Assembly: GCF_014529625.1 (NCBI RefSeq)
Contig: NZ_CP076039.1
Coordinates: forward strand, 620,001 to 684,000
Length of the DNA stretch: 64,000 nucleotides
From: Candidatus Pelagisphaera phototrophica
Lineage (GTDB): Bacteria; Verrucomicrobiota; Verrucomicrobiia; Opitutales; Opitutaceae
Direction of reading: 5' to 3'
Below are positions 1 to 64,000 of the stretch, one piece after another (the first letter of the stretch is position 1; every line of letters begins with the position of its first letter). Position numbers and translations under genes: made by a program. The notes beneath the pieces are model-generated. The model ran no database searches. It saw only the letters and a list, made by a program, of their open reading frames with translations, and was not told the origin of the DNA.

Positions 1-390
1 CCCAACGAAATGATGATCACTGAAAAAGTGGTCAACTGGTCATTCAGCGATCAAAAGGTGCGGGTCAGGATTCCGTTTGGCGTGTCCTACACTTCAGATA
101 TTCACAAAGCCATGGAACTGGCGCTGCAGGCGGCAGGCGAGGACGTCAGAATTTTGAAAGATCCGGTCCCTGCGGTTCGACTGACTGGATTTGGTGACAA
201 TTCGGTTGATTTTGAAATGAGAGGCTGGATTGTCGACCCTACTGACGGAGTTGGAAATATAACAAGCTCGTTTTACTTGAGAATATGGGATCTGTTTAAG
301 GAAAACGGTATCGAATTTCCGTATCCACAGCGCGATGTACACCTTAAAGAGCTCCCAACCGTAGAGGTGAATCTGAAGAGGAGCGAGTAA
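1..390 (+). CDS. MscS-family mechanosensitive channel, C-terminal part (5' end outside window)
   Basis: This is the end of a small-conductance mechanosensitive ion channel, an inner-membrane protein that releases solutes on hypo-osmotic shock. The frame is already open at base 1 and reads Pro-Asn-Glu before the first Met, matching the family's conserved IPNE-type segment in the cytoplasmic beta domain. VNWSFSD and RVRIPFGVSY follow, then an alpha-beta domain ending in a charged tail. The pore helices must lie upstream, so the Met at base 10 is not the true start. The gene is convergent with malate dehydrogenase, with 15 bases between them. Family assignment rests on motif recognition of this last third only. 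Confidence 0.8.
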   Translation, partial: PNEMMITEKVVNWSFSDQKVRVRIPFGVSYTSDIHKAMELALQAAGEDVRILKDPVPAVRLTGFGDNSVDFEMRGWIVDPTDGVGNITSSFYLRIWDLFKENGIEFPYPQRDVHLKELPTVEVNLKRSE

Positions 391-405
391 GTTGAGTAAA
401 TCGAA

Positions 406-1389
406 CTAGGGAAGCAAATTGCTGACCATGGCTTTCTCTTCACTCAGTTCGGCTTCAGTCGCTTTGATCTTCCGACTGCTGAATTCGTTGATCTCTAGGT
501 TCTCTATAATGCTGAGGTTTTGCCCGTCGCTTTTCATAGGGTAGGAATAGATTAGTCCATTTTCGATTCCATATTCACCATTCGAGCGCACGGCCACGCT
601 GAAGCAGTCGTCGGAAACGGTTGGAGTTGTAATGGATCGTACAGTGTCGATCGCAGCATTTGCCGCTGAGGCTGCCGAGGATAGACCGCGAGCCTTAATG
701 ACGGCTGCTCCACGTTGTTGGACAGTTGGAATGAATTCTTGAGCAAACCAGGCTTCGTCTGTGATAACCTCGGGAACGGGTTTCCCATCTATCGTCGCGT
801 CAAAGTAATTAGGATACATTGTCGAAGAATGGTTGCCCCAAATGGCCAGATTCTTGACCGCAGCGACATCTAATCCTGCTTTCAACGCCAATTGGGATTT
901 GGCTCGATTCTCGTCGAGGCGAGTCATGGCGAACCATCGGTCTTTGGGTATGTCTGGGGCGTTGTTCATCGCAATGAGGCAGTTAGTATTACAAGGGTTG
1001 CCCACCACGAGTGTCCGAATATCCGAAGCGGCGTTTTCCTGGATGGCCTTCCCCTGGCTGGTAAAGATCTGGCCGTTGATTCCCAGGAGATCTTTGCGTT
1101 CCATTCCGTCTTTGCGTGGTACACTGCCGACTAGAAGGGCCCAGCTCGCTTGGTCAAAACCTTCACTTAAGTCGCAGGTGGGTACAATTCCTCTCAGTAA
1201 GGGAAAGGCGCAGTCTTGAAGTTCCATGACAACTCCCTCCAGAGCTTTCATTCCTGGCTCGATTTCGATGAGCCGGAGAACGACGGGCTGATCCGGTCCG
1301 AGGAGATGACCTGACGCGATGCGAAAGAGCAGTGAATATCCGATTTGCCCGGCGGCGCCGGTGACTGCGACATGAATGGGTGGTTTCAT
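406..1389 (-). CDS. mdh: malate dehydrogenase (NAD-dependent)
   Basis: It interconverts malate and oxaloacetate with NAD in the citric acid cycle, in the cytoplasm. The 327-residue product opens with the dinucleotide-binding motif [10 protein letters not shown] (residues 11-20). It has the substrate loop [16 protein letters not shown], the arginine-bearing [13 protein letters not shown] and the catalytic-histidine segment [11 protein letters not shown]. Length and motifs fit the group of malate dehydrogenases related to the cytosolic eukaryotic enzyme. The start is an ATG near a weak purine stretch. It lies downstream of DAHP synthase on the same strand with a 139-base gap and no clear terminator between, so co-transcription is possible. 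Confidence 0.95.
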
Positions 1390-1528
1390 AGGAGATTTTT
1401 ATCTAGGGACTCGAGGAAGTTAAAGCGACCAAAAAAGTAGCGGATTCAAGTTGGTTTTAAGAATCCCAATTATCGCGATAAATTTGGCGGATGTGAAACT
1501 GCGGAAGTTGAAAGCGCAGATCCAGATC

Positions 1529-2590
1529 CTAAGCCGTGGCGAATCGAGACGCCAGGTTTTCGTAGGCCTTGAGGACGGAGGCTTCTGTCGTTGTCCAGTC
1601 AATACATCCATCGGTGATCGATACGCCGTACTCGAGGGCGTCGACCGGGGCTGGGAACTTTTGGTTTCCCGCCCCAAGATTGCTTTCCATCATGGCTCCG
1701 ATGATGGAGTCGTTTCCGGATTTAATTTGTCCTATAATCGAATCGAGTACTTCTGGCTGTTTTTCTGGCTGCTTGCTGCTGTTGCCATGGCTGCAGTCGA
1801 TCATAATCGCTTTTTCCAAGCCCGCCTTTGCAAGGTCGGCTGCCGTTTTGGCCACGCTGTCGGCGTTGTAGTTCGGGCCAGAGCTTCCGCCTCGGAGAAC
1901 CACGTGGCAATTTTGGTTACCTGCGGTGGTAACGGCAGAGGCCTGTCCCTCCTGGTTTATGCCGAGAAAGGTTTGGACTCCTCGAGCCGCCTTTATGGCA
2001 TTAATTGCGACTTGGCAGGTTCCGTCCATCCCGTTCTTGAATCCGACTGGCATGGATAGACCCGATGCCATTTGACGATGCGTCTGAGATTCTGTGGTTC
2101 GAGCGCCGATGGCTGCCCAGGAGACGAGGTCGGCGATGTACTGGGGTGTGATAGGGTCAAGAAGTTCGGTGGCTGTAGGAACACCAAGGTCGATGATATC
2201 CCTCAGAAAATTGCGCGCGACACGAAGGCCCTTGTTGATATTCGCGGTCTCGTCGAGATCGGGATCCATGATAAGGCCTTTCCATCCTAGCGAGGTGCGG
2301 GGTTTTTCGAAGTAAACCCGCATGACCAGGCAGATTCGGTCCTTCACTTGTTCGCTGAGAGCGGCGAGTCTTCGTCCGTACTCAAGCCCTGCCCCAGCAT
2401 CATGAATAGAACACGGGCCTATCACTAGAAGGAAACGCCGATCATCGCCAAAAATGATGCGGTGGATATCCTGGCGGGATTGGGTTATGAACTCCGATTG
2501 AGACTCAGTTCGAGAGATCTCTTCGAGGAGTTCGTGGGGAGCAGGGAGCGCATCAGTGCGTGTGACGTTTATATCGGAGGTTTGCTTCAC
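1529..2590 (-). CDS. 3-deoxy-7-phosphoheptulonate (DAHP) synthase, class I
   Basis: This enzyme condenses phosphoenolpyruvate and erythrose 4-phosphate in the first step of the shikimate pathway. The 353-residue protein has the type I (AroF/G/H) signatures: LLVIGPCSIHD near residue 55, MRVYFEKPRTSLGWKG, GARTTESQTHR, LRGGSSGPNY and IDCSHGNSSK. Family members are usually feedback-inhibited by an aromatic amino acid, but I cannot tell which one from sequence alone, so no aroF/G/H letter is assigned. aroE of the same pathway lies about 4 kb away in a different operon. The 256-base upstream region contains two hairpins that may act in a leader. Confidence 0.95.
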   Translation of the reverse strand: MKQTSDINVTRTDALPAPHELLEEISRTESQSEFITQSRQDIHRIIFGDDRRFLLVIGPCSIHDAGAGLEYGRRLAALSEQVKDRICLVMRVYFEKPRTSLGWKGLIMDPDLDETANINKGLRVARNFLRDIIDLGVPTATELLDPITPQYIADLVSWAAIGARTTESQTHRQMASGLSMPVGFKNGMDGTCQVAINAIKAARGVQTFLGINQEGQASAVTTAGNQNCHVVLRGGSSGPNYNADSVAKTAADLAKAGLEKAIMIDCSHGNSSKQPEKQPEVLDSIIGQIKSGNDSIIGAMMESNLGAGNQKFPAPVDALEYGVSITDGCIDWTTTEASVLKAYENLASRFATA

Positions 2591-2679
2591 GGCGGTGATA
2601 GTTGGGAGAGGCCGGATTGAATTTCAATTGCGAATTCGAAAAATATCTCTGTTTGGGCCTATTGAGAGGGCAAAACTAA

Positions 2680-2709
2680 GGCGGGTAGCCTACCCCTAAG
2701 CTACCCGCC
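2680..2709. promoter_or_regulatory. perfect 10-bp hairpin between DAHP synthase and ygfZ-like gene
   Basis: GGCGGGTAGC and its exact complement GCTACCCGCC flank a 10-base loop. The hairpin lies 90 bases upstream of the DAHP synthase start (minus strand) and 138 bases upstream of the ygfZ-like start (plus strand). Neither side carries an immediate T run, so it is not an ordinary intrinsic terminator. It could be a leader structure for DAHP synthase or a recognition site. Confidence 0.5.
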
Positions 2710-2735
2710 ATCTCGTTTTCTTAGTTACCCCAAAA

Positions 2736-2750
2736 TCCCGCTGAGCGGGA
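2736..2750. promoter_or_regulatory. second short hairpin in the same intergenic region
   Basis: TCCCGC and GCGGGA pair around a three-base loop, 26 bases from the larger hairpin. Read on the minus strand it would be the first of two consecutive stem-loops in a DAHP synthase leader. A TTGACA hexamer on the minus strand at about 2795-2800 could be the -35 of such a transcript, but no good -10 accompanies it. Confidence 0.35.
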
Positions 2751-2846
2751 AAGTGTTTGTTATTGACCGAACGAGATAGAGAACATCAGGTGTCTGTCAA
2801 CCAATATTCGGCGATTATTTAAAAAACATATTCAAAGCCTTGATAG

Positions 2847-3773
2847 ATGGAAACTTCGAGAGTGCATTTTTATCTCCCAAAGGGCGTGTTTTTCGTGGAG
2901 GGAGAGGATGCCGCCCCTTTTTTGCAGGGTCAGTTCTCGCAAGATATCAGAACGGCCGATGGTTTTAGGGCGTATGGACTGTGGCTTAACCGCAAAGGCA
3001 AAATCCTAGCGGACAGCTTTATGCTCAGGATTTCTGAATCACGCTTTTTGGTGGTCAGCTATTTCGGTGAAACAGAAGTTCTACGGGATAATTTAGAGAA
3101 TCGGATTATAATGGACGAGGTCGAGACTCGATCTACTGAGTCAGGCTGGTTTGGGGTATCTGTTTGGGGCGAAGCGATTGAAAGGGTACTGGAGCTAGCA
3201 AAATTGGAACGGCCTAGTGGGGATGGGTTTTCGTCATGCGACGGTGTATACGCATTTTGGGGACGAAGAGGAGAGGAAACCAATTTGGAAATCCTGTTTG
3301 GCAATGAAGCCGATCGCAAAAGTATGGAAAGCAGCCTCTCGGAAATAGGTATTCAACTCATAAGCGCCAAGAGTGTGAGAATTCTCGCTTTGCGAGAAAA
3401 ATGCTTTCAAGTTGGTTTAGATATTCAGGACTCAGACCTTCCTCAAGAGGTTGGGCTTGCCGATGTCGCTGTTTCGTATACAAAAGGTTGTTACATTGGT
3501 CAAGAGGTGATGGCCCGCTTAAAATCGATGGGCCGTTCGCGCCGGACCCTTGAATGTGTCTCCGCACCGAAAATGCTAGAGGGAAACGGCCCATGGGAAT
3601 TGCGAGGAACGGACGGATCTCGTGCGGGAGAATTAAGAAGCGTGGTCTGCGATGGAGCTGAAATTATAGGTGTGGCGATGCTCAAGCGTGCCTTGTCTGA
3701 AGAAAAAACGTTTGAGGTAGCCGGGCAATCCGCAGTTGCGATATGTCAAGCTATGCAAGGGACAGACGATTGA
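2847..3773 (+). CDS. ygfZ: YgfZ/GcvT-like folate-binding protein
   Basis: YgfZ-type proteins use tetrahydrofolate and support repair or maturation of certain iron-sulfur enzymes in the cytoplasm. The 308-residue product has the family hallmark KGCYIGQEVMAR at about residues 213-224, in which the Cys is conserved. The N-terminal region (FLQGQFSQDI, then GLWLNRKGKILAD) matches the GcvT-like fold. It starts at an ATG without an obvious ribosome binding site. Its stop codon overlaps the likely start of the next small gene, implying coupling. The alternative of a true aminomethyltransferase is unlikely: the protein is short and carries the YgfZ motif. Confidence 0.85.
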   Translation: METSRVHFYLPKGVFFVEGEDAAPFLQGQFSQDIRTADGFRAYGLWLNRKGKILADSFMLRISESRFLVVSYFGETEVLRDNLENRIIMDEVETRSTESGWFGVSVWGEAIERVLELAKLERPSGDGFSSCDGVYAFWGRRGEETNLEILFGNEADRKSMESSLSEIGIQLISAKSVRILALREKCFQVGLDIQDSDLPQEVGLADVAVSYTKGCYIGQEVMARLKSMGRSRRTLECVSAPKMLEGNGPWELRGTDGSRAGELRSVVCDGAEIIGVAMLKRALSEEKTFEVAGQSAVAICQAMQGTDD

Positions 3774-4000
3774 ATTCCGAACAAGAGCTGGTTCAGATAA
3801 AGACGCTTTTGAGCAGACTAGGTGCGAGTGACGTCGCATCGGATGTAATGGCTAGGCAGTTGGTCAAAAGAGCGGATCAATGGGTAGAGGAGCGAGGAAT
3901 CAACCGGGTTGAGGCGATGCGTCAACTACTGGAGCTTGTCGTTACAGGTCGGTCTGGAGGGCTTCCGGCTAGTTTTGAAGCGCCATCGGAGGATAATTAG
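3770..4000 (+). CDS. small protein of unknown function, coupled to ygfZ-like gene
   Basis: I do not recognise this protein. It has about 76 residues, is charged and helical, without signal peptide or cysteines; a run such as RADQWVEERGINRVEAMRQLLEL suggests a helix-turn-helix-like or ribbon-helix-helix-size domain, but that is only shape. I chose a TTG start at 3770 because it overlaps the TGA of the upstream gene (TTGA) and follows AAGGGA at good distance. An ATG at 3743 in the same frame would lie inside the upstream gene. Confidence 0.55.
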   Translation: MNSEQELVQIKTLLSRLGASDVASDVMARQLVKRADQWVEERGINRVEAMRQLLELVVTGRSGGLPASFEAPSEDN

Positions 4001-4097
4001 GAACAATCCGATGATTTTTGAATGAATACGAACAATTCGTTTGACGAGCTTGCTTAAGCTCATTCGATTCACCCGGTTTTCTATCTGGAAACACTTT

Positions 4098-4103
4098 TAT
4101 AAT
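4098..4103 (+). promoter_or_regulatory. candidate -10 box of the HU-like gene
   Basis: A consensus TATAAT lies 25 bases before the ATG of the HU-like gene. The matching -35 position (GGTTTT) is poor. If used, the leader would be about 17-20 bases and contain no Shine-Dalgarno sequence. A short palindrome, GAGCTT/AAGCTC, sits at 4045-4060 just upstream and could be an operator. Confidence 0.4.
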
Positions 4104-4127
4104 CTCAAATAACAATTACATTCCCAT

Positions 4128-4442
4128 ATGAATAAATCCGAACTTGTCTCAGAAATTCAGGCAAACCTTGGCGGCGCTTCTAAAGCGGACGCAGAAAACG
4201 CATTGAGTGCCGTATTGGCCTCGGTTAAAACAGCGATCAAAAAGGCAGGTAAGACTGTCAAGGTGAGTGACAAAGATGCGAAGCCAGCGGTTGCAATCCA
4301 GCTCGTTGGATTTGGAACATTTTCTGTAACTCGGCGCAACGCGCGTTCGGGAATCAATCCTCTCACGAAGGCTCCTTTGAAGATCAAAGCCAGCAAGGCG
4401 ATCAAGTTCAAGCCAGGCGCTGGACTTAAGGGCGCACTCTAG
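4128..4442 (+). CDS. HU/IHF-family DNA-binding protein with a short insertion
   Basis: This is a histone-like protein that bends DNA and compacts the nucleoid as a dimer. The 104-residue product has the N-terminal helices (NKSELVSEIQANLGG, SKADAENALSAVL), the VGFGTFSV turn and the DNA-clamping arm RNARSGINPLTK. Classical HU has about 90 residues; the excess sits between the second helix and VGFGTF, where KTVKVSDKDAKPAVAIQ is longer than usual. The gene stands alone and is followed by an intrinsic terminator. No ribosome binding site is visible before the ATG. Confidence 0.9.
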   Translation: MNKSELVSEIQANLGGASKADAENALSAVLASVKTAIKKAGKTVKVSDKDAKPAVAIQLVGFGTFSVTRRNARSGINPLTKAPLKIKASKAIKFKPGAGLKGAL

Positions 4443-4469
4443 TTTCTCGATTTAAGTTAATTTTTTTGT

Positions 4470-4502
4470 CCCGCAGCTTTCCGCCTGCGGGATTTTTGTT
4501 TT
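4470..4502 (+). terminator. intrinsic terminator after HU-like gene
   Basis: CCCGCAG pairs with CTGCGGG across an 8-base loop, followed directly by ATTTTTGTTTTT. It ends the HU-like transcript 28 bases after its stop codon and lies just before galactokinase. Confidence 0.85.
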
Positions 4503-4514
4503 TAATTTCGAGCC

Positions 4515-5711
4515 ATGCCATTGGTGGAAAGACTGAAATTCCGTTTTACGAAAAACTATGACGCTGTTCCGGACGTCATAGCTGCGGCGCCGGGGCGGGT
4601 TGAGTTCATAGGCAATCACACAGATTACAACAATGGACCTGTAATTGGAGCAGCGATTGACCGTTATGTCTTTGTGGCGCTTAGAAGGATTGAAGAATCC
4701 GTATTTCGGTTCTCGAGTGGGGATTCGTCTTATGTCGCTGTTGAAGATCCCACTCAAAAGCTTAAGGGCAAAAGGTCATGGATCAATTATCCTCTGGGCG
4801 TATATGATAGTTTGATACGGCGGGGACTGAAGCCTTCGGGGGGATTTGAGCTAGTGGTTGATTCCGATGTTCCAATGGGTGCAGGATTGAGCAGTAGCGC
4901 AGCTTTGGAGTTGGCAGTGTGCCAAGCGTTGTGCACGGTCTACGGGCTGGGGCTTAGTCGAGAGGAAATGGCGCTTGCGAGTCGAGAGGCGGAAAACGAA
5001 TTTGTGGGAATGCCTTGCGGGATACTGGATCAAGGTGTTTCGGCTATGGGGACATCAGGTTCCTTGGTCTACATCGACTGTAGAGACATGCGCTTTTCAA
5101 CTATACCGCTGGGGAAAAATTACAGTATCTGGATATTTAACACCCACAAGAAGCACTCGCTTGTGGAATCCATGTATTCTGAAAGGCACAATGAGTGTTT
5201 TCAAGCGGTAGACGGTTTAAACGGAGTAGGACTGAGAATTCAATATTTGGCGGATATTTCTCCTGCCGACTTCCAGAGCGCCAAGAGTCGTTTGTTGGGA
5301 ACGTTGTCTAACAGAGCAGAGCACATCGTATCTGAAATTGAACGGGTGAATCGGGTTAAGCATCTGCTTGAAGGCGGGAGGGTCTCAGAGGCGGGACAGC
5401 TCCTGTTTGAATCGCATGCCAGTTCAAGGGATCTTTTTGAAAACAGTGTGGAAGAACTCGACTATCTCGTCGAGATCTTGAAATCGCTACCGAACGTCAT
5501 AGGAGCTCGGTTGACTGGGGGTGGATTTGGTGGAGCTGTTATGGCTCTAACCGAAGATGCTTTTTCGCCTGACTACGCGGAGTCTGTGGCATCAGCCTAT
5601 CGCGGCAGGTTTGGACAGCCGCCTGAAGTGATTCAGTGTCGACTTTCTGATGGAGTCCGCGTCGTAGAACGTATAGAGTCTACGGATACTATTGAGCCAG
5701 CTCTTGGATAA
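4515..5711 (+). CDS. galK: galactokinase (GHMP kinase family)
   Basis: It phosphorylates galactose at C1 with ATP, the entry step of the Leloir pathway. The 398-residue protein has three motifs of the family in order: GRVEFIGNHTDYNNG (about residues 28-42), the ATP loop PMGAGLSSSAALE (about 119-131) and ARLTGGGFGGAV near the C-terminus. The first motif reads IGNHTDYN where the best-known galactokinases have IGEHTDYN, so specificity for galactose versus a related sugar such as N-acetylgalactosamine is uncertain. No other gal gene is adjacent. Its last 23 bases overlap the convergent prepilin peptidase gene. Confidence 0.8.
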   Translation: MPLVERLKFRFTKNYDAVPDVIAAAPGRVEFIGNHTDYNNGPVIGAAIDRYVFVALRRIEESVFRFSSGDSSYVAVEDPTQKLKGKRSWINYPLGVYDSLIRRGLKPSGGFELVVDSDVPMGAGLSSSAALELAVCQALCTVYGLGLSREEMALASREAENEFVGMPCGILDQGVSAMGTSGSLVYIDCRDMRFSTIPLGKNYSIWIFNTHKKHSLVESMYSERHNECFQAVDGLNGVGLRIQYLADISPADFQSAKSRLLGTLSNRAEHIVSEIERVNRVKHLLEGGRVSEAGQLLFESHASSRDLFENSVEELDYLVEILKSLPNVIGARLTGGGFGGAVMALTEDAFSPDYAESVASAYRGRFGQPPEVIQCRLSDGVRVVERIESTDTIEPALG

Positions 5712-6582
5712 GCGCTAGGTAATCGTCGACCTGTGTCTCGAATACAATGGCGTACAGGAGAGCGCCTGAAGCGAGCATGGGGCCGAAAGGCATTTCTCGC
5801 CCAATAAGGTCCTCGCCTTCCCCTGATTCCTTTGGCCTTAAAGCGGGAACGACCGCCTTGGCAATCGTCCAGCCTAGCACTCCAACGGTACCTATGACGG
5901 CCCCGCCAAAGAGCGCGAACAATGCCCCTTGCCAGCCCAAAAAGGCGCCGATACCCCCAAGTAGTTTGACGTCCCCAAATCCCATCGCTTCTTTGCGAAG
6001 GACCTTTTCGGCAACGAGGGCGATCCAAAGAATTAGGCCGGAGCCGATCATTAATCCGACGAGAGCCTCGAAAATGCCTTTGACCGAAGCGTAAGCGAAA
6101 GTCGGATCACTAATTCCGTGCAACGAGGGTATGATCCCCGATAGAATCACGCCGATTATGCCCGTCCCGATTGAAAATCGGTCTGGGATTTCCATATGGT
6201 CGAAGTCTATGAAAGTCGCGCAGATTAGGAGCCCTACCAGTACCATGAGGCACAGAGCCTTCGCGTGGGGCTGTTGTTGCCAAGCAGCGAGAAACAGGCA
6301 GGCGGTCAGAAGTTCGACAAAAGGATAACGGAAACTGTAGCTAGCTTTACAGCAACGGGCTTTTCCGCGAAGGATGAACCAGCTAAGGATGGGAATATTG
6401 TCGAACCACTTAATCGGCTGGCCGCACGAGCAGATTGAGCCGGGGAAGATGATCGACTTTTCTGCTGGTATGCGATAGATGCATACATTGAGAAAACTTC
6501 CTATCAGGGCTCCGAATATGAAAATCACGGAGGAGAAAAAGACGGGAAATCCCTGATCGATGTATTGCAGCTCGGGTAGCAT
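5689..6582 (-). CDS. pilD: type IV prepilin peptidase / methyltransferase (A24 aspartic protease)
   Basis: It cleaves the leader of type IV prepilins and pseudopilins at the inner membrane and N-methylates the new N-terminus. The 297-residue polytopic protein has the N-terminal IGSFLNVCIYRIP and the two catalytic aspartate segments FIDFDHMEIPDR and GFGDVKLLGGIGAFLG. The cytoplasmic zinc loop is altered: instead of two CxxC pairs it reads CSCG and RCCKA. It is the last gene of a run with aroE (13-base gap) and the SirB1-like gene. A probable substrate is encoded at 62.3-62.7 kb. Confidence 0.93.
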   Translation of the reverse strand: MLPELQYIDQGFPVFFSSVIFIFGALIGSFLNVCIYRIPAEKSIIFPGSICSCGQPIKWFDNIPILSWFILRGKARCCKASYSFRYPFVELLTACLFLAAWQQQPHAKALCLMVLVGLLICATFIDFDHMEIPDRFSIGTGIIGVILSGIIPSLHGISDPTFAYASVKGIFEALVGLMIGSGLILWIALVAEKVLRKEAMGFGDVKLLGGIGAFLGWQGALFALFGGAVIGTVGVLGWTIAKAVVPALRPKESGEGEDLIGREMPFGPMLASGALLYAIVFETQVDDYLALIQELAQ

Positions 6583-6595
6583 GTGTTTTGGACTC

Positions 6596-7534
6596 TTAGT
6601 CGAAGTACGCTCGCGACAGCAAAGCTGCGTTGGCTGCTTGGTTCATTGTTTCCGCATTGACGTTTTTCCCTGACCAAATTTCGAGGGAGCGAGCTCCTTG
6701 ATACACCAGCATGGATAGCCCGTTGGCCGCACGCCCTCCTTTTGATAGGATGAGCTCCATAAATTGGGTGGTTCGCGGATTATAGATCATATCGAATAGA
6801 GTGAGAGGATGCTGTACGCACTCTTCGGGCAGCGGCAGAGGATCGTCAGAGTTGAGACCAAGAGAGGTTGCATTGACAATTATTGTGCTGGAGGGCAGCG
6901 AAAGTTTTGAATCGTTCGGTGAACAATTACTCAGGGGAATCGAAAATCGTTCGGCAATAGGGCTTAAGGTTTGGATCAGATTTTTGAGACGATCTTGGTT
7001 GCGGTTGACGATTTTAAGGGATTGGCATTTGCGACGCAAGGCTTCGACTGCAGCCGCTCGCCCGGCTCCTCCGGCTCCTAAAATGACAATATCCTTACCT
7101 TCAAGGCTGGTCTCAAGGTCTCTTCTAATTCCCTCCGAAAGGCCATAGCCGTCCGTGTTGAATCCTTCATAACCGTCGTCTAGGCGTCTCAACGTATTGA
7201 CCGCCCCTATTTCGAGTGCGGCGGAGTCTACCTTTTGTAGAGCGCCTAAGGCGATTTCCTTGTGTGGGACAGTTAAATTGAGACCGAAAAACCCCTTTTC
7301 GTGAAACATAGGAAGAGCCTGGATCAAGTCCTCGGGTGGTACTTCGAAACGAAAGTAACGCCAATTAGAGAAGCGGTCATTGGGCTGGGAAATCTCCTTA
7401 ATGGCAGCGTTGTGCATTGCGGGACTTATTGAGTGCCGCACGGGATGCCCTAGAACTGCGAGGCTGACTCCGTCGAACCCCCAGCTTTTCAGATCCTTTA
7501 GGGTGTATGTTTCCTCGGAATTGAAGGTTTCCAT
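6596..7534 (-). CDS. aroE: shikimate dehydrogenase
   Basis: It reduces 3-dehydroshikimate to shikimate with NADPH in aromatic amino acid synthesis. The 312-residue product has the substrate site LGHPVRHSISPAMHN (residues 28-42), the catalytic-lysine region GLNLTVPHKE and the NADP-binding loop ILGAGGAGRAAA. DMIYNPRTTQF and GLSMLVYQGA near the C-terminus are also typical. About 20 extra residues precede the usual start of the fold, so a start further in cannot be excluded. It lies between the SirB1-like gene and the prepilin peptidase on one strand. Confidence 0.94.
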   Translation of the reverse strand: METFNSEETYTLKDLKSWGFDGVSLAVLGHPVRHSISPAMHNAAIKEISQPNDRFSNWRYFRFEVPPEDLIQALPMFHEKGFFGLNLTVPHKEIALGALQKVDSAALEIGAVNTLRRLDDGYEGFNTDGYGLSEGIRRDLETSLEGKDIVILGAGGAGRAAAVEALRRKCQSLKIVNRNQDRLKNLIQTLSPIAERFSIPLSNCSPNDSKLSLPSSTIIVNATSLGLNSDDPLPLPEECVQHPLTLFDMIYNPRTTQFMELILSKGGRAANGLSMLVYQGARSLEIWSGKNVNAETMNQAANAALLSRAYFD

Positions 7535-7625
7535 GGGCGAAAAATGGAATTCGAAAGTACCGGGATGGGCGAGGAAATTATCACTCGATGGCGATTCACC
7601 CCTCTTGGGCGTACGGCAGGGAAAT

Positions 7626-8561
7626 TTAGAGCTGCTTCTCGTATGCGTCTTTAAACTCCTTCAGCATATCTGAGAATAAAGCTGCCATCGACCCCTTTCC
7701 CGATTCCGTGTAATGGAAAACAAGATTTCTACAAATGCGGGAGAGCGTTTCGTGTGTGGTGGCAGGAGCGAGATAGCTTAGATTGGGGACGATATTACTA
7801 GATTCGATCCGCTTGAGCATATGCCCCGCTGTCAGGAATTTGCCGTGTTCGAATGGATCTATGTAGAAAGGAGCTGTTTCTTCGAAGCAGCCAACGACGA
7901 AATGTCCAGGAGCATTGATGGGAACGATTTCCAGCCCAAGTCTCTCAGCTATAATAAGATAGAGAACTGAGAGGGTTATGGGGAGGCCTTTTTTAGACTG
8001 AAGGACCGCATTGATAAAGCTGTTGTCTGGATCAGTGTACTGCTCCGAGTTGCCCCTAAAGCCCGCCTCGTGAAAGAGGACACGATTGATGACGGCACAT
8101 TGGTCTCGGGGGGAGGCCGGCTTTATTATGAGCTCTTTGCAGCGACTCGCATATGAGTCCAGTTGATTGCAGATGCCTCCTATCTCGAGATTGGGGTAGG
8201 CGACCCGGCTAATCATCATCCAGCCAGTTTCGAGCTCGTAGTTCCCTGAATGTATGAACTGTCGAAGTTCTTGGGCGAGATCGACGGATCGAAGCTCAGA
8301 AAGGTAAGCTCCAGCGTGCCAGCCTAGCAGCCGATTGCTGCTCTTGGCGGCTTCGTTCAGAATTTCCAGGCCGTAGGACCCCATTGAATTTAGAATTCTG
8401 AGAAGCTCTTCTCTTACGGCGGGACTCGGATCATCCAGTAGACTCAAAAGGGCAACTTTTTCTTTGGCCGTCATCGCATGGTCTCGCACGTTCGTAAGGT
8501 GCGGCACTATTCCGTGAATCGCAATAGTAGAAGATCGTTTAGACGAAAAATTGGGGGACAT
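7626..8561 (-). CDS. SirB1/transglutaminase-like protein
   Basis: Members of this family have a transglutaminase-like fold, are common in bacteria and have no firmly established activity. The C-terminal two thirds match: LFHEAGFRGNSEQY, DPDNSFINAVLQ, KGLPITLSVLYL and NAPGHFVVG. The N-terminal ~90 residues look like HEAT-type helical repeats (LLSLLDDPSPAVREELLRIL). I chose the ATG at 8561 (about 311 residues); the open frame extends to 8669 but those residues look non-coding. No membrane segment is visible. It is upstream of aroE with a 91-base gap. Confidence 0.75.
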   Translation of the reverse strand: MSPNFSSKRSSTIAIHGIVPHLTNVRDHAMTAKEKVALLSLLDDPSPAVREELLRILNSMGSYGLEILNEAAKSSNRLLGWHAGAYLSELRSVDLAQELRQFIHSGNYELETGWMMISRVAYPNLEIGGICNQLDSYASRCKELIIKPASPRDQCAVINRVLFHEAGFRGNSEQYTDPDNSFINAVLQSKKGLPITLSVLYLIIAERLGLEIVPINAPGHFVVGCFEETAPFYIDPFEHGKFLTAGHMLKRIESSNIVPNLSYLAPATTHETLSRICRNLVFHYTESGKGSMAALFSDMLKEFKDAYEKQL

Positions 8562-8851
8562 GATCGCAGTAGCCTGTATTCGCTTGCAGCGTACTTTGGC
8601 TGGGCGAGAGATGAGCCCTTTAATGGTTTCTGACCTTGAGATGGCGTAGTGAACGGTGATTCGTGCCAAGCGGGGATTGAATTGCTAGAGATCTGTAAAT
8701 AAAAATCTAGTAGCTTACCAGTAGGGTACTGCACCTGGAGGGAAGTAGTCTGATTCCTCTAAGGGAGTTTTACTAGATCATTTTGGGCAAGATATAGCCA
8801 TTTTCATAAAATTTTAAGCAATTGATAATCAAAAGGTTATAGTATTTAAAA

Positions 8852-9181
8852 TTGATTGATTATGATTTGGCAATTTATCGAATAAAGGTTGTATTTGGGG
8901 AACCGATTAGAGCATCAAGGCACATAAAGTGTCTAGTTGAATGGAAACAATTTTTCCTGGGTATGGAACCGCTCTATCCGCTGAATATCATAGAACGTAC
9001 CTTTCCGCATCTTCGCGAACAGCGAGAGAAGGCGGAAAAGGAACTGCGTCTGAACCCTAAAGTCGAGGAGACATTCGAGCGTTCAATCTATGAGAGGACG
9101 TTCGATAATGAGAACCTGTATTTTTTTGATATTCATTACGAAGGTAGAAGCACGGGGAAGCATCTAAGCACCTTCGCGTGA
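8852..9181 (+). CDS. unrecognised small protein in an AT-rich patch
   Basis: I do not recognise this 109-residue product. It starts at a TTG, is rich in charged and aromatic residues (LREQREKAEKELRLNPK; FDNENLYFFDIHYEG) and shows no signal or membrane segment. The sequence before and through its start is markedly richer in A and T than the neighbours, which may mean a foreign origin or only a regulatory region. Its last 18 bases overlap the convergent receiver gene. Whether it is expressed is doubtful. Confidence 0.35.
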   Translation: MIDYDLAIYRIKVVFGEPIRASRHIKCLVEWKQFFLGMEPLYPLNIIERTFPHLREQREKAEKELRLNPKVEETFERSIYERTFDNENLYFFDIHYEGRSTGKHLSTFA

Positions 9182-9577
9182 CGTAATCAACTCCTGTCGT
9201 TTGATGACGGCATCCCTAATTAGCTGAATCAGCTCGGCGGTTTGAAAGGGCTTTGTTATGATTCCATTGATTGCCCTATCGCCGATCCGCTCTTTAATCT
9301 CCTCGCTCAGACATCCGCTTATCATGAACACGACGAGATCGGAATTAAATGTGAGTATTTGGTCCAACAAGTCCTCTCCTCGAGAGTTCTCTAGATTTAG
9401 GTCAAGGAGGATTCCGTTAATAGTGCCGTTGTCTTCCTCAAGAGCACTGATCGCTTCGTTTGATGTTCCAACGCATATCGAGTTGATTCCTACCGAACTT
9501 AATATCAGATTCAACAGCGTCCGTAGACCCTCGTCATCGTCTATTACGAGAAAGGTACCTAAACTCGAGTCGCCCAT
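9164..9577 (-). CDS. stand-alone response-regulator receiver protein (CheY-like)
   Basis: This is a single receiver domain that would be phosphorylated by a histidine kinase and signal by protein contact, since it has no output domain. The 137 residues contain the acidic trio IDDDEG (residues 12-17), the phosphoacceptor in GILLDLNLEN, the switch serine in FMISGC and the conserved lysine in ITKPFQ. The C-terminal tail of about 15 residues is basic and short. No kinase is adjacent; the nearest sensor kinases in the window are at 31.9 and 45.4 kb, so the partner is unknown. Confidence 0.88.
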   Translation of the reverse strand: MGDSSLGTFLVIDDDEGLRTLLNLILSSVGINSICVGTSNEAISALEEDNGTINGILLDLNLENSRGEDLLDQILTFNSDLVVFMISGCLSEEIKERIGDRAINGIITKPFQTAELIQLIRDAVIKRQELITSREGA

Positions 9578-9714
9578 TAGTAAAAGTGATGTTTAAAAAG
9601 ACCTTAAATAATTGCAATGGGAAACCGCAAAAATGTCTTCACTTGCTCACTACGAAGAGCACAGGCTTTCTTTTTCAAGATGTGGGAATCGCAAATTAAT
9701 AACCGATCGCATCT

Positions 9715-10452
9715 TTGACGCTTTGGGGGAAATCCCGTTTGGAGATTTTGGCTTTGCTATTAGGTCCTCGTGAGCCTTTCAGTGTTGATGTGGCTTCCGC
9801 CAGAATCAGGTCATTTATAGGAATCTCAATATTAGGACTCATCGTGGCTGCAGTTCTGTTTTGGCAGTTTCGACACGAACTGGGCGAAGTTGATGTTCAG
9901 GCGGGAATCGACTGGATTACCGATTTCGGCCCGATTCCATTCTTCGCGGCGATGGCCGTTCTGCCGAGTTTCTGGGCCCCCGTATCACCGTTGCTTTTAT
10001 TGGCGGGAGCCGTATATGAGATGCCGGTAGCGATTGGTGGTTCCGCAGCGGCCCTAGCCATTAATATGGCACTGTCATGGCTTTTGGCGGGAAAGTTTTT
10101 CAGACCCCCGTTTGAGAGACTCGTACATAGATTTGGGTACAGTGTTCCCGAGCTAAAAAGAGAAAGCATGTTTACGGTAGCGGTTTTGTTGAGAATCACT
10201 CCAGGAATGCCCTTTTCATTGCAGAATTATTTGCTCGGCTTGGCTCGCATGCCCTTTCTTTGGTATATGGGTGTATCGTTGCCTCTTACTCTAATCCTAT
10301 CCCTCAGCATCGTTATTTTTGGGGACGCCATTCTAAAGGGGAACACAGCGTTGATTTTATTGGCGATCAGTTTGTTTGTGGCGTTGAGTTTGGGGGTGCG
10401 TTTTCTGCGGGCTCGGTTAAAAGCTAAATTGATCACCGGGGGGTCATCGTGA
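9715..10452 (+). CDS. TVP38/TMEM64 (DedA-like) membrane protein
   Basis: This inner-membrane family (SNARE-associated Golgi protein fold, related to DedA) is linked to lipid transport or membrane homeostasis; its substrate is not known here. About 245 residues contain several hydrophobic helices, first at about 32-52, and the family core FFAAMAVLPSFWAPVSPLLLLAGA followed by RITPGMPFSLQNYLLGL is recognisable. The start is uncertain: TTG at 9715, or a later TTG at 9739 that is preceded by GGGGGA. The stop overlaps the xseA start by four bases (GTGA), so the two are translationally coupled. Confidence 0.75.
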   Translation: MTLWGKSRLEILALLLGPREPFSVDVASARIRSFIGISILGLIVAAVLFWQFRHELGEVDVQAGIDWITDFGPIPFFAAMAVLPSFWAPVSPLLLLAGAVYEMPVAIGGSAAALAINMALSWLLAGKFFRPPFERLVHRFGYSVPELKRESMFTVAVLLRITPGMPFSLQNYLLGLARMPFLWYMGVSLPLTLILSLSIVIFGDAILKGNTALILLAISLFVALSLGVRFLRARLKAKLITGGSS

Positions 10453-11810
10453 GCGATTCCTTCCTAGCGCAGTTTGGCGAAGAGGAAACGTGTACTGTTT
10501 CGGAATACACGCGCCGAATAAAGCGATTGCTCGAAGGTTCCGTGGGGCCTGAATGGATCAAGGGCGAGGTATCCAACTTTAGGAGGCAGGCCAGCGGGCA
10601 CCTCTACTTTTCTCTCAAGGACGAAGGAGCTCAGCTTCCGGTCGTCATGTTTCGCGGAAATGCCTCCGGGCTCGATTTCGATTTCGATAACGGTGTAGAG
10701 ATCGTGGTGTATGGAGAATTGAGTGTTTACGAGCCTCACGGACGCTACCAATTAATCGCCCGCTCGGCGATCGCCTCGGGTCAAGGGAGATTGCACAGAG
10801 AGTTTGAGCGGCTGAAGAAGAAGCTGTTTGAAGAAGGGCTCTTTGACAAGGAGCACAAGAAGCCACTCCCCCTTGCCCCCCGAAGAGTGGCGTTCATCAC
10901 TTCTCCTAGCGGAGCGGCGATTCAGGATTTTATCCGCATTCTCAAGAGGCGGGGCTGGTCTGGCCGGTTGACAGTGGTCCCCGCCAAGGTCCAGGGGCTA
11001 GATGCATCCAACTCTCTTCAAGACGCGCTTTCCTTAGTCCTAAAAGTGGGTGGATTCGATCTGATCGTTCTGGGTCGTGGGGGTGGAAGTTTGGAGGACA
11101 TGTGGTGCTTCAATGACGAAATGCTCGCTAGGGCCCTTTCAATTTCTCCGATTCCTACGATCTCGGCAGTCGGGCACGAGATCGACTTTTCCTTAACGGA
11201 TTTTGTCTCTGATGTCCGAGCGGAAACTCCATCAGCGGCAGCGGAGCTGATTAGTAGCGCCTATATTGACGTTGTTAGTCGAATCGAGTACGCTCGGGAT
11301 ACGATCGTGGATCAGGCAGAAGACGGAATCGCATTGAGTCGGCGAAATTTAGGGGATTGGGCGACGAGATTGAAGGCCGCTTCTCCACAGCGCAGTCTTG
11401 AGACCGCAGCGTTGCGGATAGATGAATTGAGTAGTCGATTGTTGTCTGTATTGACCCGAGAACTTTCCCGAGCCAAAGGCGAGCTCAATCAATCGAAACT
11501 CGCCTTTGGCAGACTCCGGCCGGATCGTGTTGCGAGTGAATACCGACTACGAATAAACGAATTAGCAAAGCGAATACTCGATCGTATGGAGCGTAAGCTC
11601 GCACTTGCCAGACATGGTCTGATCGAGACGAGCGGGAAGTTTCAATCACTGAGCCCGAAAGCTACATTGAAACGTGGATACGCCATTCTGTCAGAAGAGG
11701 ATGGCAAGACTATTTCTTCAGTAGCTCGTCTCTCAAAGTCCAAGCGACTGCTGGCTACGTTGTCGGATGGAGAAACGTGGCTGCGAGTAAATAAATCGGG
11801 TAACCCTTAA
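10449..11810 (+). CDS. xseA: exodeoxyribonuclease VII large subunit
   Basis: The large subunit of exonuclease VII degrades single-stranded DNA in both directions, together with the small subunit XseB. The 453-residue protein has the OB-fold (YTRRIKRLLEG, WIKGEVSNFRRQASGHLYFSLKD) and the catalytic region with RVAFITSPSGAAIQDF, VLGRGGGSLEDMWCFND, AVGHEIDFSLTDFVSDVRAETPSAAAE. A long helical segment and the usual LKRGYAIL follow at the C-terminus. It begins at a GTG overlapping the previous gene's stop. No xseB-like gene follows, so the small subunit must be elsewhere. Confidence 0.95.
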   Translation: MSDSFLAQFGEEETCTVSEYTRRIKRLLEGSVGPEWIKGEVSNFRRQASGHLYFSLKDEGAQLPVVMFRGNASGLDFDFDNGVEIVVYGELSVYEPHGRYQLIARSAIASGQGRLHREFERLKKKLFEEGLFDKEHKKPLPLAPRRVAFITSPSGAAIQDFIRILKRRGWSGRLTVVPAKVQGLDASNSLQDALSLVLKVGGFDLIVLGRGGGSLEDMWCFNDEMLARALSISPIPTISAVGHEIDFSLTDFVSDVRAETPSAAAELISSAYIDVVSRIEYARDTIVDQAEDGIALSRRNLGDWATRLKAASPQRSLETAALRIDELSSRLLSVLTRELSRAKGELNQSKLAFGRLRPDRVASEYRLRINELAKRILDRMERKLALARHGLIETSGKFQSLSPKATLKRGYAILSEEDGKTISSVARLSKSKRLLATLSDGETWLRVNKSGNP

Positions 11811-12247
11811 GCTAAGCTGAGTTCAGGCGGCCCAACTGGGAAATCTGAAATTTCGTCGAGAACACTTGTCGCGAGGACGACATTCTCAGCTTTTATAATT
11901 AGACGGGTCGCAGAATCGTTGCGATCGACCGATGCGTAAAAGTAATCTATATTTATATTTGCCTGAGCCAAGGCGCTGGTGATCTTTGCGACTTGCCCCT
12001 TTTTATCGTCCAGTCTAACTGAAATAACCCGCTCGCACTCCACGTCCAAGCCGTTGGAAATCAAAACGCTTTTGGCTTCTTCCACTTGGTCCGTGAGGAA
12101 TCTGAAGTAGCCGCGATAGACCCCGCCAGCGACTGACATTGCATTGGCGTTAACGCCATTTGATGAGAGCAAATCGCTGATACGGGCGATTTCTCCCGGG
12201 GCGTTAGCAATTTCTACTGAAAGCTGTTGCTCAATATTCTGGTACAC
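11807..12247 (-). CDS. tandem ACT-domain regulatory protein
   Basis: The product is essentially two ACT domains, the small ligand-binding fold that senses amino acids. The first spans QQLSVEIANAPGEIARISDLL, the second VISVRLDDKKGQVAKITSALA. There is no catalytic domain, so a regulatory role is inferred. I place the start at a GTG at 12247; the frame extends to a TTG at 12292, but the ACT fold begins soon after the GTG. The last four bases overlap the convergent xseA stop region. Two hairpins lie just upstream of the gene. Confidence 0.7.
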   Translation of the reverse strand: MYQNIEQQLSVEIANAPGEIARISDLLSSNGVNANAMSVAGGVYRGYFRFLTDQVEEAKSVLISNGLDVECERVISVRLDDKKGQVAKITSALAQANINIDYFYASVDRNDSATRLIIKAENVVLATSVLDEISDFPVGPPELSLA

Positions 12248-12745
12248 GAGACTAAATATGGATTGTCGAAATGGGTGATTTGTTCCCTCCAAACCCTTGG
12301 GATGAAGGGTTAGAGAAAATGAAAACCGGACTCCAAAGAGACCGGTCCAAAAACTAATTCCTGTTTGCTAGCGACTAGTCAAGTCGAGATTAGATAGGTT
12401 TCTGAGACTTCAGAAAATATCTGGAAACCCGTTCATGGGCGATATTTCGTTTCAGATTGGGTCGAGCAAAAAGGTAGTCCTCCGTTTCGGCGGATTGAGA
12501 CAATACTCGCAAGGGAGGATTGTACTGAAATACTTGTATTGGTCTTGGGGATTTTTTCATCGGGGGTTTCGGGGTATTCACTCTGTGATGAGAGTTCGCA
12601 TTAGGAGTTTACAGACTGTCTGGCTAATAAGTTTAAATTTATGAAATCTATCGTAGTAATTGTTGCGAACAAGGGTGAGGGGGTTCGCTCCCTGCGACGG
12701 AGTTATTTTTTTAACTGGGTAAATGAATTGGAGGGAATAAATCGA
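12248..12745. other. intergenic region with hairpins, no supported gene
   Basis: Between the divergent ACT-domain gene and the first lipoprotein gene I see no convincing ORF. A hairpin AACCCTT/AAGGGTT occupies 12292-12311 and an ACCGG/CCGGT pair lies at 12325-12346. The open frames through 12390-12745 have unlikely composition. The stretch presumably holds both promoters. Confidence 0.5.
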
Positions 12746-13285
12746 ATGAAATTTTGCAGTCTCGTTTTAATTTTCGTTTTTTCACTATTTTTTTTGAGTT
12801 GCCAGTCTACTTCCAGCCAATCGCGTTATCCGATCAATTCTAGTGGAATGGCGAAGCAACTCGACGGCGGAACAATCGTTGATCTAAGAGAAGTCGTAAT
12901 CGATGGCACATCTTCTGGGCTTGGCGCCTATGGAGGAGCGATTGGAGGAAGCGTGGCCGGTGGAGCGATCGGAGCAGAAGCCAGTGGAACCAGTTTAGGA
13001 GCTGCCGTTGGTGCGGCGGGCGGAATGATCGTAGGTGGTGTGGTAGGACCGAAAATAAAGAAGGCCTTAACCTCCAAAAGAGCTCAAGAGCTTACGATTC
13101 AAATGGATGAGGGGGTAACGATCATAGTCGTGCAGGAGATTAGGGAGCCGCGATTCAACATTGGCGATCCGGTGAGGGTCGATTCCAACCTAGCAGGGGC
13201 AGCACGTGTATTTCATGCGGATGACAATCCACACATTGATCCTGACACGGGAGCCTATTTGCCAGATGACTTTGAAAGTCTCTAG
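12746..13285 (+). CDS. glycine-zipper outer-membrane lipoprotein, copy 1
   Basis: This is a predicted lipoprotein of the SlyB/17-kDa-antigen type, anchored in the outer membrane through a glycine-zipper segment. The ATG at 12746 is preceded by GGAGGGA at good distance. The signal peptide ends in a lipobox at FFLSCQ (Cys about residue 20). A glycine-rich stretch (about residues 60-110: GAYGGAIGGSVAGGAIGA, VGAAGGMIVGGVVG) follows, then a C-terminal beta-strand region IQMDEGVTIIVVQEIREP. About 179 residues. It is a paralogue of the next gene, which shares the order of all segments. Confidence 0.8.
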   Translation: MKFCSLVLIFVFSLFFLSCQSTSSQSRYPINSSGMAKQLDGGTIVDLREVVIDGTSSGLGAYGGAIGGSVAGGAIGAEASGTSLGAAVGAAGGMIVGGVVGPKIKKALTSKRAQELTIQMDEGVTIIVVQEIREPRFNIGDPVRVDSNLAGAARVFHADDNPHIDPDTGAYLPDDFESL

Positions 13286-13398
13286 CACCAAGGAGAGGGT
13301 TGATTAAATATTGAATTGGAGTAGGATGTAAAAATTGGTTTTTGTGAATCCGCAATCCACTTTGGATCGAACAAGTCGTCATTGGAAGGGATAGAAAC

Positions 13399-13893
13399 AT
13401 GGAATTAAAAACAAAAGGAATCACCGGAGCGTTCAGTACCATCATTTTTACCCTCTTGTGTGGGTGCGCTTCGGGTGGTGGATACGAAACTGTCCCGCGA
13501 TCCTCAGCGGGCACAACCCAAACGATTGACCAAGGAACAGTAGTTGCTACTCGGGACGTTAGGATCGAAGGGGAGAGCTCTCAGCTAGGACTTTATGGCG
13601 GAGGTATTATGGGAAGTGCCGTTGGATCGACCGTTGGGAGCGGGGATGGGCAAGTGCTGGCCAGTGCCGGAGGGGCGGTTGTTGGCGCGGTTGTTGGAAA
13701 GCAGGTCGAGAAAGCGATGACCTCCAAAATCGCTCAGGAAATCACTATAGAGATGGACGATGGGAGCACGGTAGTGGTCGTGCAAGAGTTGCGAGAGCCT
13801 AGTTTCAATGCCGGCGAGCGAGTGAGTGTTTTAGAAGCGCGTGGTGGATACGCTCGAGTGAGGCACGAAGACTATACGGCTTCACAATTTTAG
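13399..13893 (+). CDS. glycine-zipper outer-membrane lipoprotein, copy 2
   Basis: The 164-residue product has a signal peptide with lipobox LLCGCA, then a threonine/serine-rich linker, the glycine-zipper region (LYGGGIMGSAVGSTVG, GGAVVGAVVGKQVEKA) and the same C-terminal pattern as copy 1 (EITIEMDDGSTVVVVQELREPSF). An aligned core such as KIAQE-TI-MD-G--VVVQE-REP is shared, showing tandem duplication and divergence. GGAAGGGA precedes the ATG. An intrinsic terminator follows 43 bases after the stop. Confidence 0.82.
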   Translation: MELKTKGITGAFSTIIFTLLCGCASGGGYETVPRSSAGTTQTIDQGTVVATRDVRIEGESSQLGLYGGGIMGSAVGSTVGSGDGQVLASAGGAVVGAVVGKQVEKAMTSKIAQEITIEMDDGSTVVVVQELREPSFNAGERVSVLEARGGYARVRHEDYTASQF

Positions 13894-13936
13894 CAGGTTA
13901 TATATCCCACGGAATTTATTTGGGAGGAGAAGAAAA

Positions 13937-13970
13937 GGGGAGGCGGTTATCTGCCTCCTCTTTTTATTTT
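13937..13970 (+). terminator. intrinsic terminator after the lipoprotein pair
   Basis: GGGGAGGCGG and CTGCCTCCTC form a stem around a four-base loop with one G-T pair, followed by TTTTTATTTT. Confidence 0.85.
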
Positions 13971-14207
13971 GCCTATTTGCATATGAGGGCTCTTGATGAC
14001 TTTGTTCCAGTGCAGTCCGAATCTTCAGACTCGGGTAATTCTACCCAAAGTATTTCTGCCGTGGGAAGCGGATGATTCCCGGGATATCCTCGTGGAGCCG
14101 AACGGAGCCTACACAGGGATTACGGCGACGCTGCAGATATCAATTGTCCCCGATGGGGTTCTGTTTTTACGTTTCCAGATTGTGGAGACGCCTCAGTCTT
14201 AATAAAT
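13971..14207. other. short intergenic stretch without a supported gene
   Basis: An open frame at 13993-14202 (69 codons, ATG start) has no ribosome binding site and no family resemblance, and it lies between a terminator and a repeat. I do not call it. Confidence 0.4.
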
Positions 14208-14273
14208 ATAGGAGGCGGCTTTACGCCGTGATTTCAAGGAGGTTGATCGCGGAATAAAGCCGCTCCTACGGAT
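14208..14273. repeat. imperfect inverted repeat at the 3' end of the GH20 gene
   Basis: The left arm TAGGAGGCGGCTTTACGCCG and the right arm, whose reverse complement begins TAGGAGCGGCTTTATTCCGC, pair over about 22 of 25 positions around a short centre. The stop codon of the GH20 gene lies inside the right arm. The form is that of a REP-like extragenic palindrome; it would also fold in the 3' end of the GH20 mRNA. Confidence 0.7.
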
Positions 14274-16056
14274 TCCCAAGCGAACTTTCCAAATAGGAGA
14301 CGCTTTCATCTAAACCGCCGGGGCGGTTGCGTTGCAGCCATTGTTCGCGGTAGGCTTTGATTAGCGATTGGAGTTCGGTATCTAGATGGGTCTGTCCAGA
14401 GTAGGTTTCATCCAATTCCTGGAGCCCCTTGTTAATTCCGAAACAAAGTAGTTGGCAGGAGAGGATCAACTCCTCCTTTGCTAGCTTGGCGTTTTCGGAG
14501 GGGGCGTTTGAGCCCCTTAAATGAATGAGCAATTTCGAAAGTCCGGTTTGGCAATCTTCCAGTTCCTCTTGATTTGTTTTACCGAGGTTGAACTGGAATT
14601 TTTCTCCACTGGTAAAGAGGAGATCGTTTAGGAGGGTACGGTTGATTGGCTGATAGGAGAAGCCGTTTATTAGGTTACTTAGCGAGAAGATCGCTTTGGC
14701 AAAGTCCAAAGAATTATCTTCAAAGAAAACCGTATTGATAGCCTGGATATCGTCAAACTCCGATTCGGAACTCATGTTCCAAGACAGCGTTGCAGCCCAT
14801 ACGATTGCGGGATAGCTGACGGGAGGAAAGTGGTGATGGCCAAAGTCGCCCCAATTCGTGAGAAGGGTCCCTCGGGCTCCAAAGCCAATAGCCTGTGCGG
14901 TCGCTGCTTTGACATTTGCGATGGCGTTTCTATGACGCCCGCCTATCGTATTCCAAGCGGAGGTGCCTGGCGCGACATAAAAGGGAATGCCGGAATCTTG
15001 GAAGGAAGCGCATTGCTCTTCGAAAGGGTGATCGGCCTCGTACCCCCAAATGACGCCGATCGCATCTTTGGGTAGCTCCTTAGCCAGATCGCGCGATTCT
15101 AGGATAATATCTCCCCAGAATTGCATCTTTTTGTCTCGGGCCGTTACTTGTTTGTGGATAGAAAGAAGGTGGTCGAGGTAGACGTGATGCTTCCCCTTGG
15201 CCTTCACGATATCGCGGCTCCAGCCCTGGCCGAGTTCCCAGGGTTCGTCGCCACCGATGTTGAATAAGTTGCTGCGGAAATTTGGAAGAAGCTCGTCGTA
15301 CAATTCGGACACGAAATCGAGAGATGCTTGGTCTGGCTTGAGGGTGCCGCCCCATGGAAGATGACCTGATATGGGGTGCTCATAGCCTTCAGGGCACTCG
15401 GCTAGGTGTTTGTAATTATCATGGCGCAGCCAGCGATCCATATGTCCAAACGAGTTTTGATTGGGAACGAGTTCAATGAATCGATTGTAGCAATAAGTAT
15501 CCAGCGCTTGGGTTTCTTCACCCGTTAAAGGAGACGCGTTCCCCCAAACGTTTTGGTGATTCTGGTAGGCGAAGGTGTGCTCCGTGTAGAATTGCAGTTG
15601 ATTGAATTTGAGAGAAGCGAGCGTGTCGATTAGCTGGAAAAGGGACTCTTGGGTTGGCACCTTGCATCGGCTGATATCCAGCATGTATCCGCGGACTTCG
15701 AGGTCGGGTTCATCTTCAATTTGAATACAGGGAAGAAGTCGACCTTTGATTTGGATGATTTGGCTAAGAGTGGTCAGCCCTCGGTAGAATCCGGAATCGG
15801 TTCCAGCCTCTATTTCTACTCCCTCACGTCTTATGGAAAGAGAGTAAGACTCTTCTGCTGGTTTGACCGTGGTTTTTTTTAACCGAACTGAGGTGGAATT
15901 ACTTTTGGTCGATTCGAGCTCGATCGAAGGAAAGGTCTCCAGAGTGGATTGAAGCCGCGGGCCTATTTCGAAATCACTTGAAAGTGCAATCGGCTCGGGG
16001 AGTTCGAAAGTCCCATTTAGAGGGATTATTTTTTTGGGAACCGGGATAAGCTGCAT
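14266..16056 (-). CDS. glycoside hydrolase family 20, beta-N-acetylhexosaminidase-like
   Basis: GH20 enzymes remove terminal GlcNAc or GalNAc from glycans or chitin fragments by substrate-assisted catalysis. The ~596-residue protein has a GH20b-type N-terminal alpha/beta domain (to about residue 120, with GFYRGLTTLSQII), then the barrel: RGYMLDISRCKVPTQES, the FNQLQFYTEHTFAY strand, PNQNSFGHMDRWL and the catalytic Asp-Glu pair in FNIGGDEPWELG. No signal peptide is visible, suggesting a cytoplasmic enzyme. It starts at ATG 16056, or at a GTG three bases earlier, and abuts the HAD gene's stop, which points to one operon. Its stop lies within a palindromic repeat. Confidence 0.85.
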   Translation of the reverse strand: MQLIPVPKKIIPLNGTFELPEPIALSSDFEIGPRLQSTLETFPSIELESTKSNSTSVRLKKTTVKPAEESYSLSIRREGVEIEAGTDSGFYRGLTTLSQIIQIKGRLLPCIQIEDEPDLEVRGYMLDISRCKVPTQESLFQLIDTLASLKFNQLQFYTEHTFAYQNHQNVWGNASPLTGEETQALDTYCYNRFIELVPNQNSFGHMDRWLRHDNYKHLAECPEGYEHPISGHLPWGGTLKPDQASLDFVSELYDELLPNFRSNLFNIGGDEPWELGQGWSRDIVKAKGKHHVYLDHLLSIHKQVTARDKKMQFWGDIILESRDLAKELPKDAIGVIWGYEADHPFEEQCASFQDSGIPFYVAPGTSAWNTIGGRHRNAIANVKAATAQAIGFGARGTLLTNWGDFGHHHFPPVSYPAIVWAATLSWNMSSESEFDDIQAINTVFFEDNSLDFAKAIFSLSNLINGFSYQPINRTLLNDLLFTSGEKFQFNLGKTNQEELEDCQTGLSKLLIHLRGSNAPSENAKLAKEELILSCQLLCFGINKGLQELDETYSGQTHLDTELQSLIKAYREQWLQRNRPGGLDESVSYLESSLGNP

Positions 16057-16058
16057 CA

Positions 16059-16802
16059 CTAGCTGATTGAGTCGACCGCGATAGTGTCGATTAGGTCGGG
16101 CAGCTGGGAGATTGATTCAATTTGATAGAAGTTGTCATGTTCATGTGGAGTCGACTCCACTCGCTCGTGCTCCCAGGTAATTCTATAGGGGATATGGATT
16201 CCGTGTCCTCCCAAGTTCAATACGGGAAGAATATCAGATTTGAGGGAATTGCCGATCATGACGAACTGTTTGATGGGTACCCGACTTCGTTCCAGCACAC
16301 GGGCGTAGGACTCCACTGTCTTGTCTGAAACAACCTCTACGTGGTCGAAATAGGCAGCTAGCCCAGATTTGGCAATTTTCCGTTCCTGGTCCCGGAGGTC
16401 ACCCTTGGTCACAAGGATGAGCCGAAATTTTGAACTGAGGTTTCTCAGTACTTTTTCCACATCGTCGAATAGCTCAACGGGATGAGAAAGCATGTGACGG
16501 CAGTGATCGATAATGCGCTGGATCTCTTCGGATTTGATTTCCCCTTTGGTCAAGTGGATGGCGGTCTCTATGCAGGAAAGCGTGAATCCCTTTATACCGT
16601 ATCCAAAAAGCTCGAGATTACGCATCTCAGTTTCGTAGAGCACCTTCTCAACGGTTTCAGCGTCATGATAATCGGAGAGAAGCTGGCAGTATTTGTTATG
16701 ATGGTCCTCGAAAAGATTCTCATTGTGCCAAAGCGTGTCGTCAGCATCGAATCCAATCGTTGTTATCGGCCATTTCATAATCGGTAGAACACTTCCCATC
16801 AA
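16059..16802 (-). CDS. HAD-family hydrolase
   Basis: A haloacid dehalogenase-type phosphatase: motif I reads GFDADDTLWH, with the nucleophilic and acid-base aspartates; the motif II/III region shows ILVTKGDLRDQERK and motif IV MIGNSLKSDI. About 247 residues with an alpha-helical cap between motifs I and II. Its substrate cannot be read from sequence; phosphoglycolate-like or sugar phosphates are possible. Residues 1-8 (before MKWPIT) may be untranslated. It sits between truC and the GH20 gene with tight spacing, which hints at a role with sugar phosphates but does not prove one. Confidence 0.83.
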   Translation of the reverse strand: MMGSVLPIMKWPITTIGFDADDTLWHNENLFEDHHNKYCQLLSDYHDAETVEKVLYETEMRNLELFGYGIKGFTLSCIETAIHLTKGEIKSEEIQRIIDHCRHMLSHPVELFDDVEKVLRNLSSKFRLILVTKGDLRDQERKIAKSGLAAYFDHVEVVSDKTVESYARVLERSRVPIKQFVMIGNSLKSDILPVLNLGGHGIHIPYRITWEHERVESTPHEHDNFYQIESISQLPDLIDTIAVDSIS

Positions 16803-16812
16803 GAATCTGGAA

Positions 16813-17544
16813 TCAGCTTTGAGTCAATCCAGTTGCCTCAAGACCTGCTTGAAAGTCAGGCCAAAGGGAGGCTTCGATCTCTATACCCTCTTGTGAAAAG
16901 GGATGAACAAGCGATATGCTGCTAGCGTGCAAAAAGAGCCGAACGAATCCATACTGCTCTTTAAAAGCGAGATTTCGCCGCGTGTCGCCGTGTTTGGTGT
17001 CGCCAATGATGGGGCAGTCGATGTGGGAAAGGTGCCTTCGTAGTTGATGGCGACGACCCGTCTTGGGATCAAGCTCCACCCAAGCATAGCGGGTTTTAGG
17101 GTAGCGCTCTGTAGGGATGGGGTGCTCGACAGTAGCTCGAGTGCGATAGAGTGTTTTCGCCTCTTGGGCGGGGTCGCTTTTCGCTTTCGGCCCTCGGTCG
17201 AGCATCTTTCGTAAGGGGTGATCAACCACTCCACTTTCAGCAGGATGACCGCGGACGATTGCGTGATAGGTTTTGTTGATTTGACCCATTTCGAATGCCT
17301 TCTGCCCTTTGGATAAAGCGGACTCGTTTAGTGCGAAGAGAAGGGCGCCGGAGGTCGGCTTGTCTAGCCGGTGGACGGGAAAAACGTGTTGCCCGATTTG
17401 GTCGCGAAGGAGCTGTACCGCGAATTGTGTCTCCTGCGAATCGATGGCGGTCCGGTGGACAAGCAGTCCAGGTGGTTTGTTGATTGCGATGTATTCCTCG
17501 TCTTGATAGACGATGGAAAGAGAAGAATCATAATCGGAAATCAT
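16813..17544 (-). CDS. truC: RluA-family pseudouridine synthase, TruC-like
   Basis: It isomerises a uridine to pseudouridine in RNA; TruC acts on position 65 of some tRNAs. The 243-residue protein has INKPPGLLVHR (about residues 21-31), the catalytic-aspartate motif HRLDKPTSGALLFA (about 58-71), the family motif GRRHQLRRHLSHI and a basic C-terminal region. The short length without an S4 domain and the N-terminal YQDEEYIAINKPPG fit TruC best among RluA relatives; RluA itself is the alternative. It is the first gene of the run with the HAD and GH20 genes. Confidence 0.85.
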   Translation of the reverse strand: MISDYDSSLSIVYQDEEYIAINKPPGLLVHRTAIDSQETQFAVQLLRDQIGQHVFPVHRLDKPTSGALLFALNESALSKGQKAFEMGQINKTYHAIVRGHPAESGVVDHPLRKMLDRGPKAKSDPAQEAKTLYRTRATVEHPIPTERYPKTRYAWVELDPKTGRRHQLRRHLSHIDCPIIGDTKHGDTRRNLAFKEQYGFVRLFLHASSISLVHPFSQEGIEIEASLWPDFQAGLEATGLTQS

Positions 17545-17738
17545 TTCGCTTGTTGGGATCCTAGAGAGAGCGCTGCCGATTGGAATCCGAATATACTAAT
17601 CAGCGAAAGAATGTGACCCAGAAGCTTTCTTGATTGGAAATACCCCTCAGATAGCGATCGGGAAAAAGGCTTATGTTTTCAACCCGCTTATCATACGCTC
17701 TAGCTGCTGAACAATAGATATCCCACATTGATGCTTCC

Positions 17739-18656
17739 TCAAGAAGTGCGAAACTTGAGAAAAGGGCCGCCTCCGTTGACGGGGCCTTCGGCAGTTCGGC
17801 TGCGTTTGAGTTCGTAGGTCATCGTGATGGGAAAGTCGGTCCTGACTCCGCCTCCGCTATTGGGAGCGTTTAAATAGAACCGTTCGCCTAGCGGCAATTT
17901 TTCAATAATATCGCCACCTGATGTCTTCAATAGAGTGTCGGCATCTATTTCTCTGGGAAAGCTGGCGGTGATGCTGCCTCCCGATGTTTTAGCTTCCAAG
18001 GGACCGTTGACTCCTGTGGCGTTGATACTGCCACCTGAGGTTTTAAGTTTTGAATTGCCCGCTATGGAATCGACTTTGATCGGACCTCCGGAGGTGGAAA
18101 GGTTTGCCCCGCTCCTTAGGTCGGATGCCGCTATGGATCCCCCGCTTGTATGAGCGTTCACGGGCCCGCCAATATCGGCTAGTTTCATGTGTCCACCGGA
18201 GGTGCGAGCAGCGACTTCTCCCTCTACCCCGTCAATTTCAATATTTCCGCCAGAAGTGTGGAGCTCCACATTAATGCCTTTGGGGACGGACAACGTGGCA
18301 TTGAAGTGTACGCTGGGCTTGCTTCTAAACAAACTCCAGAAGGCCCAATTATTATCGTACTTAAATTCTATATACAAGATACTATCAAGATCGTCGATGG
18401 TTTGCTCGATCTTTGATTCTATCGAGTCCGCCTCTTTCTCGGAAGCGTTACGGAATACTTTTTCGATCAGGACGTGTGCATTAGAGCGCTGGTCTCCGGT
18501 AAGATTGATGAATCCGCCTTGGACGCAGGCTTCTACTTTTGCGACACCGTCGAGGTTGATGGACTGATCTATTGGCCGGACGATTTTGGGTACGCCAAAT
18601 GCCGATACGGACAGTATGGCTGCGATTGTGAAAAGGAAAAATTTGGGGAACTTCAT
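17739..18656 (-). CDS. secreted DUF4097-type protein with TSGG repeats
   Basis: This is an exported 305-residue protein of the DUF4097 beta-helix type, function unknown (often cell-envelope or adhesin-like). It starts with a signal peptide (KFPKFFLFTIAAILSVSAFG). From about residue 140 it repeats TSGG every 16-20 residues, at least seven times, for example HTSGGNIEI, RTSGGHMKL, HTSGGSIAA, STSGGPIKV, KTSGGSINA. This would build a right-handed parallel beta structure with Gly turns. There is no transmembrane segment after the signal. It stands alone, flanked by long gaps. Confidence 0.78.
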   Translation of the reverse strand: MKFPKFFLFTIAAILSVSAFGVPKIVRPIDQSINLDGVAKVEACVQGGFINLTGDQRSNAHVLIEKVFRNASEKEADSIESKIEQTIDDLDSILYIEFKYDNNWAFWSLFRSKPSVHFNATLSVPKGINVELHTSGGNIEIDGVEGEVAARTSGGHMKLADIGGPVNAHTSGGSIAASDLRSGANLSTSGGPIKVDSIAGNSKLKTSGGSINATGVNGPLEAKTSGGSITASFPREIDADTLLKTSGGDIIEKLPLGERFYLNAPNSGGGVRTDFPITMTYELKRSRTAEGPVNGGGPFLKFRTS

Positions 18657-18800
18657 AGACTTAGCTAGGTTGTACTCTTGTATACACGCACCGAGGGTTG
18701 CGGGTTGCAGATATTTTGGATAATTGCAAGGGTTGGACTAAGGTCAGGGCTCGACGGACGAGGGAGCTGGGTAGGAGGATCGTATTGATGTGGCGTTTCG

Positions 18801-18813
18801 GGGCGTCACGCCC
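18801..18813. repeat. short perfect palindrome GGGCGT-ACGCCC
   Basis: GGGCGT and ACGCCC separated by one base. The same arms recur at 40228-40241 with a two-base spacer. It lies within the intergenic stretch 18657-18932, which has no supported gene. Confidence 0.5.
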
Positions 18814-18836
18814 TATCAACGGGGTGCAATTTTATT

Positions 18837-18916
18837 CGTAGGGCCCGTGCTTGAGCTGTGCCTTGAGGTTGGGTGTTGTGAAATGCATACGCGGCGCGGC
18901 ACGAGGGCCAGCCCTA
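18837..18916. repeat. imperfect inverted repeat, about 80 bases
   Basis: The left end reads CGTAGGGCCCGTGC and the right end, read on the other strand, TGTAGGGCTGGCCCTCGTGC. The ends are complementary except for an interruption; the interior is GC-rich and partly self-complementary (GCGGCGCGGC). It has the look of a non-autonomous palindromic element or REP-like unit, lying between the DUF4097 gene and the Rsm22-like gene. Confidence 0.5.
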
Positions 18917-18932
18917 CATTACGAGACCTGTT

Positions 18933-19964
18933 CTAAGGTTCCCCTTGGACTTTAAGCGACTCCAAGGCACCTTCTACGATTTTCCCCGCGAGGATCTTGC
19001 CCGAGTCGATTCGAGTCCATTCGTAGAGTGTACCGCTCTTGTTTTTCTTGATCGTTTTCCAGAGGGTCTTGTCTTCGCGTTTCCAAAGCTCGTAATCATT
19101 GTGGCCATTCTCGTCGCAGGAATAGATACGGGTATAGCCCTTGTATTGCCGAGGCCGACCCAATACGCGGGACTTGCCAGCAGTAAGCTGTCTGCTTTTG
19201 AGATTTAACGAGTCCATGACTATAAAACTGTAGGGGAGGCTCCGGAGATCGATTTCCATCACTTTCGAAAACTGGGCCCAGTGCGCCTCTGTGAAAGCAA
19301 CGATGGGCGGTTTAGCGAAAAAGTGGCACCAGTGGATCGTATTTGCCTCCTCTTTCATGGGGCAAGGGAGATCGCAAATACAGGGGGCGATAGGATTGAA
19401 GTATGGGAGTAACTCCTCTCGCTGTTCTAGTAAGAGGCGGCTGCTGTCGTAGCTTCCAGGCTCGACCCAAAAGACCTGTTGAGATTGTGAGAAAAGACGA
19501 TTCAGGGACTCTCGATCAGTCAATGACAGTTCGTTGAGTACATGGCTTGCCAGGCAAAGGGTGTCCGCTAAGTTAATGCTTGAGAGGTCATTGGAGAAAG
19601 TGACCTTAAGATTTGGATACTTTTCTTGAAGCGTTTTCTGGGCGAATGAGGTCGCAGCTATCGAATGGTCCCATAAGATTACCTCCGTTACTTTATCTGT
19701 TCCAAATGCCTCGAGGATTCTGAGCGTCGCGATTCCCGTTCCGCAACCCCAGTCAAGAATCTGAGACGATTGCAACTGCCAGTCCAGTTGCTTGGCTTGA
19801 GAGATTGCGGCATCCCATTTCCATCCGATTCGAGAAGCAAAGTACTGGTGGTACTGGACAAGGTCGTTTGCGGATTCCCAATAGAGACCAACGCTGCCAC
19901 TTTCGTTGAGAAAACGATTTCTCAGTCGATGTAAGATTTCCCAGTCTGGAGCCACTAATTCCAT
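18933..19964 (-). CDS. Rsm22-like methyltransferase-fold protein
   Basis: Rsm22 proteins are linked to the small ribosomal subunit in mitochondria and have bacterial relatives of unclear target. The 343-residue protein has a Rossmann methyltransferase core with ILDWGCGTGIATLRIL (about residues 69-84) and VILWDHSIAAT. It then has the family's cysteine region: APCICDLPCPM and WCHFFAKPP, which would bind an iron-sulfur cluster. The final ~100 residues include RVLGRPRQYKGYTRIYSC. I see no signal peptide. Function in rRNA methylation or ribosome assembly is inferred from the family. Confidence 0.75.
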   Translation of the reverse strand: MELVAPDWEILHRLRNRFLNESGSVGLYWESANDLVQYHQYFASRIGWKWDAAISQAKQLDWQLQSSQILDWGCGTGIATLRILEAFGTDKVTEVILWDHSIAATSFAQKTLQEKYPNLKVTFSNDLSSINLADTLCLASHVLNELSLTDRESLNRLFSQSQQVFWVEPGSYDSSRLLLEQREELLPYFNPIAPCICDLPCPMKEEANTIHWCHFFAKPPIVAFTEAHWAQFSKVMEIDLRSLPYSFIVMDSLNLKSRQLTAGKSRVLGRPRQYKGYTRIYSCDENGHNDYELWKREDKTLWKTIKKNKSGTLYEWTRIDSGKILAGKIVEGALESLKVQGEP

Positions 19965-20147
19965 TTAAAGGGATTCGTTAGGAAAGAAGCCATCGGTCGC
20001 AACATGAAAAGTCCATGGATGGGGCAATTGGAATCCAAGCCTTGAGACTTTGCAGTTGGGCCGATCCAATCGAGTGGGGCTAGGTTCAGATTTTCGCGAT
20101 CAGACTTGTCATGCTAGTGTTACGTCTGTGGAGTCTGGACTGATTGA

Positions 20148-21902
20148 ATGAAAACGATTTGGAGAGTTTCTGGCTACTTGTTCCGCTACAAGGCGATGTT
20201 TTGGATGACCATTGGGCTGGCCATTACAAGTACGCTATTTGTAATGGTGATCCCCTTGGTCACGCGTTATGTGATCAACGAAGTATTGCCTGAGAAAGAG
20301 ATGGGTAATTTATGGTTGGCCATTTGCGCCATAGCAGGCTGCTTTTTCATGCGCGAGCTTTTCAATTCATTTCGTATACGCTTAAACAATACACTGGAGC
20401 AAAAGGTTCTCATTGATATCCGGAAAGACTTGCATGACAAATTGATGGAATTGCCCATCGGCTATTTCGATAGTCGCAAGTCGGGAGACATTGCCTCGCG
20501 AGTGATAGAGGACGTGGAATCGGTCGAACGGGTAATCCTCGATGGAACGGAGCAAGGGAGTACGGCTATATTGACCGTTCTTGGAGTGGCTAGCATCATG
20601 TTTTACTTCGAGCCGACTTTAGCGACACTGATGATCTTGCCCATCCCCATAATGTTGGTCATGCAGCACTTTCATTTTCGCGCTCAAGGCAAGAATTGGC
20701 GCAAGGTGAGGGCTGCAGCGGGTGAGCTTAATTCGCTTTTGATTGAAGACATACAGGGCAATCGCTTGATCAATTCCTTTGCCCTTAAGAACCAGGAGAA
20801 AAAGCGATTTCAAGAACGTCTCTCAGAGCTCAAAAAACGCACGCTTATATCGATGTATCGCTGGTCAATCCACGGCCCCATAACGAATTTCGTAGTCAGC
20901 TTGGGAACGGTAGCAGTGGTGGGATACGGGGGCTATTTGTTTGCAACAGAACCCGAACGTTTCGGTACAGGGGATCTTTTAATGTTCTTCCAGCTGGGGG
21001 GCATGCTTTACATGCCTTTGTCTCAATTAAATGGGCTTAATAATCTGCTAGCCACGGGAAAAGCCTCCAGCGAGCGGGTATTCGAGATGCTCGACTATCC
21101 CGTAGAAATCACAAATCCGGATACTCCGAAACCTTTTCCAGATGGGCTCCTTGAAGTAGCGTTCAGCTCGGTCAACTTTGCTTACAGCGGCCGAGAAGAA
21201 TTGCTGACGGATTTCTCTCTGAATCTGGAGAAAGGGAAAGTGACCGCACTGGTGGGTCACACGGGAGCCGGGAAGTCGACCGTGGCCAATTTGATGCAGC
21301 GATACTACGATGTTACGACTGGGGCGGTGACGTTTAACGGCATCGATGTTAGGGAGATGGATCTAGTCGATCTGCGGATGCATATTGGGGTGGTCGCCCA
21401 GGATCCGTTTCTGTTCGATGGAACCGTTCGGGACAACCTATTGCTGGCGAAGCAGGAAGCTACGGACGCGGATTTGATTGAATCCCTTAAGGGTGCGAGT
21501 GCATGGGAATTCGTTTCCAATCTTCCCGATCAAATGGATACACGCATTGGAGAACGCGGAATTCGACTCAGTATGGGAGAGAAGCAGCGTCTTACAATCG
21601 CAAGGGTTGTATTGAGGAATCCACCACTTGTAATTCTTGATGAAGCGACATCAAGTGTGGATACCATTACCGAAGCAAAGATCCAGCAGGCGGTTGGCAA
21701 TCTAGTGAAAGAGCGAACAACTCTGGTCATTGCCCACCGGCTCTCAACTGTGCGGCAAGCTGATCAGATCGTAGTTTTGGAGAAGGGTCGCATTATCGAA
21801 AAAGGTTCTCACGATGAGCTCATTGGCGGGGAGGGACACTACGCCCGGCTCTGGCAGACCCAAACCGATCTTATTGCGGAAGACGCTTTCAAGAACTGCT
21901 AG
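20148..21902 (+). CDS. ABC exporter, MsbA/multidrug type (fused membrane and ATPase)
   Basis: It is a half-transporter that would dimerise in the inner membrane and export a lipid or hydrophobic compound. The 584-residue protein has six predicted membrane helices in about the first 320 residues, then the ATPase: Walker A VGHTGAGKST, Q-loop GVVAQDPFLFDGTV, signature RLSMGEKQRLTIA, Walker B LVILDEATSSVD and the H-loop VIAHRLST. Lipid A or peptide/multidrug substrates are all possible; lipid A flipping would be the default guess only because of the domain form. The following panE-like gene starts 16 bases downstream. Confidence 0.85.
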   Translation: MKTIWRVSGYLFRYKAMFWMTIGLAITSTLFVMVIPLVTRYVINEVLPEKEMGNLWLAICAIAGCFFMRELFNSFRIRLNNTLEQKVLIDIRKDLHDKLMELPIGYFDSRKSGDIASRVIEDVESVERVILDGTEQGSTAILTVLGVASIMFYFEPTLATLMILPIPIMLVMQHFHFRAQGKNWRKVRAAAGELNSLLIEDIQGNRLINSFALKNQEKKRFQERLSELKKRTLISMYRWSIHGPITNFVVSLGTVAVVGYGGYLFATEPERFGTGDLLMFFQLGGMLYMPLSQLNGLNNLLATGKASSERVFEMLDYPVEITNPDTPKPFPDGLLEVAFSSVNFAYSGREELLTDFSLNLEKGKVTALVGHTGAGKSTVANLMQRYYDVTTGAVTFNGIDVREMDLVDLRMHIGVVAQDPFLFDGTVRDNLLLAKQEATDADLIESLKGASAWEFVSNLPDQMDTRIGERGIRLSMGEKQRLTIARVVLRNPPLVILDEATSSVDTITEAKIQQAVGNLVKERTTLVIAHRLSTVRQADQIVVLEKGRIIEKGSHDELIGGEGHYARLWQTQTDLIAEDAFKNC

Positions 21903-21918
21903 TAATCAATTATTACCT

Positions 21919-22806
21919 ATGCCTAAAATAGCGCTCATCGGTCCTGGAGCAATTGGAGGAACCCTCGCGGGATGGCTGGAAACGAAAGCAGATAACGACC
22001 TTGTTATTTGCTCCCGTAATTCCTTTAAAGTGCTCGTGGTCGATTCTCCTTTTGGATCGTTAGCCTCGTCTCCAAGAGTTATAACGGATCCTTCACTCGC
22101 CGGTCCTGTAGACTGGATTTTAATTTGCACTAAAACCTACCAAATAGAGGACGCTGCAGATTGGATTTTACCGCTTAGTCATGCGGATACTCACATCGCT
22201 GTGATTCAAAACGGTGTGGAGCACCTAGCGAATTTGAGTCCTTATGTTTCGGCTGATCGCATTGTACCGGTTATCATAGATTGTCCTGCAGAGCGAAGCG
22301 AGCCCGGCAAGATCCTGCAAAGAGGATCCGTATTGATGACGGTACCAAATACGTCGTGGTCATCCACCTTTGCTTCGCTGTTTCCTGCTGAAGGTTTTGC
22401 GACTAGGTTGACCGATGATTGGAATACAGCCGCATGGAGAAAGCTCTGCATTAACAGTGGTGGAGCGGTCTCTGCTTTATTGAATCAACCAGCAAATGTG
22501 GTTCAAGAAGGAAGTGCAGCGAACATAATGAAAAATTTGATACGTGAATGTATCGCGGTCGCTCGAGCAGAAGGAGCGCAGGTCGAAGATTCAATCGTCG
22601 AGAAGATCATTGCTGGTCAGGCTTCGGCGACCGAAGGAGCGATGAATTCCATACACGCGGATTTAGTTTATAAACGGCCCATGGAGTGGGACGCTCGAAA
22701 TGGTGTGATTGTTAGACTCGGAAAGAAGCATGGTGTAGCGACTCCTTTCAACGAGATGGCAGTATTTCTTCTGAAGGCTCTAGAAGCGAGTTATGCCAGA
22801 TCCTAG
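21919..22806 (+). CDS. panE: 2-dehydropantoate 2-reductase-like protein
   Basis: ApbA/PanE reduces ketopantoate to pantoate with NADPH in pantothenate and coenzyme A synthesis. The 295-residue protein begins with KIALIGPGAIGGTLAGWL, the NADP-binding loop, and contains ICTKTYQI, IAVIQNGVEH and, in the helical C-terminal half, AWRKLCINSGGAVSALLN. Start at ATG 21919; in-frame codons further upstream lie within the ABC exporter gene. Many homologues of this family act on other 2-keto acids, so panE is an assignment by similarity; coaBC of the same pathway is at 52.4 kb. Confidence 0.8.
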   Translation: MPKIALIGPGAIGGTLAGWLETKADNDLVICSRNSFKVLVVDSPFGSLASSPRVITDPSLAGPVDWILICTKTYQIEDAADWILPLSHADTHIAVIQNGVEHLANLSPYVSADRIVPVIIDCPAERSEPGKILQRGSVLMTVPNTSWSSTFASLFPAEGFATRLTDDWNTAAWRKLCINSGGAVSALLNQPANVVQEGSAANIMKNLIRECIAVARAEGAQVEDSIVEKIIAGQASATEGAMNSIHADLVYKRPMEWDARNGVIVRLGKKHGVATPFNEMAVFLLKALEASYARS

Positions 22807-22885
22807 TTTCAAACTGTTGTTTCCGAATGCGAGTTTAATCGGTACCAGATGACGGAACGCATACCTATTTTAAATTGATGGAAGC

Positions 22886-25800
22886 ATGTGGCAATTCTGG
22901 ATAGATACGGGTGGCACATTTACTGACTGTTTAGCCCTTTCGCCTGTCCGAAAGGAGCATAGAGTAAAGGTTCTATCTAGCTCAGAGATTCGAGTTCGAG
23001 TGGTTGAGGTGTTGGGCCCGAACCGGTTTCGATTGGAGATTCCTTTCGATACAGTAGACGACTTTTTTGTTGGATACAGACTGCAGGTTTGCGGACTAGG
23101 CACGGTTACTGGCCAAATTGTAACCTGGTCGAGCGAGGATTGCCTGTTAGAGTTGGATGTCAAAATTCCCGCTATAGAGCAGGGAGCTCTTTGCGCGATT
23201 CAATCATTAGAAGAACCTCCTATTCTTGGGATGAGATTGATTACGCAGACGCTCCTAGGAGAGGCTTTGCCCCTCCTCGAGCTCCGATTGGCAACTACAC
23301 GAGGCACCAATGCGTTGCTGGAGGGAAAAGGAGCAAGGGCCGCGTTTTTCGTCACTAGAGGCTTCAGGGACCTACTTCGAATCGGCAACCAGCAGAGACC
23401 AGACCTCTTTGAGCTTGGAATTAAAAAGCGAGAGCCGTTGCATTCATTAGTATTCGAAGTCAGCGAGCGCCTGGATGCAAAGGGCAGCATTATAGAGTCG
23501 CTGTGTGAAGAGGAGGTGCGAAGGTTTGCCGTTCGTTGCCGGGAGGAGGGGATTGAATCTGTAGCGGTCGCCCTGTTGCATAGCTACCGAAATTCAGATC
23601 ACGAAAAGCGAATCGGTGAGATCCTTAGAATGGAAGGGATTAATCATGTATCCCTTTCGCATGAGCTTTCGGCAAAGATCAAAATTTTACAGCGAGCTGA
23701 AACATCGATGGTGGATGCGTATCTCGCGCCGATAATGGACACCTACTTGGACGCAGTTCAATCTGTGTTGTCAGAAAGAAATCTGAGGATCATGACCAGT
23801 GCAGGTGGACTTGTTTCACGAACCTACTATCGTCCAAAAGATAGTTTGTTGAGCGGCCCAGCGGGAGGAGTAGTCGGGTCGTCAAGCGTCGGAAAGCGGG
23901 CCGGGATCGAACGGGGAATAGCGTTCGACATGGGGGGAACGAGCACCGATGTATCCCGTTTCGAAGGACGACTTGACTACCAGTTTGAACAGGTGATCGG
24001 GGGAGCAAAAGTATTCGCCCCATCCTTGCGGATTAAAACAGTGGCGGCGGGAGGAGGTTCGTGCTGCTGGTTTGATGGATCTGCCTTGAGAGTTGGGCCT
24101 GAAAGCGCAGGTGCTTGGCCAGGACCCGCCTGTTATGGAGCCGGTGGCGGGCTTACTTTAACGGATGTAAATCTTCTTTTGGGGCGAATAGATGCGTCCG
24201 AATTTGGGATACCGATTTTTCCAGAAGCAGCATCGGAGGCTGTGGATAGATTGGTAGACGAAGTTCAGGCACGTTCAGAGATGCCAGTAGCTGATTCAGA
24301 CCTCCTGCAAGGATTGCTCGACATTGCTAATGAGCATATGGCTGATGCGATAAGGAGCATTTCGATTAGAGAAGGGTACGATCCGTCGGAGTATGCTTTG
24401 GTTGCATTTGGTGGGGCAGGTGGACTGCATGCTTGCGCAATAGCCGATATTCTAGAGATGGATTCGGTGCTTTTCCCTTTGGACGCTGGATTATTGAGTT
24501 CTTATGGTTTGCAGCAAGCGAGTGCGGAGACGTTCAAAGAGCGCCAGATCCTTCGTCCGCTAAAAGATTGCAAAGATGAGATAGAAGAGTGGAAGTGCTT
24601 GCTAAAGGAGTCCGCTTACGAAGCCCTTGTTTTGGATGGAGAGCTTCGAGAGAATTTAGAGATTAGAGCTAGCCAAGTTGAGATCCGGTTCCTTGGCCAG
24701 GAGTCTGGACTATTGATTGACCTTGTCTCAGTCGAAAGTTTGGAGACGGACTTTAAATATATCTTCGAGGCCCAGTATGGATTCATACCGGAACAAACGA
24801 TAGAAGTTGTTTCGATCAAGGTCTCTGTTGGCGTTCGAGACAGAGTTGGAGAAAAAGAGGTGTTTGAGGCTGAAGAGGAATCTGAGATAAAAGCTGAGGG
24901 CAGATGTAATAGAGGTTCCCTAACTCCCGGAACTCGAGTTGTCGGGCCCTTAGTGGTACAAGATCGTTTTAGCACGGTATATGTTGACGCGGGTTGGGAG
25001 GCGATTGTGGGAAGTCGAGGCAGCCTAAAGTTGAGTAGAGATGAAGGTGCAGCGATTGAGAAAAAATCTAATGTGGAATTTGTGGAACTCGAACTCTATA
25101 CCAACCGTTTCCTCTCTTTGGTGGAAGAGATGGGAAACTTACTCGAGCGTTCTGCATTTTCCACGAATGTAAAAGAGCGAAAGGATTTTAGCTGTGCTTT
25201 ATTGGACTCGAATGGCTCTTTAATTGCCAATGCTCCGCACATCCCGGTGCATTTGGGCGCGCTTGGTGTTTGCGTGAGAAACGTTTCTAGAGTTCTCGAT
25301 TTAAAAACTGGGGACGTAGCGATAACGAACCACCCTGGGTTTGGGGGATCGCACCTACCTGACCTTACTTTGATTGCTCCGGTCTTCACAGAAGAGGATC
25401 AATTGATTGGGTATGTGGCTAATCGGGCCCATCATGCTGAGCTAGGGGGAATTAGCCCCGGTTCGATGCCTCCAAATGCTAAGTCTCTTGAGGAGGAGGG
25501 GGTTGTATTTGAACCTGCTTTCTTAATTAGAGATGGTAAAGTCGATTGGTTGAGTATCGAAAGAACTCTGACCAGTTGCGCGTATCCAACTCGCCGATTA
25601 AGGGAAAACCTCTCGGATCTTGCGGCCCAGTTAGCATCTATTCGATTTGGGGAATCGGAATTAAGAAAAATGGTGGGTTACTATGAATCGGATACGATCC
25701 GCCATTATATGGCCTCTCTGAAAAAGCGTGCTGCGGGGGCGTTGCGAAGTGCCTTTGCGGGTTTAACGTTTGAAGAGCAAGCCGCAGAGGAGTATCTGGA

Positions 25801-26614
25801 TAACGATGCCCAGATTGCAGTTAGAATCTGTCAAATAGAAGACAAATTGGTTATAGACTATGCCGGAAGCGCGGAAGAGCAGGTGACAAGTTATAATGCA
25901 ACTCCTGCGATTGTAAAGAGCGCAACCCTGTATGCGCTACGCTTGTTGGCTAATCAGCCTATTCCTTTGAACGAAGGTTTTATGGATGTTGTGAACATAA
26001 ATATTCCCGAAGGGATGTTAAGTCCGCGTTTTGACCAAGATCCTGCTTCTTGTCCTCCGGTCGTAGCGGGCAATGTGGAGGTGAGTCAACGCATTGTGGA
26101 TACATTAATAAAAGCGTTTGGATTGGCAGCGTGTAGTCAAGGTACCATGAACAATCTCATATTTGGCAATCATCACTTTAGCTACTATGAGACTATTGCG
26201 GGGGGAGAGGGCGCGACATCCACTGGGCCGGGTGCAGATGGAGTCCATACGCATATGACTAACACGGGGATTACGGACCCGGAGATTCTTGAGTTTAGAT
26301 TTCCCGTAACGCTAGAAGTGTTTGAGATTAGAGAGAATTCTGGAGGTGGTGGAAGGTACAAAGGAGGCGAGGGTTTACGAAGGCGAATTCGCTTTAGTGA
26401 GCCAGTAGTCGTTTCGCTTTTGACCCAGCACCGTATGTATCCACCCTTTGGATTAAAAGGAGGGGGTGTGGGTGCGTTGGGGAGTCAGTGCCAGATTGCT
26501 CTTAGTGGTAAAAAAAGGTCTATTGAAGGTAATGGCTCCTTTCCCTTCGAGGCAGGTGAAGCCATTGAAATACTGACTCCAGGAGGCGGAGGATGGGGAT
26601 CGAAGACGGGCTAA
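22886..26614 (+). CDS. fused HyuA/HyuB hydantoinase / 5-oxoprolinase
   Basis: ATP-dependent 5-oxoprolinases hydrolyse cyclic amides such as 5-oxoproline. The single 1242-residue chain joins a HyuA-type half (DTGGTFTDCLALSP at residues 7-20; ATTRGTNALLEGKGARAA; FDMGGTSTDVSRF; AVAAGGGS-type VAAGGGSC) to a HyuB-type half starting near residue 730 (ELYTNRFLSLVEEMG, ERKDFSCAL, NHPGFGGSHLPD, ending TPGGGGWG). About 80 extra residues sit between DTGGTFTD and ATTRGTN. The fused form is known in eukaryotes and many bacteria. It ends three bases before the convergent hrpA stop. Confidence 0.88.
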   Translation: MWQFWIDTGGTFTDCLALSPVRKEHRVKVLSSSEIRVRVVEVLGPNRFRLEIPFDTVDDFFVGYRLQVCGLGTVTGQIVTWSSEDCLLELDVKIPAIEQGALCAIQSLEEPPILGMRLITQTLLGEALPLLELRLATTRGTNALLEGKGARAAFFVTRGFRDLLRIGNQQRPDLFELGIKKREPLHSLVFEVSERLDAKGSIIESLCEEEVRRFAVRCREEGIESVAVALLHSYRNSDHEKRIGEILRMEGINHVSLSHELSAKIKILQRAETSMVDAYLAPIMDTYLDAVQSVLSERNLRIMTSAGGLVSRTYYRPKDSLLSGPAGGVVGSSSVGKRAGIERGIAFDMGGTSTDVSRFEGRLDYQFEQVIGGAKVFAPSLRIKTVAAGGGSCCWFDGSALRVGPESAGAWPGPACYGAGGGLTLTDVNLLLGRIDASEFGIPIFPEAASEAVDRLVDEVQARSEMPVADSDLLQGLLDIANEHMADAIRSISIREGYDPSEYALVAFGGAGGLHACAIADILEMDSVLFPLDAGLLSSYGLQQASAETFKERQILRPLKDCKDEIEEWKCLLKESAYEALVLDGELRENLEIRASQVEIRFLGQESGLLIDLVSVESLETDFKYIFEAQYGFIPEQTIEVVSIKVSVGVRDRVGEKEVFEAEEESEIKAEGRCNRGSLTPGTRVVGPLVVQDRFSTVYVDAGWEAIVGSRGSLKLSRDEGAAIEKKSNVEFVELELYTNRFLSLVEEMGNLLERSAFSTNVKERKDFSCALLDSNGSLIANAPHIPVHLGALGVCVRNVSRVLDLKTGDVAITNHPGFGGSHLPDLTLIAPVFTEEDQLIGYVANRAHHAELGGISPGSMPPNAKSLEEEGVVFEPAFLIRDGKVDWLSIERTLTSCAYPTRRLRENLSDLAAQLASIRFGESELRKMVGYYESDTIRHYMASLKKRAAGALRSAFAGLTFEEQAAEEYLDNDAQIAVRICQIEDKLVIDYAGSAEEQVTSYNATPAIVKSATLYALRLLANQPIPLNEGFMDVVNINIPEGMLSPRFDQDPASCPPVVAGNVEVSQRIVDTLIKAFGLAACSQGTMNNLIFGNHHFSYYETIAGGEGATSTGPGADGVHTHMTNTGITDPEILEFRFPVTLEVFEIRENSGGGGRYKGGEGLRRRIRFSEPVVVSLLTQHRMYPPFGLKGGGVGALGSQCQIALSGKKRSIEGNGSFPFEAGEAIEILTPGGGGWGSKTG

Positions 26615-26617
26615 GCA

Positions 26618-29600
26618 TCAGCGCTTTCCAAAAAGCGATTTGAGGCTTTCCAGGTCAGAACTGGTTGGTCGGTCGATGGCACGGTTAGGTTTTGTTGAAG
26701 TGGTCGCAGAATTGCTTGGTTTAGACGGGTCTTCCTCAGGGGCCTGCCTCAGTTTTTGCAGAATTCGTTTTTCCGAAACAGGGAAAGCGGTTCCGAGGGA
26801 TTGGGCAAAAAGTGACAATGCGTATTCCTCGATCGACCATGCGATGTCGCTGTATTGAGAAGATCCTACCTTGGAGGCCGCTAGTTGGTTTCGCAATCTA
26901 TCTATTTCCCCTTGGCGGGCGGCGTCTCTTTCGGGATCCCGTATTCGGGATTGTAGACGCACAAGTAACGACTGTAGATAAATGGGTAGGCGATTGAGGG
27001 CCCAATGAGGGGTTTTTTCAAGGAAGTCGGTTGGAAGAAGTCGATCAATTTCACGATCCAAATCGGTGGGAAGATCTTTCCTGACCTTTAGTTCTTGACG
27101 AGTACTTAGGATCTCTTGCAACAGATCAATCAGCTTGTATACGAGACCTCGAGATTGGGATTTCGCGGATTCAATTTTATTCTGAATATCAGCGACAGAG
27201 ATGGTATTTATATTGTGGGTGCATAGGTGCTTCTTGATATGCGAGTATGCCTGTTCCTTGAGCTTGTCGAGAGGGGCGAATGCGATAGCGGTGGGTCCTA
27301 GTTTGGAAAAGTCTTTTAAATCTTCGCGAGTCCAGGCAAGTTCTCTTCGCAGTTCATGTTTAATGAGCTGTTCTATCCCTAATGAATTTGCAGTCTTAGA
27401 TTCCTCAAATGACTTCAGTAGGGTGAGCTTTATGACATCACCTTGTTGACGCAAAGTGGGATAGGCAAATAGTGGTAGGCCATTGATTTCGCCTATCTTC
27501 CTTTTTTCTGGTTGTGATTCCAGATCGTCAACTGATTCGATGGTACGAGACCATTTTCTTAGAGCGGCCTCCCAAAGTGAGTTGTTTCTGTTCGAATTAT
27601 GATGAGTCGTAGATGATTCGCGAGATCTGATTTTCTCTCGAATGGATTTGGCTGAACGATCTTCCAGGACCGTGTTGCCTTTGCTGTCGTGTACTCGAAT
27701 TCGCACTCGTAGATGTTCCGGAATACCATCTTCCTTCCAATCGCTATAATACGTTTCGATACCGTATGAAGATCTAAGATGGGAAGACAGGCACTCGCAC
27801 AGACTTTGCTCATTCGGCACTAGATTCCTAGAAATGTCTTTTGCGGTTTCCGCTAATGGTTGCAACTTTCTCCTCAGATCCTTGGGAAGTCCTTTCAATA
27901 GATAGTGAACTTTGGATTCTAAATGACCAGGAACGAGCCAGTCGAGCAGTGGACTGTTTAGGCTATCAGCTTTGGAGTAGGGGATATTGAGTGTAACACC
28001 GTCACCTTTTTTGCCCGGCTTGTAGTTATACTCTATTGGCAAAGCAGTGTTCTCAAACTCAACGGATTCGGGGAAAGCAGACAGGTCGATCGTGTCTTCA
28101 GTTCGTAGAGTCAAATCGGACTCCGTCATCTCAAGACGGTTCGAACCGTTGATCTTTAGGTAGCCATTGAGATCGCCAATCGAAGCTATATTTTTTAACC
28201 GGCTCGAATAGAATTGGAATGCTGCTTCTTCGATACCAATCCAGCTCTGCATTTTAGCGATGGTTTGGGCGTTCTGCATCCGGTTCTTCAATTTTCGATT
28301 CACTTCGAGAAAACTGAGGTTCCGAGATATCTCAACATCTTCGTTCAACAAACCTTCACGGATAAAGATCTCTGTTGCTTTAGTGGGATCCACCTTGAGG
28401 TAGGATACCGTTTTGCGCTGCAATTCCAAACCATGGATACGAATACTCTCCCGACATACGACTCTTCCTTTGTCGGTCTCAAAGCTGGGCTGGCTATAGC
28501 TGTACTTGAGAATATGCTCGCCCATGAGCACGAGCCAGGTCGGATCGATCACCGCGACCGTGCGTGCGTAGAGGCGATTGGTTTCCACGATTTCCCCAGC
28601 AAGAATCCACTCTGGTGAGGATACCCTTCCTTCGATTACTTGTTTTTGCTTTTTCGATTTCGCGAATTGGGCCTTTTTGTTAAACAGTCCCGAGCCAGGA
28701 AAGATCATGATTTTCCTGTCACCTGTAGATCGATAGAAGTTGGGTTCATCTTTGCGGGCAGGATTTGCGAGGAGACCGGCCGCTAGGCAGTGATGAATGG
28801 AGCGATACTCACTGCCGCCATACTCCCTCAATCGTTGTTTCTCATTTTCGTCTTTGTAGTGGGTCGATTGGGATTTGCTTTTATCGGTACGATCAAATTC
28901 CCGAATCGCCTGGGCGAGTTGGTCTTTGACATCTCTCCACTCTCGAATTCGCAAATAGGAAATATAGTGCGATCTGCAAAACTTGCGAAGCTTACTCTGT
29001 GATATTCTATCGGAGCCTGATTGGAGAGCCTCCCAAATATTGAGAAGCGTCAGAAAGTCTGATTGCTTGTGGATAAATTCGCTTTGAGCGATTCTAGCCT
29101 GCTCTTCTTTCCCGAGGGGCCGTTCCCGGGGATCGGGGATTGTGAGCGCAGATGCGATGATAAGAATTTGCTCAAGCACTCCCTCCTTTTCTGCCTGTAG
29201 CAACATGCGACCCGCTGTGGGGTCGATTGGAAGCTTTGCCAGCTTGCTTCCCAATTTAGTAAGTCTGTACTCGGAGTCAATGGCACCCAATTCTTCGAGT
29301 AGGGCAAAACCGGACCGAATGGCAGCGATGCTCGGAGGATCGATGAAGGGGAATGACTCGATTTCCCCAAGTCGAGAGGCCATCATCTTCAGGATCACCT
29401 CGGCCAGATTCGATCTTTGGATCTCTGGAGTTGAAAACTCGGACCGTTTTAAGAAGTCAGTTTCTGAATACAGCCGGATACAGATCCCGTCTTGAACGCG
29501 TCCACAACGTCCTGCTCGCTGGTTGGCACTGCTTTGCGAGACCTTTTCAATCGGCAGTCGTTTGGTCCGGGCTCGTGGGTTGTAGCGACTGATCCGAGCT

Positions 29601-30562
29601 AGTCCGGTATCTATGACAAAACGAATACCCGGAATGGTTAGCGACGTTTCGGCGATATTGGTCGCCAGAACGATTTTCCGACGGGATAGTTGGGCGAATA
29701 TCTGTTGCTGGTCGGCATTGGAGAGCCGTCCAAAGCAGGGAAGAACTGAACAGAGATTTCCCAACCGTCCCTCTAAGCGTTTCTTCGTCTCCCTAATATC
29801 CTTCTCGGTCGGGAGGAATGCGAGGATATCGCCGTGGCCGAATTCCTCTATGATTCGATCAACCGATTCTGTAATTCCGTTGAGGAAGGTGTATTCTTCC
29901 TCATCATCCAGAAGCTCTTCCAAGGGAGCATATATGATATCGACGGGATAAACTCTACCAGAGACTTCAATGATCGGGGCGTTTTCGAAGCTCTGAGAAA
30001 ACTTGTCGGTATCGATCGTCGCGGAAGTAATAATCACTTTGAGGTCCGGACGTTTCATTCGTAGTTGATTGAGATGCCCAAGTAGAAAATCGATATTGAG
30101 GCTTCGTTCATGAGCTTCGTCGATGATGATGGTATCGTATTCACGCATAAGCGGATCTGACTGAATCTCTGCCAGCAGCATACCATCGGTCATAAACTTG
30201 ATTCGAGTTTGAGGACTTGTTGTGTCGGCGAATCGAATTTTACACCCAACCTCCTTTCCGTATTCGACATTCAATTCTTCTGAAACGCGTTTGGCGATTG
30301 ATAGGGCAGCGACGCGGCGCGGTTGAGTACACGCAATCCGTTTGGTTCGACCTCTACCCGCATCGATACACATCTTAGGAATCTGCGTTGTCTTGCCGGA
30401 ACCAGTTTCACCCGATAGAATAATCGCTGGGTATTTCTGAATCGCGGCAATAATGTCATCCCGTCTCTTGGAGATGGGCAGATCTTGTGGATAGAGGATC
30501 TTGCTGGGATTCCAGGAAGCTCGTTTCGCTATTTTACGCCTTGGTTGCCGCCTTTCTTCCAT
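26618..30562 (-). CDS. hrpA: DEAH-box ATP-dependent RNA helicase HrpA
   Basis: HrpA unwinds RNA with ATP; in other bacteria it takes part in mRNA processing and rescue of collided ribosomes. The 1314-residue protein is near the length of the E. coli protein. Motif I is SGETGSGKTTQIPKM (about residues 50-64), motif II IIIDEAHERS, motif III TSATIDTDKFS and motif VI QRAGRCGRV. The helicase-associated and OB-fold domains follow, then a DUF3418-type C-terminal region with FPESVEFENTALPIEYNYKPG. It is the last gene of a run: the secreted-protein gene ends only four bases upstream. Confidence 0.96.
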   Translation of the reverse strand: MEERRQPRRKIAKRASWNPSKILYPQDLPISKRRDDIIAAIQKYPAIILSGETGSGKTTQIPKMCIDAGRGRTKRIACTQPRRVAALSIAKRVSEELNVEYGKEVGCKIRFADTTSPQTRIKFMTDGMLLAEIQSDPLMREYDTIIIDEAHERSLNIDFLLGHLNQLRMKRPDLKVIITSATIDTDKFSQSFENAPIIEVSGRVYPVDIIYAPLEELLDDEEEYTFLNGITESVDRIIEEFGHGDILAFLPTEKDIRETKKRLEGRLGNLCSVLPCFGRLSNADQQQIFAQLSRRKIVLATNIAETSLTIPGIRFVIDTGLARISRYNPRARTKRLPIEKVSQSSANQRAGRCGRVQDGICIRLYSETDFLKRSEFSTPEIQRSNLAEVILKMMASRLGEIESFPFIDPPSIAAIRSGFALLEELGAIDSEYRLTKLGSKLAKLPIDPTAGRMLLQAEKEGVLEQILIIASALTIPDPRERPLGKEEQARIAQSEFIHKQSDFLTLLNIWEALQSGSDRISQSKLRKFCRSHYISYLRIREWRDVKDQLAQAIREFDRTDKSKSQSTHYKDENEKQRLREYGGSEYRSIHHCLAAGLLANPARKDEPNFYRSTGDRKIMIFPGSGLFNKKAQFAKSKKQKQVIEGRVSSPEWILAGEIVETNRLYARTVAVIDPTWLVLMGEHILKYSYSQPSFETDKGRVVCRESIRIHGLELQRKTVSYLKVDPTKATEIFIREGLLNEDVEISRNLSFLEVNRKLKNRMQNAQTIAKMQSWIGIEEAAFQFYSSRLKNIASIGDLNGYLKINGSNRLEMTESDLTLRTEDTIDLSAFPESVEFENTALPIEYNYKPGKKGDGVTLNIPYSKADSLNSPLLDWLVPGHLESKVHYLLKGLPKDLRRKLQPLAETAKDISRNLVPNEQSLCECLSSHLRSSYGIETYYSDWKEDGIPEHLRVRIRVHDSKGNTVLEDRSAKSIREKIRSRESSTTHHNSNRNNSLWEAALRKWSRTIESVDDLESQPEKRKIGEINGLPLFAYPTLRQQGDVIKLTLLKSFEESKTANSLGIEQLIKHELRRELAWTREDLKDFSKLGPTAIAFAPLDKLKEQAYSHIKKHLCTHNINTISVADIQNKIESAKSQSRGLVYKLIDLLQEILSTRQELKVRKDLPTDLDREIDRLLPTDFLEKTPHWALNRLPIYLQSLLVRLQSRIRDPERDAARQGEIDRLRNQLAASKVGSSQYSDIAWSIEEYALSLFAQSLGTAFPVSEKRILQKLRQAPEEDPSKPSNSATTSTKPNRAIDRPTSSDLESLKSLFGKR

Positions 30563-30566
30563 TTTC

Positions 30567-31016
30567 CTATCTTTTACGAACGCGGTTGAAAATCTTCACA
30601 GCCTGAATCCAGTCTTCGTCGTTCGGATACGAAAGGCTGCACCAGATGATATTGAAGTTAGAGTCGACTATTGAAAGCATGGGAGTGCCTGATGGGGCTT
30701 TTTCCAGAATAGTGGAGTGGCTCTTCAAGAAACCGCTTTTGAGAAACGCACTCGCAACGGTTCGCTTGGCGTACCTACTTCCAGGCCATGCGAAGTCAAG
30801 GAGCCAAGGTCTAGATTCCAGGCTACTCACTAATGAGGCACATCTTAATGCGTCATTGAGGTCTTCTTGCGAGCGAGAAGTGATGAGGAAGATTGGCCAT
30901 TCATTGATGGTTAAGTATTCACCATCGAGTGTCTTGCAGGTGAATTCTTGTGCGCCTGTCTCTTTGGCGAAAAGACCAAGCATTAGCGCGAAAAGTATTC
31001 CGAACTTCGATCTCAT
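30567..31016 (-). CDS. small exported protein of unknown function
   Basis: I do not recognise the family. The 149-residue product has a clear signal peptide (RSKFGILFALMLGLFAKETGAQ, cleavage after Ala-Gln region) and a mature part with three cysteines (TCKTLD, RCASL, IWCSLS). The PSGTPMLSIVDSNFNIIW segment recalls the cis-Pro region of a thioredoxin-like fold, but no CxxC is present. Its start overlaps the permease stop by four bases (ATGA), so it is likely translated with the permease; the pair probably works together in the envelope. Confidence 0.6.
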   Translation of the reverse strand: MRSKFGILFALMLGLFAKETGAQEFTCKTLDGEYLTINEWPIFLITSRSQEDLNDALRCASLVSSLESRPWLLDFAWPGSRYAKRTVASAFLKSGFLKSHSTILEKAPSGTPMLSIVDSNFNIIWCSLSYPNDEDWIQAVKIFNRVRKR

Positions 31017-31855
31017 GGTTGCGGGGTTTTAGCTTGGGTTGAAAAGCTGGCTATTGTAAATCCGAGAGATTCCAGTTTTGCGGATACATTTCCGGAATTA
31101 ATATTCGAGCCTCCAATGCGCGCCTTCCCCGAATTGAGGCCCGCGCTAATGGGTAGGGCACTATCAATCAATGCCAGAGGAAGGGGAATAGAGCCTGTTA
31201 AATAGATGTAGAATGGAGTGACGATGAGGGTGGTTAGCAGGGTGCTCATGTATACCCCTCCGGGCGGATTGGCCAACAGGTCGTCGGGAGCGGACGCGCT
31301 TATTAACCCGGCCAGAAGGAAGCCGACAAACAAAGAAACGGCAATGTCGCCAGGAAGGGTCATCAGTCCGTTGCGCAGGCTTTCTGTCCATGTGGGTTTC
31401 GCACTTTCGGTTCCGGATGAACGAGGGGCTGCCACTTCGTTTTTCTTGCTGAAGAGCTCAAAAATAAGTCTTACCCCGATCCCGGAAATGAAGGCGATGA
31501 CTACACGGTACAACGCGAAAACTTGTCCGAGCATACCGTAAGTCGCTAAGATGCTGTCGATTCCCATTTGGGGAGGAGCGGTTAGAAAAGAGGTCACCGC
31601 TCCCTTGCTCGGCCCCTTTTCACGAAGGCTAGCGGTCACCGGGATGACACCGTAAGAGGAGAGAGGTATGGGCACTCCGAAGATGGAAGCCAGGACGATG
31701 GACTTAAATCCGGTCTGGCCTAGATGTTGTTCAATCCATTGCTGACGAATCCACTTCTGCAATAGGCCGGTTATCAAAAAGCCCAACAGTAAGTAGGGGC
31801 CCATTTCGGCAATTAGGCTCCAGGTTTCGATCAAGTAAGTCCGGATCGGATTCAT
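31013..31855 (-). CDS. permease of the SO_0444/ArsP-like family, cysteine motif lost
   Basis: The protein resembles DUF318-type permeases that export metals or organic arsenicals across the inner membrane. It has about 280 residues and seven to eight hydrophobic segments; recognisable parts are GPYLLLGFLITGLLQKW, GVPIPLSSYGVIPV, and APPQMGIDSILATYGMLG. In typical members the second segment is GVPxPxCSCGVIP, where the cysteines bind the metal or metalloid; here they are Ser and Tyr. The usual GPATN near the end is also absent. Start at ATG 31855 (a TTG 48 bases upstream is in frame). It overlaps the small exported protein and lies 68 bases after the regulator gene. Confidence 0.7.
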   Translation of the reverse strand: MNPIRTYLIETWSLIAEMGPYLLLGFLITGLLQKWIRQQWIEQHLGQTGFKSIVLASIFGVPIPLSSYGVIPVTASLREKGPSKGAVTSFLTAPPQMGIDSILATYGMLGQVFALYRVVIAFISGIGVRLIFELFSKKNEVAAPRSSGTESAKPTWTESLRNGLMTLPGDIAVSLFVGFLLAGLISASAPDDLLANPPGGVYMSTLLTTLIVTPFYIYLTGSIPLPLALIDSALPISAGLNSGKARIGGSNINSGNVSAKLESLGFTIASFSTQAKTPQP

Positions 31856-31923
31856 GAGTTCGGAAAAACATGTTGCTCCGGATCGATCTTGTCGAGGGAT
31901 CAACTTGTCTCTTGAGAAGGAGC

Positions 31924-33633
31924 TTAGTTGGCTTTGGCGCCGTCCCGAATTGAAACCGGAATTCGGACTCTAGCAATCAGACCACTGGGAGAGGCGGGTA
32001 CCATATCCAAATGGCCACCCTTGAGGGCCAATTGAGTACGGATCTGAAAAAGGCCGATTTTGTTTAGGGGCGCTTTGACGCTCTTAAGTTTCTCGTCGAG
32101 ACCGACCCCGTCGTCCTCGATCTGAAGCACCCATTCATCTTCGTCTCTAAACAGAGTGATGATACAGAGGTTCGCTTTTGAGTGGTTAACGACGTTGGTG
32201 ATGAGCTCGCGAAGTATTTCGAAAAGGAGGTCTTTCTTCTGTTCGAGTTCGATGGACTGTTGATCCGCGATGGATATGCTTACGTCGATACCATGCTCCT
32301 TTCGCGTCATGGCTACCATGCGCTTAGCGGCGCCGACAAAGCCCTCTTTCGCTGGATTGGGAGGATTGAAATCCGCAACGGACTCCTGGGCGAAGTCGAA
32401 GGGTAGTGATTCCTGTTTGGGAGCTGCGGCCTTTTTTCGAGCGACCGACATCAATATCTCTTGATAGGCCGCCTTTTTATCGATCGAGAGGGATTGATCC
32501 TGCTTGGAAGTGTCGGGGCTTGATTTTGCGGGTTTCTTGCTTTTTAACTTCTTTGGTCTAGGGCTGTTGTCTGATTTTTCGGCTACGATCGGTGGAACTG
32601 GCTCGCTCGCTTGGTTCTCGGGGATTTCTGTATCTGGTACTGAAAACGGAGCTTGGGGTTGAGACGGCATCGTAGGGCCCCCGCTGTGAGCAATCTCGTC
32701 GGCTAGGGCCTGTAATTTCTGGTCTGCTTTTTGCAGGGCTTTCTCCCTAGCCTGAAATGCCTCCTGGATTGCTGTGTTTGCTTCGGCGAGACGCTCGTAC
32801 AATTCGTTCGTCTTCGGAGTTTCGCGAATGACACCGATTATGGCGGTCTCGCCGAAGGCATTCCCTTTCCAAATTTTGCCTCGCAGTTCCAGTCCTAGAA
32901 GAGGCATCTCGTCGCCATTGACCCGAAAATGGCTGGAGACGTTATCGTTCTTTAGCGGAAACCGATCGAGACTCTCGGAAACGGCTGAGCGGTCTTCCGG
33001 AAAAACTTGCCCGACGATTTCGTCCAGGCTCCTCTCTGCTGGGCTAGGAGGGAAGCGGAGCATCGCTAGAGCGATTGAATCCAGAACAAACTTATCCTGT
33101 TTTGGATAGTAGGTCCAAGCACCCATCAGCCCCGTTTCGAGAGTCAGGTTTAGACGGGACTCGAGTATGGATCTCTCGGAGGCGAGGGTGTGGCGCGCGA
33201 TGGTGGAACGAATCGCTTGCTCAACCAATGAAGGAGAAAGGTCTTCCTTGCACAGTAACTCATCTATCCCGCTCGGGCGGACAAATTCAGGATTGTTTAG
33301 ATTGCGGCGGTCGGTGAGTCCGAGAATAGGATTGTCGAAACCGGCAATGCGAAGTCGATCAACCTCGCTTTCAGGCTGCTCAAGTGAGTCGCAGTCCAGG
33401 AATAGCAAATCAAACCCGCAGGCTCTTATCATGTTCCTGGCATCCTCAATGGAAGTACAGCGTTGGAGTTTGTACTCGTTGAGCCGAGACCGTTTCAAAT
33501 CAGCCCTCAGGGTTGCCGCATCGTCTTCATCGCTTATGATCGCTAGCAAAAATAGAGTCCCGCGAATTCCCCTGATCACGGGTGGAGATGCCTTCGCTCT
33601 GTCTTTGCTAAATGGAGACTCCGATAGGGACAT
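31924..33633 (-). CDS. receiver-like / PAS / ATPase signalling protein
   Basis: This is a cytoplasmic regulator with three visible parts: a receiver-like N-terminus (LFLLAIISDEDDAAT; LLFLDCDSLE would be the phosphoacceptor strand), a PAS-like region with LTLETGLMGAWTYYPKQ, and a C-terminal GHKL ATPase with the N-box ELITNVVNHSKAN, G1 EDDGVGLDE and G2 IGLFQIRTQLALKGG. Between PAS and ATPase lies a coiled-coil followed by about 130 low-complexity Pro/Lys/Ser residues. No phosphoacceptor-histidine motif of HisKA or HisKA_3 type is evident. About 570 residues from ATG 33633; the frame extends to a GTG at 33732. Confidence 0.72.
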   Translation of the reverse strand: MSLSESPFSKDRAKASPPVIRGIRGTLFLLAIISDEDDAATLRADLKRSRLNEYKLQRCTSIEDARNMIRACGFDLLFLDCDSLEQPESEVDRLRIAGFDNPILGLTDRRNLNNPEFVRPSGIDELLCKEDLSPSLVEQAIRSTIARHTLASERSILESRLNLTLETGLMGAWTYYPKQDKFVLDSIALAMLRFPPSPAERSLDEIVGQVFPEDRSAVSESLDRFPLKNDNVSSHFRVNGDEMPLLGLELRGKIWKGNAFGETAIIGVIRETPKTNELYERLAEANTAIQEAFQAREKALQKADQKLQALADEIAHSGGPTMPSQPQAPFSVPDTEIPENQASEPVPPIVAEKSDNSPRPKKLKSKKPAKSSPDTSKQDQSLSIDKKAAYQEILMSVARKKAAAPKQESLPFDFAQESVADFNPPNPAKEGFVGAAKRMVAMTRKEHGIDVSISIADQQSIELEQKKDLLFEILRELITNVVNHSKANLCIITLFRDEDEWVLQIEDDGVGLDEKLKSVKAPLNKIGLFQIRTQLALKGGHLDMVPASPSGLIARVRIPVSIRDGAKAN

Positions 33634-33990
33634 TATTTTGAAGAAGGAGGGAACGGAATCAGTTTCAGAATGTGCATTATTCGTCTCTCTGCGTTTAATC
33701 CAAACGTAAGTAAAAGCCGAAAAGCTATTCACACGTTATTTACGGAGCAAGGTTTGTTCTGTTTCTAAACCAATGGTTGTAGGAATTCCCGTATGAAGTA
33801 GTTAATGGTGTCTTACATGCTTTGATAGGGGAGTTGTTTGTGGGATAGAATCAAAGAATGGAAAAAACGCCGATTTTAGGTTTTTTTCGTGGTGGATAGC
33901 GAATCAAAGTCAAAAATTCTACGTCAATGGCCCGAAGATCGGGTCGATAAATGACTAAAGGACCCATTTTTAACCGATTATTTCGCGGAT

Positions 33991-34019
33991 TTGTCACCTA
34001 CTGATTGACTGTGTAAAAT
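33991..34019 (+). promoter_or_regulatory. sigma-70-like promoter of korAB
   Basis: TTGTCA (33991-33996) and TAAAAT (34014-34019) are separated by exactly 17 bases. Transcription would begin near 34026, giving a leader of about 18 bases before the korA ATG. The upstream 300 bases are AT-rich and contain no gene. Confidence 0.55.
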
Positions 34020-34043
34020 CATGCGACTAGAGCTCGCTAACAA

Positions 34044-35831
34044 ATGTCATCAGAGGCTTCTGGAACCCCATCTCCCACAGAGGAACGAATTCAAGACGCA
34101 GTCATAAGGCTGGCCGGTAACTCGCAGGATGGCATCCAATCGATTGGCGGTTTTCTCGCTCGATTGGCGGGCCGTAGCGCACAGGAGGTCATGACCTACA
34201 TGACGATTCCTGCCACCATCTCGGGTGGGCCATCCATTTTTCAGGTACGAATGGGATCTGGCGAAGTGCTCTCGGCTGGCGACGAGGCAGATTTCCTTGT
34301 GGCTTTCTATCAGCATAGCTACGAAAATCATATTTCCCATCTTAAGGATGGAGGCGTCCTGCTGTACGACTCTGACCACGTTGAGCCAGACGAAAATGAT
34401 ACCCGGTTTCTCAAGGTGGGAGTGCCGATTGCCGCTTTGACTGTAGAGGCTTTGGGTGGTTCTACCCGTGAGAAGGGGAAAAATATTTTTACCCTCGGTC
34501 TCCTGTCCCGGATTTTCCAGTTGGACATCGAGAAATTAAGAGGAATTTTCGTGGAGCGGTTCGGAGGCAAGTCGGAAGACATCCTTCGCAATGCAAATCT
34601 GGCTTTTGATGCCGGCTATTCCTATCCGATCGACAACGTACTCGATCGCTACTACGCTTTCCATACCCCGGACGAAACGGGAGAGCCGCAAGTCACGATG
34701 GACGGAAATACTGCAATCGTGCTTGGTCTTTTAGCAGGTGGAGTACGCTGCGGCGCTGGCTATCCGATCACTCCTTGGTCCACGATCATGGAAATGCTAC
34801 GCTCGCAATTGCCCAAGTATGGAGGAGTCTTCGTGCAGGCAGAGGACGAGCTTGCTGCGGTTTCCATGGCGATCGGTTTTTCTTACGGAGGGCGGCTTGC
34901 GGTCACTGGCAGTTCTGGTCCGGGGATTTCGTTAAAGCTCGAGGCCTTGGGTTGGGCCGGCATGGCTGAAATTCCGCTGGTGGTCATCAATGTTCAGCGA
35001 GGTGGTCCTAGCACCGGTTTGCCCACTAACGTAGAGCAAAGCGATTTGCTTCAAGCGATCTACGGTAGCCATGGGGATTGCCCTAGGGTGGTATTGGCTG
35101 CCCAGAATGTTGAAGATTGTTTTTATACGGCACTGGAAGCCTGCAAAATCGCGCGAGAGTACAGTGTCCCGGTCTTTGTGTTGTCTGACATGTCGATGGC
35201 ATCTCGTATTGAGGCCTTTGATGAGCCGGACCTTGATAATATCGTCACTGAGCCTGTCTTGGACACGGGGGATCGCGCTGAGGGGTATAAGCCGTATGAT
35301 CTAGACCGGATCACGAGGCATGCCCCTCCAGGCACTTGGATCGAAGGGGGTAAATTTCCACAGGTGACCGGATTGGAGCACGACGAGACGGGACATCCTT
35401 CCGCGAATCCTGAAATGCACGTCAAGATGATGGCCAAACGTCGCGACAAGTTAAAGACGCTGGCTAGCTCCCTGCCTCCATCGGAAGTCTTTGGCGACCA
35501 GGAAGGTGAAACCCTTGTCGTTGGTTGGGGAAGTACTTGGGGACCGATCCGCGAGACCGTGATCCGCGAGCGCAGTAGCGGGAAATCTATGGGTCACCTG
35601 CATATCAGGCATGTGAACCCGCTGCCCAACGACGTGGACGAGATCTTTAGTCGGTACGAAAACGTGGTAGTGGTGGAGATGAATGATGAGGGCCTTTACG
35701 GTTTTGGTCAGCTCGCAACACTGCTTCGCTCCAAGACCTGCAATCCGTCTATACGAAGCATGGCCAAGACGGATGGACTTACTTTTAAAATTCGGGAGAT
35801 CATTAAGGGTATCCAGGAGCGGATCCAGTAA
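34044..35831 (+). CDS. korA: 2-oxoglutarate:ferredoxin oxidoreductase, gamma-alpha fusion subunit
   Basis: With KorB it oxidises 2-oxoglutarate to succinyl-CoA and reduces ferredoxin, or runs in reverse. The 595-residue chain joins the gamma domain (IGGFLARLAGRSAQEV; YMTIPATISGGPSIFQVRM, residues about 40-90) to the alpha part, which begins with NTAIVLGLLAGG and GYPITPWSTIMEML (about 225-250) and contains VQRGGPSTGLPTNVEQSDL. This fused form is typical of the two-subunit enzymes found in aerobic as well as anaerobic bacteria. It is followed 56 bases later by korB, without a terminator. Confidence 0.93.
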   Translation: MSSEASGTPSPTEERIQDAVIRLAGNSQDGIQSIGGFLARLAGRSAQEVMTYMTIPATISGGPSIFQVRMGSGEVLSAGDEADFLVAFYQHSYENHISHLKDGGVLLYDSDHVEPDENDTRFLKVGVPIAALTVEALGGSTREKGKNIFTLGLLSRIFQLDIEKLRGIFVERFGGKSEDILRNANLAFDAGYSYPIDNVLDRYYAFHTPDETGEPQVTMDGNTAIVLGLLAGGVRCGAGYPITPWSTIMEMLRSQLPKYGGVFVQAEDELAAVSMAIGFSYGGRLAVTGSSGPGISLKLEALGWAGMAEIPLVVINVQRGGPSTGLPTNVEQSDLLQAIYGSHGDCPRVVLAAQNVEDCFYTALEACKIAREYSVPVFVLSDMSMASRIEAFDEPDLDNIVTEPVLDTGDRAEGYKPYDLDRITRHAPPGTWIEGGKFPQVTGLEHDETGHPSANPEMHVKMMAKRRDKLKTLASSLPPSEVFGDQEGETLVVGWGSTWGPIRETVIRERSSGKSMGHLHIRHVNPLPNDVDEIFSRYENVVVVEMNDEGLYGFGQLATLLRSKTCNPSIRSMAKTDGLTFKIREIIKGIQERIQ

Positions 35832-35887
35832 TTCGCGATCTTTCGACTTTCTGAATCGTTAAACAATTACCCAAAAAACTAAATAAA

Positions 35888-36793
35888 ATGAGTGCACCAT
35901 CCGCCCCCAAGCCCGTAGAACGCGGAACGATTACCAAAAAAGGAATTGCGGCAGACCATCCGACTTGGTGCCCAGGCTGTGGCGATTTCGCTGTTCTTGC
36001 GGCATTTTTCAAAACGCTTGAGAAACTGCAGTTTCCACAGGAAAAGATCGTCACGTTAGCCGGAATTGGCTGTTCCTCACGGTTTCCTTACTTCGTAAAT
36101 ACGCACGGAGGGCATTTCATCCATGGAAGAGCGCTACCTTTTGCTACCGGTGTCAGTCTTGGTCGGGACGACCTTCATGTATTTGTGTTCGGAGGGGATG
36201 GAGACGGTTTTTCGATTGGTGGGAATCACCTTGACCATGCCGGGCGAAAGAATATCCGGCTTACTTATGTGATCATGGACAATTTCGTCTATGGACTGAC
36301 TAAGAAGCAGACCTCTCCGACGTCTCCTCAGGGCTTTCGCTCGAAAACGGATCCGACTGGAGCGATCGACCGCCCCACGAACCCGATGCGCAAGTTGCTC
36401 TCTAGCGGAGCTACTTTTGTAGCCCGCACGCACGCTTCTCAGATCAAGCACATGATGGAAATGTATGAGCGTGCGATTTCGCATGACGGATTTTCAGTTG
36501 TCGAATGCCTGAGTGAGTGTGTGGAGTTTTACAAGGGCGCTTTCGATGCCGCAATACCCCGTAAAGGAGGGGCATTCGAAGTGATTGATGAAGAAAAGCA
36601 TAATGTAACCGATATGTCTGCTGCACTCACTTTGGCCGAGGAAGCTTGGCCAGGCAAATTTGGGGTGTATTACCACAAACCTGAACCCACCAAGAATGAG
36701 CTCGAGAAAGGTTTGATCGATAAAGCTCGAGCGAAGACTAAGGGCACGAGTGATGTGGATCTTCTCAAGCAGACCTTCGCCGCGCTTAAGTAG
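35888..36793 (+). CDS. korB: 2-oxoglutarate:ferredoxin oxidoreductase, beta subunit
   Basis: The beta subunit binds thiamine diphosphate and the iron-sulfur cluster. The 301-residue protein has PTWCPGCGDFAVL (about residues 26-38), GIGCSSRFPYFVN, HGRALPFATGV and the TPP-binding GGDGDGFSIGGNH with MDNFVYGLTKKQTSPTS. The CxxCG and later Cys residues fit one [4Fe-4S] cluster. A C-terminal domain (LSECVEFYKG) completes the family pattern. Start at ATG 35888 without a ribosome binding site. An intrinsic terminator closes the operon. Confidence 0.95.
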   Translation: MSAPSAPKPVERGTITKKGIAADHPTWCPGCGDFAVLAAFFKTLEKLQFPQEKIVTLAGIGCSSRFPYFVNTHGGHFIHGRALPFATGVSLGRDDLHVFVFGGDGDGFSIGGNHLDHAGRKNIRLTYVIMDNFVYGLTKKQTSPTSPQGFRSKTDPTGAIDRPTNPMRKLLSSGATFVARTHASQIKHMMEMYERAISHDGFSVVECLSECVEFYKGAFDAAIPRKGGAFEVIDEEKHNVTDMSAALTLAEEAWPGKFGVYYHKPEPTKNELEKGLIDKARAKTKGTSDVDLLKQTFAALK

Positions 36794-36829
36794 GGCACCT
36801 CGTTAGGGTTCGAAAAGATTTTCCATAGA

Positions 36830-36863
36830 GAAAGCCCGGCGATCAGACGGGGCTTTCGTATTT
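36830..36863 (+). terminator. intrinsic terminator of korAB
   Basis: GAAAGCCC pairs with GGGCTTTC around a 12-base loop (which can extend the stem by CG pairs), followed by a short T-rich tail CGTATTTAA, 37 bases after the korB stop. Confidence 0.7.
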
Positions 36864-37343
36864 AACCAACCAACTAAGAAAGTTGAGAGCATGTGGTGCG
36901 TAGGCACGGCGGATTCTCAAGGTTTCTGGCTGGTATTCCAGTATCATAACTTTATCCAATCGGTTGTATTACGGATCGTCTCAACCCGATTCTGTAGCAT
37001 TTTTGGCGAGGCTGAGCAGAAGACGTGGCAAGTGGATAGGTGCCATTACTGATTGAATACGTATAGGGATGAATTTCCGCGTTCTGCGATTGTATGGTTT
37101 CACGGGGAATTCAACCTGAGTGGTCGCTCGAATCGAAAAATGGTTGAGTATTCAGAGAAAGTTTACCCGGAAACCGATGCCCATGCTAATAACTTGCCAG
37201 AGTTCGGATACCCCACGCTATCGTGGCGGATCCGAACCCTTAAATGCCCTTGAGCAAGCAGGGATTTCTTGCAATAGTGCATGCGTGCTCCATCTTTTTA
37301 CGTTGTGTGTATGAACTCGGATTAACCTCTATTTAGAAGCAAA
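36864..37343. other. 480-base intergenic region without a supported gene
   Basis: Two short open frames (37053-37253 and an overlapping one) lack ribosome binding sites and family resemblance. I see no tRNA, hairpin of note or promoter of good quality; the promoter of the next gene must lie here. Confidence 0.5.
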
Positions 37344-38294
37344 ATGAACCATCCAAAATACATTCGGGCAAGTAGTTTGATCTGTCTTCTTCTGGTTTTG
37401 TTCTTTGGTTTTGCCGATCCTGTTTTTGGTCAGGCTGCGGTTGAGGGGAAAGAAAAGTCAGGCCAGAGTTCCGATGGCAGGCTCGAAGTGATTTTGGAGA
37501 ATTCGACGCAAGAAGAGACTAAAAAGCAAAAACGGAAAAGCCAGGTCTCATTGGAAGAACTGCCGCCTGAGGAACGGAGGCGCATGGAAATGCAAATGAT
37601 GGGGGTGGACTTTCATAGTAAAGGCGGAGTGGGGTACCGAAAGAGCTGGGAGTTTAGATCGGGTGTGACGAAGTTGTATCCACCGTATTATGACGGCTGG
37701 GAAGATGGGAGAGAGATGAAGGGGCTCTACGAGGATTACGCGTGGAAAGGCGAGCCAGGATACACGCTATCAAGAATTATATTCAACGATCGCTTTATCC
37801 AGCAAACGGGATCGGAATTTGTGAATTTTTTCTCTTTGTTTTGGATACCCGAAGCTTATGCATTTTCGCTGTTCAATCCGCGTAGCTTCGAGAAAGTCAA
37901 AAACACGATTCGCGAGCGAATTATTGAAGCAAGGAAAGAATATGCGGAACGCGAAAAGTTCGATTCGTTTGAAGACTACATTGCCTTCAAGTTTGGAAAC
38001 GATTTCGAAATGGAGGGTTTCGTTGATGGTTATTGGATCGAGGCCAATGACGGTCCAGAACACCTCACCTATTTCTACACCTCTGAATTCGTAGGCTCCA
38101 GGCGGAAGAAAAAAGAGGCCTACAAGAATCCTTTGATCGCCACCGCGACTTACATGATCGTGAGGAACAAGATGGTGAAAATGGATGTGGTGAGGGAATA
38201 CGTAGGTCGAGATGACATTCCGATTCTATTAGAATTTACCTCCAAACTTCACGCGGACATGAAAGTCGTAAATCGCTATGGAAAATCGGATTGA
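37344..38294 (+). CDS. exported protein of unknown function
   Basis: I do not recognise the 316-residue product. A signal peptide (SSLICLLLVLFFGFADPVFGQ) precedes a low-complexity, charged stretch (about residues 33-85, with EETKKQKRKSQ) and a globular part rich in aromatic residues: YPPYYDGWEDGREM, FSLFWIPEAYAFSLFNPRS, FDSFEDYIAFKFGNDFEMEG. There are no cysteines in the mature part and no lipobox. A second helical region (RERIIEARKEYAEREKFD) separates two beta-rich parts. The location is periplasmic or outer-membrane-associated by inference. Confidence 0.6.
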   Translation: MNHPKYIRASSLICLLLVLFFGFADPVFGQAAVEGKEKSGQSSDGRLEVILENSTQEETKKQKRKSQVSLEELPPEERRRMEMQMMGVDFHSKGGVGYRKSWEFRSGVTKLYPPYYDGWEDGREMKGLYEDYAWKGEPGYTLSRIIFNDRFIQQTGSEFVNFFSLFWIPEAYAFSLFNPRSFEKVKNTIRERIIEARKEYAEREKFDSFEDYIAFKFGNDFEMEGFVDGYWIEANDGPEHLTYFYTSEFVGSRRKKKEAYKNPLIATATYMIVRNKMVKMDVVREYVGRDDIPILLEFTSKLHADMKVVNRYGKSD

Positions 38295-38358
38295 AGTTTG
38301 AACGCCACGATCCTTAGGCATTGAGTTAATTGAGGCGATGGTATTGAAGGATTCGGTA

Positions 38359-38658
38359 ATGAGTCTAAACCGCTACGAACAGATCCTAATGAACTATTTG
38401 GAGTGCCATTCTGAAGAAAAGCGGTTCTGGGAAGCAAGAGTGACTGAAATCTCTCGCCGTGGAGGAAGGCGGGAATCTAGGGCTCTTGAGTTAAACGGGA
38501 TTTTATGGGAATATTTTGAAGAGCGAGCACGCTTTGAGTCTCCATTTAGGGAAGTTCTGATTCACGAAGGTGACCGAAAGATCAGCATGCTTAACTTGTC
38601 GGAATATCTTCTCCGAATGTGGGCTCCGCCTCCGCAAAAGAAAAGGGGTCTCTGTTAG
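38359..38658 (+). CDS. small protein of unknown function
   Basis: About 99 residues, helical and charged (NRYEQILMNYLECHSEEKRFWEAR; RRGGRRESRALELNGILWEYFEER). I do not recognise it. ATG 38359 is preceded by AAGGA at seven bases; an earlier in-frame ATG at 38338 has a poorly placed purine run. The last four bases overlap the convergent trhO gene. A terminator for it is embedded in trhO's coding end. Confidence 0.55.
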   Translation: MSLNRYEQILMNYLECHSEEKRFWEARVTEISRRGGRRESRALELNGILWEYFEERARFESPFREVLIHEGDRKISMLNLSEYLLRMWAPPPQKKRGLC

Positions 38659-39650
38659 GATGGGCCGCTCCGAGAGCGGTCGGTTTTTCGTTTCGCTTCA
38701 AGTTTTTCTTCCCGCCAAGTCGCTCTCTCTTTTGGCGTCATGCCGATGTGCTTGCGAGAAAGTTTCTTGCTGATTTCAACTTGCTTTTGGCGCTGCGCGG
38801 CTCGTTCGCGCTGTTCGTTACTGAGAGATTCGTGACAGTAGGGACAGCTAACGCCTTCGACGTAGTGTTCAGACTCCTTGTCTACCTCGGAAATCGCGTG
38901 GCGGCAGGCATGGCACATGTCGTACTCGCCCGGCTCTAGATTGTGATCAACGGTTACGCGATTGTCGAAGACGAAGCAGTCACCCTCCCAAAGACTCTCA
39001 GAAGCGTCGACTTTCTCGAGATAGTTCAGGATCCCACCGTCGAGGTGGTACACTTTCTTAAAACCTTTTTTGAGCAAAAGCGATGTAGACTTCTCGCACC
39101 GAATGCCTCCGGTGCAGAACATGGCGATCGGCTTGTCTTTTTTTTCTGCGAGCTCCTTGTCGACGTACTCAGGAAAGTCACGGAAGCTTTTTGTTTCCGG
39201 ATTCTGGGCTCCTTTGAAGGTGCCAATCTCGACCTCGTAGTCATTGCGGGTATCAATCAATGTGACATCGGGATCTGAGATAAGATCGTTCCAGTCCTCG
39301 GGCCTCACGTATTCCCCCACCTGGTCCCCCGGGCTGATGTCTGGTCTGCCTAAGCGTACGATCTCTCTCTTCAGGCGGACTTTCATTCGGTAGAAAGGGA
39401 GCTCCGTTGCTTTGGAGTATTTCACCTTCAAGGGGCCGATCACGGGGTCGGACTGGAGGGAATTCAATACCGCATCAATACCCATTTGAGGGCCTGATAT
39501 CGTTGCGTTGATCCCCTCGTGGGCTAGCAGAATTGTACCTTTGACCCCGTTCCTCTCGCACAGATTGCATAGAGGAATTCGGCGCTGTTCGAAGTCAGGC
39601 AGCTGAACGAATTTATAGAATGCAACAATAACGACTGTGTCAGCTTCCAT
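38655..39650 (-). CDS. trhO: tRNA uridine(34) hydroxylase, rhodanese family
   Basis: TrhO (YceA) makes 5-hydroxyuridine at the wobble position of tRNAs using oxygen. The 331-residue protein has the N-terminal acylphosphatase-like domain (GTILLAHEGINATISGP), the rhodanese domain (TLIDTRNDYEVEIGTF; catalytic loop MFCTGGIRCEKSTS at about residues 178-191) and a C-terminal cysteine-rich part, CHACRHAISE and CPYCHESL, then a basic tail. ATG start at 39650 with a weak ribosome binding site. Its gene end overlaps the neighbour on the plus strand. Confidence 0.93.
   Translation of the reverse strand: MEADTVVIVAFYKFVQLPDFEQRRIPLCNLCERNGVKGTILLAHEGINATISGPQMGIDAVLNSLQSDPVIGPLKVKYSKATELPFYRMKVRLKREIVRLGRPDISPGDQVGEYVRPEDWNDLISDPDVTLIDTRNDYEVEIGTFKGAQNPETKSFRDFPEYVDKELAEKKDKPIAMFCTGGIRCEKSTSLLLKKGFKKVYHLDGGILNYLEKVDASESLWEGDCFVFDNRVTVDHNLEPGEYDMCHACRHAISEVDKESEHYVEGVSCPYCHESLSNEQRERAAQRQKQVEISKKLSRKHIGMTPKERATWREEKLEAKRKTDRSRSGPS
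38663..38689 (+). terminator. plus-strand terminator inside the trhO 3' coding end
   Basis: GGCCGCTC and GAGCGGTC pair (one G-T) around a CGA loop, followed by GGTTTTTCG. It lies four bases after the stop of the small plus-strand gene and at the same time encodes the basic Arg/Ser tail of TrhO on the other strand. Confidence 0.65.
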
Positions 39651-39781
39651 GGATCTAGATTTAATTGAGAACGCGAAATGCGTGTATCAATCAAGAAGTA
39701 AACTGTCGAAGTGACCGGTAGGCACTAGTGTTAGTGAAGAAGGATTGACCGCTTCTCGGCCTTTAGGCAAAGAAACTCGCA

Positions 39782-40051
39782 ATGACAGCCCCCACGAGCA
39801 AAGAAAAAGCAGCTCTGCGAAATATGGCTCAGAAATTGAAGCCGGCAATCCATATTGGAAAAAAGGGGATTACACCCGCCTTGCTGGCCGAATTTACCAA
39901 AGCTCTCAAATTGGATCAGCTCGTAAAAGTGGCGTTCAAGGCAAACCGGGACGAGATTTCTTCATTCGTTGGAGAGCTGGAGTCGAAAACGGATTCCCAC
40001 TGCGTAGGTGGGGTGGGGAAGCGCCGGAGTTTTTACAAAGTCAAAGAGTAG
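39782..40051 (+). CDS. yhbY: YhbY-family (CRM domain) RNA-binding protein
   Basis: These small proteins bind pre-50S ribosomal particles. The 89-residue product is a single CRM domain: RNMAQKLKPAIHIGKKGITP with the conserved GKKG turn (residues 26-29), then LVKVAFKANRDEI, and VGKRRSFYK at the C-terminus. The ATG at 39782 fits the start of the fold. It is divergent from trhO, with 131 bases between the starts. An overlapping frame from 39745 is not coding-like. Confidence 0.88.
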   Translation: MTAPTSKEKAALRNMAQKLKPAIHIGKKGITPALLAEFTKALKLDQLVKVAFKANRDEISSFVGELESKTDSHCVGGVGKRRSFYKVKE

Positions 40052-40443
40052 GTGGAAACCCGGGAGGCTTCATTTAGAATATTCACATCGGGAGTACTCG
40101 TTCGATTGATTAGGGATGGCGAACTGATTGGCAGAGGGAAATTTGCGGTTGGATTTTCGAATGCCTGATTTGAAAAAGCTTCGGTCGGAGCTCGAGGCGG
40201 AAGTAGGGGAACGTTCACAGGCGGTATGGGCGTGAACGCCCTCAAGGTCGAAATGGGATAAGAATACGTGGGGCTGAAGTCATTTATCTCCTGAGGTGAA
40301 ACGCTTTGTGCAAGGCGTACAGGCGCTACCAAAACATTTGTGGTTTGGTTGAACGCTCTCAGAAAACCAGATCTGGGAAGAAGAGCGATCACGCGAGTTC
40401 TAATCGTTTTGGCATTCCGAGCAAGAGTGTAAAGAAATATTCC
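40052..40443. other. 390-base intergenic region
   Basis: It separates the YhbY-like gene from the convergent phosphatase gene. A palindrome GGGCGT-GA-ACGCCC lies at 40228-40241, with the same arms as the one at 18801. Open frames on both strands (40033-40392 minus; 40306-40596 plus) overlap each other and real genes, and have no family resemblance. No T-tailed terminator is obvious. Confidence 0.45.
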
Positions 40444-42153
40444 TTACAGTATTTCAAGAGCCATCAGCGTCTTGTCGTCTTGAGCAGACCCACCTTGGGA
40501 ATGAGCGTCGACGACGGAAAGGGCATTTTCGGGGACGGCTTCTATTCCTTCCTGCCAGATTTCAGGAAGTCTTTTCGAGAATCCATTGATTCCTAGCATC
40601 TCTCCTGATTGGTTTTCTACCTCGTAGATACCGTCTGTTATGAAAACGATTCGGTCTTTGGCCCCCAGTTGGATCAATCGTTCATCGTAGACATCATCAG
40701 GATTGATGCCGAGCGGCACGCCTTCCGAACAGATCTCTTCTGGTCCATGTAATCCGTTTCTAGAAAGAAATGCGGGGCAATGCCCGGCACTCGCGAGCTT
40801 TAGCCGATAGTCATCATAGGAGTAATAGGCGACTTGGGCAGTGATGAACATGTTCAAGTGCCCGAGCTCTTCATAGATTTGCTTGTTAGTTTGGGACAAA
40901 AGCCAACCCGGGGTTTCCGCCAAGTTTAGCCGCGAGCGGATCGCCGTCCTGAAAATGGTAGCCAGCAATGCTGCGGGAACGCCTTTTCCCATCACGTCGG
41001 CGATGACAAGAAGTAGTCCGCGTCCCTTTATTTCAATGGCGTCTATGTAGTCACCGCCTACAGCCAAAGCTGTAACACATTTGCCAGTTAAACGAAAGTG
41101 TTCGTTGCTCGGAAATTTCGACGGTAGAAGGGACTGTTGGATTTCCGCTGCGATCTCTAGTTCTGTTTTTGAGCGAGCGTGCTCCTTTTTTTGATTAATG
41201 GTAGATGCGTTTTCGATTGCAATAGCTAGAAATCTAGAAATTGCACGGGTGAGTCTTGCAATCCTAGTCTCGAGCTGAATCGCATCCTGTTTCGGCATTT
41301 GTAAAGAGATTATACCTACGAATTCGTCTTGGTATGAAATTGGGACCAGTAGAGCGCTGTCGGACACTGAATAGAGAGGATCCGATCTAGCGAATTGGGT
41401 GCAGTCTACGATGATCTGTTCACGATGGGTGCGGAGAGCTTGAACGATCGAGATAGAGTGGTTACTTGTCAGCTCGAAGCGTTGTTCTTTGTGATCGAGT
41501 GGATTTATCAGGTGCCCTTTTTGCAAGACCCAGACTGCAGCATGAGGGATGTTAAAGACAGATTGGAGTCTGGCGAGACTGCTTGAAACCGTCTCAGCTA
41601 GCCAGGGCTCCCGACTAAGATCTTCGGCGAATCCTTGCAGGGCATCAAGTTCACTGTAGCTTTGACTGAGATCGTTTGTGGTGCTTTGCAGGGTTTCATA
41701 TAGCTCTTGAATCTTAGCGATAGGGCTTTTCGGACGATGCAAAGTTTTCATGAGAACCAACTTGTGCCCATACTGCGTTTTATAGTGAACCGCGGAATCG
41801 AAAATCGATTCAATGAGAAAGCACCCTCGACCCGATTCACTCAGAGGGTCGTCTGGAAGCCTAGCGGCCTTTGGTAGATGTTTAAAGTTTCCGGGGTCTT
41901 CGATTTCGATAGTTAGTTGCTCCTCCTCCCATTGCCACATGACCTTTACGGACTTAGGGCGAAATCCTCGACAGCCATGTTCAATCGCATTGTTTAACGC
42001 CTCGCAGAAACCTAGTTCGATGGCTGGCCAAATAGTGGTGTCGATCAAACGTAGTTCGCAGAATTCCCTAAGATGTTCTGCTACGCTGGATACGAAGCTC
42101 AATTCTCCCGGAACTTCGCAGTATGAGATATTTTGGTGTTTTAGCTCCTCCAT
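40444..42153 (-). CDS. fused RsbW-type kinase / GAF / SpoIIE-type phosphatase
   Basis: A partner-switching regulator with both opposing activities on one chain. Residues 1-140 are an anti-sigma-type GHKL kinase: N-box EALNNAIEHG (51-60), IEDPG (84-88), GRGCFLIESIFD (108-119). A helical linker and a GAF-like sensor domain follow (to about 320; HAAVWVLQKG, VPISYQDEFVGIISLQMP). The C-terminal PP2C phosphatase has AVGGDYIDA, IADVMGKGVPAALLA, ITDGIYEVE and DDKTLMALE, the metal-binding aspartates included. Targets would be phosphoserines on STAS proteins, one of which (44825) is divergently encoded nearby. It starts three bases after the stop of the upstream gene. Confidence 0.85.
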   Translation of the reverse strand: MEELKHQNISYCEVPGELSFVSSVAEHLREFCELRLIDTTIWPAIELGFCEALNNAIEHGCRGFRPKSVKVMWQWEEEQLTIEIEDPGNFKHLPKAARLPDDPLSESGRGCFLIESIFDSAVHYKTQYGHKLVLMKTLHRPKSPIAKIQELYETLQSTTNDLSQSYSELDALQGFAEDLSREPWLAETVSSSLARLQSVFNIPHAAVWVLQKGHLINPLDHKEQRFELTSNHSISIVQALRTHREQIIVDCTQFARSDPLYSVSDSALLVPISYQDEFVGIISLQMPKQDAIQLETRIARLTRAISRFLAIAIENASTINQKKEHARSKTELEIAAEIQQSLLPSKFPSNEHFRLTGKCVTALAVGGDYIDAIEIKGRGLLLVIADVMGKGVPAALLATIFRTAIRSRLNLAETPGWLLSQTNKQIYEELGHLNMFITAQVAYYSYDDYRLKLASAGHCPAFLSRNGLHGPEEICSEGVPLGINPDDVYDERLIQLGAKDRIVFITDGIYEVENQSGEMLGINGFSKRLPEIWQEGIEAVPENALSVVDAHSQGGSAQDDKTLMALEIL

Positions 42154-42156
42154 GGT

Positions 42157-43335
42157 TCATACGGATCGTTTGAACGCGAGTCGCCAAAAATTGTTCCGAA
42201 TAAGGTTGATGATATTCTTGTCTCTGCCGAGAGCTTGATACGAAGCGTGCACCCACTCATTGGGATCGTCTGCACTATGGCAATCGTGGAGGTCGGACAA
42301 CGAGAGAAAGCCAGGGGAAACTTCTTTAAGCCTTTGTTCCAATTCCTGGTCCTCTTTGATTCTCCATTCTATAGGCCGGGGAAGAATGCCGATCAAACGC
42401 ATCCGTCCCTTGAACACTTCCTTTAGCCAATGCCAACGACGAGTGAGAAGGCACCCGTTGTTCCCTGTTTTAAGAGCAAGGGTGCCACCTTTCCCGTCAT
42501 GAGCCTCAATTGTGGTCCAGTCGATTTGGGAAAGAGCAACGACGGGAGCGGCGAGTGTAAAAAGCAGGATCGCGAAAAGGCGCTCGATCAGGGGGGCGTT
42601 ACGAATGCGGCTGCCTAGGTCGCTCAGAATGAATGCGTCCGAAATATTTACGCGACAACCTCTTTTAATATCAATTAGCAGCCCACCATCGGCTGCGACC
42701 TGATCAAGTTCGGTGTTGCGCCCCACCATGGTCCCCGGGAGTAAAACGGTATCTCGGACGATAGCATTGTCGTCGACTATGGTATTTTCCCCGATGCAAG
42801 CGTTGGGTCCGATGACGGCTTGCGAGCCAATATCGCATTTACCTTGAATCCAAAAAGGAGGCATCAATTTGGCACTCGGATGGATTCGAGTTTGAGGGCC
42901 CACCCATCCTCCAGGACAAACGGATGTTTCGATGCGAAGCTCGTACTCCTCAATGTGTTTTACCCAATTCTTGTTTAGTTTTAGCCAATGTCGTAAGAGG
43001 TCGGAAGTTGTCGCGAGGCTTGTCTGGACTTTATTTTCACGAGGCAGTCCAATAACGGGAATAGCGTCATTCGGCGCTTTTTCATCCGACTGAATAGGAA
43101 TTACGGTTACGGTGCGTGACCAATAGGCTCCTCCATTTAGGTAGTCTCTAACAACCGTCGGTCGATCAGAAACATATACCTCGATATTTTCGATATTCTC
43201 GTCGACGGACCGATCCATCCAATGGGCGATAAATGGCTGGTTCCCAACCGGCCAGAGGCAAAAGGGTTGTGGGTTTTTCCAAAGATCGTCCAGTTCCCCC
43301 CAATCCGGAATTAGTAGTTTCCATTTTTGCTTCAT
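42157..43335 (-). CDS. nucleotidyltransferase-like / hexapeptide / sugar-transferase-like fusion
   Basis: The 392-residue protein has three parts. Residues 1-130 follow the layout of sugar nucleotidyltransferases (CLWPVGNQPFIAHWMD; IEVYVSDRPTVVRDYL) but lack the catalytic GGxGTRL. Residues 145-235 are a left-handed beta helix (IGSQAVIGPNACIGENTIVDDNA-type repeats). Residues 247-349 mirror a bacterial sugar transferase: a membrane hairpin (ERLFAILLFTLAAPVVAL), KGRMRLIGILPRP in place of GDMSIVGPRP, and SPGFLSLSDL in place of PGLTCFWQV, with the catalytic middle shortened. Both ends thus look inactive; a scaffold or regulatory role is inferred. Position between the true sugar transferase and the phosphatase gene. 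Confidence 0.7.
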   Translation of the reverse strand: MKQKWKLLIPDWGELDDLWKNPQPFCLWPVGNQPFIAHWMDRSVDENIENIEVYVSDRPTVVRDYLNGGAYWSRTVTVIPIQSDEKAPNDAIPVIGLPRENKVQTSLATTSDLLRHWLKLNKNWVKHIEEYELRIETSVCPGGWVGPQTRIHPSAKLMPPFWIQGKCDIGSQAVIGPNACIGENTIVDDNAIVRDTVLLPGTMVGRNTELDQVAADGGLLIDIKRGCRVNISDAFILSDLGSRIRNAPLIERLFAILLFTLAAPVVALSQIDWTTIEAHDGKGGTLALKTGNNGCLLTRRWHWLKEVFKGRMRLIGILPRPIEWRIKEDQELEQRLKEVSPGFLSLSDLHDCHSADDPNEWVHASYQALGRDKNIINLIRNNFWRLAFKRSV

Positions 43336-43353
43336 TTCTCGATAGGGAGTCGT

Positions 43354-44088
43354 CTAGTAAGCGCCTTTGCCGAGGAGTACGGCTGGAATGGTCAAAAAGA
43401 GTAGTTTGATATCGAGCCAGATGCTGCTAGACTGGATGTATTCGATGTCGAGCCGAACCTGATTTTCAAAATCGAGATCCGCTCTTCCACCGACTTGCCA
43501 AAAACAGGTTAGACCCGGTTTTGCCAGAAGGCGTTTGCGTGCTTCCAAAGTGTAGTCTGCGACCTCGGCTGGGACAACTGGACGAGGTCCCACGATCGAC
43601 ATATCGCCAAGAAACACGTTCCAGAACTGGGGGAGCTCATCGACCGAATACTTTCGGATAAAACGCCCGATCCGCGTAATTCTTGGATCGCCTTTCAGTT
43701 TTATCTCAATGGTATCTTTCGCCTCTTGTTGTTCGATCATTCGCTTGGCCACCTTTTCGGCGTCCGGCACCATGGACCTGAATTTCCAGATCATGAATGA
43801 CTGCCCTTTGAGTCCGATTCGTTGTTGAGTGAAGAATACTGGCCCTTTGTCTTCCAGTTTTATAAGGGCAGCCGTGACGCCGAAAATGGGAGAAAGGGCC
43901 ACTAGAGCGAAACCAGAAATCAGGATATCGAAAATCCGTTTGAGGGTGATTGTCGCTCCGATTACAAAAGCCCAAGTAAAGCGTTTCAGTCTAGCTCTCG
44001 TTTTTAGACCTACCTTGCCGGAGACGGTGGCGGCTTTGGCCCAATATTCGGCAAGCTCTGTGTCTGATTCATTTGGGATTTTTTGCAT
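43354..44088 (-). CDS. undecaprenyl-phosphate sugar phosphotransferase (bacterial sugar transferase)
   Basis: It transfers a sugar 1-phosphate from a nucleotide sugar to undecaprenyl phosphate, the first step of exopolysaccharide or O-antigen assembly at the inner membrane. About 244 residues: membrane hairpin LKRIFDILISGFALVALSPIF (residues 49-69), GPVFFTQQRIGLKG, WKFRSM (101-106), DELPQFWNVFLGDMS (150-164), VGPRP and PGLTCFWQVGGR. The single-hairpin form is like the C-terminal half of WcaJ/WbaP. I chose ATG 44088; the frame extends to 44199, but then it would overlap the upstream gene by over 130 bases. With this start the overlap is 20 bases. Confidence 0.9.
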   Translation of the reverse strand: MQKIPNESDTELAEYWAKAATVSGKVGLKTRARLKRFTWAFVIGATITLKRIFDILISGFALVALSPIFGVTAALIKLEDKGPVFFTQQRIGLKGQSFMIWKFRSMVPDAEKVAKRMIEQQEAKDTIEIKLKGDPRITRIGRFIRKYSVDELPQFWNVFLGDMSIVGPRPVVPAEVADYTLEARKRLLAKPGLTCFWQVGGRADLDFENQVRLDIEYIQSSSIWLDIKLLFLTIPAVLLGKGAY

Positions 44089-44704
44089 TTTTGGCGAGTC
44101 TTCTTCGTAGATCGGCCAAAAACATTGATTCAAAAGCGGTATCTTCTTCTGAGTTCCAGATAAAATCAGCGTGTTGCAGGGAGGGTTCGACGTGCTCATG
44201 GTGCATCGGAAGGGTTTGCTGGCTCCAACTCGCGCGAATTTGGTCCGCAGTATAGCCCCTTTCCTTAGTATCTCTTTTCAGTCTTCGCTCAAGGCGGGTC
44301 TCTGAATCTACATTGATGTAGAGTTTGAAATGCAGGAGGTTGCGTATCTCTGGCCAGCATAGAACGAACAGTCCTTCCAATATGATGAGCGGACTAGGGA
44401 CGAGAATATTGCCAGAGAGCAGCCGACGAAAGTTGATATAAGAGTAGTCAGGCGCCTCCACCTCGATACCTTGGTTGAGACAATTGAGGTGGTGATGAAG
44501 TAGTGTGTGTTCGACCGAGTTAGGGTGGTCGAAATTGGTTTTCTTGGCCTGTTCTAGGCTAATGCCTGAGAGATCACGGTAGTACCAATCTTGTTCGATA
44601 ACAGTCGATTCCTCGGGAAACGCAGATTGAATACGACGGGCAAATCGTGACTTCCCAGAGCCACTGCCGCCTGAAATACCGATTATGATAGGCACTCTAT
44701 ACAC
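44069..44704 (-). CDS. uridine kinase-like P-loop kinase
   Basis: It resembles uridine/cytidine kinase (Udk), which phosphorylates uridine with GTP or ATP. The 211-residue protein has the P-loop GISGGSGSGKS (residues 9-19), VIEQDWYYRDLS with the catalytic Asp, NFDHPNSVE, IILEGLFVL and RRLKRDTKERGYTADQI, the usual order. The family is broad and includes phosphoribulokinase-like members, so the substrate could be uridine or another small molecule. As first gene of the operon with the sugar transferase, a role in supplying UDP-sugars is plausible but inferred. Confidence 0.8.
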   Translation of the reverse strand: MYRVPIIIGISGGSGSGKSRFARRIQSAFPEESTVIEQDWYYRDLSGISLEQAKKTNFDHPNSVEHTLLHHHLNCLNQGIEVEAPDYSYINFRRLLSGNILVPSPLIILEGLFVLCWPEIRNLLHFKLYINVDSETRLERRLKRDTKERGYTADQIRASWSQQTLPMHHEHVEPSLQHADFIWNSEEDTAFESMFLADLRRRLAKNAKNPK

Positions 44705-44824
44705 TCTTTTTCTCTTATTTTCTCTCGTTGCGATTCAAGGCTCGTGGCCAAAATGTCGTAAGAAAGAAGAAGCTGAGCCGGCCATTAGGCGGCGAGCAAC
44801 GAACAATCCCAAATTCCTACAAAC

Positions 44825-45139
44825 ATGAGTACAGTAATTGATGGTCATCTGGACAACGGCATTTTGCGTGTCAAATTAGATGTAAATCGTTTGGATGCCT
44901 TTGCCGCTCGCGATTTCAAGAAGCAAGTCGACCTAATTTGGTCAAAGGACGTTAAACAGGTTGAATTGGATTTCAAGCAGGTTGGTTTCATCGACAGCTC
45001 TGGAGTGGGGGCGTTGCTAGGAGTTTACAAGCGGCTCACGAACGCAGATGGGCAGGTTTGCCTGACGAGTGTCCAAGCGCCGGTCCAATCTGTCATAGAG
45101 CTACTACGCTTGCATCGAATTTTTAAAATAGAAAATTGA
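44825..45139 (+). CDS. STAS-domain anti-sigma factor antagonist
   Basis: It is a single STAS domain like SpoIIAA/RsbV: 104 residues, with the phosphorylatable serine in FIDSSGVGALLGVYKRL (about residues 56-72). When dephosphorylated, such proteins bind and sequester the kinase/anti-sigma partner. The gene is divergent from the operon that encodes the RsbW-SpoIIE fusion, which is the obvious partner. ATG start without a clear ribosome binding site. A hybrid kinase gene follows 266 bases downstream on the same strand. Confidence 0.88.
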   Translation: MSTVIDGHLDNGILRVKLDVNRLDAFAARDFKKQVDLIWSKDVKQVELDFKQVGFIDSSGVGALLGVYKRLTNADGQVCLTSVQAPVQSVIELLRLHRIFKIEN

Positions 45140-45405
45140 GAAGGCGTAATCGCCGCTACTGGGCGGTCGCTATCGTATTCACTTGATCGATGTCAGGCTT
45201 CAATTGGAGCACTGTTTTTCGGTTGCACTCGCTCTTCTTTGAGAGCGTCTGCTCGTTCTTAACGAGCGATTTCAATTATAGTTTCGAGAGGGAGAGTTCT
45301 CGGGGCGATTTTTTGGAAGGATTGGGTAAAAGCACCCAAAAGAGCTCTCGTCCGAGGCAGGGCTGCCGATAAGCTAAGTGGCTCAACTTATTATTGCTGC
45401 ACGCT

Positions 45406-48400
45406 ATGAATCCCACTGGTTTGTTCAAAGACATATTCCTCAAATCTCCCTATGCTCAGATTATTTCGAGCAATGGTCTCATCCAGATGGCGAATCGAAC
45501 GGCAGTAGAGTTATTGGTTCGCAGTTCAGATGTCGATTCTCTCAAGGACACTCCGATGGAGGCCTACTTTAGAAATTGGGAGAAAGCCCTTCAGGAAAAC
45601 GAAGGTACCACGTCGTTGACCTTGGCTTCGCCCACTGAAAAAGGCCCATATGCGTGTGAAGCCCTAGCGTCAAAAATGGGTGAAGGTGAAGTTTTGTGGA
45701 ATCTGCGTCCGATTGGATCTGGAATTGAATCAAGCGGTGCCGACCGGGAGTCGGCTCTAAAGGTGGCTCTTGATCGATCGACAGACGGGATCGTCTGCTT
45801 ATCGCAAGACCTATCTAGTGAAGATCAGACATCAAATTGGCTTGTCCGTTTCGCTAATCGCGCTTCCCGCGAGCTTATTGGAATCGAACGCTCAAATATT
45901 GTGGGCAGAGCATTAAGGGAAGTGTCTTCAGTTTACGACGTTCTCAAAATTGACGAGCTCATCTCGAATATTAAGAATACTCAAAAGCCGGCAAGTAAAG
46001 AGCTCGCATTTGAGTTACAAGGCGAGTTGAAAACGGTTGTTCTTTCGGCCCAGAAAACGGATCGTTCTGAGTACATTTTAGTTGTTGAAGACGTCACCAA
46101 GGCGCGGCGGGTCGAGCAGGAGCTGGAAAGCAGTTCCAATGAGTTGGAGCGTTTGAGTGACCAAGTACCTGGGGTCTACTTTCATTTGAAGATTAACCAA
46201 GACGGTGATCCGTCCTTCCCGTTTATCAGCGAGAAGATTAAAGACCTTCTAGGAGTCGAAGCGCAAGATGTAATGAAGGATGCCTCTATCGCCATGGGGG
46301 CCGTATTCATCGAGGACTTGGAGCGGGTATATGAAAGCTTGGCAGTATCTTCGAAGAATCTTAATCCGCTCTATTTAGAATATCGAGTTAACGGTCCTAA
46401 TGGAAAGCAGAAATGGGTATCAACTAAAGCGATACCGGAAAAGCGTGGTGACGAGACGATTATATGGTACGGAATTTTTGAGGACGTTACCTTAAGGAAA
46501 GAATCCGAAGAGCGCCTTAGAATGGTATCTGCTGCCGTTGACGTCTCTAGCGACTTCATCCTGATGATGTCGACCGAAGGAAACGGCATCTACCATAACA
46601 ACTCCTTCACCAGCGTTCTTGGATATGACTCAGTCGACCAGTTGAACAATTCCGGTGGAGCAGTGGCTCTATTTGAAGATCAAGGCCTGTTTGAGAAAAT
46701 CCTACAAGAGACTCAGGAATATGGTCATTGGCAGGGAGATGTGCAGATGGCTACGGAGTCAAGTAGAGTGCTTGATGTCTACTTTAGAACAGTTGCCGTG
46801 CGCGATGACAAAGGACGGATTACCGCAATCGTTGCCACTGGTACTGATGTCACTCACAACAAACGGCGCCAGAATTTGTTGAAGCGCTACAACTCCGTAT
46901 TGAAAGCACAATCCGAGGCATCGACGGATGGAATTCTGGTAGTAAATGAACGAGGTATCGTATCGAACTACAACAAGCGTTTTCACGAAATCTGGTCGCT
47001 TTCTCCAAGTGTTATGGACGCGGGAGACCCTGCGAAAATCTGGGAGACCGCATCGGAACTGATGCCTGAACCTCAAGCGTTCTTGGATAAGGCGAATTCA
47101 ATTTCTGCGAGTGAAACCGAGACAGTAAAAGATCTGCTCGAGTTGAACGACGGAAGAATTTTTGAGCAAGCTTCCTTCCCGATATGCTCACCTCTAGGTG
47201 AATCGTATGGAAGGGTTTGGTTCTTTCATGAGATAACGGAGCAGAAACGTTCTGAAGAGCAGCTAAGGGCCGCAATGCGGCAGGCAGAAGAGGCGAACGA
47301 GGCTAAGAGTTATTTTCTCGCCAACATGAGCCATGAAATTCGGACTCCGATGAATGGCATCATCGGTATGACCGGCTTGGTAAGTGACACGGACCTTGAT
47401 CGCGAGCAGCGCGAATGCGTGGATACAATCCGTGCCAGTAGCGAGGCGTTGCTTGTCGTTATAAATGACATTCTAGACTTTTCGAAGATCGAATCCGGAA
47501 AACTCGAGATCGAGAGTACCCTCTTTGACCTTCGCGATTGTGTAGAGGAGGCAGTTGATACTCTCGCCTTACAGGCGACCGAAAAAGGTTTGGACATCGC
47601 ATATGTGATCGACAAGTCGATGGAAACTACGCTGCTCGGAGACCCTACGCGTTTACGGCAAGTTGTGATGAACCTGATTGGCAATGCGGTAAAGTTTACG
47701 GGAAAAGGGGGCGTTTGTGTTCGAGTTTCCCTTGTGGAAAAGAGCGATGATCGTTTGAAGGCCCAGTTCTCAATACGTGATACGGGAATTGGTATTCCTG
47801 CGGATAGAGTAGATACACTCTTCGATTCGTTTAGTCAGGTGGATGCCTCAACTACTAGAAAGTATGGTGGCACCGGTCTTGGTTTGTCGATCAGCAAGAA
47901 CCTGGCCGAGTTAATGGGTGGATCGATGTGGGTGGAGAGCGCAGTAGAGGAGGGGTCGACGTTCCACTTCACGGTTGAGTTCCGCAAATCTGCTATTGAA
48001 TCGCTTCCTGCAGGAACGAAGACTGTGGGCGAATTTGAGGGAAAGAATGCTTTGATTGTTGAGCACAACGCATTCAGTCGAGAGTCCTTGAGGAGCCAGG
48101 TTGAACACCTTGGATTAGAATCGATTGGTCTGGAGTCGTTGGCTGATCTTGAGAATATTGAAGTTGAGTCTTCGAATCTGCTTCTGGCTTATGTGGAATC
48201 GGGTATCGATGGATTAGATACGAATGAATTAGTTGAAAGCGTTCGAAAAGGCACAGGGAATTCGAATTTGCCTGTAGTGATATCTGGTCCGTTGGGGAGT
48301 CTTCATGCTGGCAGCGGTGTGTCTGGCAAGGTGTTGTCACAATTAAAGCCTTGTAAGCTTGCGAATACGAAACGCAATCTCATGGATTCCGTAGGGTTAG

Positions 48401-48855
48401 CGGAGGAGACGGTAAAAAAGACCGAGAAAACTTCTGAGAAACTAGGAGAGAGAATGCCGATTTCTATCTTGCTTGCTGAGGATAATATCGTAAACCAGAA
48501 GGTTGCAACTAGGTTGTTTAAGAAAATTGGTTACAAGATTGAAATGGCGAATAACGGCCTTGAAGCGATAAAGGCTCTTGAGCAGAGTTCTTATGACCTT
48601 GTATTCATGGATATTCAAATGCCGGAAATGGACGGTCTTGAAGCTACGAGGCAAATAATCGCCAAGTGGGGTGATGCGAGACCGAGAATTGTTGCGCTGA
48701 CCGCAAACGCTATGCGAGAAGATAAAGAGAAGTGCTACGAAGCTGGGATGGACGACTACCTGACCAAGCCGTTTAAGCCCATTGAGCTAGAAGAAGCCAT
48801 TGAGAGTACTTACGAACGTCTAGAATCAAAGGGCGGGTCAACTCCAACCTCTTAA
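45406..48855 (+). CDS. hybrid histidine kinase with several PAS domains and two receiver domains
   Basis: A large cytoplasmic sensor kinase of about 1149 residues, without membrane segments. PAS-type sensor repeats fill the first ~600 residues (SPYAQIISSNGLIQ; PFISEKIKDLLGVEAQDV; NNSFTSVLGYDSV; GIVSNYNKRFHEIW). The kinase core follows: phosphoacceptor in FLANMSHEIRTPMNG (His near 643), N-box NLIGNAVKFTG, DTGIGIPADRV and GTGLGLSISKNLAEL. The first receiver-like domain (ALIVEHNAFSRESL, about 878-990) lacks the phosphoacceptor pattern; the second (ISILLAEDNIVNQKV; LVFMDIQMPEMDG, about 1018-1140) is complete. The frame extends to a TTG at 45394. Confidence 0.92.
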   Translation: MNPTGLFKDIFLKSPYAQIISSNGLIQMANRTAVELLVRSSDVDSLKDTPMEAYFRNWEKALQENEGTTSLTLASPTEKGPYACEALASKMGEGEVLWNLRPIGSGIESSGADRESALKVALDRSTDGIVCLSQDLSSEDQTSNWLVRFANRASRELIGIERSNIVGRALREVSSVYDVLKIDELISNIKNTQKPASKELAFELQGELKTVVLSAQKTDRSEYILVVEDVTKARRVEQELESSSNELERLSDQVPGVYFHLKINQDGDPSFPFISEKIKDLLGVEAQDVMKDASIAMGAVFIEDLERVYESLAVSSKNLNPLYLEYRVNGPNGKQKWVSTKAIPEKRGDETIIWYGIFEDVTLRKESEERLRMVSAAVDVSSDFILMMSTEGNGIYHNNSFTSVLGYDSVDQLNNSGGAVALFEDQGLFEKILQETQEYGHWQGDVQMATESSRVLDVYFRTVAVRDDKGRITAIVATGTDVTHNKRRQNLLKRYNSVLKAQSEASTDGILVVNERGIVSNYNKRFHEIWSLSPSVMDAGDPAKIWETASELMPEPQAFLDKANSISASETETVKDLLELNDGRIFEQASFPICSPLGESYGRVWFFHEITEQKRSEEQLRAAMRQAEEANEAKSYFLANMSHEIRTPMNGIIGMTGLVSDTDLDREQRECVDTIRASSEALLVVINDILDFSKIESGKLEIESTLFDLRDCVEEAVDTLALQATEKGLDIAYVIDKSMETTLLGDPTRLRQVVMNLIGNAVKFTGKGGVCVRVSLVEKSDDRLKAQFSIRDTGIGIPADRVDTLFDSFSQVDASTTRKYGGTGLGLSISKNLAELMGGSMWVESAVEEGSTFHFTVEFRKSAIESLPAGTKTVGEFEGKNALIVEHNAFSRESLRSQVEHLGLESIGLESLADLENIEVESSNLLLAYVESGIDGLDTNELVESVRKGTGNSNLPVVISGPLGSLHAGSGVSGKVLSQLKPCKLANTKRNLMDSVGLAEETVKKTEKTSEKLGERMPISILLAEDNIVNQKVATRLFKKIGYKIEMANNGLEAIKALEQSSYDLVFMDIQMPEMDGLEATRQIIAKWGDARPRIVALTANAMREDKEKCYEAGMDDYLTKPFKPIELEEAIESTYERLESKGGSTPTS

Positions 48856-48969
48856 CGGTCAAAAGCGGATTCCCTTGTACGATTACCCGATTCATTTGCT
48901 CAGAGTAATCTAGGCATTTGGCTTGCTCACGCAGATTCAATCTGTGTCATCCGAGCTAGTCATTACTAA

Positions 48970-50970
48970 ATGCTAGATTCTAGTCCAAAAGGAGAGTCAG
49001 ATTGCTACAAGCGAGCGAAGCGTTCGCTCGGTTTAATTCTGGAAAAGGGAGAAGAACTGAAATTTGATCACGTGGTGGAGCCAGAAGTAACCATAGTAAT
49101 CGCTTCGCGTAACCCAGCTCCATTCCTATTTCGTTGCCTAGAGGCGCTTTGCCTTTCGGAATCCGTCCGGATGGAGGTTGTAGTAGTCGTTGAGTCGAGC
49201 CCTCGTGAGTTGATTGCCCTTTTGCTCGATCGATTAAAGACCGTTGTGAAGGTGCGTTGTCCGGAAATCGTAAGCTACTCTGACGCTTGGAATCAGGGCG
49301 CGAATGTAGCGCGAAGTGCAAATATCATTTTTTTGAAGGACGACGTGTGCGTAAGGAAGGATGCGATTTGCGCGACACTGAACGCCTTGAATAATGATGG
49401 CGGGGTGGGAGCCGTTGGAGCCATGTTGCTGGACGGAGATGGAGTCCTCATTGAGTCGGGATCGCTTTTGAATTCCAGTGGAATTTGCCGATCAGTAGGA
49501 AGAGGCTGGAATCCGGACGACTATCGTGTGCAGTACAAAAGAGATGTAGCGTTTTGCTCAGGAGCCTACTTGGGAATTACAAAAGAGACTTTTCAGTCGA
49601 TCGGAGGATTCGATGAGTCTTTCTTGGATGAGTACTACGAAGACGTTGACCTATGCTTGAGGCTCAATCGTGCTGGGAAGAGGACCGTTTACGATCCTTG
49701 CAGTGTAGCGACCAGAAATCTGGAGTACCGAGACTCTTGGGAAAAGGCCGCTAAATTGATGGCGGCAAATAGAAATAGGCTTTTGTTGATTCGCGAGTTA
49801 GAGCTCGCTAGTTTCCCCTCTCAAAGTGATTTCGAATTAGATACGGTTCATGAGTGTGCGAGAGGGCAGCGGATACTTTGGGTTGAAGACGCTCCTCCTT
49901 TCGCCCACATGGGAGCAGGGTTTCCCAGGACGAAGGAAATGCTGCGGACTCTGATTGAACTGGGGCATTCCGTAACTCTGCTTCCCACTTTTATTACGAC
50001 GAGCGACTTTATGGATGTGTACAAAGATACACCTCGAGAAGTTGAAGTGGCCTTAGGAGTTGGGGCGGAAGGTTTCGATGAATTTTGGCAGAGAAAATGG
50101 AAAGAGTATGATACTGTCATCATTTCGCGACCCAATAATCTTAATTCTATTGGTCGCATAATTGAAGATACAAAAAGCAAAAGACCAGACTTGCGTTTGA
50201 TATACGACGCCGAGGCTATTTTCGCTAACCGAGAGATAAACGAGGCGCTATACAATGGGGAACCGTTTTCCGAGTCGGAAGAGAGACAACTGCTAAAAGC
50301 GGAATTGAAGCTGGCGGTGATTGCGGATGTAATACTATCGATATCCGAGCACGAACGAAAGCAATTTGCTTCACTGGGATTCTCCAAGGTGATCATGCTT
50401 AGGCATCACTCGACAATTGAGCCAGCGGTTAGGTCATTTGCAGAGAGAGAAGGGATACTTTTTGTGGGGGCGGTTCACTCGGATTCGGCCCCAAACGCGA
50501 TAGGTTTGATTGACTTTATTGAAAATTCCCTCCCGCTAATTCGAGCAAAACTGGGGCAGGACATAAAGCTGTATTGCGCCGGCAGATACCATTCAGATGA
50601 ATTGATGAAGTATGCCTCGGATTCAGAAGTCTTTTTAGGATTCGTGGAAGACCTCAGTGAGTGGTATGAAAAATGCCGAGTGTTCATTGCACCCGCTCGG
50701 TTTGCGGCGGGTATACCTCTAAAGATCATTGAAGCCGCTTCGAAGGGTATCCCCGTTGTGGCGACTACTCTTGCAAGGAGCCAGCTTGGATGGACCGAAG
50801 AGGAGTTAATCTCGGCACATACCGCAGGGGCCTTCGCGGATGCTTGTGTTCGTGTTTATTCGGAAGAACCCTTGTGGCACCAGCTAAGAATGGGAGCATT
50901 GGCCAAAATACGGCAGGGCTACAGCCGAGAACACATCGTCGAAGCGCTGCGTTGCGCCCTGGAGTATTAG
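48970..50970 (+). CDS. two-domain glycosyltransferase (GT2 + GT4-like)
   Basis: The 666-residue protein joins a GT2-type domain (TIVIASRNPAPFLFRCLEAL, IFLKDDV in the metal-binding position, SIGGFDESFLDEYYEDVDLCLRL) and, from about residue 300, a GT4-type GT-B domain (ILWVEDAPPFAHMGAGF; ILFVGAVHSDSAPNAIG; APARFAAGIPLKIIEAASKGIPVVAT). Such fusions build surface glycans by adding two sugars. No membrane segments are visible. It is next to the hybrid kinase on the same strand, separated by 114 bases, and convergent with the HDOD gene. Confidence 0.85.
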   Translation: MLDSSPKGESDCYKRAKRSLGLILEKGEELKFDHVVEPEVTIVIASRNPAPFLFRCLEALCLSESVRMEVVVVVESSPRELIALLLDRLKTVVKVRCPEIVSYSDAWNQGANVARSANIIFLKDDVCVRKDAICATLNALNNDGGVGAVGAMLLDGDGVLIESGSLLNSSGICRSVGRGWNPDDYRVQYKRDVAFCSGAYLGITKETFQSIGGFDESFLDEYYEDVDLCLRLNRAGKRTVYDPCSVATRNLEYRDSWEKAAKLMAANRNRLLLIRELELASFPSQSDFELDTVHECARGQRILWVEDAPPFAHMGAGFPRTKEMLRTLIELGHSVTLLPTFITTSDFMDVYKDTPREVEVALGVGAEGFDEFWQRKWKEYDTVIISRPNNLNSIGRIIEDTKSKRPDLRLIYDAEAIFANREINEALYNGEPFSESEERQLLKAELKLAVIADVILSISEHERKQFASLGFSKVIMLRHHSTIEPAVRSFAEREGILFVGAVHSDSAPNAIGLIDFIENSLPLIRAKLGQDIKLYCAGRYHSDELMKYASDSEVFLGFVEDLSEWYEKCRVFIAPARFAAGIPLKIIEAASKGIPVVATTLARSQLGWTEEELISAHTAGAFADACVRVYSEEPLWHQLRMGALAKIRQGYSREHIVEALRCALEY

Positions 50971-50976
50971 GCGAAG

Positions 50977-52200
50977 TCAGTCCAGTTCCTTGACGTATTC
51001 GATTGGTAGTCGAGCCTTCTCGGCAACCTCAGGAATCAGCTCATCCCCGCAGTAGAAAGGCATCTCGTTTTTAACATGAGCGGCGGAGTTGGCGAAATGC
51101 AATAGGGTAACGTAGCAAAACTCATTTGAAGCAAAAGCTGCGGGTTCATGATGCCATGTTGTGGCTCTAACGATATTTTCCGGGAGTCCCCACATTGTGA
51201 AGAGTAAACCTCCGATGGCAGCATGGTCGCAACCGAATATGGCTTGCTCCAAATGCCACAATGGCCGGTTGTTCTCGATGGATCTCCCCATTAGGTCAGC
51301 ATATTCTTCTTGTTTGTTTGCCAAGAGAACTAATTTTCCAAGGTCATGGAGAAGAGTGATACTGGAAAGCGCTTGAGTCTGCTTCACGTTCACCCCAAAC
51401 TTTCCCATCTGCAGTCCGCTGTGACTGGTCTCGATGCAATGCTTCAACACCGCGTTGGCGATCTCTTGCAGCCCAGGAGAAAGACTTAGCTGCTTTTTCG
51501 CTAACTCAGTAATTGCGAGATTACGAACGAAGTCCATGCCCAGCATCTGGAGGGCTTCCTCAATGGTTTCCACTCGGCCACCAGCTCCGAGAAAAGCGGT
51601 GTTGGCAACTTGAAGAATGGTAGCAACTACTGTCGGATGCTGCCGTATCACAGGAGCGAAATCATCTATTCCACAATTGGGATCATCGGAGGTTTTAAGA
51701 AGCTGCTGCATTGGCTCCGTGTTGACGTGGAGCTGTTTTGTGTCCCGAACGATTTCAATAACCTCTTTGCGTCGAATTCTCAACTGAGTGTTAAAGACAT
51801 GCTTGATCTCGGTTACGAGGTCCTCTGGTGAGATGGGTCTCTCGATATAGAGGTGGGCCAGACCCGTCCCTTTCTTTAACGATTCTTTGTCAGACTGGTC
51901 GTGAACTAGAAACCTAAGCGAATTTGGGTATTCCCGTTTAACGTTTGATAGAAGTATGTCGCCAGAGGTCTTGGGAAGGTCTAGGCTGGTGAGTACGATA
52001 TCTGCTTGATCCGCAGCTAGGGAAGCGGCTGCTTCTTCTCCATCCTGTAGGGTACGCAGTTGCCATCCTTCCTGGATGATCGATGGAGCGTTGCTAATCG
52101 AATCGAGGAAAGAAGGGTCTTTATCAGCAATCAGTATCTTGATTGCTCTCTTTGCCTCCGAACTCATTTGACTGTATCTGTGGGCGATACGGGAAGCCAT
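50977..52200 (-). CDS. receiver-HDOD domain signalling protein
   Basis: A response regulator whose output is an HDOD domain, a degenerate HD fold found in signalling and in control of motility or stress in other bacteria. The 407-residue protein has the receiver part (IKILIADKDPSFLDS; IVLTSLDLPKTSGD with the phosphoacceptor) and the HDOD part (VVATILQVANTAFLGAGG; LQMLGMDFVRNLA; ITLLHDLGKLVLL; AIFGCDHAAIGGLLFTMWGLP). ATG 52200 is supported by AGGAGG ten bases upstream. It has the same architecture as the broken gene at 56693-57935. Confidence 0.88.
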   Translation of the reverse strand: MASRIAHRYSQMSSEAKRAIKILIADKDPSFLDSISNAPSIIQEGWQLRTLQDGEEAAASLAADQADIVLTSLDLPKTSGDILLSNVKREYPNSLRFLVHDQSDKESLKKGTGLAHLYIERPISPEDLVTEIKHVFNTQLRIRRKEVIEIVRDTKQLHVNTEPMQQLLKTSDDPNCGIDDFAPVIRQHPTVVATILQVANTAFLGAGGRVETIEEALQMLGMDFVRNLAITELAKKQLSLSPGLQEIANAVLKHCIETSHSGLQMGKFGVNVKQTQALSSITLLHDLGKLVLLANKQEEYADLMGRSIENNRPLWHLEQAIFGCDHAAIGGLLFTMWGLPENIVRATTWHHEPAAFASNEFCYVTLLHFANSAAHVKNEMPFYCGDELIPEVAEKARLPIEYVKELD

Positions 52201-52367
52201 TTTTGGGAAGCCTCCTCAGTTTTTATAACGTGTGCCTCGGTGAGAAAGAGAGCAGAAAAGGCGAATCCAATGGGGGGAAGGCACCCTTCAAGCGACTTTC
52301 ACTGATTTTTCACAGCTCGCACTGGCTTTGGGAGCATGATCCCCATCGGCCCGTGTACTGCCAAATT

Positions 52368-53564
52368 TTACCTTCTGAGACGTTCAAAAATCCATAGGGA
52401 TATCTCCTGTCCGAGTTGTCTTTTGCTTAGTGTCCCTAGTTCGACCGACCCTTCAGGAGTTACGAAGTGAGCAGTATTATCGTCCTGACCGAAAACGGAA
52501 CCACCTGAGACGTTGTTAGCGACAATCAAGTCGCAGCCTTTGATATCTAGCTTCGCTTGAGCGTTGTCTATCAGTTCTTCTGTTTCTGCAGCGAATCCGA
52601 CGACCACTGCGGGACGATCAGTAGGCCCCAGTTTACCTACCGAACGGACGATGTCTGGGTTCTCGGCAAACTTGATATTCAATCCTTCGGACTTTTTGAT
52701 TTTTCGATCGGAAGGATTGACGACCTTAAAGTCACACACTGCGGCACATCCAACGAAAATGTCTGCGGGCAGGGCTTTGTGGACCGATTCATGCATTTCT
52801 TCGGCTGATACGACCTCGAGAACCTCCAGATTTGGGTGGCTTGCCGGACCGATACTGTTCTTGCCCAAAACCAGAGTTACCTTCGCACCTGACTGGGCAA
52901 GAGCAATTGCGATGGCATTACCCTGCTTGCCGGAAGAAAAGTTGCTAATGTGTCGCACGCTATCAATGCGTTCGATCGTGCCTCCAGACGTGACGATGGC
53001 GCGTCTCCCTTCGAGAGTTGATGCAAGCCGGAAATGGTCGTCGATCACTTCCATTATCGAACCCGGCTCAGCCATCTTACCCATACCGATTTCTCCACAG
53101 GCCAACATGTCAGCTTGTGGAGGAATGACTGTGGCTCCATCGGATTTCGCAATTTCAAGATTGCGTTGAAAAGCAGGGTTTTCCCACATTTCCACATTCA
53201 TGCTAGGGGCGAGAATGACTGGCTTATTCTTCGCCAGTATTAGGGTGGAAGCGAGATCGTCTCCTTCGCCTCGTACCATTTTTGAAATGAAGTTAGCGGT
53301 TGCCGGAGCCACGACAATCAAATCCGCTCGACGGGAAAGTTCGATGTGGCTCATTTCGTAGGCTTGGGAATCCCACATTTCGACGTGTGCTTTTTTTCCG
53401 GTGAGGGTTTCGACGGAAAGGGGAGTTACAAATTGCTTTCCTCCCTCGGTCAACACGCCCTCAACCGAGGCACCGGCCTTTGTGAGCAGACGAATGAGGT
53501 CGAGCGATTTGTATGCCGCGATGCTGCCTGTCAGTATCAATAGAATGCGTTTTCGCTCAAGCAT
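52368..53564 (-). CDS. coaBC: bifunctional phosphopantothenoylcysteine decarboxylase/synthetase
   Basis: It joins cysteine to phosphopantothenate and decarboxylates the product, two steps to coenzyme A. The 398-residue chain has the flavin-binding CoaC half (LTGSIAAYKSLDLIR, residues 8-22; SHIELSRRADLIVVAPATANFISKM; ILAPSMNVEMW; PPQADMLACGEIGMGKM) and the CoaB half (VTSGGTIERIDSVRHISNFSSG; VGCAAVCDFKV; GFAAETEELIDNA; LIVANNVS). ATG start. It lies downstream of dinB on the same strand with an 87-base gap. Confidence 0.96.
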   Translation of the reverse strand: MLERKRILLILTGSIAAYKSLDLIRLLTKAGASVEGVLTEGGKQFVTPLSVETLTGKKAHVEMWDSQAYEMSHIELSRRADLIVVAPATANFISKMVRGEGDDLASTLILAKNKPVILAPSMNVEMWENPAFQRNLEIAKSDGATVIPPQADMLACGEIGMGKMAEPGSIMEVIDDHFRLASTLEGRRAIVTSGGTIERIDSVRHISNFSSGKQGNAIAIALAQSGAKVTLVLGKNSIGPASHPNLEVLEVVSAEEMHESVHKALPADIFVGCAAVCDFKVVNPSDRKIKKSEGLNIKFAENPDIVRSVGKLGPTDRPAVVVGFAAETEELIDNAQAKLDIKGCDLIVANNVSGGSVFGQDDNTAHFVTPEGSVELGTLSKRQLGQEISLWIFERLRR

Positions 53565-53651
53565 GACTTAAAACATAGAAAGGTCGATGTTCGTTGAAAA
53601 GATCTAGAGAGCAAGCCCTGAGAGTTATCCGTTGAACACAAAAGGAAAAGG

Positions 53652-54704
53652 CTAGTTTTGAAACTCGAACTCGAGCTGTTTTGATTGGCTCGCTTGATGG
53701 GTCGCGAGCCTAACGCCAATTCCGATAAGCCTCACAGGCAAAGCCTTACGGCCGAAGGCTTCTCGTAACAGGGTTTGGGCAGAAGACTCGTTGATCGCAA
53801 GACCCACTCGCTCGACGGTCGTTTTGGAAAAGTCGGAGAACTTCAGCTTTAAAAAAAGCTTCGCGATCTTCCGATCCACTTTGATTCGGAACAAGTCCTC
53901 TTCGAGTTCCAATAAGAGAGACTGAACCTTTTCCGCGCAAGCCTCGAGCGATTCGAGATTGGCCGAGAAAGTCCTTTCAACGCTAATGGATTTACGAATA
54001 CGGTGGGAGACGATGGGACGATGGTCGATCCCTCGACACAAGTCGTAAAGCTCACCGCCGAATTTACCGAATAAATGTGTAAGCTCTAAAGAGCTGTAGG
54101 ACTGAAGATCACCGCATGTCCGTATGTTTTTTGCTAGTAGCTTTTCTTCTGCCTTCTTTCCGATTCCCCAGATCTTAGATACAGGGAGACTCGACATGAA
54201 TTCGGATATTTCGTCCGCAGCGAGATGGAACAGGCCATTGGGCTTCTTCCAGTCGCTAGCGATTTTAGCGAGCATTTTGTTGGGAGCGACTCCTGCGGAA
54301 GCCGACAGTCCAGTGACGCGTCTTATCTGTCTTCGGATATCGTTGGCGATTGAAACCGCGTTTCGTTCATCGCTCGATACGTCTAGGTAGGCTTCGTCGA
54401 GCGAAAGGGGCTCTACTAGATTGGTGTATTGATTGAGAATGGATCTAATGCGTTTGGACTCGAATCTATATACCTCGAATCTTACTGGTAAAATAACGAG
54501 GTGGGGGCATTTTCGTACTGCGATAAAATTTGGCATTGCCGAGTGGATACCAAATTTTCGAGCTTCATAGTTGCATGTAGTCAGTACCCCTCTCGAACTT
54601 TTGCTACCCACGGCGATAGGCTCTCGCCTCAAGGACGGATTGTCTCGAGCCTCGATTGCTGCGTAGAAACAGTCCATATCCACATGTATTATCTGCCGCT
54701 CCAT
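53652..54704 (-). CDS. dinB: DNA polymerase IV (Y family)
   Basis: An error-prone translesion polymerase. The 350-residue protein has IIHVDMDCFYAAIE (residues 4-17), GVLTTCNYEARKFGIHSAM, EPLSLDEAYLDVS with the second catalytic acidic pair, ASAGVAPNKMLAKIASD and KIWGIGKKAEEKL. The ATG at 54704 has a strong AGGAAGGAG just upstream; in-frame codons before it (to 54818) overlap the divergent gene and are not coding-like. The C-terminal little-finger domain is present; a beta-clamp motif such as QLEFEFQN at the extreme C-terminus resembles QLxLF. Confidence 0.95.
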   Translation of the reverse strand: MERQIIHVDMDCFYAAIEARDNPSLRREPIAVGSKSSRGVLTTCNYEARKFGIHSAMPNFIAVRKCPHLVILPVRFEVYRFESKRIRSILNQYTNLVEPLSLDEAYLDVSSDERNAVSIANDIRRQIRRVTGLSASAGVAPNKMLAKIASDWKKPNGLFHLAADEISEFMSSLPVSKIWGIGKKAEEKLLAKNIRTCGDLQSYSSLELTHLFGKFGGELYDLCRGIDHRPIVSHRIRKSISVERTFSANLESLEACAEKVQSLLLELEEDLFRIKVDRKIAKLFLKLKFSDFSKTTVERVGLAINESSAQTLLREAFGRKALPVRLIGIGVRLATHQASQSKQLEFEFQN

Positions 54705-54781
54705 CTCCTTCCTCTTGAATGTGCAAATATCATTTCCAAGTGTAGCGACTCCAGCTTTTCTATGGACAAGCGGAAGTGACA

Positions 54782-55615
54782 ATGCTTGATGGGGGCAAGA
54801 TGGCAGAACCGCTTTCAAAAGCCAAGCTTTCGGTCTTTCGAAAGTTACACAGCAAGAAAAACAGGGAGATCGAAAACCGATTCATTATTGAAGGGTGGCA
54901 CTTGCTGGAGGAGGCCATCAAATCCGGTGTGCATCTTAACGCGGTGGTATATGATGGATCCCGAAAGTTGAGTGATGAGGACCGAGTGGTTCTGGCTAAA
55001 GCCACTCAGCATTCAGATAAGGTCTACTTGGCAAGCGAATCACAGCTGAAGGCTCTGGGAGAAACGAAGACAAACTCGGGAGTGATTGGGATTGCCGATC
55101 GCTTACATTATGATTGGGGAAGCGTTGAAGCCTCTCTCAGGACAAAAATTGAGGGTTGTTTGGTAGTCTTGGATGCGGTTAGCGACCCGGGAAATTGCGG
55201 TGCGATTGTTCGAGGGTGTGATTGGTTTGGGGCTGATGCGGTTCTCATGGGGAAGGGGTGTCCGGAAAAGGAAAACGGAAAACTCGTAAGAGCCACGATG
55301 GGTGGTCTCTTTCATTTGCCCATCTTGCCGATTGAAAATTTAGCAGATACCGTGGGTTCTTTAAAAAGTGAAGGATTTCAAGTTGTTGCGGGTGAAATCG
55401 GGGCGAGCGAGTCCCTTCAAAGTTTCCACTGGCCGGCTAAAACCGTACTGGTAATTGGAAATGAAGCGAGGGGAGTTTCGGAGCAGATTCTGGAGTTGGC
55501 GGACCATCGGATAGAAATTCCCTCTTTTGGGAATGGGGAATCTCTAAACGCTGCAATGTCATGCTCAGTCTTTTTAGGTCATTGGCGTATGCTTGATTCG
55601 ACTACGCTCGGCTAA
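54782..55615 (+). CDS. TrmH/SpoU-family RNA methyltransferase
   Basis: It would 2'-O-methylate ribose in rRNA or tRNA. The ~277-residue protein has an N-terminal substrate-binding domain (VFRKLHSKKNREIENRFIIEG) and the SPOUT knot: VVLDAVSDPGNCGAIVRGCDWFGADAV, then LVIGNEARGVSEQIL and IPSFGNGESLNAAMSCSVFL. All three SpoU motifs are complete. Start at ATG 54782 with GGAAG five bases before; a GTG six bases upstream is possible. It is divergent from dinB. RlmB-like or TsnR-like target specificity cannot be decided. Confidence 0.88.
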   Translation: MLDGGKMAEPLSKAKLSVFRKLHSKKNREIENRFIIEGWHLLEEAIKSGVHLNAVVYDGSRKLSDEDRVVLAKATQHSDKVYLASESQLKALGETKTNSGVIGIADRLHYDWGSVEASLRTKIEGCLVVLDAVSDPGNCGAIVRGCDWFGADAVLMGKGCPEKENGKLVRATMGGLFHLPILPIENLADTVGSLKSEGFQVVAGEIGASESLQSFHWPAKTVLVIGNEARGVSEQILELADHRIEIPSFGNGESLNAAMSCSVFLGHWRMLDSTTLG

Positions 55616-55737
55616 GGAGATTAGTAGCAGTTCGGCGGTGTAGGCATTCCATTTTGAGAAAGGAAACTCTTTTTCCTGAAAATAACGCATACGCCCTTGC
55701 CAGGTATTGAAAGGTTTCTAGGGTTCGCGGACTTAGA

Positions 55738-56130
55738 TTGAAAACAGCGAATGAGAATCAGATGAATTGGTTGGCCGAACTAGACGAAGCGCTTGAGCAA
55801 AGGAACTCCCAGCAGAGACGATTACTCATGATTTTTAAGGGGAATGGGGATTGGTGTCCTTGGTGCAATAAGCTGGAAGCGTTGCTAAACAACGATGATG
55901 CGTTGGATGATTATTTGGAGTTGGAAGGTATTCTTGGGGCCAAGATAGGAATCCCGCGGAAGAGCGAGGACATTACCGGTATTCGAGAACGGTTTGGGAT
56001 AACCGGAATTCCATTCCTCCTCTTCTATTCTGACGATGGCAGAATCGAAGGGACAACCGAATTTATCGACGGAGGAAATGCGGTCTCCTATGTTTCTTGG
56101 ATAGAATCCGTCGATTCAAGCGCCTTGTAG
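55738..56130 (+). CDS. thioredoxin-like protein
   Basis: The 130-residue protein has a thioredoxin fold with an active site DWCPWCNKLEALL (two cysteines in CxxC) and the cis-proline region FGITGIPFLLFY, followed by GRIEGTTEFIDGG. It resembles the thioredoxin_7 / DUF255-like family with WCxWC. There is no signal peptide, so it would be cytoplasmic. The start is uncertain: TTG 55738 or ATG 55762; the second removes eight polar residues. It stands alone. Confidence 0.7.
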   Translation: MKTANENQMNWLAELDEALEQRNSQQRRLLMIFKGNGDWCPWCNKLEALLNNDDALDDYLELEGILGAKIGIPRKSEDITGIRERFGITGIPFLLFYSDDGRIEGTTEFIDGGNAVSYVSWIESVDSSAL

Positions 56131-56157
56131 CACCGCTATATTGCTTTATTTTACCGA

Positions 56158-56615
56158 TTAGGATCTTCGTATCCCTTCGTATTGGACGATCACGTTTTTC
56201 TGATCGATACCCACGACGCGAGCCACTGAGACTCCGTCCCCTATTCTCACCAACTTGCTGTTGATATTGGCTACGGAAAAGGAAGGACGTGATAAATTTT
56301 CGTTGTGTTGATCTTTGGGAACTTGGTCGGCTCCTGAGAGAGGTCGAAGCTTTCTGCGACAAGTTCTTCAGACGTAACAGTAGTGAAATACGTGTCGGAC
56401 GCTTGAGCAACAAGTACTTGGGCGGTAATCGGTTTATCATCGACTGAGTTTTCATCACTAATCCTCAAGTATGCCCCCTCATTGATTTGCGATGTGAGGG
56501 AACCTTGCTCCCAATCGTCAATTGTCTCGGAACTTGTATTTTTGGTTACGATAAAGCCCGCGAATAGGATGCAGGCAATAGCACAAACTCCTACGACCAA
56601 TTGATTTTGAGTCAT
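56158..56615 (-). pseudogene. frameshifted gene: single-pass membrane protein with PilP/GspC-like C-terminus
   Basis: The N-terminal frame starts at ATG 56615 with a membrane anchor (LVVGVCAIACILFAGFIV) and an extracytoplasmic linker. Around 56330 it loses the frame: it would end at 56271, while the -1 frame continues to a TAA at 56158-56160 and reads convincing protein, for example SFSVANINSKLVRIGDGV and RVVGIDQKNVIVQYEG. One missing base (near GAGCC at 56329-56334) restores a single ORF of about 152 residues. The C-terminal pattern is that of small domains in PilP or GspC-like secretion proteins, where a hydrophobic strand pair precedes GD. Sequencing error and true mutation are both possible. 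Confidence 0.65.
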
Positions 56616-56692
56616 TCGTGGTTTACTGATTTTTGTTCGTTCGGGTAATCGGCTGGACTTTCGAAATTTACTAAATCAGAATCCCAAGTGTC

Positions 56693-57935
56693 TTATGGCT
56701 GCTCAAGATCGGACCCTAATTCTTTCGTTGAAACACTCGATTCATCGCTAAAGCCACCCGAAACCAGCCTATTCCATTCGGGCAATTGGTATGCTTTCCC
56801 CAATTCAGAAATGAAAGGACACTCGTTTCCAGAGCCTGGGGGTTTCTTTTTCTGAGATAAGATTCGATTGGCGACGTAGACGGAAGCCAGTGCGGATAAC
56901 GATGAACCGGAGGAGTTCACCGGCTCATGGTCAAATACTGCAGACTCGACTGCTTCGATTGGGAGTCCCCAGCGAGCGAGCAGGTAGGCTCCGGGCTTTG
57001 CGTGATTACAGCCTAGAATTTCGTTTTCGGCTTCCCATGCTGGGATTTTCTTTAATTTGGCGAACTCTTGAGCGGACTTTTAGGCACCAGGTGCCGCTCT
57101 TTGCATAATTAGTTTCCCGATGTCGTGAAAGAGTCCGGGTGTATAGGCCCCTCTGCAAGTTTAGAAGTACCGGTTTCGTACATCATAAGGTTTTTAGCCC
57201 CTACAGCGACGCTCATGCTGTGATGCCATAGTTGGTCGGTCTGAATCTTTTGTTCTCCTTCCTGGGTGCCACTAAATACCTTGATTGCGAGCACTAGGTT
57301 CTTGACCGTTTCGATACCAAGGACACTGACGGCTTGGGTAATGTCAGAAATGGTTTCATCGGAGCCGAAGAAGGAGGAATGAACGATTTTTAGAATCTTA
57401 ACGCTGATCGTTATGTCATTGGAGATCGCTTTGCCAACTTTCTCGATGGATACATCGTCGTCGTTCAGCGTATCGACGATTTTGATATAGAGAGAGGGAA
57501 AGCTAGGTAGTTCGCCTAGTGTGACGACGATGTTCTTGATTTGGGATTTCCCAAGCCAGGCCTCGATTGAGAGACATCTCTGAATTTCGGTTAGGAGTCG
57601 ATTGGCAGGACATGGCTTCCGCAGAAAATGGAAGGAGCTCCCGATTCCGTCTTCCAGAACTCCGATCTCGTCCCGATTTGCGACTATGAATCGGTGAATA
57701 AACGGATGGGCTTTTTCGGCTTTGAGCAGGAGCTCTGCAACATTTATTTGCGGTATACGGTAGTCGCAGATGACGATTGAAGGGGGTTACTGATAATCGA
57801 CTCGAGGGCCTGTTGCGGATCATTGGAATACTCGAGAATCCACTGGTCCCCTTTCGAAGACGGGGAAGGCTTTATTTGGTCGAGGCAATCGATCTCGTCA
57901 TCGATTACCAGAATGCGTGTGTTATTATTGGCCAT
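56693..57935 (-). pseudogene. broken receiver-HDOD gene (two frameshifts, one nonsense codon)
   Basis: Piecewise translation gives a complete receiver-HDOD protein. The N-terminus starts at ATG 57935 (RILVIDDEIDCLDQ) and leaves frame at a run of five G at 57781-57785; one extra base restores PSIVICDYRIPQINVAE with the phosphoacceptor. The second frame is open for over 600 bases (VTLGELPSFPSLY; SVKILKIVHSSFFGSDE; VLGIETVKNLVLAIK). Near 57145-57160 another single base is missing, after which GLFHDIGKLIM follows, and TAA at 57080-57082 interrupts QRAAPGA and KSAQEFAKLKKI, probably a former Tyr codon. The end is DLEQP at 56693. The architecture equals the intact gene at 50977. Confidence 0.8.
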
Positions 57936-58177
57936 TGTGGAGCTTTCGGGTACATTTGGATCGTCAGAAGGCGAGCGAGCCTTGAGCTCCACTATGCGGA
58001 TTTACCTAGGTTGGTGTGATATACTTATTAGGGGATTGGACTTATTTGAGCAGGTTTCTCCTTGCTGACTCAAGGGCTTGTCGGTGATTGAGACGGACTC
58101 CCGAAAATTAAAGCCTCAGGCCTTGACGCAAAATTTTATTGTGAGCCAAGGCGAGACTGTCAGATTGATGGTTTTGA

Positions 58178-58951
58178 ATGGATAAACCTTACGAATATTG
58201 CGGTATTGAAGCCTCATCATACGATCTAATCGACGAACTTTCAGACTTTGACGACTATCCGTTCTATCGGTTTTTGATAGAGTCCAATCCGGGCCAAGTT
58301 CTCGATCTTGGATGTGGGACAGGGCGCATTTTGTGCCCACTTGCTCGGGATGGAATAAGTGTGACAGGAATCGATTCCTCCCACGAGATGCTTGAAATTT
58401 GCCAAGAGAAGCTTTCGAGGTCTGGGCTAGAAGCAAAACTTTCCCTTGGAGACATGCGCAAATTCGATCTAAGCTCCCAGTTCGATAGTATTCTCATCCC
58501 TGGATTCACTTTTAACCTGTTTTTGGATACGCATGAAATAGAAGGATGCTTAGACGCATGTTTTAAGCATTTGAAAACCTCAGGGCAGTTGGTTCTCCCG
58601 ACGTATATTCCTTGGGAGATGCTCGAAGGCGAACCGAATCAAAAGCCTCTGAAAAAGAGAAGCGAGTCTTCGAGCGATCAAAACGGAAGTAGAATTGTTG
58701 CATGGCAGGGTTGGGAGATCAACCGGTTCGACCAGCTTCTCCAATTGAGAAATCGCTTCCAGCATCTCGATTTCAATGGGATTGTGCAAAGTGAGGAAGA
58801 CCGTACGATGGCACTCCGTTGGCACTTGCCTTACGATATGTTGACGCTGCTTCGGAAGTGCGGTTTTGGAGACGTCTCCGTCTATGGAGACTTCACCTTC
58901 GATCCTCCAGAATCGGATTCAGAATCAGTGATCTACGTTGCTCGGCGGTAG
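58178..58951 (+). CDS. class I SAM-dependent methyltransferase
   Basis: The 257-residue product has the Rossmann motif I VLDLGCGTGRILCPLA (about residues 41-56), motif II VTGIDSSHEMLEICQ and the later FDSILIPGFTFNLFLD where the cofactor and substrate are held. The C-terminal part (ALRWHLPYDMLTLLRKCGFGDV) completes the fold. The substrate is unknown. The ATG at 58178 is reasonable, but no ribosome binding site is clear. It lies downstream of the decayed region and upstream of another methyltransferase. Confidence 0.83.
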   Translation: MDKPYEYCGIEASSYDLIDELSDFDDYPFYRFLIESNPGQVLDLGCGTGRILCPLARDGISVTGIDSSHEMLEICQEKLSRSGLEAKLSLGDMRKFDLSSQFDSILIPGFTFNLFLDTHEIEGCLDACFKHLKTSGQLVLPTYIPWEMLEGEPNQKPLKKRSESSSDQNGSRIVAWQGWEINRFDQLLQLRNRFQHLDFNGIVQSEEDRTMALRWHLPYDMLTLLRKCGFGDVSVYGDFTFDPPESDSESVIYVARR

Positions 58952-59138
58952 CGGAGGATGCGCCCTTGATTTGAAGCACTATCCGAATGGGCCCCGGGGG
59001 GTTAACTTTCTGTCTCAAATCAATGGGAGCCAGGGATTTTTGAGAAAAAGAGCATTTTTATGCTCCTTGCCCTAAGAGAATGACCGATTCTGCCGATCAC
59101 TTACTAAGGTTCATTCAGGCACCATTCTTCACAACCTC

Positions 59139-59852
59139 ATGGGTAATATTGCAGAACTCACTTATTTTGGGCGCGATTTGGAAGCGATGTCTTTCGCGCA
59201 AAATTATCACGAATGGATTGCGGACGAATTCTCGCCTTACCTCGGCAAAGAAGTCGCAGAAGTGGGAGCCGGCAGTGGTGACTTCACGGATCTCATTTTG
59301 GAAAGGGGTGCCGATCGGGTTACCTGCTTTGAGCCCTCGAGCAACATGTTTCCAATTTTAGAGGAAAGGCATGTCGATAACTCTCGAGTTGAAACTATGC
59401 CACATTATCTTGGGGAGTGTTTAGAGGATAACCGAGAGCGTTTTGATGCGGCAGTCTATGTTAATGTGCTCGAGCATGTTGAGCATGATGTGGACGAAGT
59501 TGGTTTTGCCCACGGGAGCTTGAAGCCAGGGGGGCACCTAGCAATTTTAGTTCCGGCTTTAGAATGGCTGTATAGCGACTTCGATAGTCAGCTCGGCCAT
59601 TATAGACGCTATCGTAAGGAGAATCTCGTAGGAGTACTCGAAGATCATGATTTCGAAATCAAAGCAGCAAAGTACTTTGATATGGCAGGAATCATGCCTT
59701 GGTATTTGATCATGGTTATGTTCAACAAGTCCCTTAATAGCGGAAATGTTAGCACGTACGATAAACTAGTGATTCCGGTTTCCAGGTTTCTGGAAGGGAA
59801 GTGGGCTCCGTCCATTGGAAAGAACCTGCTTGTGATTGGTCGGAAGCGATAG
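59139..59852 (+). CDS. class I SAM-dependent methyltransferase, glycan-type
   Basis: The 237-residue protein has KEVAEVGAGSGDFTDLI (about residues 37-53), CFEPSSNMF, YVNVLEHVEHDVD and GHLAILVPALEWLYSDFDSQLGHYRRY, the pattern of methyltransferases often found next to polyprenyl-linked glycosyltransferases. Its C-terminal half contains hydrophobic helices (MAGIMPWYLIMVMF), which suggests membrane contact. It is divergent from the next gene, a GT-C-type protein, across a 264-base gap. The substrate is not known; a lipid-linked sugar would fit the neighbour. Confidence 0.82.
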   Translation: MGNIAELTYFGRDLEAMSFAQNYHEWIADEFSPYLGKEVAEVGAGSGDFTDLILERGADRVTCFEPSSNMFPILEERHVDNSRVETMPHYLGECLEDNRERFDAAVYVNVLEHVEHDVDEVGFAHGSLKPGGHLAILVPALEWLYSDFDSQLGHYRRYRKENLVGVLEDHDFEIKAAKYFDMAGIMPWYLIMVMFNKSLNSGNVSTYDKLVIPVSRFLEGKWAPSIGKNLLVIGRKR

Positions 59853-60116
59853 CCAGAGGCATTTGTTTGAGCGTCTCCCTCCTTTTTCTAGCGAGTCACC
59901 GAATGTGAATTTGGAAGACGTATCTATAGCTTTTGCCCTATCATGCATCGTTCAGTGTTGAACTCGTTTGACGTCGTTTAGGCAACATGGATAAAGCCTT
60001 TCAAGAGGGCCCAAGAAATCAAGGTTTGGGCTGAGTTTTACGGCAAGACTTTCGACGCTCAATACTTAGATTAGCAATGGCACCTTTTGCTATTTTATTG
60101 GTGATACCTGAAGCTA

Positions 60117-61955
60117 CTAGGGTAGGGAGTTCACCCAAATGCCGTACGCTTTGGGATCTATTTGGTTCATATAGGAAAGCTCTGATTCTAGAAGCTTTTC
60201 CCTAATCTCTGTGTCCTGGACTTTGTCTTCGAGTTCCAAAACGATATGGGTGACTTTGCTCAGTCGAGTGATGTGGAGGGGTGTTGCAGACACCTCAGCA
60301 ACCGTTTCTAGTTCAAACCAGGGACCAGGGTCATGGCCCGGAAGCGGAGTTTCAGTGATGTGATTCTCTGTTGGTTGAATACCTATTGTTTGAATTACGA
60401 ATATTTCATTCCAAGTTCCAAGTTCCTTGTGGAACTTTAACAAGCCTGGTTGAGACACGGCTCTTGGGAAACCGATATTATCGATGTCGTTTAATTCAAA
60501 TTCTTGAGCATAGGATGAAATGTATAGATAGTTTCCGTCAGGCAACTGATCATGCCAACTCATCATCCACTCCAGACGTCGCAAGATCTTGTTGTTGTCG
60601 GAATAGAGATGCTTTGAGAAAAGAGGTAAAGCGTACAGAAAACAGACGACGACAAGTGAATGCGTGACAATTTTCAATTTGGGACGTAGCACATGAATCA
60701 TTCCGAAAGCTAGTCCTGAACAAATTAGCATGAGGAGTATAAATGGTAATCCTAAACGAGCTACTACGGGGTCATCGAGCTGACCATAAGTGAAACCGAG
60801 GACCAGGACAAACTCGGCTAAGATTGCGAAGCTGAAAATTTGTGCAACATGTAGACGATTCTCAAGGGAGGGCCAATCTTTATAACGCGTCATGCTGAGA
60901 GTCAGAAGAATCACAAGGCTTAGTAGGCCAATTATTGAGAGCCAAGGCGAGTTCGTTGAAAAGTCGCCTGATGAAAAAAGAAAATTGGTAGCATGGCCGA
61001 GGTTTTCGTCGATATATGAAAAGCTAAAGGATCCGTCAGAATCGTATTTGTACTGTTTATATCTTTCATTTGCTGCAGAGAATGTGTGCTGCCATGCAAT
61101 TGGTATGAAAGAGATGGGTACGAGCACAGCGGGCCATGTTATATGGACTTCCCTTATTCGTGCCCAGCAAAGAGCAACGACAATAACAATGGGAACGACC
61201 AAGAATGGGGATTCGTATCGAGCGTGGGAGAAGAGTGCGACTGCAACAAGTAGAGCAGAAAGTCTGGAAGTTGAGTGAGGCTTTTCTGCGTATTTCAGGG
61301 CAAGTAAGAAACAGGTAAGAATGCCGACCAAGTTAAGCGTTTCTAGCCCACCGCCACTAGCGTTTTGGCTGAGAATCGGAGCACAACATGATAGGAGCAT
61401 AGCGTACCAACCGGCTTGATAATTGTACAATTTGCTAGTGCAGGTCTGTATAAGGACAAGTAGAATAAAGGTTAGGAATCCGTTCAAATAGAAAGCATTT
61501 TGAATCGCGTATCCGAATATATCGTGCACCGACGCTAAGAGGAATTGGAACAGGATGGGGCGCTTGTCCACGATCGAAGTCTCGTCGATCCCTAATATGG
61601 CAGATTCTCGCCAAATAGCGAGGCGGTCATAGTGCAAGCTTTTAGCGACGTTAGAGATAGTGTGCTCGTCGAAAGTTATGTTGAATCCGCCACCCTCCCG
61701 CGTGTACAAAAAAACCGATGCGAGGATAGCAACCCCAACGACTATCCAGTTTTCCCTTTCCGATACCCAGGCGGTGACGTCTTTCTGGTAGGCTTTTAGA
61801 ACGAGAAATACGAAGCCACCAAAACAAGCGAGGATATTCCAATAGGCTAGTTTCGCAAAATTATCAGAAGCTCCAGTTGAGTCAAAGAGGAAGAATCCAA
61901 CGAATATCGATGAGGTGCTTGAGATACCGAACAGGATCCACTTGGCTAATTTCAT
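60117..61955 (-). CDS. polytopic GT-C-type glycosyltransferase-like membrane protein
   Basis: The 612-residue protein has about 12-13 hydrophobic segments between residues 5 and 440 and a soluble C-terminal domain of about 150 residues. An acidic motif in the first outer loop (GGGFNITFDEHT) matches the position of the catalytic Asp/Glu in the GT39/GT83 protein- and lipid-glycosylating families, as does VAKSLHYDRLAI. It would use a polyprenyl-phosphate sugar at the outer face of the inner membrane. ATG 61955, weak ribosome binding site. It is one of several possible glycan genes in the window. Confidence 0.7.
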   Translation of the reverse strand: MKLAKWILFGISSTSSIFVGFFLFDSTGASDNFAKLAYWNILACFGGFVFLVLKAYQKDVTAWVSERENWIVVGVAILASVFLYTREGGGFNITFDEHTISNVAKSLHYDRLAIWRESAILGIDETSIVDKRPILFQFLLASVHDIFGYAIQNAFYLNGFLTFILLVLIQTCTSKLYNYQAGWYAMLLSCCAPILSQNASGGGLETLNLVGILTCFLLALKYAEKPHSTSRLSALLVAVALFSHARYESPFLVVPIVIVVALCWARIREVHITWPAVLVPISFIPIAWQHTFSAANERYKQYKYDSDGSFSFSYIDENLGHATNFLFSSGDFSTNSPWLSIIGLLSLVILLTLSMTRYKDWPSLENRLHVAQIFSFAILAEFVLVLGFTYGQLDDPVVARLGLPFILLMLICSGLAFGMIHVLRPKLKIVTHSLVVVCFLYALPLFSKHLYSDNNKILRRLEWMMSWHDQLPDGNYLYISSYAQEFELNDIDNIGFPRAVSQPGLLKFHKELGTWNEIFVIQTIGIQPTENHITETPLPGHDPGPWFELETVAEVSATPLHITRLSKVTHIVLELEDKVQDTEIREKLLESELSYMNQIDPKAYGIWVNSLP

Positions 61956-62210
61956 TTGTGCGGTTTTTGATCCGGCAGATTAATTTCGCGAAATGACCAA
62001 ATTGTCTTCGTCTCTCGAATACTGTTTTGAGTCGAGATATGTATGGCCCTTGTGACATTGCCTCTAATCATTGGTAATTGTCGATTTTGTGCGGTTGCCA
62101 GTTCTATGAGTACTATAGTATATTCGGTCTGTAGAGTGAATTACTTAATGAAAATCCATACTTTGTGGAAACTCGGTGGGAAACGGAAAAAGGGTAGACG
62201 ATGATGGGAC
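61956..62210. other. AT-rich intergenic region upstream of the GT-C gene
   Basis: No ORF or hairpin of note. It probably carries the promoter of the minus-strand GT-C gene. Confidence 0.4.
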
Positions 62211-62252
62211 TGGTCAAAAACAAAGAAGCCACGCCGTGAAGGCGTGGCTTTG
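62211..62252 (-). terminator. strong intrinsic terminator after the pilin gene
   Basis: AAGCCACGCC and GGCGTGGCTT form a perfect 10-bp stem around GTGAA; on the minus strand it is followed by CTTTGTTTTTG. It lies about 32 bases after the pilin stop. Strong termination fits a highly expressed gene. Confidence 0.9.
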
Positions 62253-62283
62253 AAAATAAACTCAGAAATGAAATCTCAGATAA

Positions 62284-62667
62284 TTACTGTTTCTGACCTT
62301 CTGCGGAGTACGTACGAGTCGTCGGATTGGCCTGAGGATGTCCCACCGAAAATGTTCCATCAGAAGTGACCGAACCTGAAACGGTATATCCCTTTCCGAT
62401 TTGCTTAACGTAGGAGAAAAGGTTACCGGTGATGGAACCAGAAGTAGCTGCGTAAGAAATCGTGGCAGACGTTGTGTTATTCTCGAGCATGTACTGTTGT
62501 GCAGCAGATGCGATTTGGCGTGCATCATTGTCCATTGCGCTAGCACGTGAGCTTTCGCGAACCTTTTGGAACGCAGGTATGGCCATAGCAGCCAGGAGGC
62601 CAATGATAACGACAACGATCATGATTTCGACGAGGGTAAAACCCTTCTTAGATGTATTTTTATGCAT
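62284..62667 (-). CDS. type IV pilin / pseudopilin
   Basis: The precursor has 127 residues with a short basic leader cleaved after KKG, then FTLVEIMIVVVIIGLLAAMAIP, the classical N-terminal helix with Glu at position 5 of the mature protein. The rest is short and rich in Ser, Thr and Gly; SITGNLFSYVKQIGKGYTV suggests the beta-sheet region. No cysteine pair is visible. It is a substrate candidate for the prepilin peptidase at 5.7 kb. ATG 62667 has AGGA about nine bases upstream, and a strong terminator follows. Major pilin of a pseudopilus or pilus cannot be told apart. Confidence 0.9.
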   Translation of the reverse strand: MHKNTSKKGFTLVEIMIVVVIIGLLAAMAIPAFQKVRESSRASAMDNDARQIASAAQQYMLENNTTSATISYAATSGSITGNLFSYVKQIGKGYTVSGSVTSDGTFSVGHPQANPTTRTYSAEGQKQ

Positions 62668-62907
62668 AATATTGATTCCTATTGATAATTTATTTGTGAA
62701 TTAGAAAAAGGACATTAACGCCCCAATGAACGGACGTCCTTAGGAGCCCTTTAGCCGCTGCTCTTGTATTTGGTGTCAACCAACTGTAAATACGGAAAGA
62801 GAGCACCAATTTTGAAAAAATAGTCGTATTAGTATTGCTCTAATTGAGACGATTACGCACCCCCCCTAGAGGTTATTAAAAACAGGGAATAGGTAGTAGA
62901 ATCTAAG

Positions 62908-63873
62908 ATGAAGTTTTGGACGCGAAGTTATGTGAGAGTAGCCACCGTTTTTTTTGCCTGCCTGTCCATGCAGTGGATGGAGGCTGTGGAGGTTCGTATA
63001 TCCTTAAGAAATGGGGACGTACTTAGGGGCAGGCTGATTAGCGAAGGTGACGTTGTATTGATTGAGCATGCAATTTTAGGTGATGTTGAGATTCCAAAAA
63101 GGAGTGTCAGGAGTATTATCCGCCCCAATCAGAATCGGAATGAAGGAGATGCTCATGAGGGATCTGAGAACGAGGAATCGCAAGCATCGGAACCCTGGAT
63201 GAAAGGTTTTGTACGGGTGATCAGCTTTGAGAATTGGTCCCGCCAGTTTGAGTTTGGGATGAACCTGCAGAGTGGCCGCCGGGATAAATTCGACTACAAT
63301 GCTCGATTCAATGTGCGGCGCAGGATCGAGAAAAACGATTTCCGGTTTGAAGCCCGCAGATACTTTGGCGAGAGCGACCAAGGGAAGACGACTGACCGGT
63401 TGTATTCCAACTTTAGATGGAGACGAGACTTATCGCCCGGTGTATTCTACCAATCCGATACGCTTTACAGTTCAGACGCGATAAAGGAAATCGATATCAA
63501 CTTGGAGCAAACATTGGGATTGGGTTATCGCTTACTGAATCAGAAAGCTCTCAAAGTTTCGACAGGCGCGGGACTTAGTGGGCGGTATCGTGAAGACAAC
63601 GTCGACAATGGGAACACGAACTACCTTTTGGACGTGTTTCAAGATCTTGACTATCGGTTAGGTAGTCGCCTGCGATTTACACAAGAGTTTAGAATCGCAC
63701 TTCCCCCTGATGAGCGGAGCGAATACGAGTACGAGTTTCAGGCTGGAATTGTCAGCAAGGTAACCGATTCGTTGCACCTTTCTATCAGGTATCAGCTAGA
63801 ATACGATAGGTCGCTGCCGGAGGACCGGCGTGAGGACCAGCGAATAGTGAGCTCGGTAGGAATCGATTTCTGA
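62908..63873 (+). CDS. DUF481-family outer-membrane beta-barrel protein
   Basis: This family includes YdiY-type, salt- or stress-linked outer-membrane proteins without a firm function. The 321-residue product has a signal peptide (RVATVFFACLSMQWMEA, unusually short and with late cleavage), an N-terminal ~60-residue domain (RISLRNGDVLRGRLISEGD; PKRSVRSII), and a C-terminal barrel with alternating strands ending VSSVGIDF, aromatic at the last residue. Strand-rich parts are FEFGMNLQSGRRDKFDYNARF and GLGYRLLNQKALKVSTGAGL. It is divergent from the pilin with a 240-base gap. Confidence 0.8.
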   Translation: MKFWTRSYVRVATVFFACLSMQWMEAVEVRISLRNGDVLRGRLISEGDVVLIEHAILGDVEIPKRSVRSIIRPNQNRNEGDAHEGSENEESQASEPWMKGFVRVISFENWSRQFEFGMNLQSGRRDKFDYNARFNVRRRIEKNDFRFEARRYFGESDQGKTTDRLYSNFRWRRDLSPGVFYQSDTLYSSDAIKEIDINLEQTLGLGYRLLNQKALKVSTGAGLSGRYREDNVDNGNTNYLLDVFQDLDYRLGSRLRFTQEFRIALPPDERSEYEYEFQAGIVSKVTDSLHLSIRYQLEYDRSLPEDRREDQRIVSSVGIDF

Positions 63874-63893
63874 GTAAGCGTATCGAACCGTTT

Positions 63894-64000
63894 TTAGGCG
63901 CTTTCTTCAATGTTGGACATTAGCGGTTCGGCGTCGATTGCTTTGGCGTCTTTCCAAAGAGTCTCTAAATCGTAATTTTCCCGCATTTCGTGAGTGAACA
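63894..64000 (-). CDS. rsfS: ribosome silencing factor RsfS, C-terminal part (continues outside window)
   Basis: The last 35 codons of a minus-strand gene lie in the window. They read FTHEMRENYDLETLWKDA and then a helical tail ending in EESA. The pattern matches the end of RsfS (YbeB), which binds uL14 and blocks subunit joining during starvation: the usual HVFTPELREYYDLEGLW. The 5' part is outside, so the identification rests on this segment only. Confidence 0.65.
   Translation of the reverse strand, partial: FTHEMRENYDLETLWKDAKAIDAEPLMSNIEESA

Follow-up and report, generated by a model that had tools for sequence, protein, structure and literature searches.

Bacterial protein switches of the RsbW/STAS type usually release a transcription factor. 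Positions 40444-45139 of the window, the 64,000-nucleotide stretch of the Candidatus Pelagisphaera phototrophica genome analysed here, raise the question of what such a switch acts on when its genes stand beside glycan-priming genes. The genes that the initial annotation proposed for this interval are all open where it placed them, and recomputation returned its intergenic gaps of -20, 18 and 3 bases and the 120 bases that separate the divergent STAS gene. The minus-strand run comprises a uridine kinase family gene with a GTG start (UDK; 44069-44704), a small phosphoglycosyl (sugar) transferase (PGT) of 244 aa (STR; 43354-44088), a 392-aa pseudoenzyme (NTP; 42157-43335) and a 569-aa kinase/phosphatase fusion (FUS; 40444-42153). 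The plus strand carries a single-domain STAS protein (44825-45139) and a PAS-rich hybrid histidine kinase with a C-terminal receiver (HK; 45406-48855; domain search, orthologues). Comparison with relatives places the STR start at 44088, not at the longest start, 44199, which agrees with the -20 gap of the initial annotation.

Pfam matches divide FUS into HATPase_c_2 (residues 17-134, E 1.8e-16), GAF (187-313, 8.4e-5) and SpoIIE (377-568, 3.1e-38) domains, confirming the proposed RsbW-type kinase, sensor and SpoIIE-type PP2C phosphatase on one chain; FUS is the sole HATPase_c_2 match above cut-off in the genome. Its predicted structure (mean pLDDT 67.9) matches the phosphatase domains of SpoIIE, RssB and SiaA, and also SpoIIAB. 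The RsbW N-box is present in 37 of 41 FUS alignment rows, the remaining four being partial, broken or mis-extracted (the count is from the alignment; regular expressions for FUS can match by chance), and in 46 of 49 RsbW domains near NTP at phylum loci. The metal-binding aspartates of the PP2C domain are present by Pfam, orthologue motifs and structure match. The STAS protein (Pfam, E 1.3e-16) carries a phospho-acceptor-type serine, Ser58, in a DSSG motif that recurs in all 38 Opitutales STAS rows, including broken or partial copies (L090, L097). Over all loci the serine is kept in 102 of 106 STAS rows near NTP, and two of the four exceptions (L137, L152) look like stray fragments. At the level of sequence, FUS retains the motifs of both an RsbW-type kinase and a SpoIIE-type phosphatase, and STAS retains the serine that such enzymes act on. 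STR is an ordinary small PGT of the PglC/WbaP kind (Bac_transf, E 2.7e-66); of 36 rows, 34 have the catalytic Asp-Glu of its DExPQ motif intact, and a frameshift or truncation affects the remaining two. UDK is identified by Pfam/PRK (PRK match 5.3e-31) and NF004018 (184.7 bits, cut-off 180), and its proposed membership holds in some genera and fails in others.

The initial annotation described NTP as a degenerate sugar transferase fusion, which is correct but does not cover all its parts. NTP is composed of a pseudo-nucleotidyltransferase, presumably of the GlmU/MurU type, a left-handed beta-helix of hexapeptide repeats detected by Pfam, and usually a pseudo-PGT. Compared with solved structures, a profile of 21 relatives matches the nucleotidyl transferase 4y7t at residues 18-84, hexapeptide enzymes, and the bacillosaminyl-phosphate transferase 8e37 at residues 299-378 (E 1.7e-4); profile-profile comparison with the intact PGT gives 91.6% and E 8.1e-7. 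NTP joins in one chain pieces homologous to small PGTs and nucleotidyltransferases without the catalytic motif of either: GGxGTR and DExPQ are both absent from all 36 Opitutales rows and from all 80 phylum loci, where two regular-expression matches fall in a different stretch. In contrast, DExPQ is kept in 76 of 76 PGTs neighbouring NTP at these 80 loci. Six of the 36 Opitutales rows are shorter than 300 aa, four lacking the C-terminal domain and two broken. An AlphaFold model of NTP from seven close sequences was poor (pLDDT 45) and was left unused.

Gene order in relatives, the check proposed with the initial annotation, was strongly conserved at family and phylum loci. NTP occurs in 44 of 252 family genomes (45 rows), FUS adjoins it in 38 rows, and STAS lies within 6 kb by BLAST in 36; a later profile reading finds STAS adjoining NTP in 43, the other two ending at contig ends. 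Within 5 kb of 80 phylum NTP loci are PGT at 76, STAS at 50 and RsbW at 49, the last to be read with the proviso that weak RsbW matches can be histidine kinases; the stricter, Opitutales-only profiles give 76, 49 and 43. One such weak match, 3.6 kb from PGT-NTP-STAS genes (L213), was rejected as a histidine kinase. STAS or RsbW lies at most 8 kb from NTP in 25 of 26 families; within 5 kb, 14 of the 80 loci have RsbW without STAS and 16 have neither. Neither of the genome's two other PGTs has STAS or RsbW nearby (flank of at least 2.3 kb). STAS itself changes position: it may be divergently encoded, follow NTP, or lie between NTP and PGT. Against two close relatives, dN/dS is 0.06-0.23 for FUS, NTP, PGT, UDK and STAS, evidence of purifying selection that, together with a gene set kept across genera and classes, places the module beyond chance. 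What had been called a glycan operon is better described as a small glycan-priming module than as a full glycan operon.

Losses at the locus are varied. One genome (G001) has lost NTP and truncated PGT and the fusion, with STAS and HK intact. Another (G006) has lost PGT and NTP along with the greater part of the fusion, has broken STAS and HK, and keeps UDK and the glycosyltransferase gene, a deletion that is weak support since neighbouring genes of the region decay too. Two cases were set aside: G005, whose fusion is a single gene split over two contigs, and L072, an NTP without the other parts, outside the family.

Natural gene fusions point to the output of the switch. Three genomes (G475, G612, G618) carry in-frame fusions of NTP with RsbW and two (G237, G233) fusions of NTP with STAS, each type seen in a single genus-level group; the NTP-RsbW fusions would place the kinase, too, in contact with NTP. 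Together with the lack of a SigB/F/G sigma factor, these fusions support the suggestion that the output is the pseudoenzyme and not a sigma factor. Probably the kinase/phosphatase fusion toggles STAS, which acts directly on PGT-NTP and gates glycan initiation; the partner switch would then be post-translational and operate where assembly of a lipid-linked glycan begins. Judging by their families, the FUS kinase would phosphorylate Ser58 of STAS and the FUS phosphatase would reverse this, with GAF and the neighbouring hybrid kinase setting the balance. The conserved neighbourhood and the gene fusions suggest that the output is PGT with its catalytically dead partner. NTP would occupy the place that the classical switch gives to the sigma factor; by binding RsbW, STAS or both, it would control the loading of the first sugar phosphate onto the lipid carrier by PGT. 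By analogy with SypA alone, unphosphorylated STAS is most likely the active form that promotes priming. This reading of the output draws wholly on comparative evidence, and its direction and sign are inferred.

A variant, in which STAS is a standing subunit of PGT-NTP whose activity is set by the kinase and phosphatase with no true alternation of partners, is unlikely but accounts for several observations. In five family genomes STAS adjoins PGT-NTP although the locus shows no RsbW-PP2C gene, a pattern that also favours direct gating of PGT-NTP; in G187, one of the five, the serine has become tyrosine. The NTP-STAS fusions fit this variant too. The NTP-RsbW fusions speak against it, bringing the kinase to NTP as well. 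The notion that loss of the kinase tracks loss of the STAS serine was rejected, since 17 of the 19 rows that lack an RsbW match still have the serine.

It is rather improbable that the target is some other protein, through which the switch would control transcription or a different stage in a broader polysaccharide programme, with PGT-NTP linked to it only by shared operon and timing. The tight operon spacing would suit such an arrangement, as would the STAS-fusion-REC cassettes with no PGT or NTP seen alongside in three order-level genomes (L069-L071) and in family genomes (L222-L226), which indicate that the cassette can serve other outputs away from glycan genes. SypA, encoded with SypE at the syp polysaccharide locus of Vibrio fischeri, is likewise described as working through a target stated to be unknown in the available portions of the source papers (PMC4517449, PMC10120452). 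However, the parts remain together despite changes of order and strand, and NTP is fused to both switch parts.

The genome holds 14 region-2 sigma candidates, one of them FliA. Region 3 is found in two sigma frames only, an RpoD-sized one and the flagellar FliA, which scores 234 bits for FliA/WhiG (cut-off 189.6) versus 94.5 for SigBFG; among these region-3 frames no SigB/F/G-family sigma factor was found. A classical anti-sigma switch, in which the RsbW domain holds RpoD, FliA or an ECF factor until STAS frees it and the glycan genes are merely co-regulated, is quite improbable: RsbW and SpoIIAB are anti-sigma factors, FUS matches the structure of SpoIIAB solved with sigma (1l0o) and the genome has its 14 candidates, but region 3 is so restricted, FliA sits among flagellar genes (gene names by reading), sigma-like open reading frames occur near the module at just 2 of 119 loci (phmmer, four queries, none RpoD), and the NTP-RsbW and NTP-STAS fusions are left unaccounted for. 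Mycobacterium tuberculosis Rv1364c belongs to a sigma-factor pathway. In it, as in receiver-PP2C-RsbW fusions, phosphatase and kinase share one chain (FUS structure match 3ke6), but with the phosphatase ahead of the kinase.

Among the closest known systems is SypE-SypA, whose layout, a kinase-sensor-phosphatase chain and a STAS protein beside polysaccharide genes, is present here; the module probably works in the same way. As far as the available text of the sources extends (PMC4517449, PMC10120452), the two share a one-chain kinase/phosphatase, a single-domain STAS protein with a conserved serine, a polysaccharide locus and hybrid sensor kinase input, with a sigma factor not in evidence. They differ in that SypE is a response regulator, whereas the sensory domain here is GAF, and in that the STAS gene here is tied, sometimes by fusion, to PGT and a pseudoenzyme. 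The partner-switching proteins HmpU/V/W of Nostoc also stand at a motility and polysaccharide locus, yet they are described as separate proteins, and the portions of the source available state the output of the STAS protein HmpV to be unknown and do not mention a PGT-pseudoenzyme pair (PMC8256260).

A further related system is that of Pseudomonas aeruginosa, where the PP2C domain of SiaA is one of the structural matches to FUS noted above. SiaC is STAS-like and is phosphorylated reversibly by SiaB and SiaA. According to the accessible part of the source, SiaC directly binds the enzyme SiaD, as seen in the structure of the complex, and the SiaA/B/C/D network sets biofilm formation, although SiaD is a diguanylate cyclase and not a glycan-priming PGT (PMC8457831).

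Tentatively, and with rather less confidence than direct gating itself, RsbW may alternate between STAS and NTP in a phylum-old, transcription-free gating of the committing glycan step, of which SypA and HmpV would be outlying cases. For these two, the module names a concrete candidate STAS target, PGT with its pseudoenzyme, and the natural fusions indicate which proteins to test. If true, glycan priming would join the outputs of partner switching and a pseudoenzyme would gain a role. Open-licence PMC text, searched at the level of listings, yielded no publication on a STAS-PGT link, direct pairing of the two names included, and on pseudoenzyme PGTs yielded general pseudoenzyme works only.

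On the input side stand a hybrid histidine kinase and, in relatives, receiver domains as well. Pfam found no receiver on the FUS chain, which has GAF instead; relatives carry receivers as separate proteins or on the kinase/phosphatase chain, and these would there help to set the balance. Beyond HK lies a GT2-GT4 double glycosyltransferase gene (48970-50970, plus strand; domain search) of uncertain membership, seen adjoining the module in a single genus (g1). HK, overlooked by the initial annotation, adjoins the STAS gene, is kept with it in several genera and is likely an input; its reading frame opens at a TTG at 45394, and many orthologue matches start at residue 5.

In Candidatus Pelagisphaera phototrophica, whose genome is a single 4.09-Mb contig and whose named close relatives are Opitutaceae/Opitutales MAGs, a minus-strand run from 44704 to 40444 encodes in order a uridine kinase family protein (UDK), the phosphoglycosyl transferase (PGT) STR, a degenerate 392-aa protein (NTP), and FUS, a 569-aa fusion of RsbW-type kinase, GAF and SpoIIE-type phosphatase domains. 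The spacing of -20, 18 and 3 bases given in the initial annotation is reproduced on recomputation, and Pfam backs each of its domain assignments. The plus strand carries the STAS gene, which begins 120 bases from this run, and after it the gene of a PAS hybrid histidine kinase (HK). The predicted FUS structure (mean pLDDT 67.9) matches the phosphatase domains of SpoIIE, RssB and SiaA, and also the Rv1364c RsbU-RsbW structure and SpoIIAB. RsbW kinases phosphorylate a STAS serine that SpoIIE-type phosphatases dephosphorylate; by sequence, FUS keeps the motif sets of both enzymes and STAS keeps the serine. Near HK, a single chain at 48970-50970 carries GT2 and GT4 glycosyltransferase domains; it was seen at this position only in genus g1.

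On its own, NTP matches hexapeptide repeats in Pfam. Compared with solved structures, a profile built from 21 relatives matches the nucleotidyl transferase 4y7t over residues 18-84, hexapeptide domains, GlmU-type among them, at about 135-230, and the bacillosaminyl-phosphate transferase 8e37, a small PGT (299-378, E 1.7e-4). It also matches the profile of STR, and in some relatives the sugar-transferase remnant is visible to Pfam itself (E 1.7e-5 and 9e-5). A motif search finds neither the GGxGTR nucleotidyltransferase loop nor the PGT catalytic motif DExPQ in NTP (36/36 Opitutales rows, 80/80 phylum loci); two regex matches in the phylum loci represent another conserved stretch, not a catalytic motif. 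Six of the 36 Opitutales rows have an NTP shorter than 300 aa, four without the C-terminal domain and two broken. Every one of the 76 PGTs that neighbor NTP at phylum loci has DExPQ, as do 34/36 Opitutales STR rows, the other two being frameshifted or truncated. Because its motifs are absent, the neighboring PGT motif is kept, and purifying selection acts on it (dN/dS of 0.18 with one close relative and 0.095 with another), NTP appears to be a maintained pseudoenzyme accompanying an active PGT.

Many of the relatives' genomes are draft assemblies. Among 252 family genomes, NTP, FUS and STAS are found in 44, 53 and 47, respectively (thresholds 1e-15, 1e-32 and 1e-7); NTP co-occurs with FUS in 39, and FUS with STAS in 44. 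By BLAST, FUS lies within 6 kb of NTP in 38/45 rows and STAS in 36/45. Profile reading of the remaining stretches adds STAS beside NTP in G068, G187, G199, G209, G212, G233 and G237, so that STAS adjoins NTP in 43/45 rows; the two without it (G007, G060) stop at a contig edge. Of seven NTP rows without FUS by BLAST, G058 holds a broken copy and G068 an RsbW domain running off the contig end. At the loci of G187, G090, G199 (a contig of just 5.8 kb), G237 and G233, STAS is present and no RsbW-PP2C gene is found; G233 carries the fusion elsewhere in its genome (L232).

Across the phylum, the NTP profile matches 82/387 genomes, yielding 80 loci from 78 genomes, with the remaining four (G000, G010, G016 and G022) covered by the family set. 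These loci, which are non-independent events, have PGT in 76 cases, STAS in 50, RsbW in 49 and PP2C in 42 at a distance of up to 5 kb from NTP, where weak RsbW matches may include histidine kinases, as one proved to be; profiles from Opitutales only give 76, 49, 43 and 42. Sixteen loci have neither STAS nor RsbW in this range, and 14 have RsbW but no STAS. STAS matches lie at most 2 kb from NTP in 52/65 cases, and STAS or RsbW occurs within 8 kb in 66/78 genomes and 25/26 families. In more distant groups a common order is a single-chain receiver-PP2C-RsbW protein, then PGT, STAS and NTP on the same strand; in the single-contig genome of L211, this four-gene set sits isolated between genes read as housekeeping. 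STAS-FUS-REC sets with no PGT-NTP alongside are seen at L069-L071 and L222-L226, some on short contigs. The likelihood that chance explains the neighborhood of STAS and the module is small, because the 4.09-Mb genome holds three STAS matches. STAS and RsbW are absent from the 19 kb read around its two other PGTs.

A partner switch classically frees a sigma factor. The genome has 14 sigma region-2 candidates, only two with region 3: a 579-aa frame taken to be RpoD, and FliA, located among flagellar genes (gene names by reading). Sigma-like ORFs occur near the module in 2/119 loci, as searched with four query sequences that did not include RpoD. At genome position 685325, about 1.3 kb beyond the window end and some 20 kb away from the STAS gene, a 402-aa open frame matches sigma-70 region 2; relatives of this frame are found near the module in no other loci beyond those two. 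HATPase_c_2 scores above cut-off nowhere in the genome but in FUS. Besides the module's own STAS gene, the genome has STAS matches in a 694-aa open frame and, weakly, in a 168-aa protein. The latter (L099:4595-5101, minus strand) has DSTV replacing the DSSG motif and weakly resembles RssC.

The putative output of the switch is instead the PGT-NTP pair, because PGT and NTP stay with STAS while order, strand and kinase design vary, and because each of the two switch parts occurs fused to NTP. The NTP frame continues into an RsbW domain in G475, G612 and G618 (HATPase_c_2 E-values 1.1e-15, 6.6e-16 and 5.5e-17), with STAS next, a fusion found in 3/29 searched genomes of their family. In G237 and G233 it continues into STAS (E 2.8e-13 and 1.2e-10); G233 may also make free STAS, since its frame has an ATG at the usual STAS start. 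Each half of the switch is thus joined to the pseudoenzyme in a different lineage. WecG/TagA/CpsF-type glycosyltransferase genes with two STAS domains by Pfam (L153:4204-5691, minus; L154:13306-14784, plus; L085:1120-2562, plus), none more than about 7 kb away from the module, suggest a further tie of STAS to glycan enzymes. In the open-licence literature searched, the nearest studied design is V. fischeri SypE-SypA (PMC4517449, PMC10120452), and SiaC-SiaD illustrates a protein of such a network that binds and activates an enzyme (PMC8457831). The sign of STAS action would be as in SypA, from which it is borrowed, but could be the reverse.

Genera g1, g13 and g20 have UDK as a module member; elsewhere the module recurrently neighbors genes for a GT4 glycosyltransferase, for a lone receiver domain and for a type I phosphodiesterase. 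UMP is the expected by-product of the PGT reaction, which may link UDK to the module. UDK-family genes like that at 44069-44704 also adjoin PGT in distant members at ~30% identity (L067, L091, L092, L115), and a type I phosphodiesterase/nucleotide pyrophosphatase-family protein (PF01663; L085:12304-13449 and relatives) comes after the module in many relatives. The G006 locus (L097) shows natural decay, having lost PGT, NTP and the greater part of the fusion to deletion; STAS and HK are broken, other genes of the region have decayed too, and UDK and the GT2-GT4 gene are intact.
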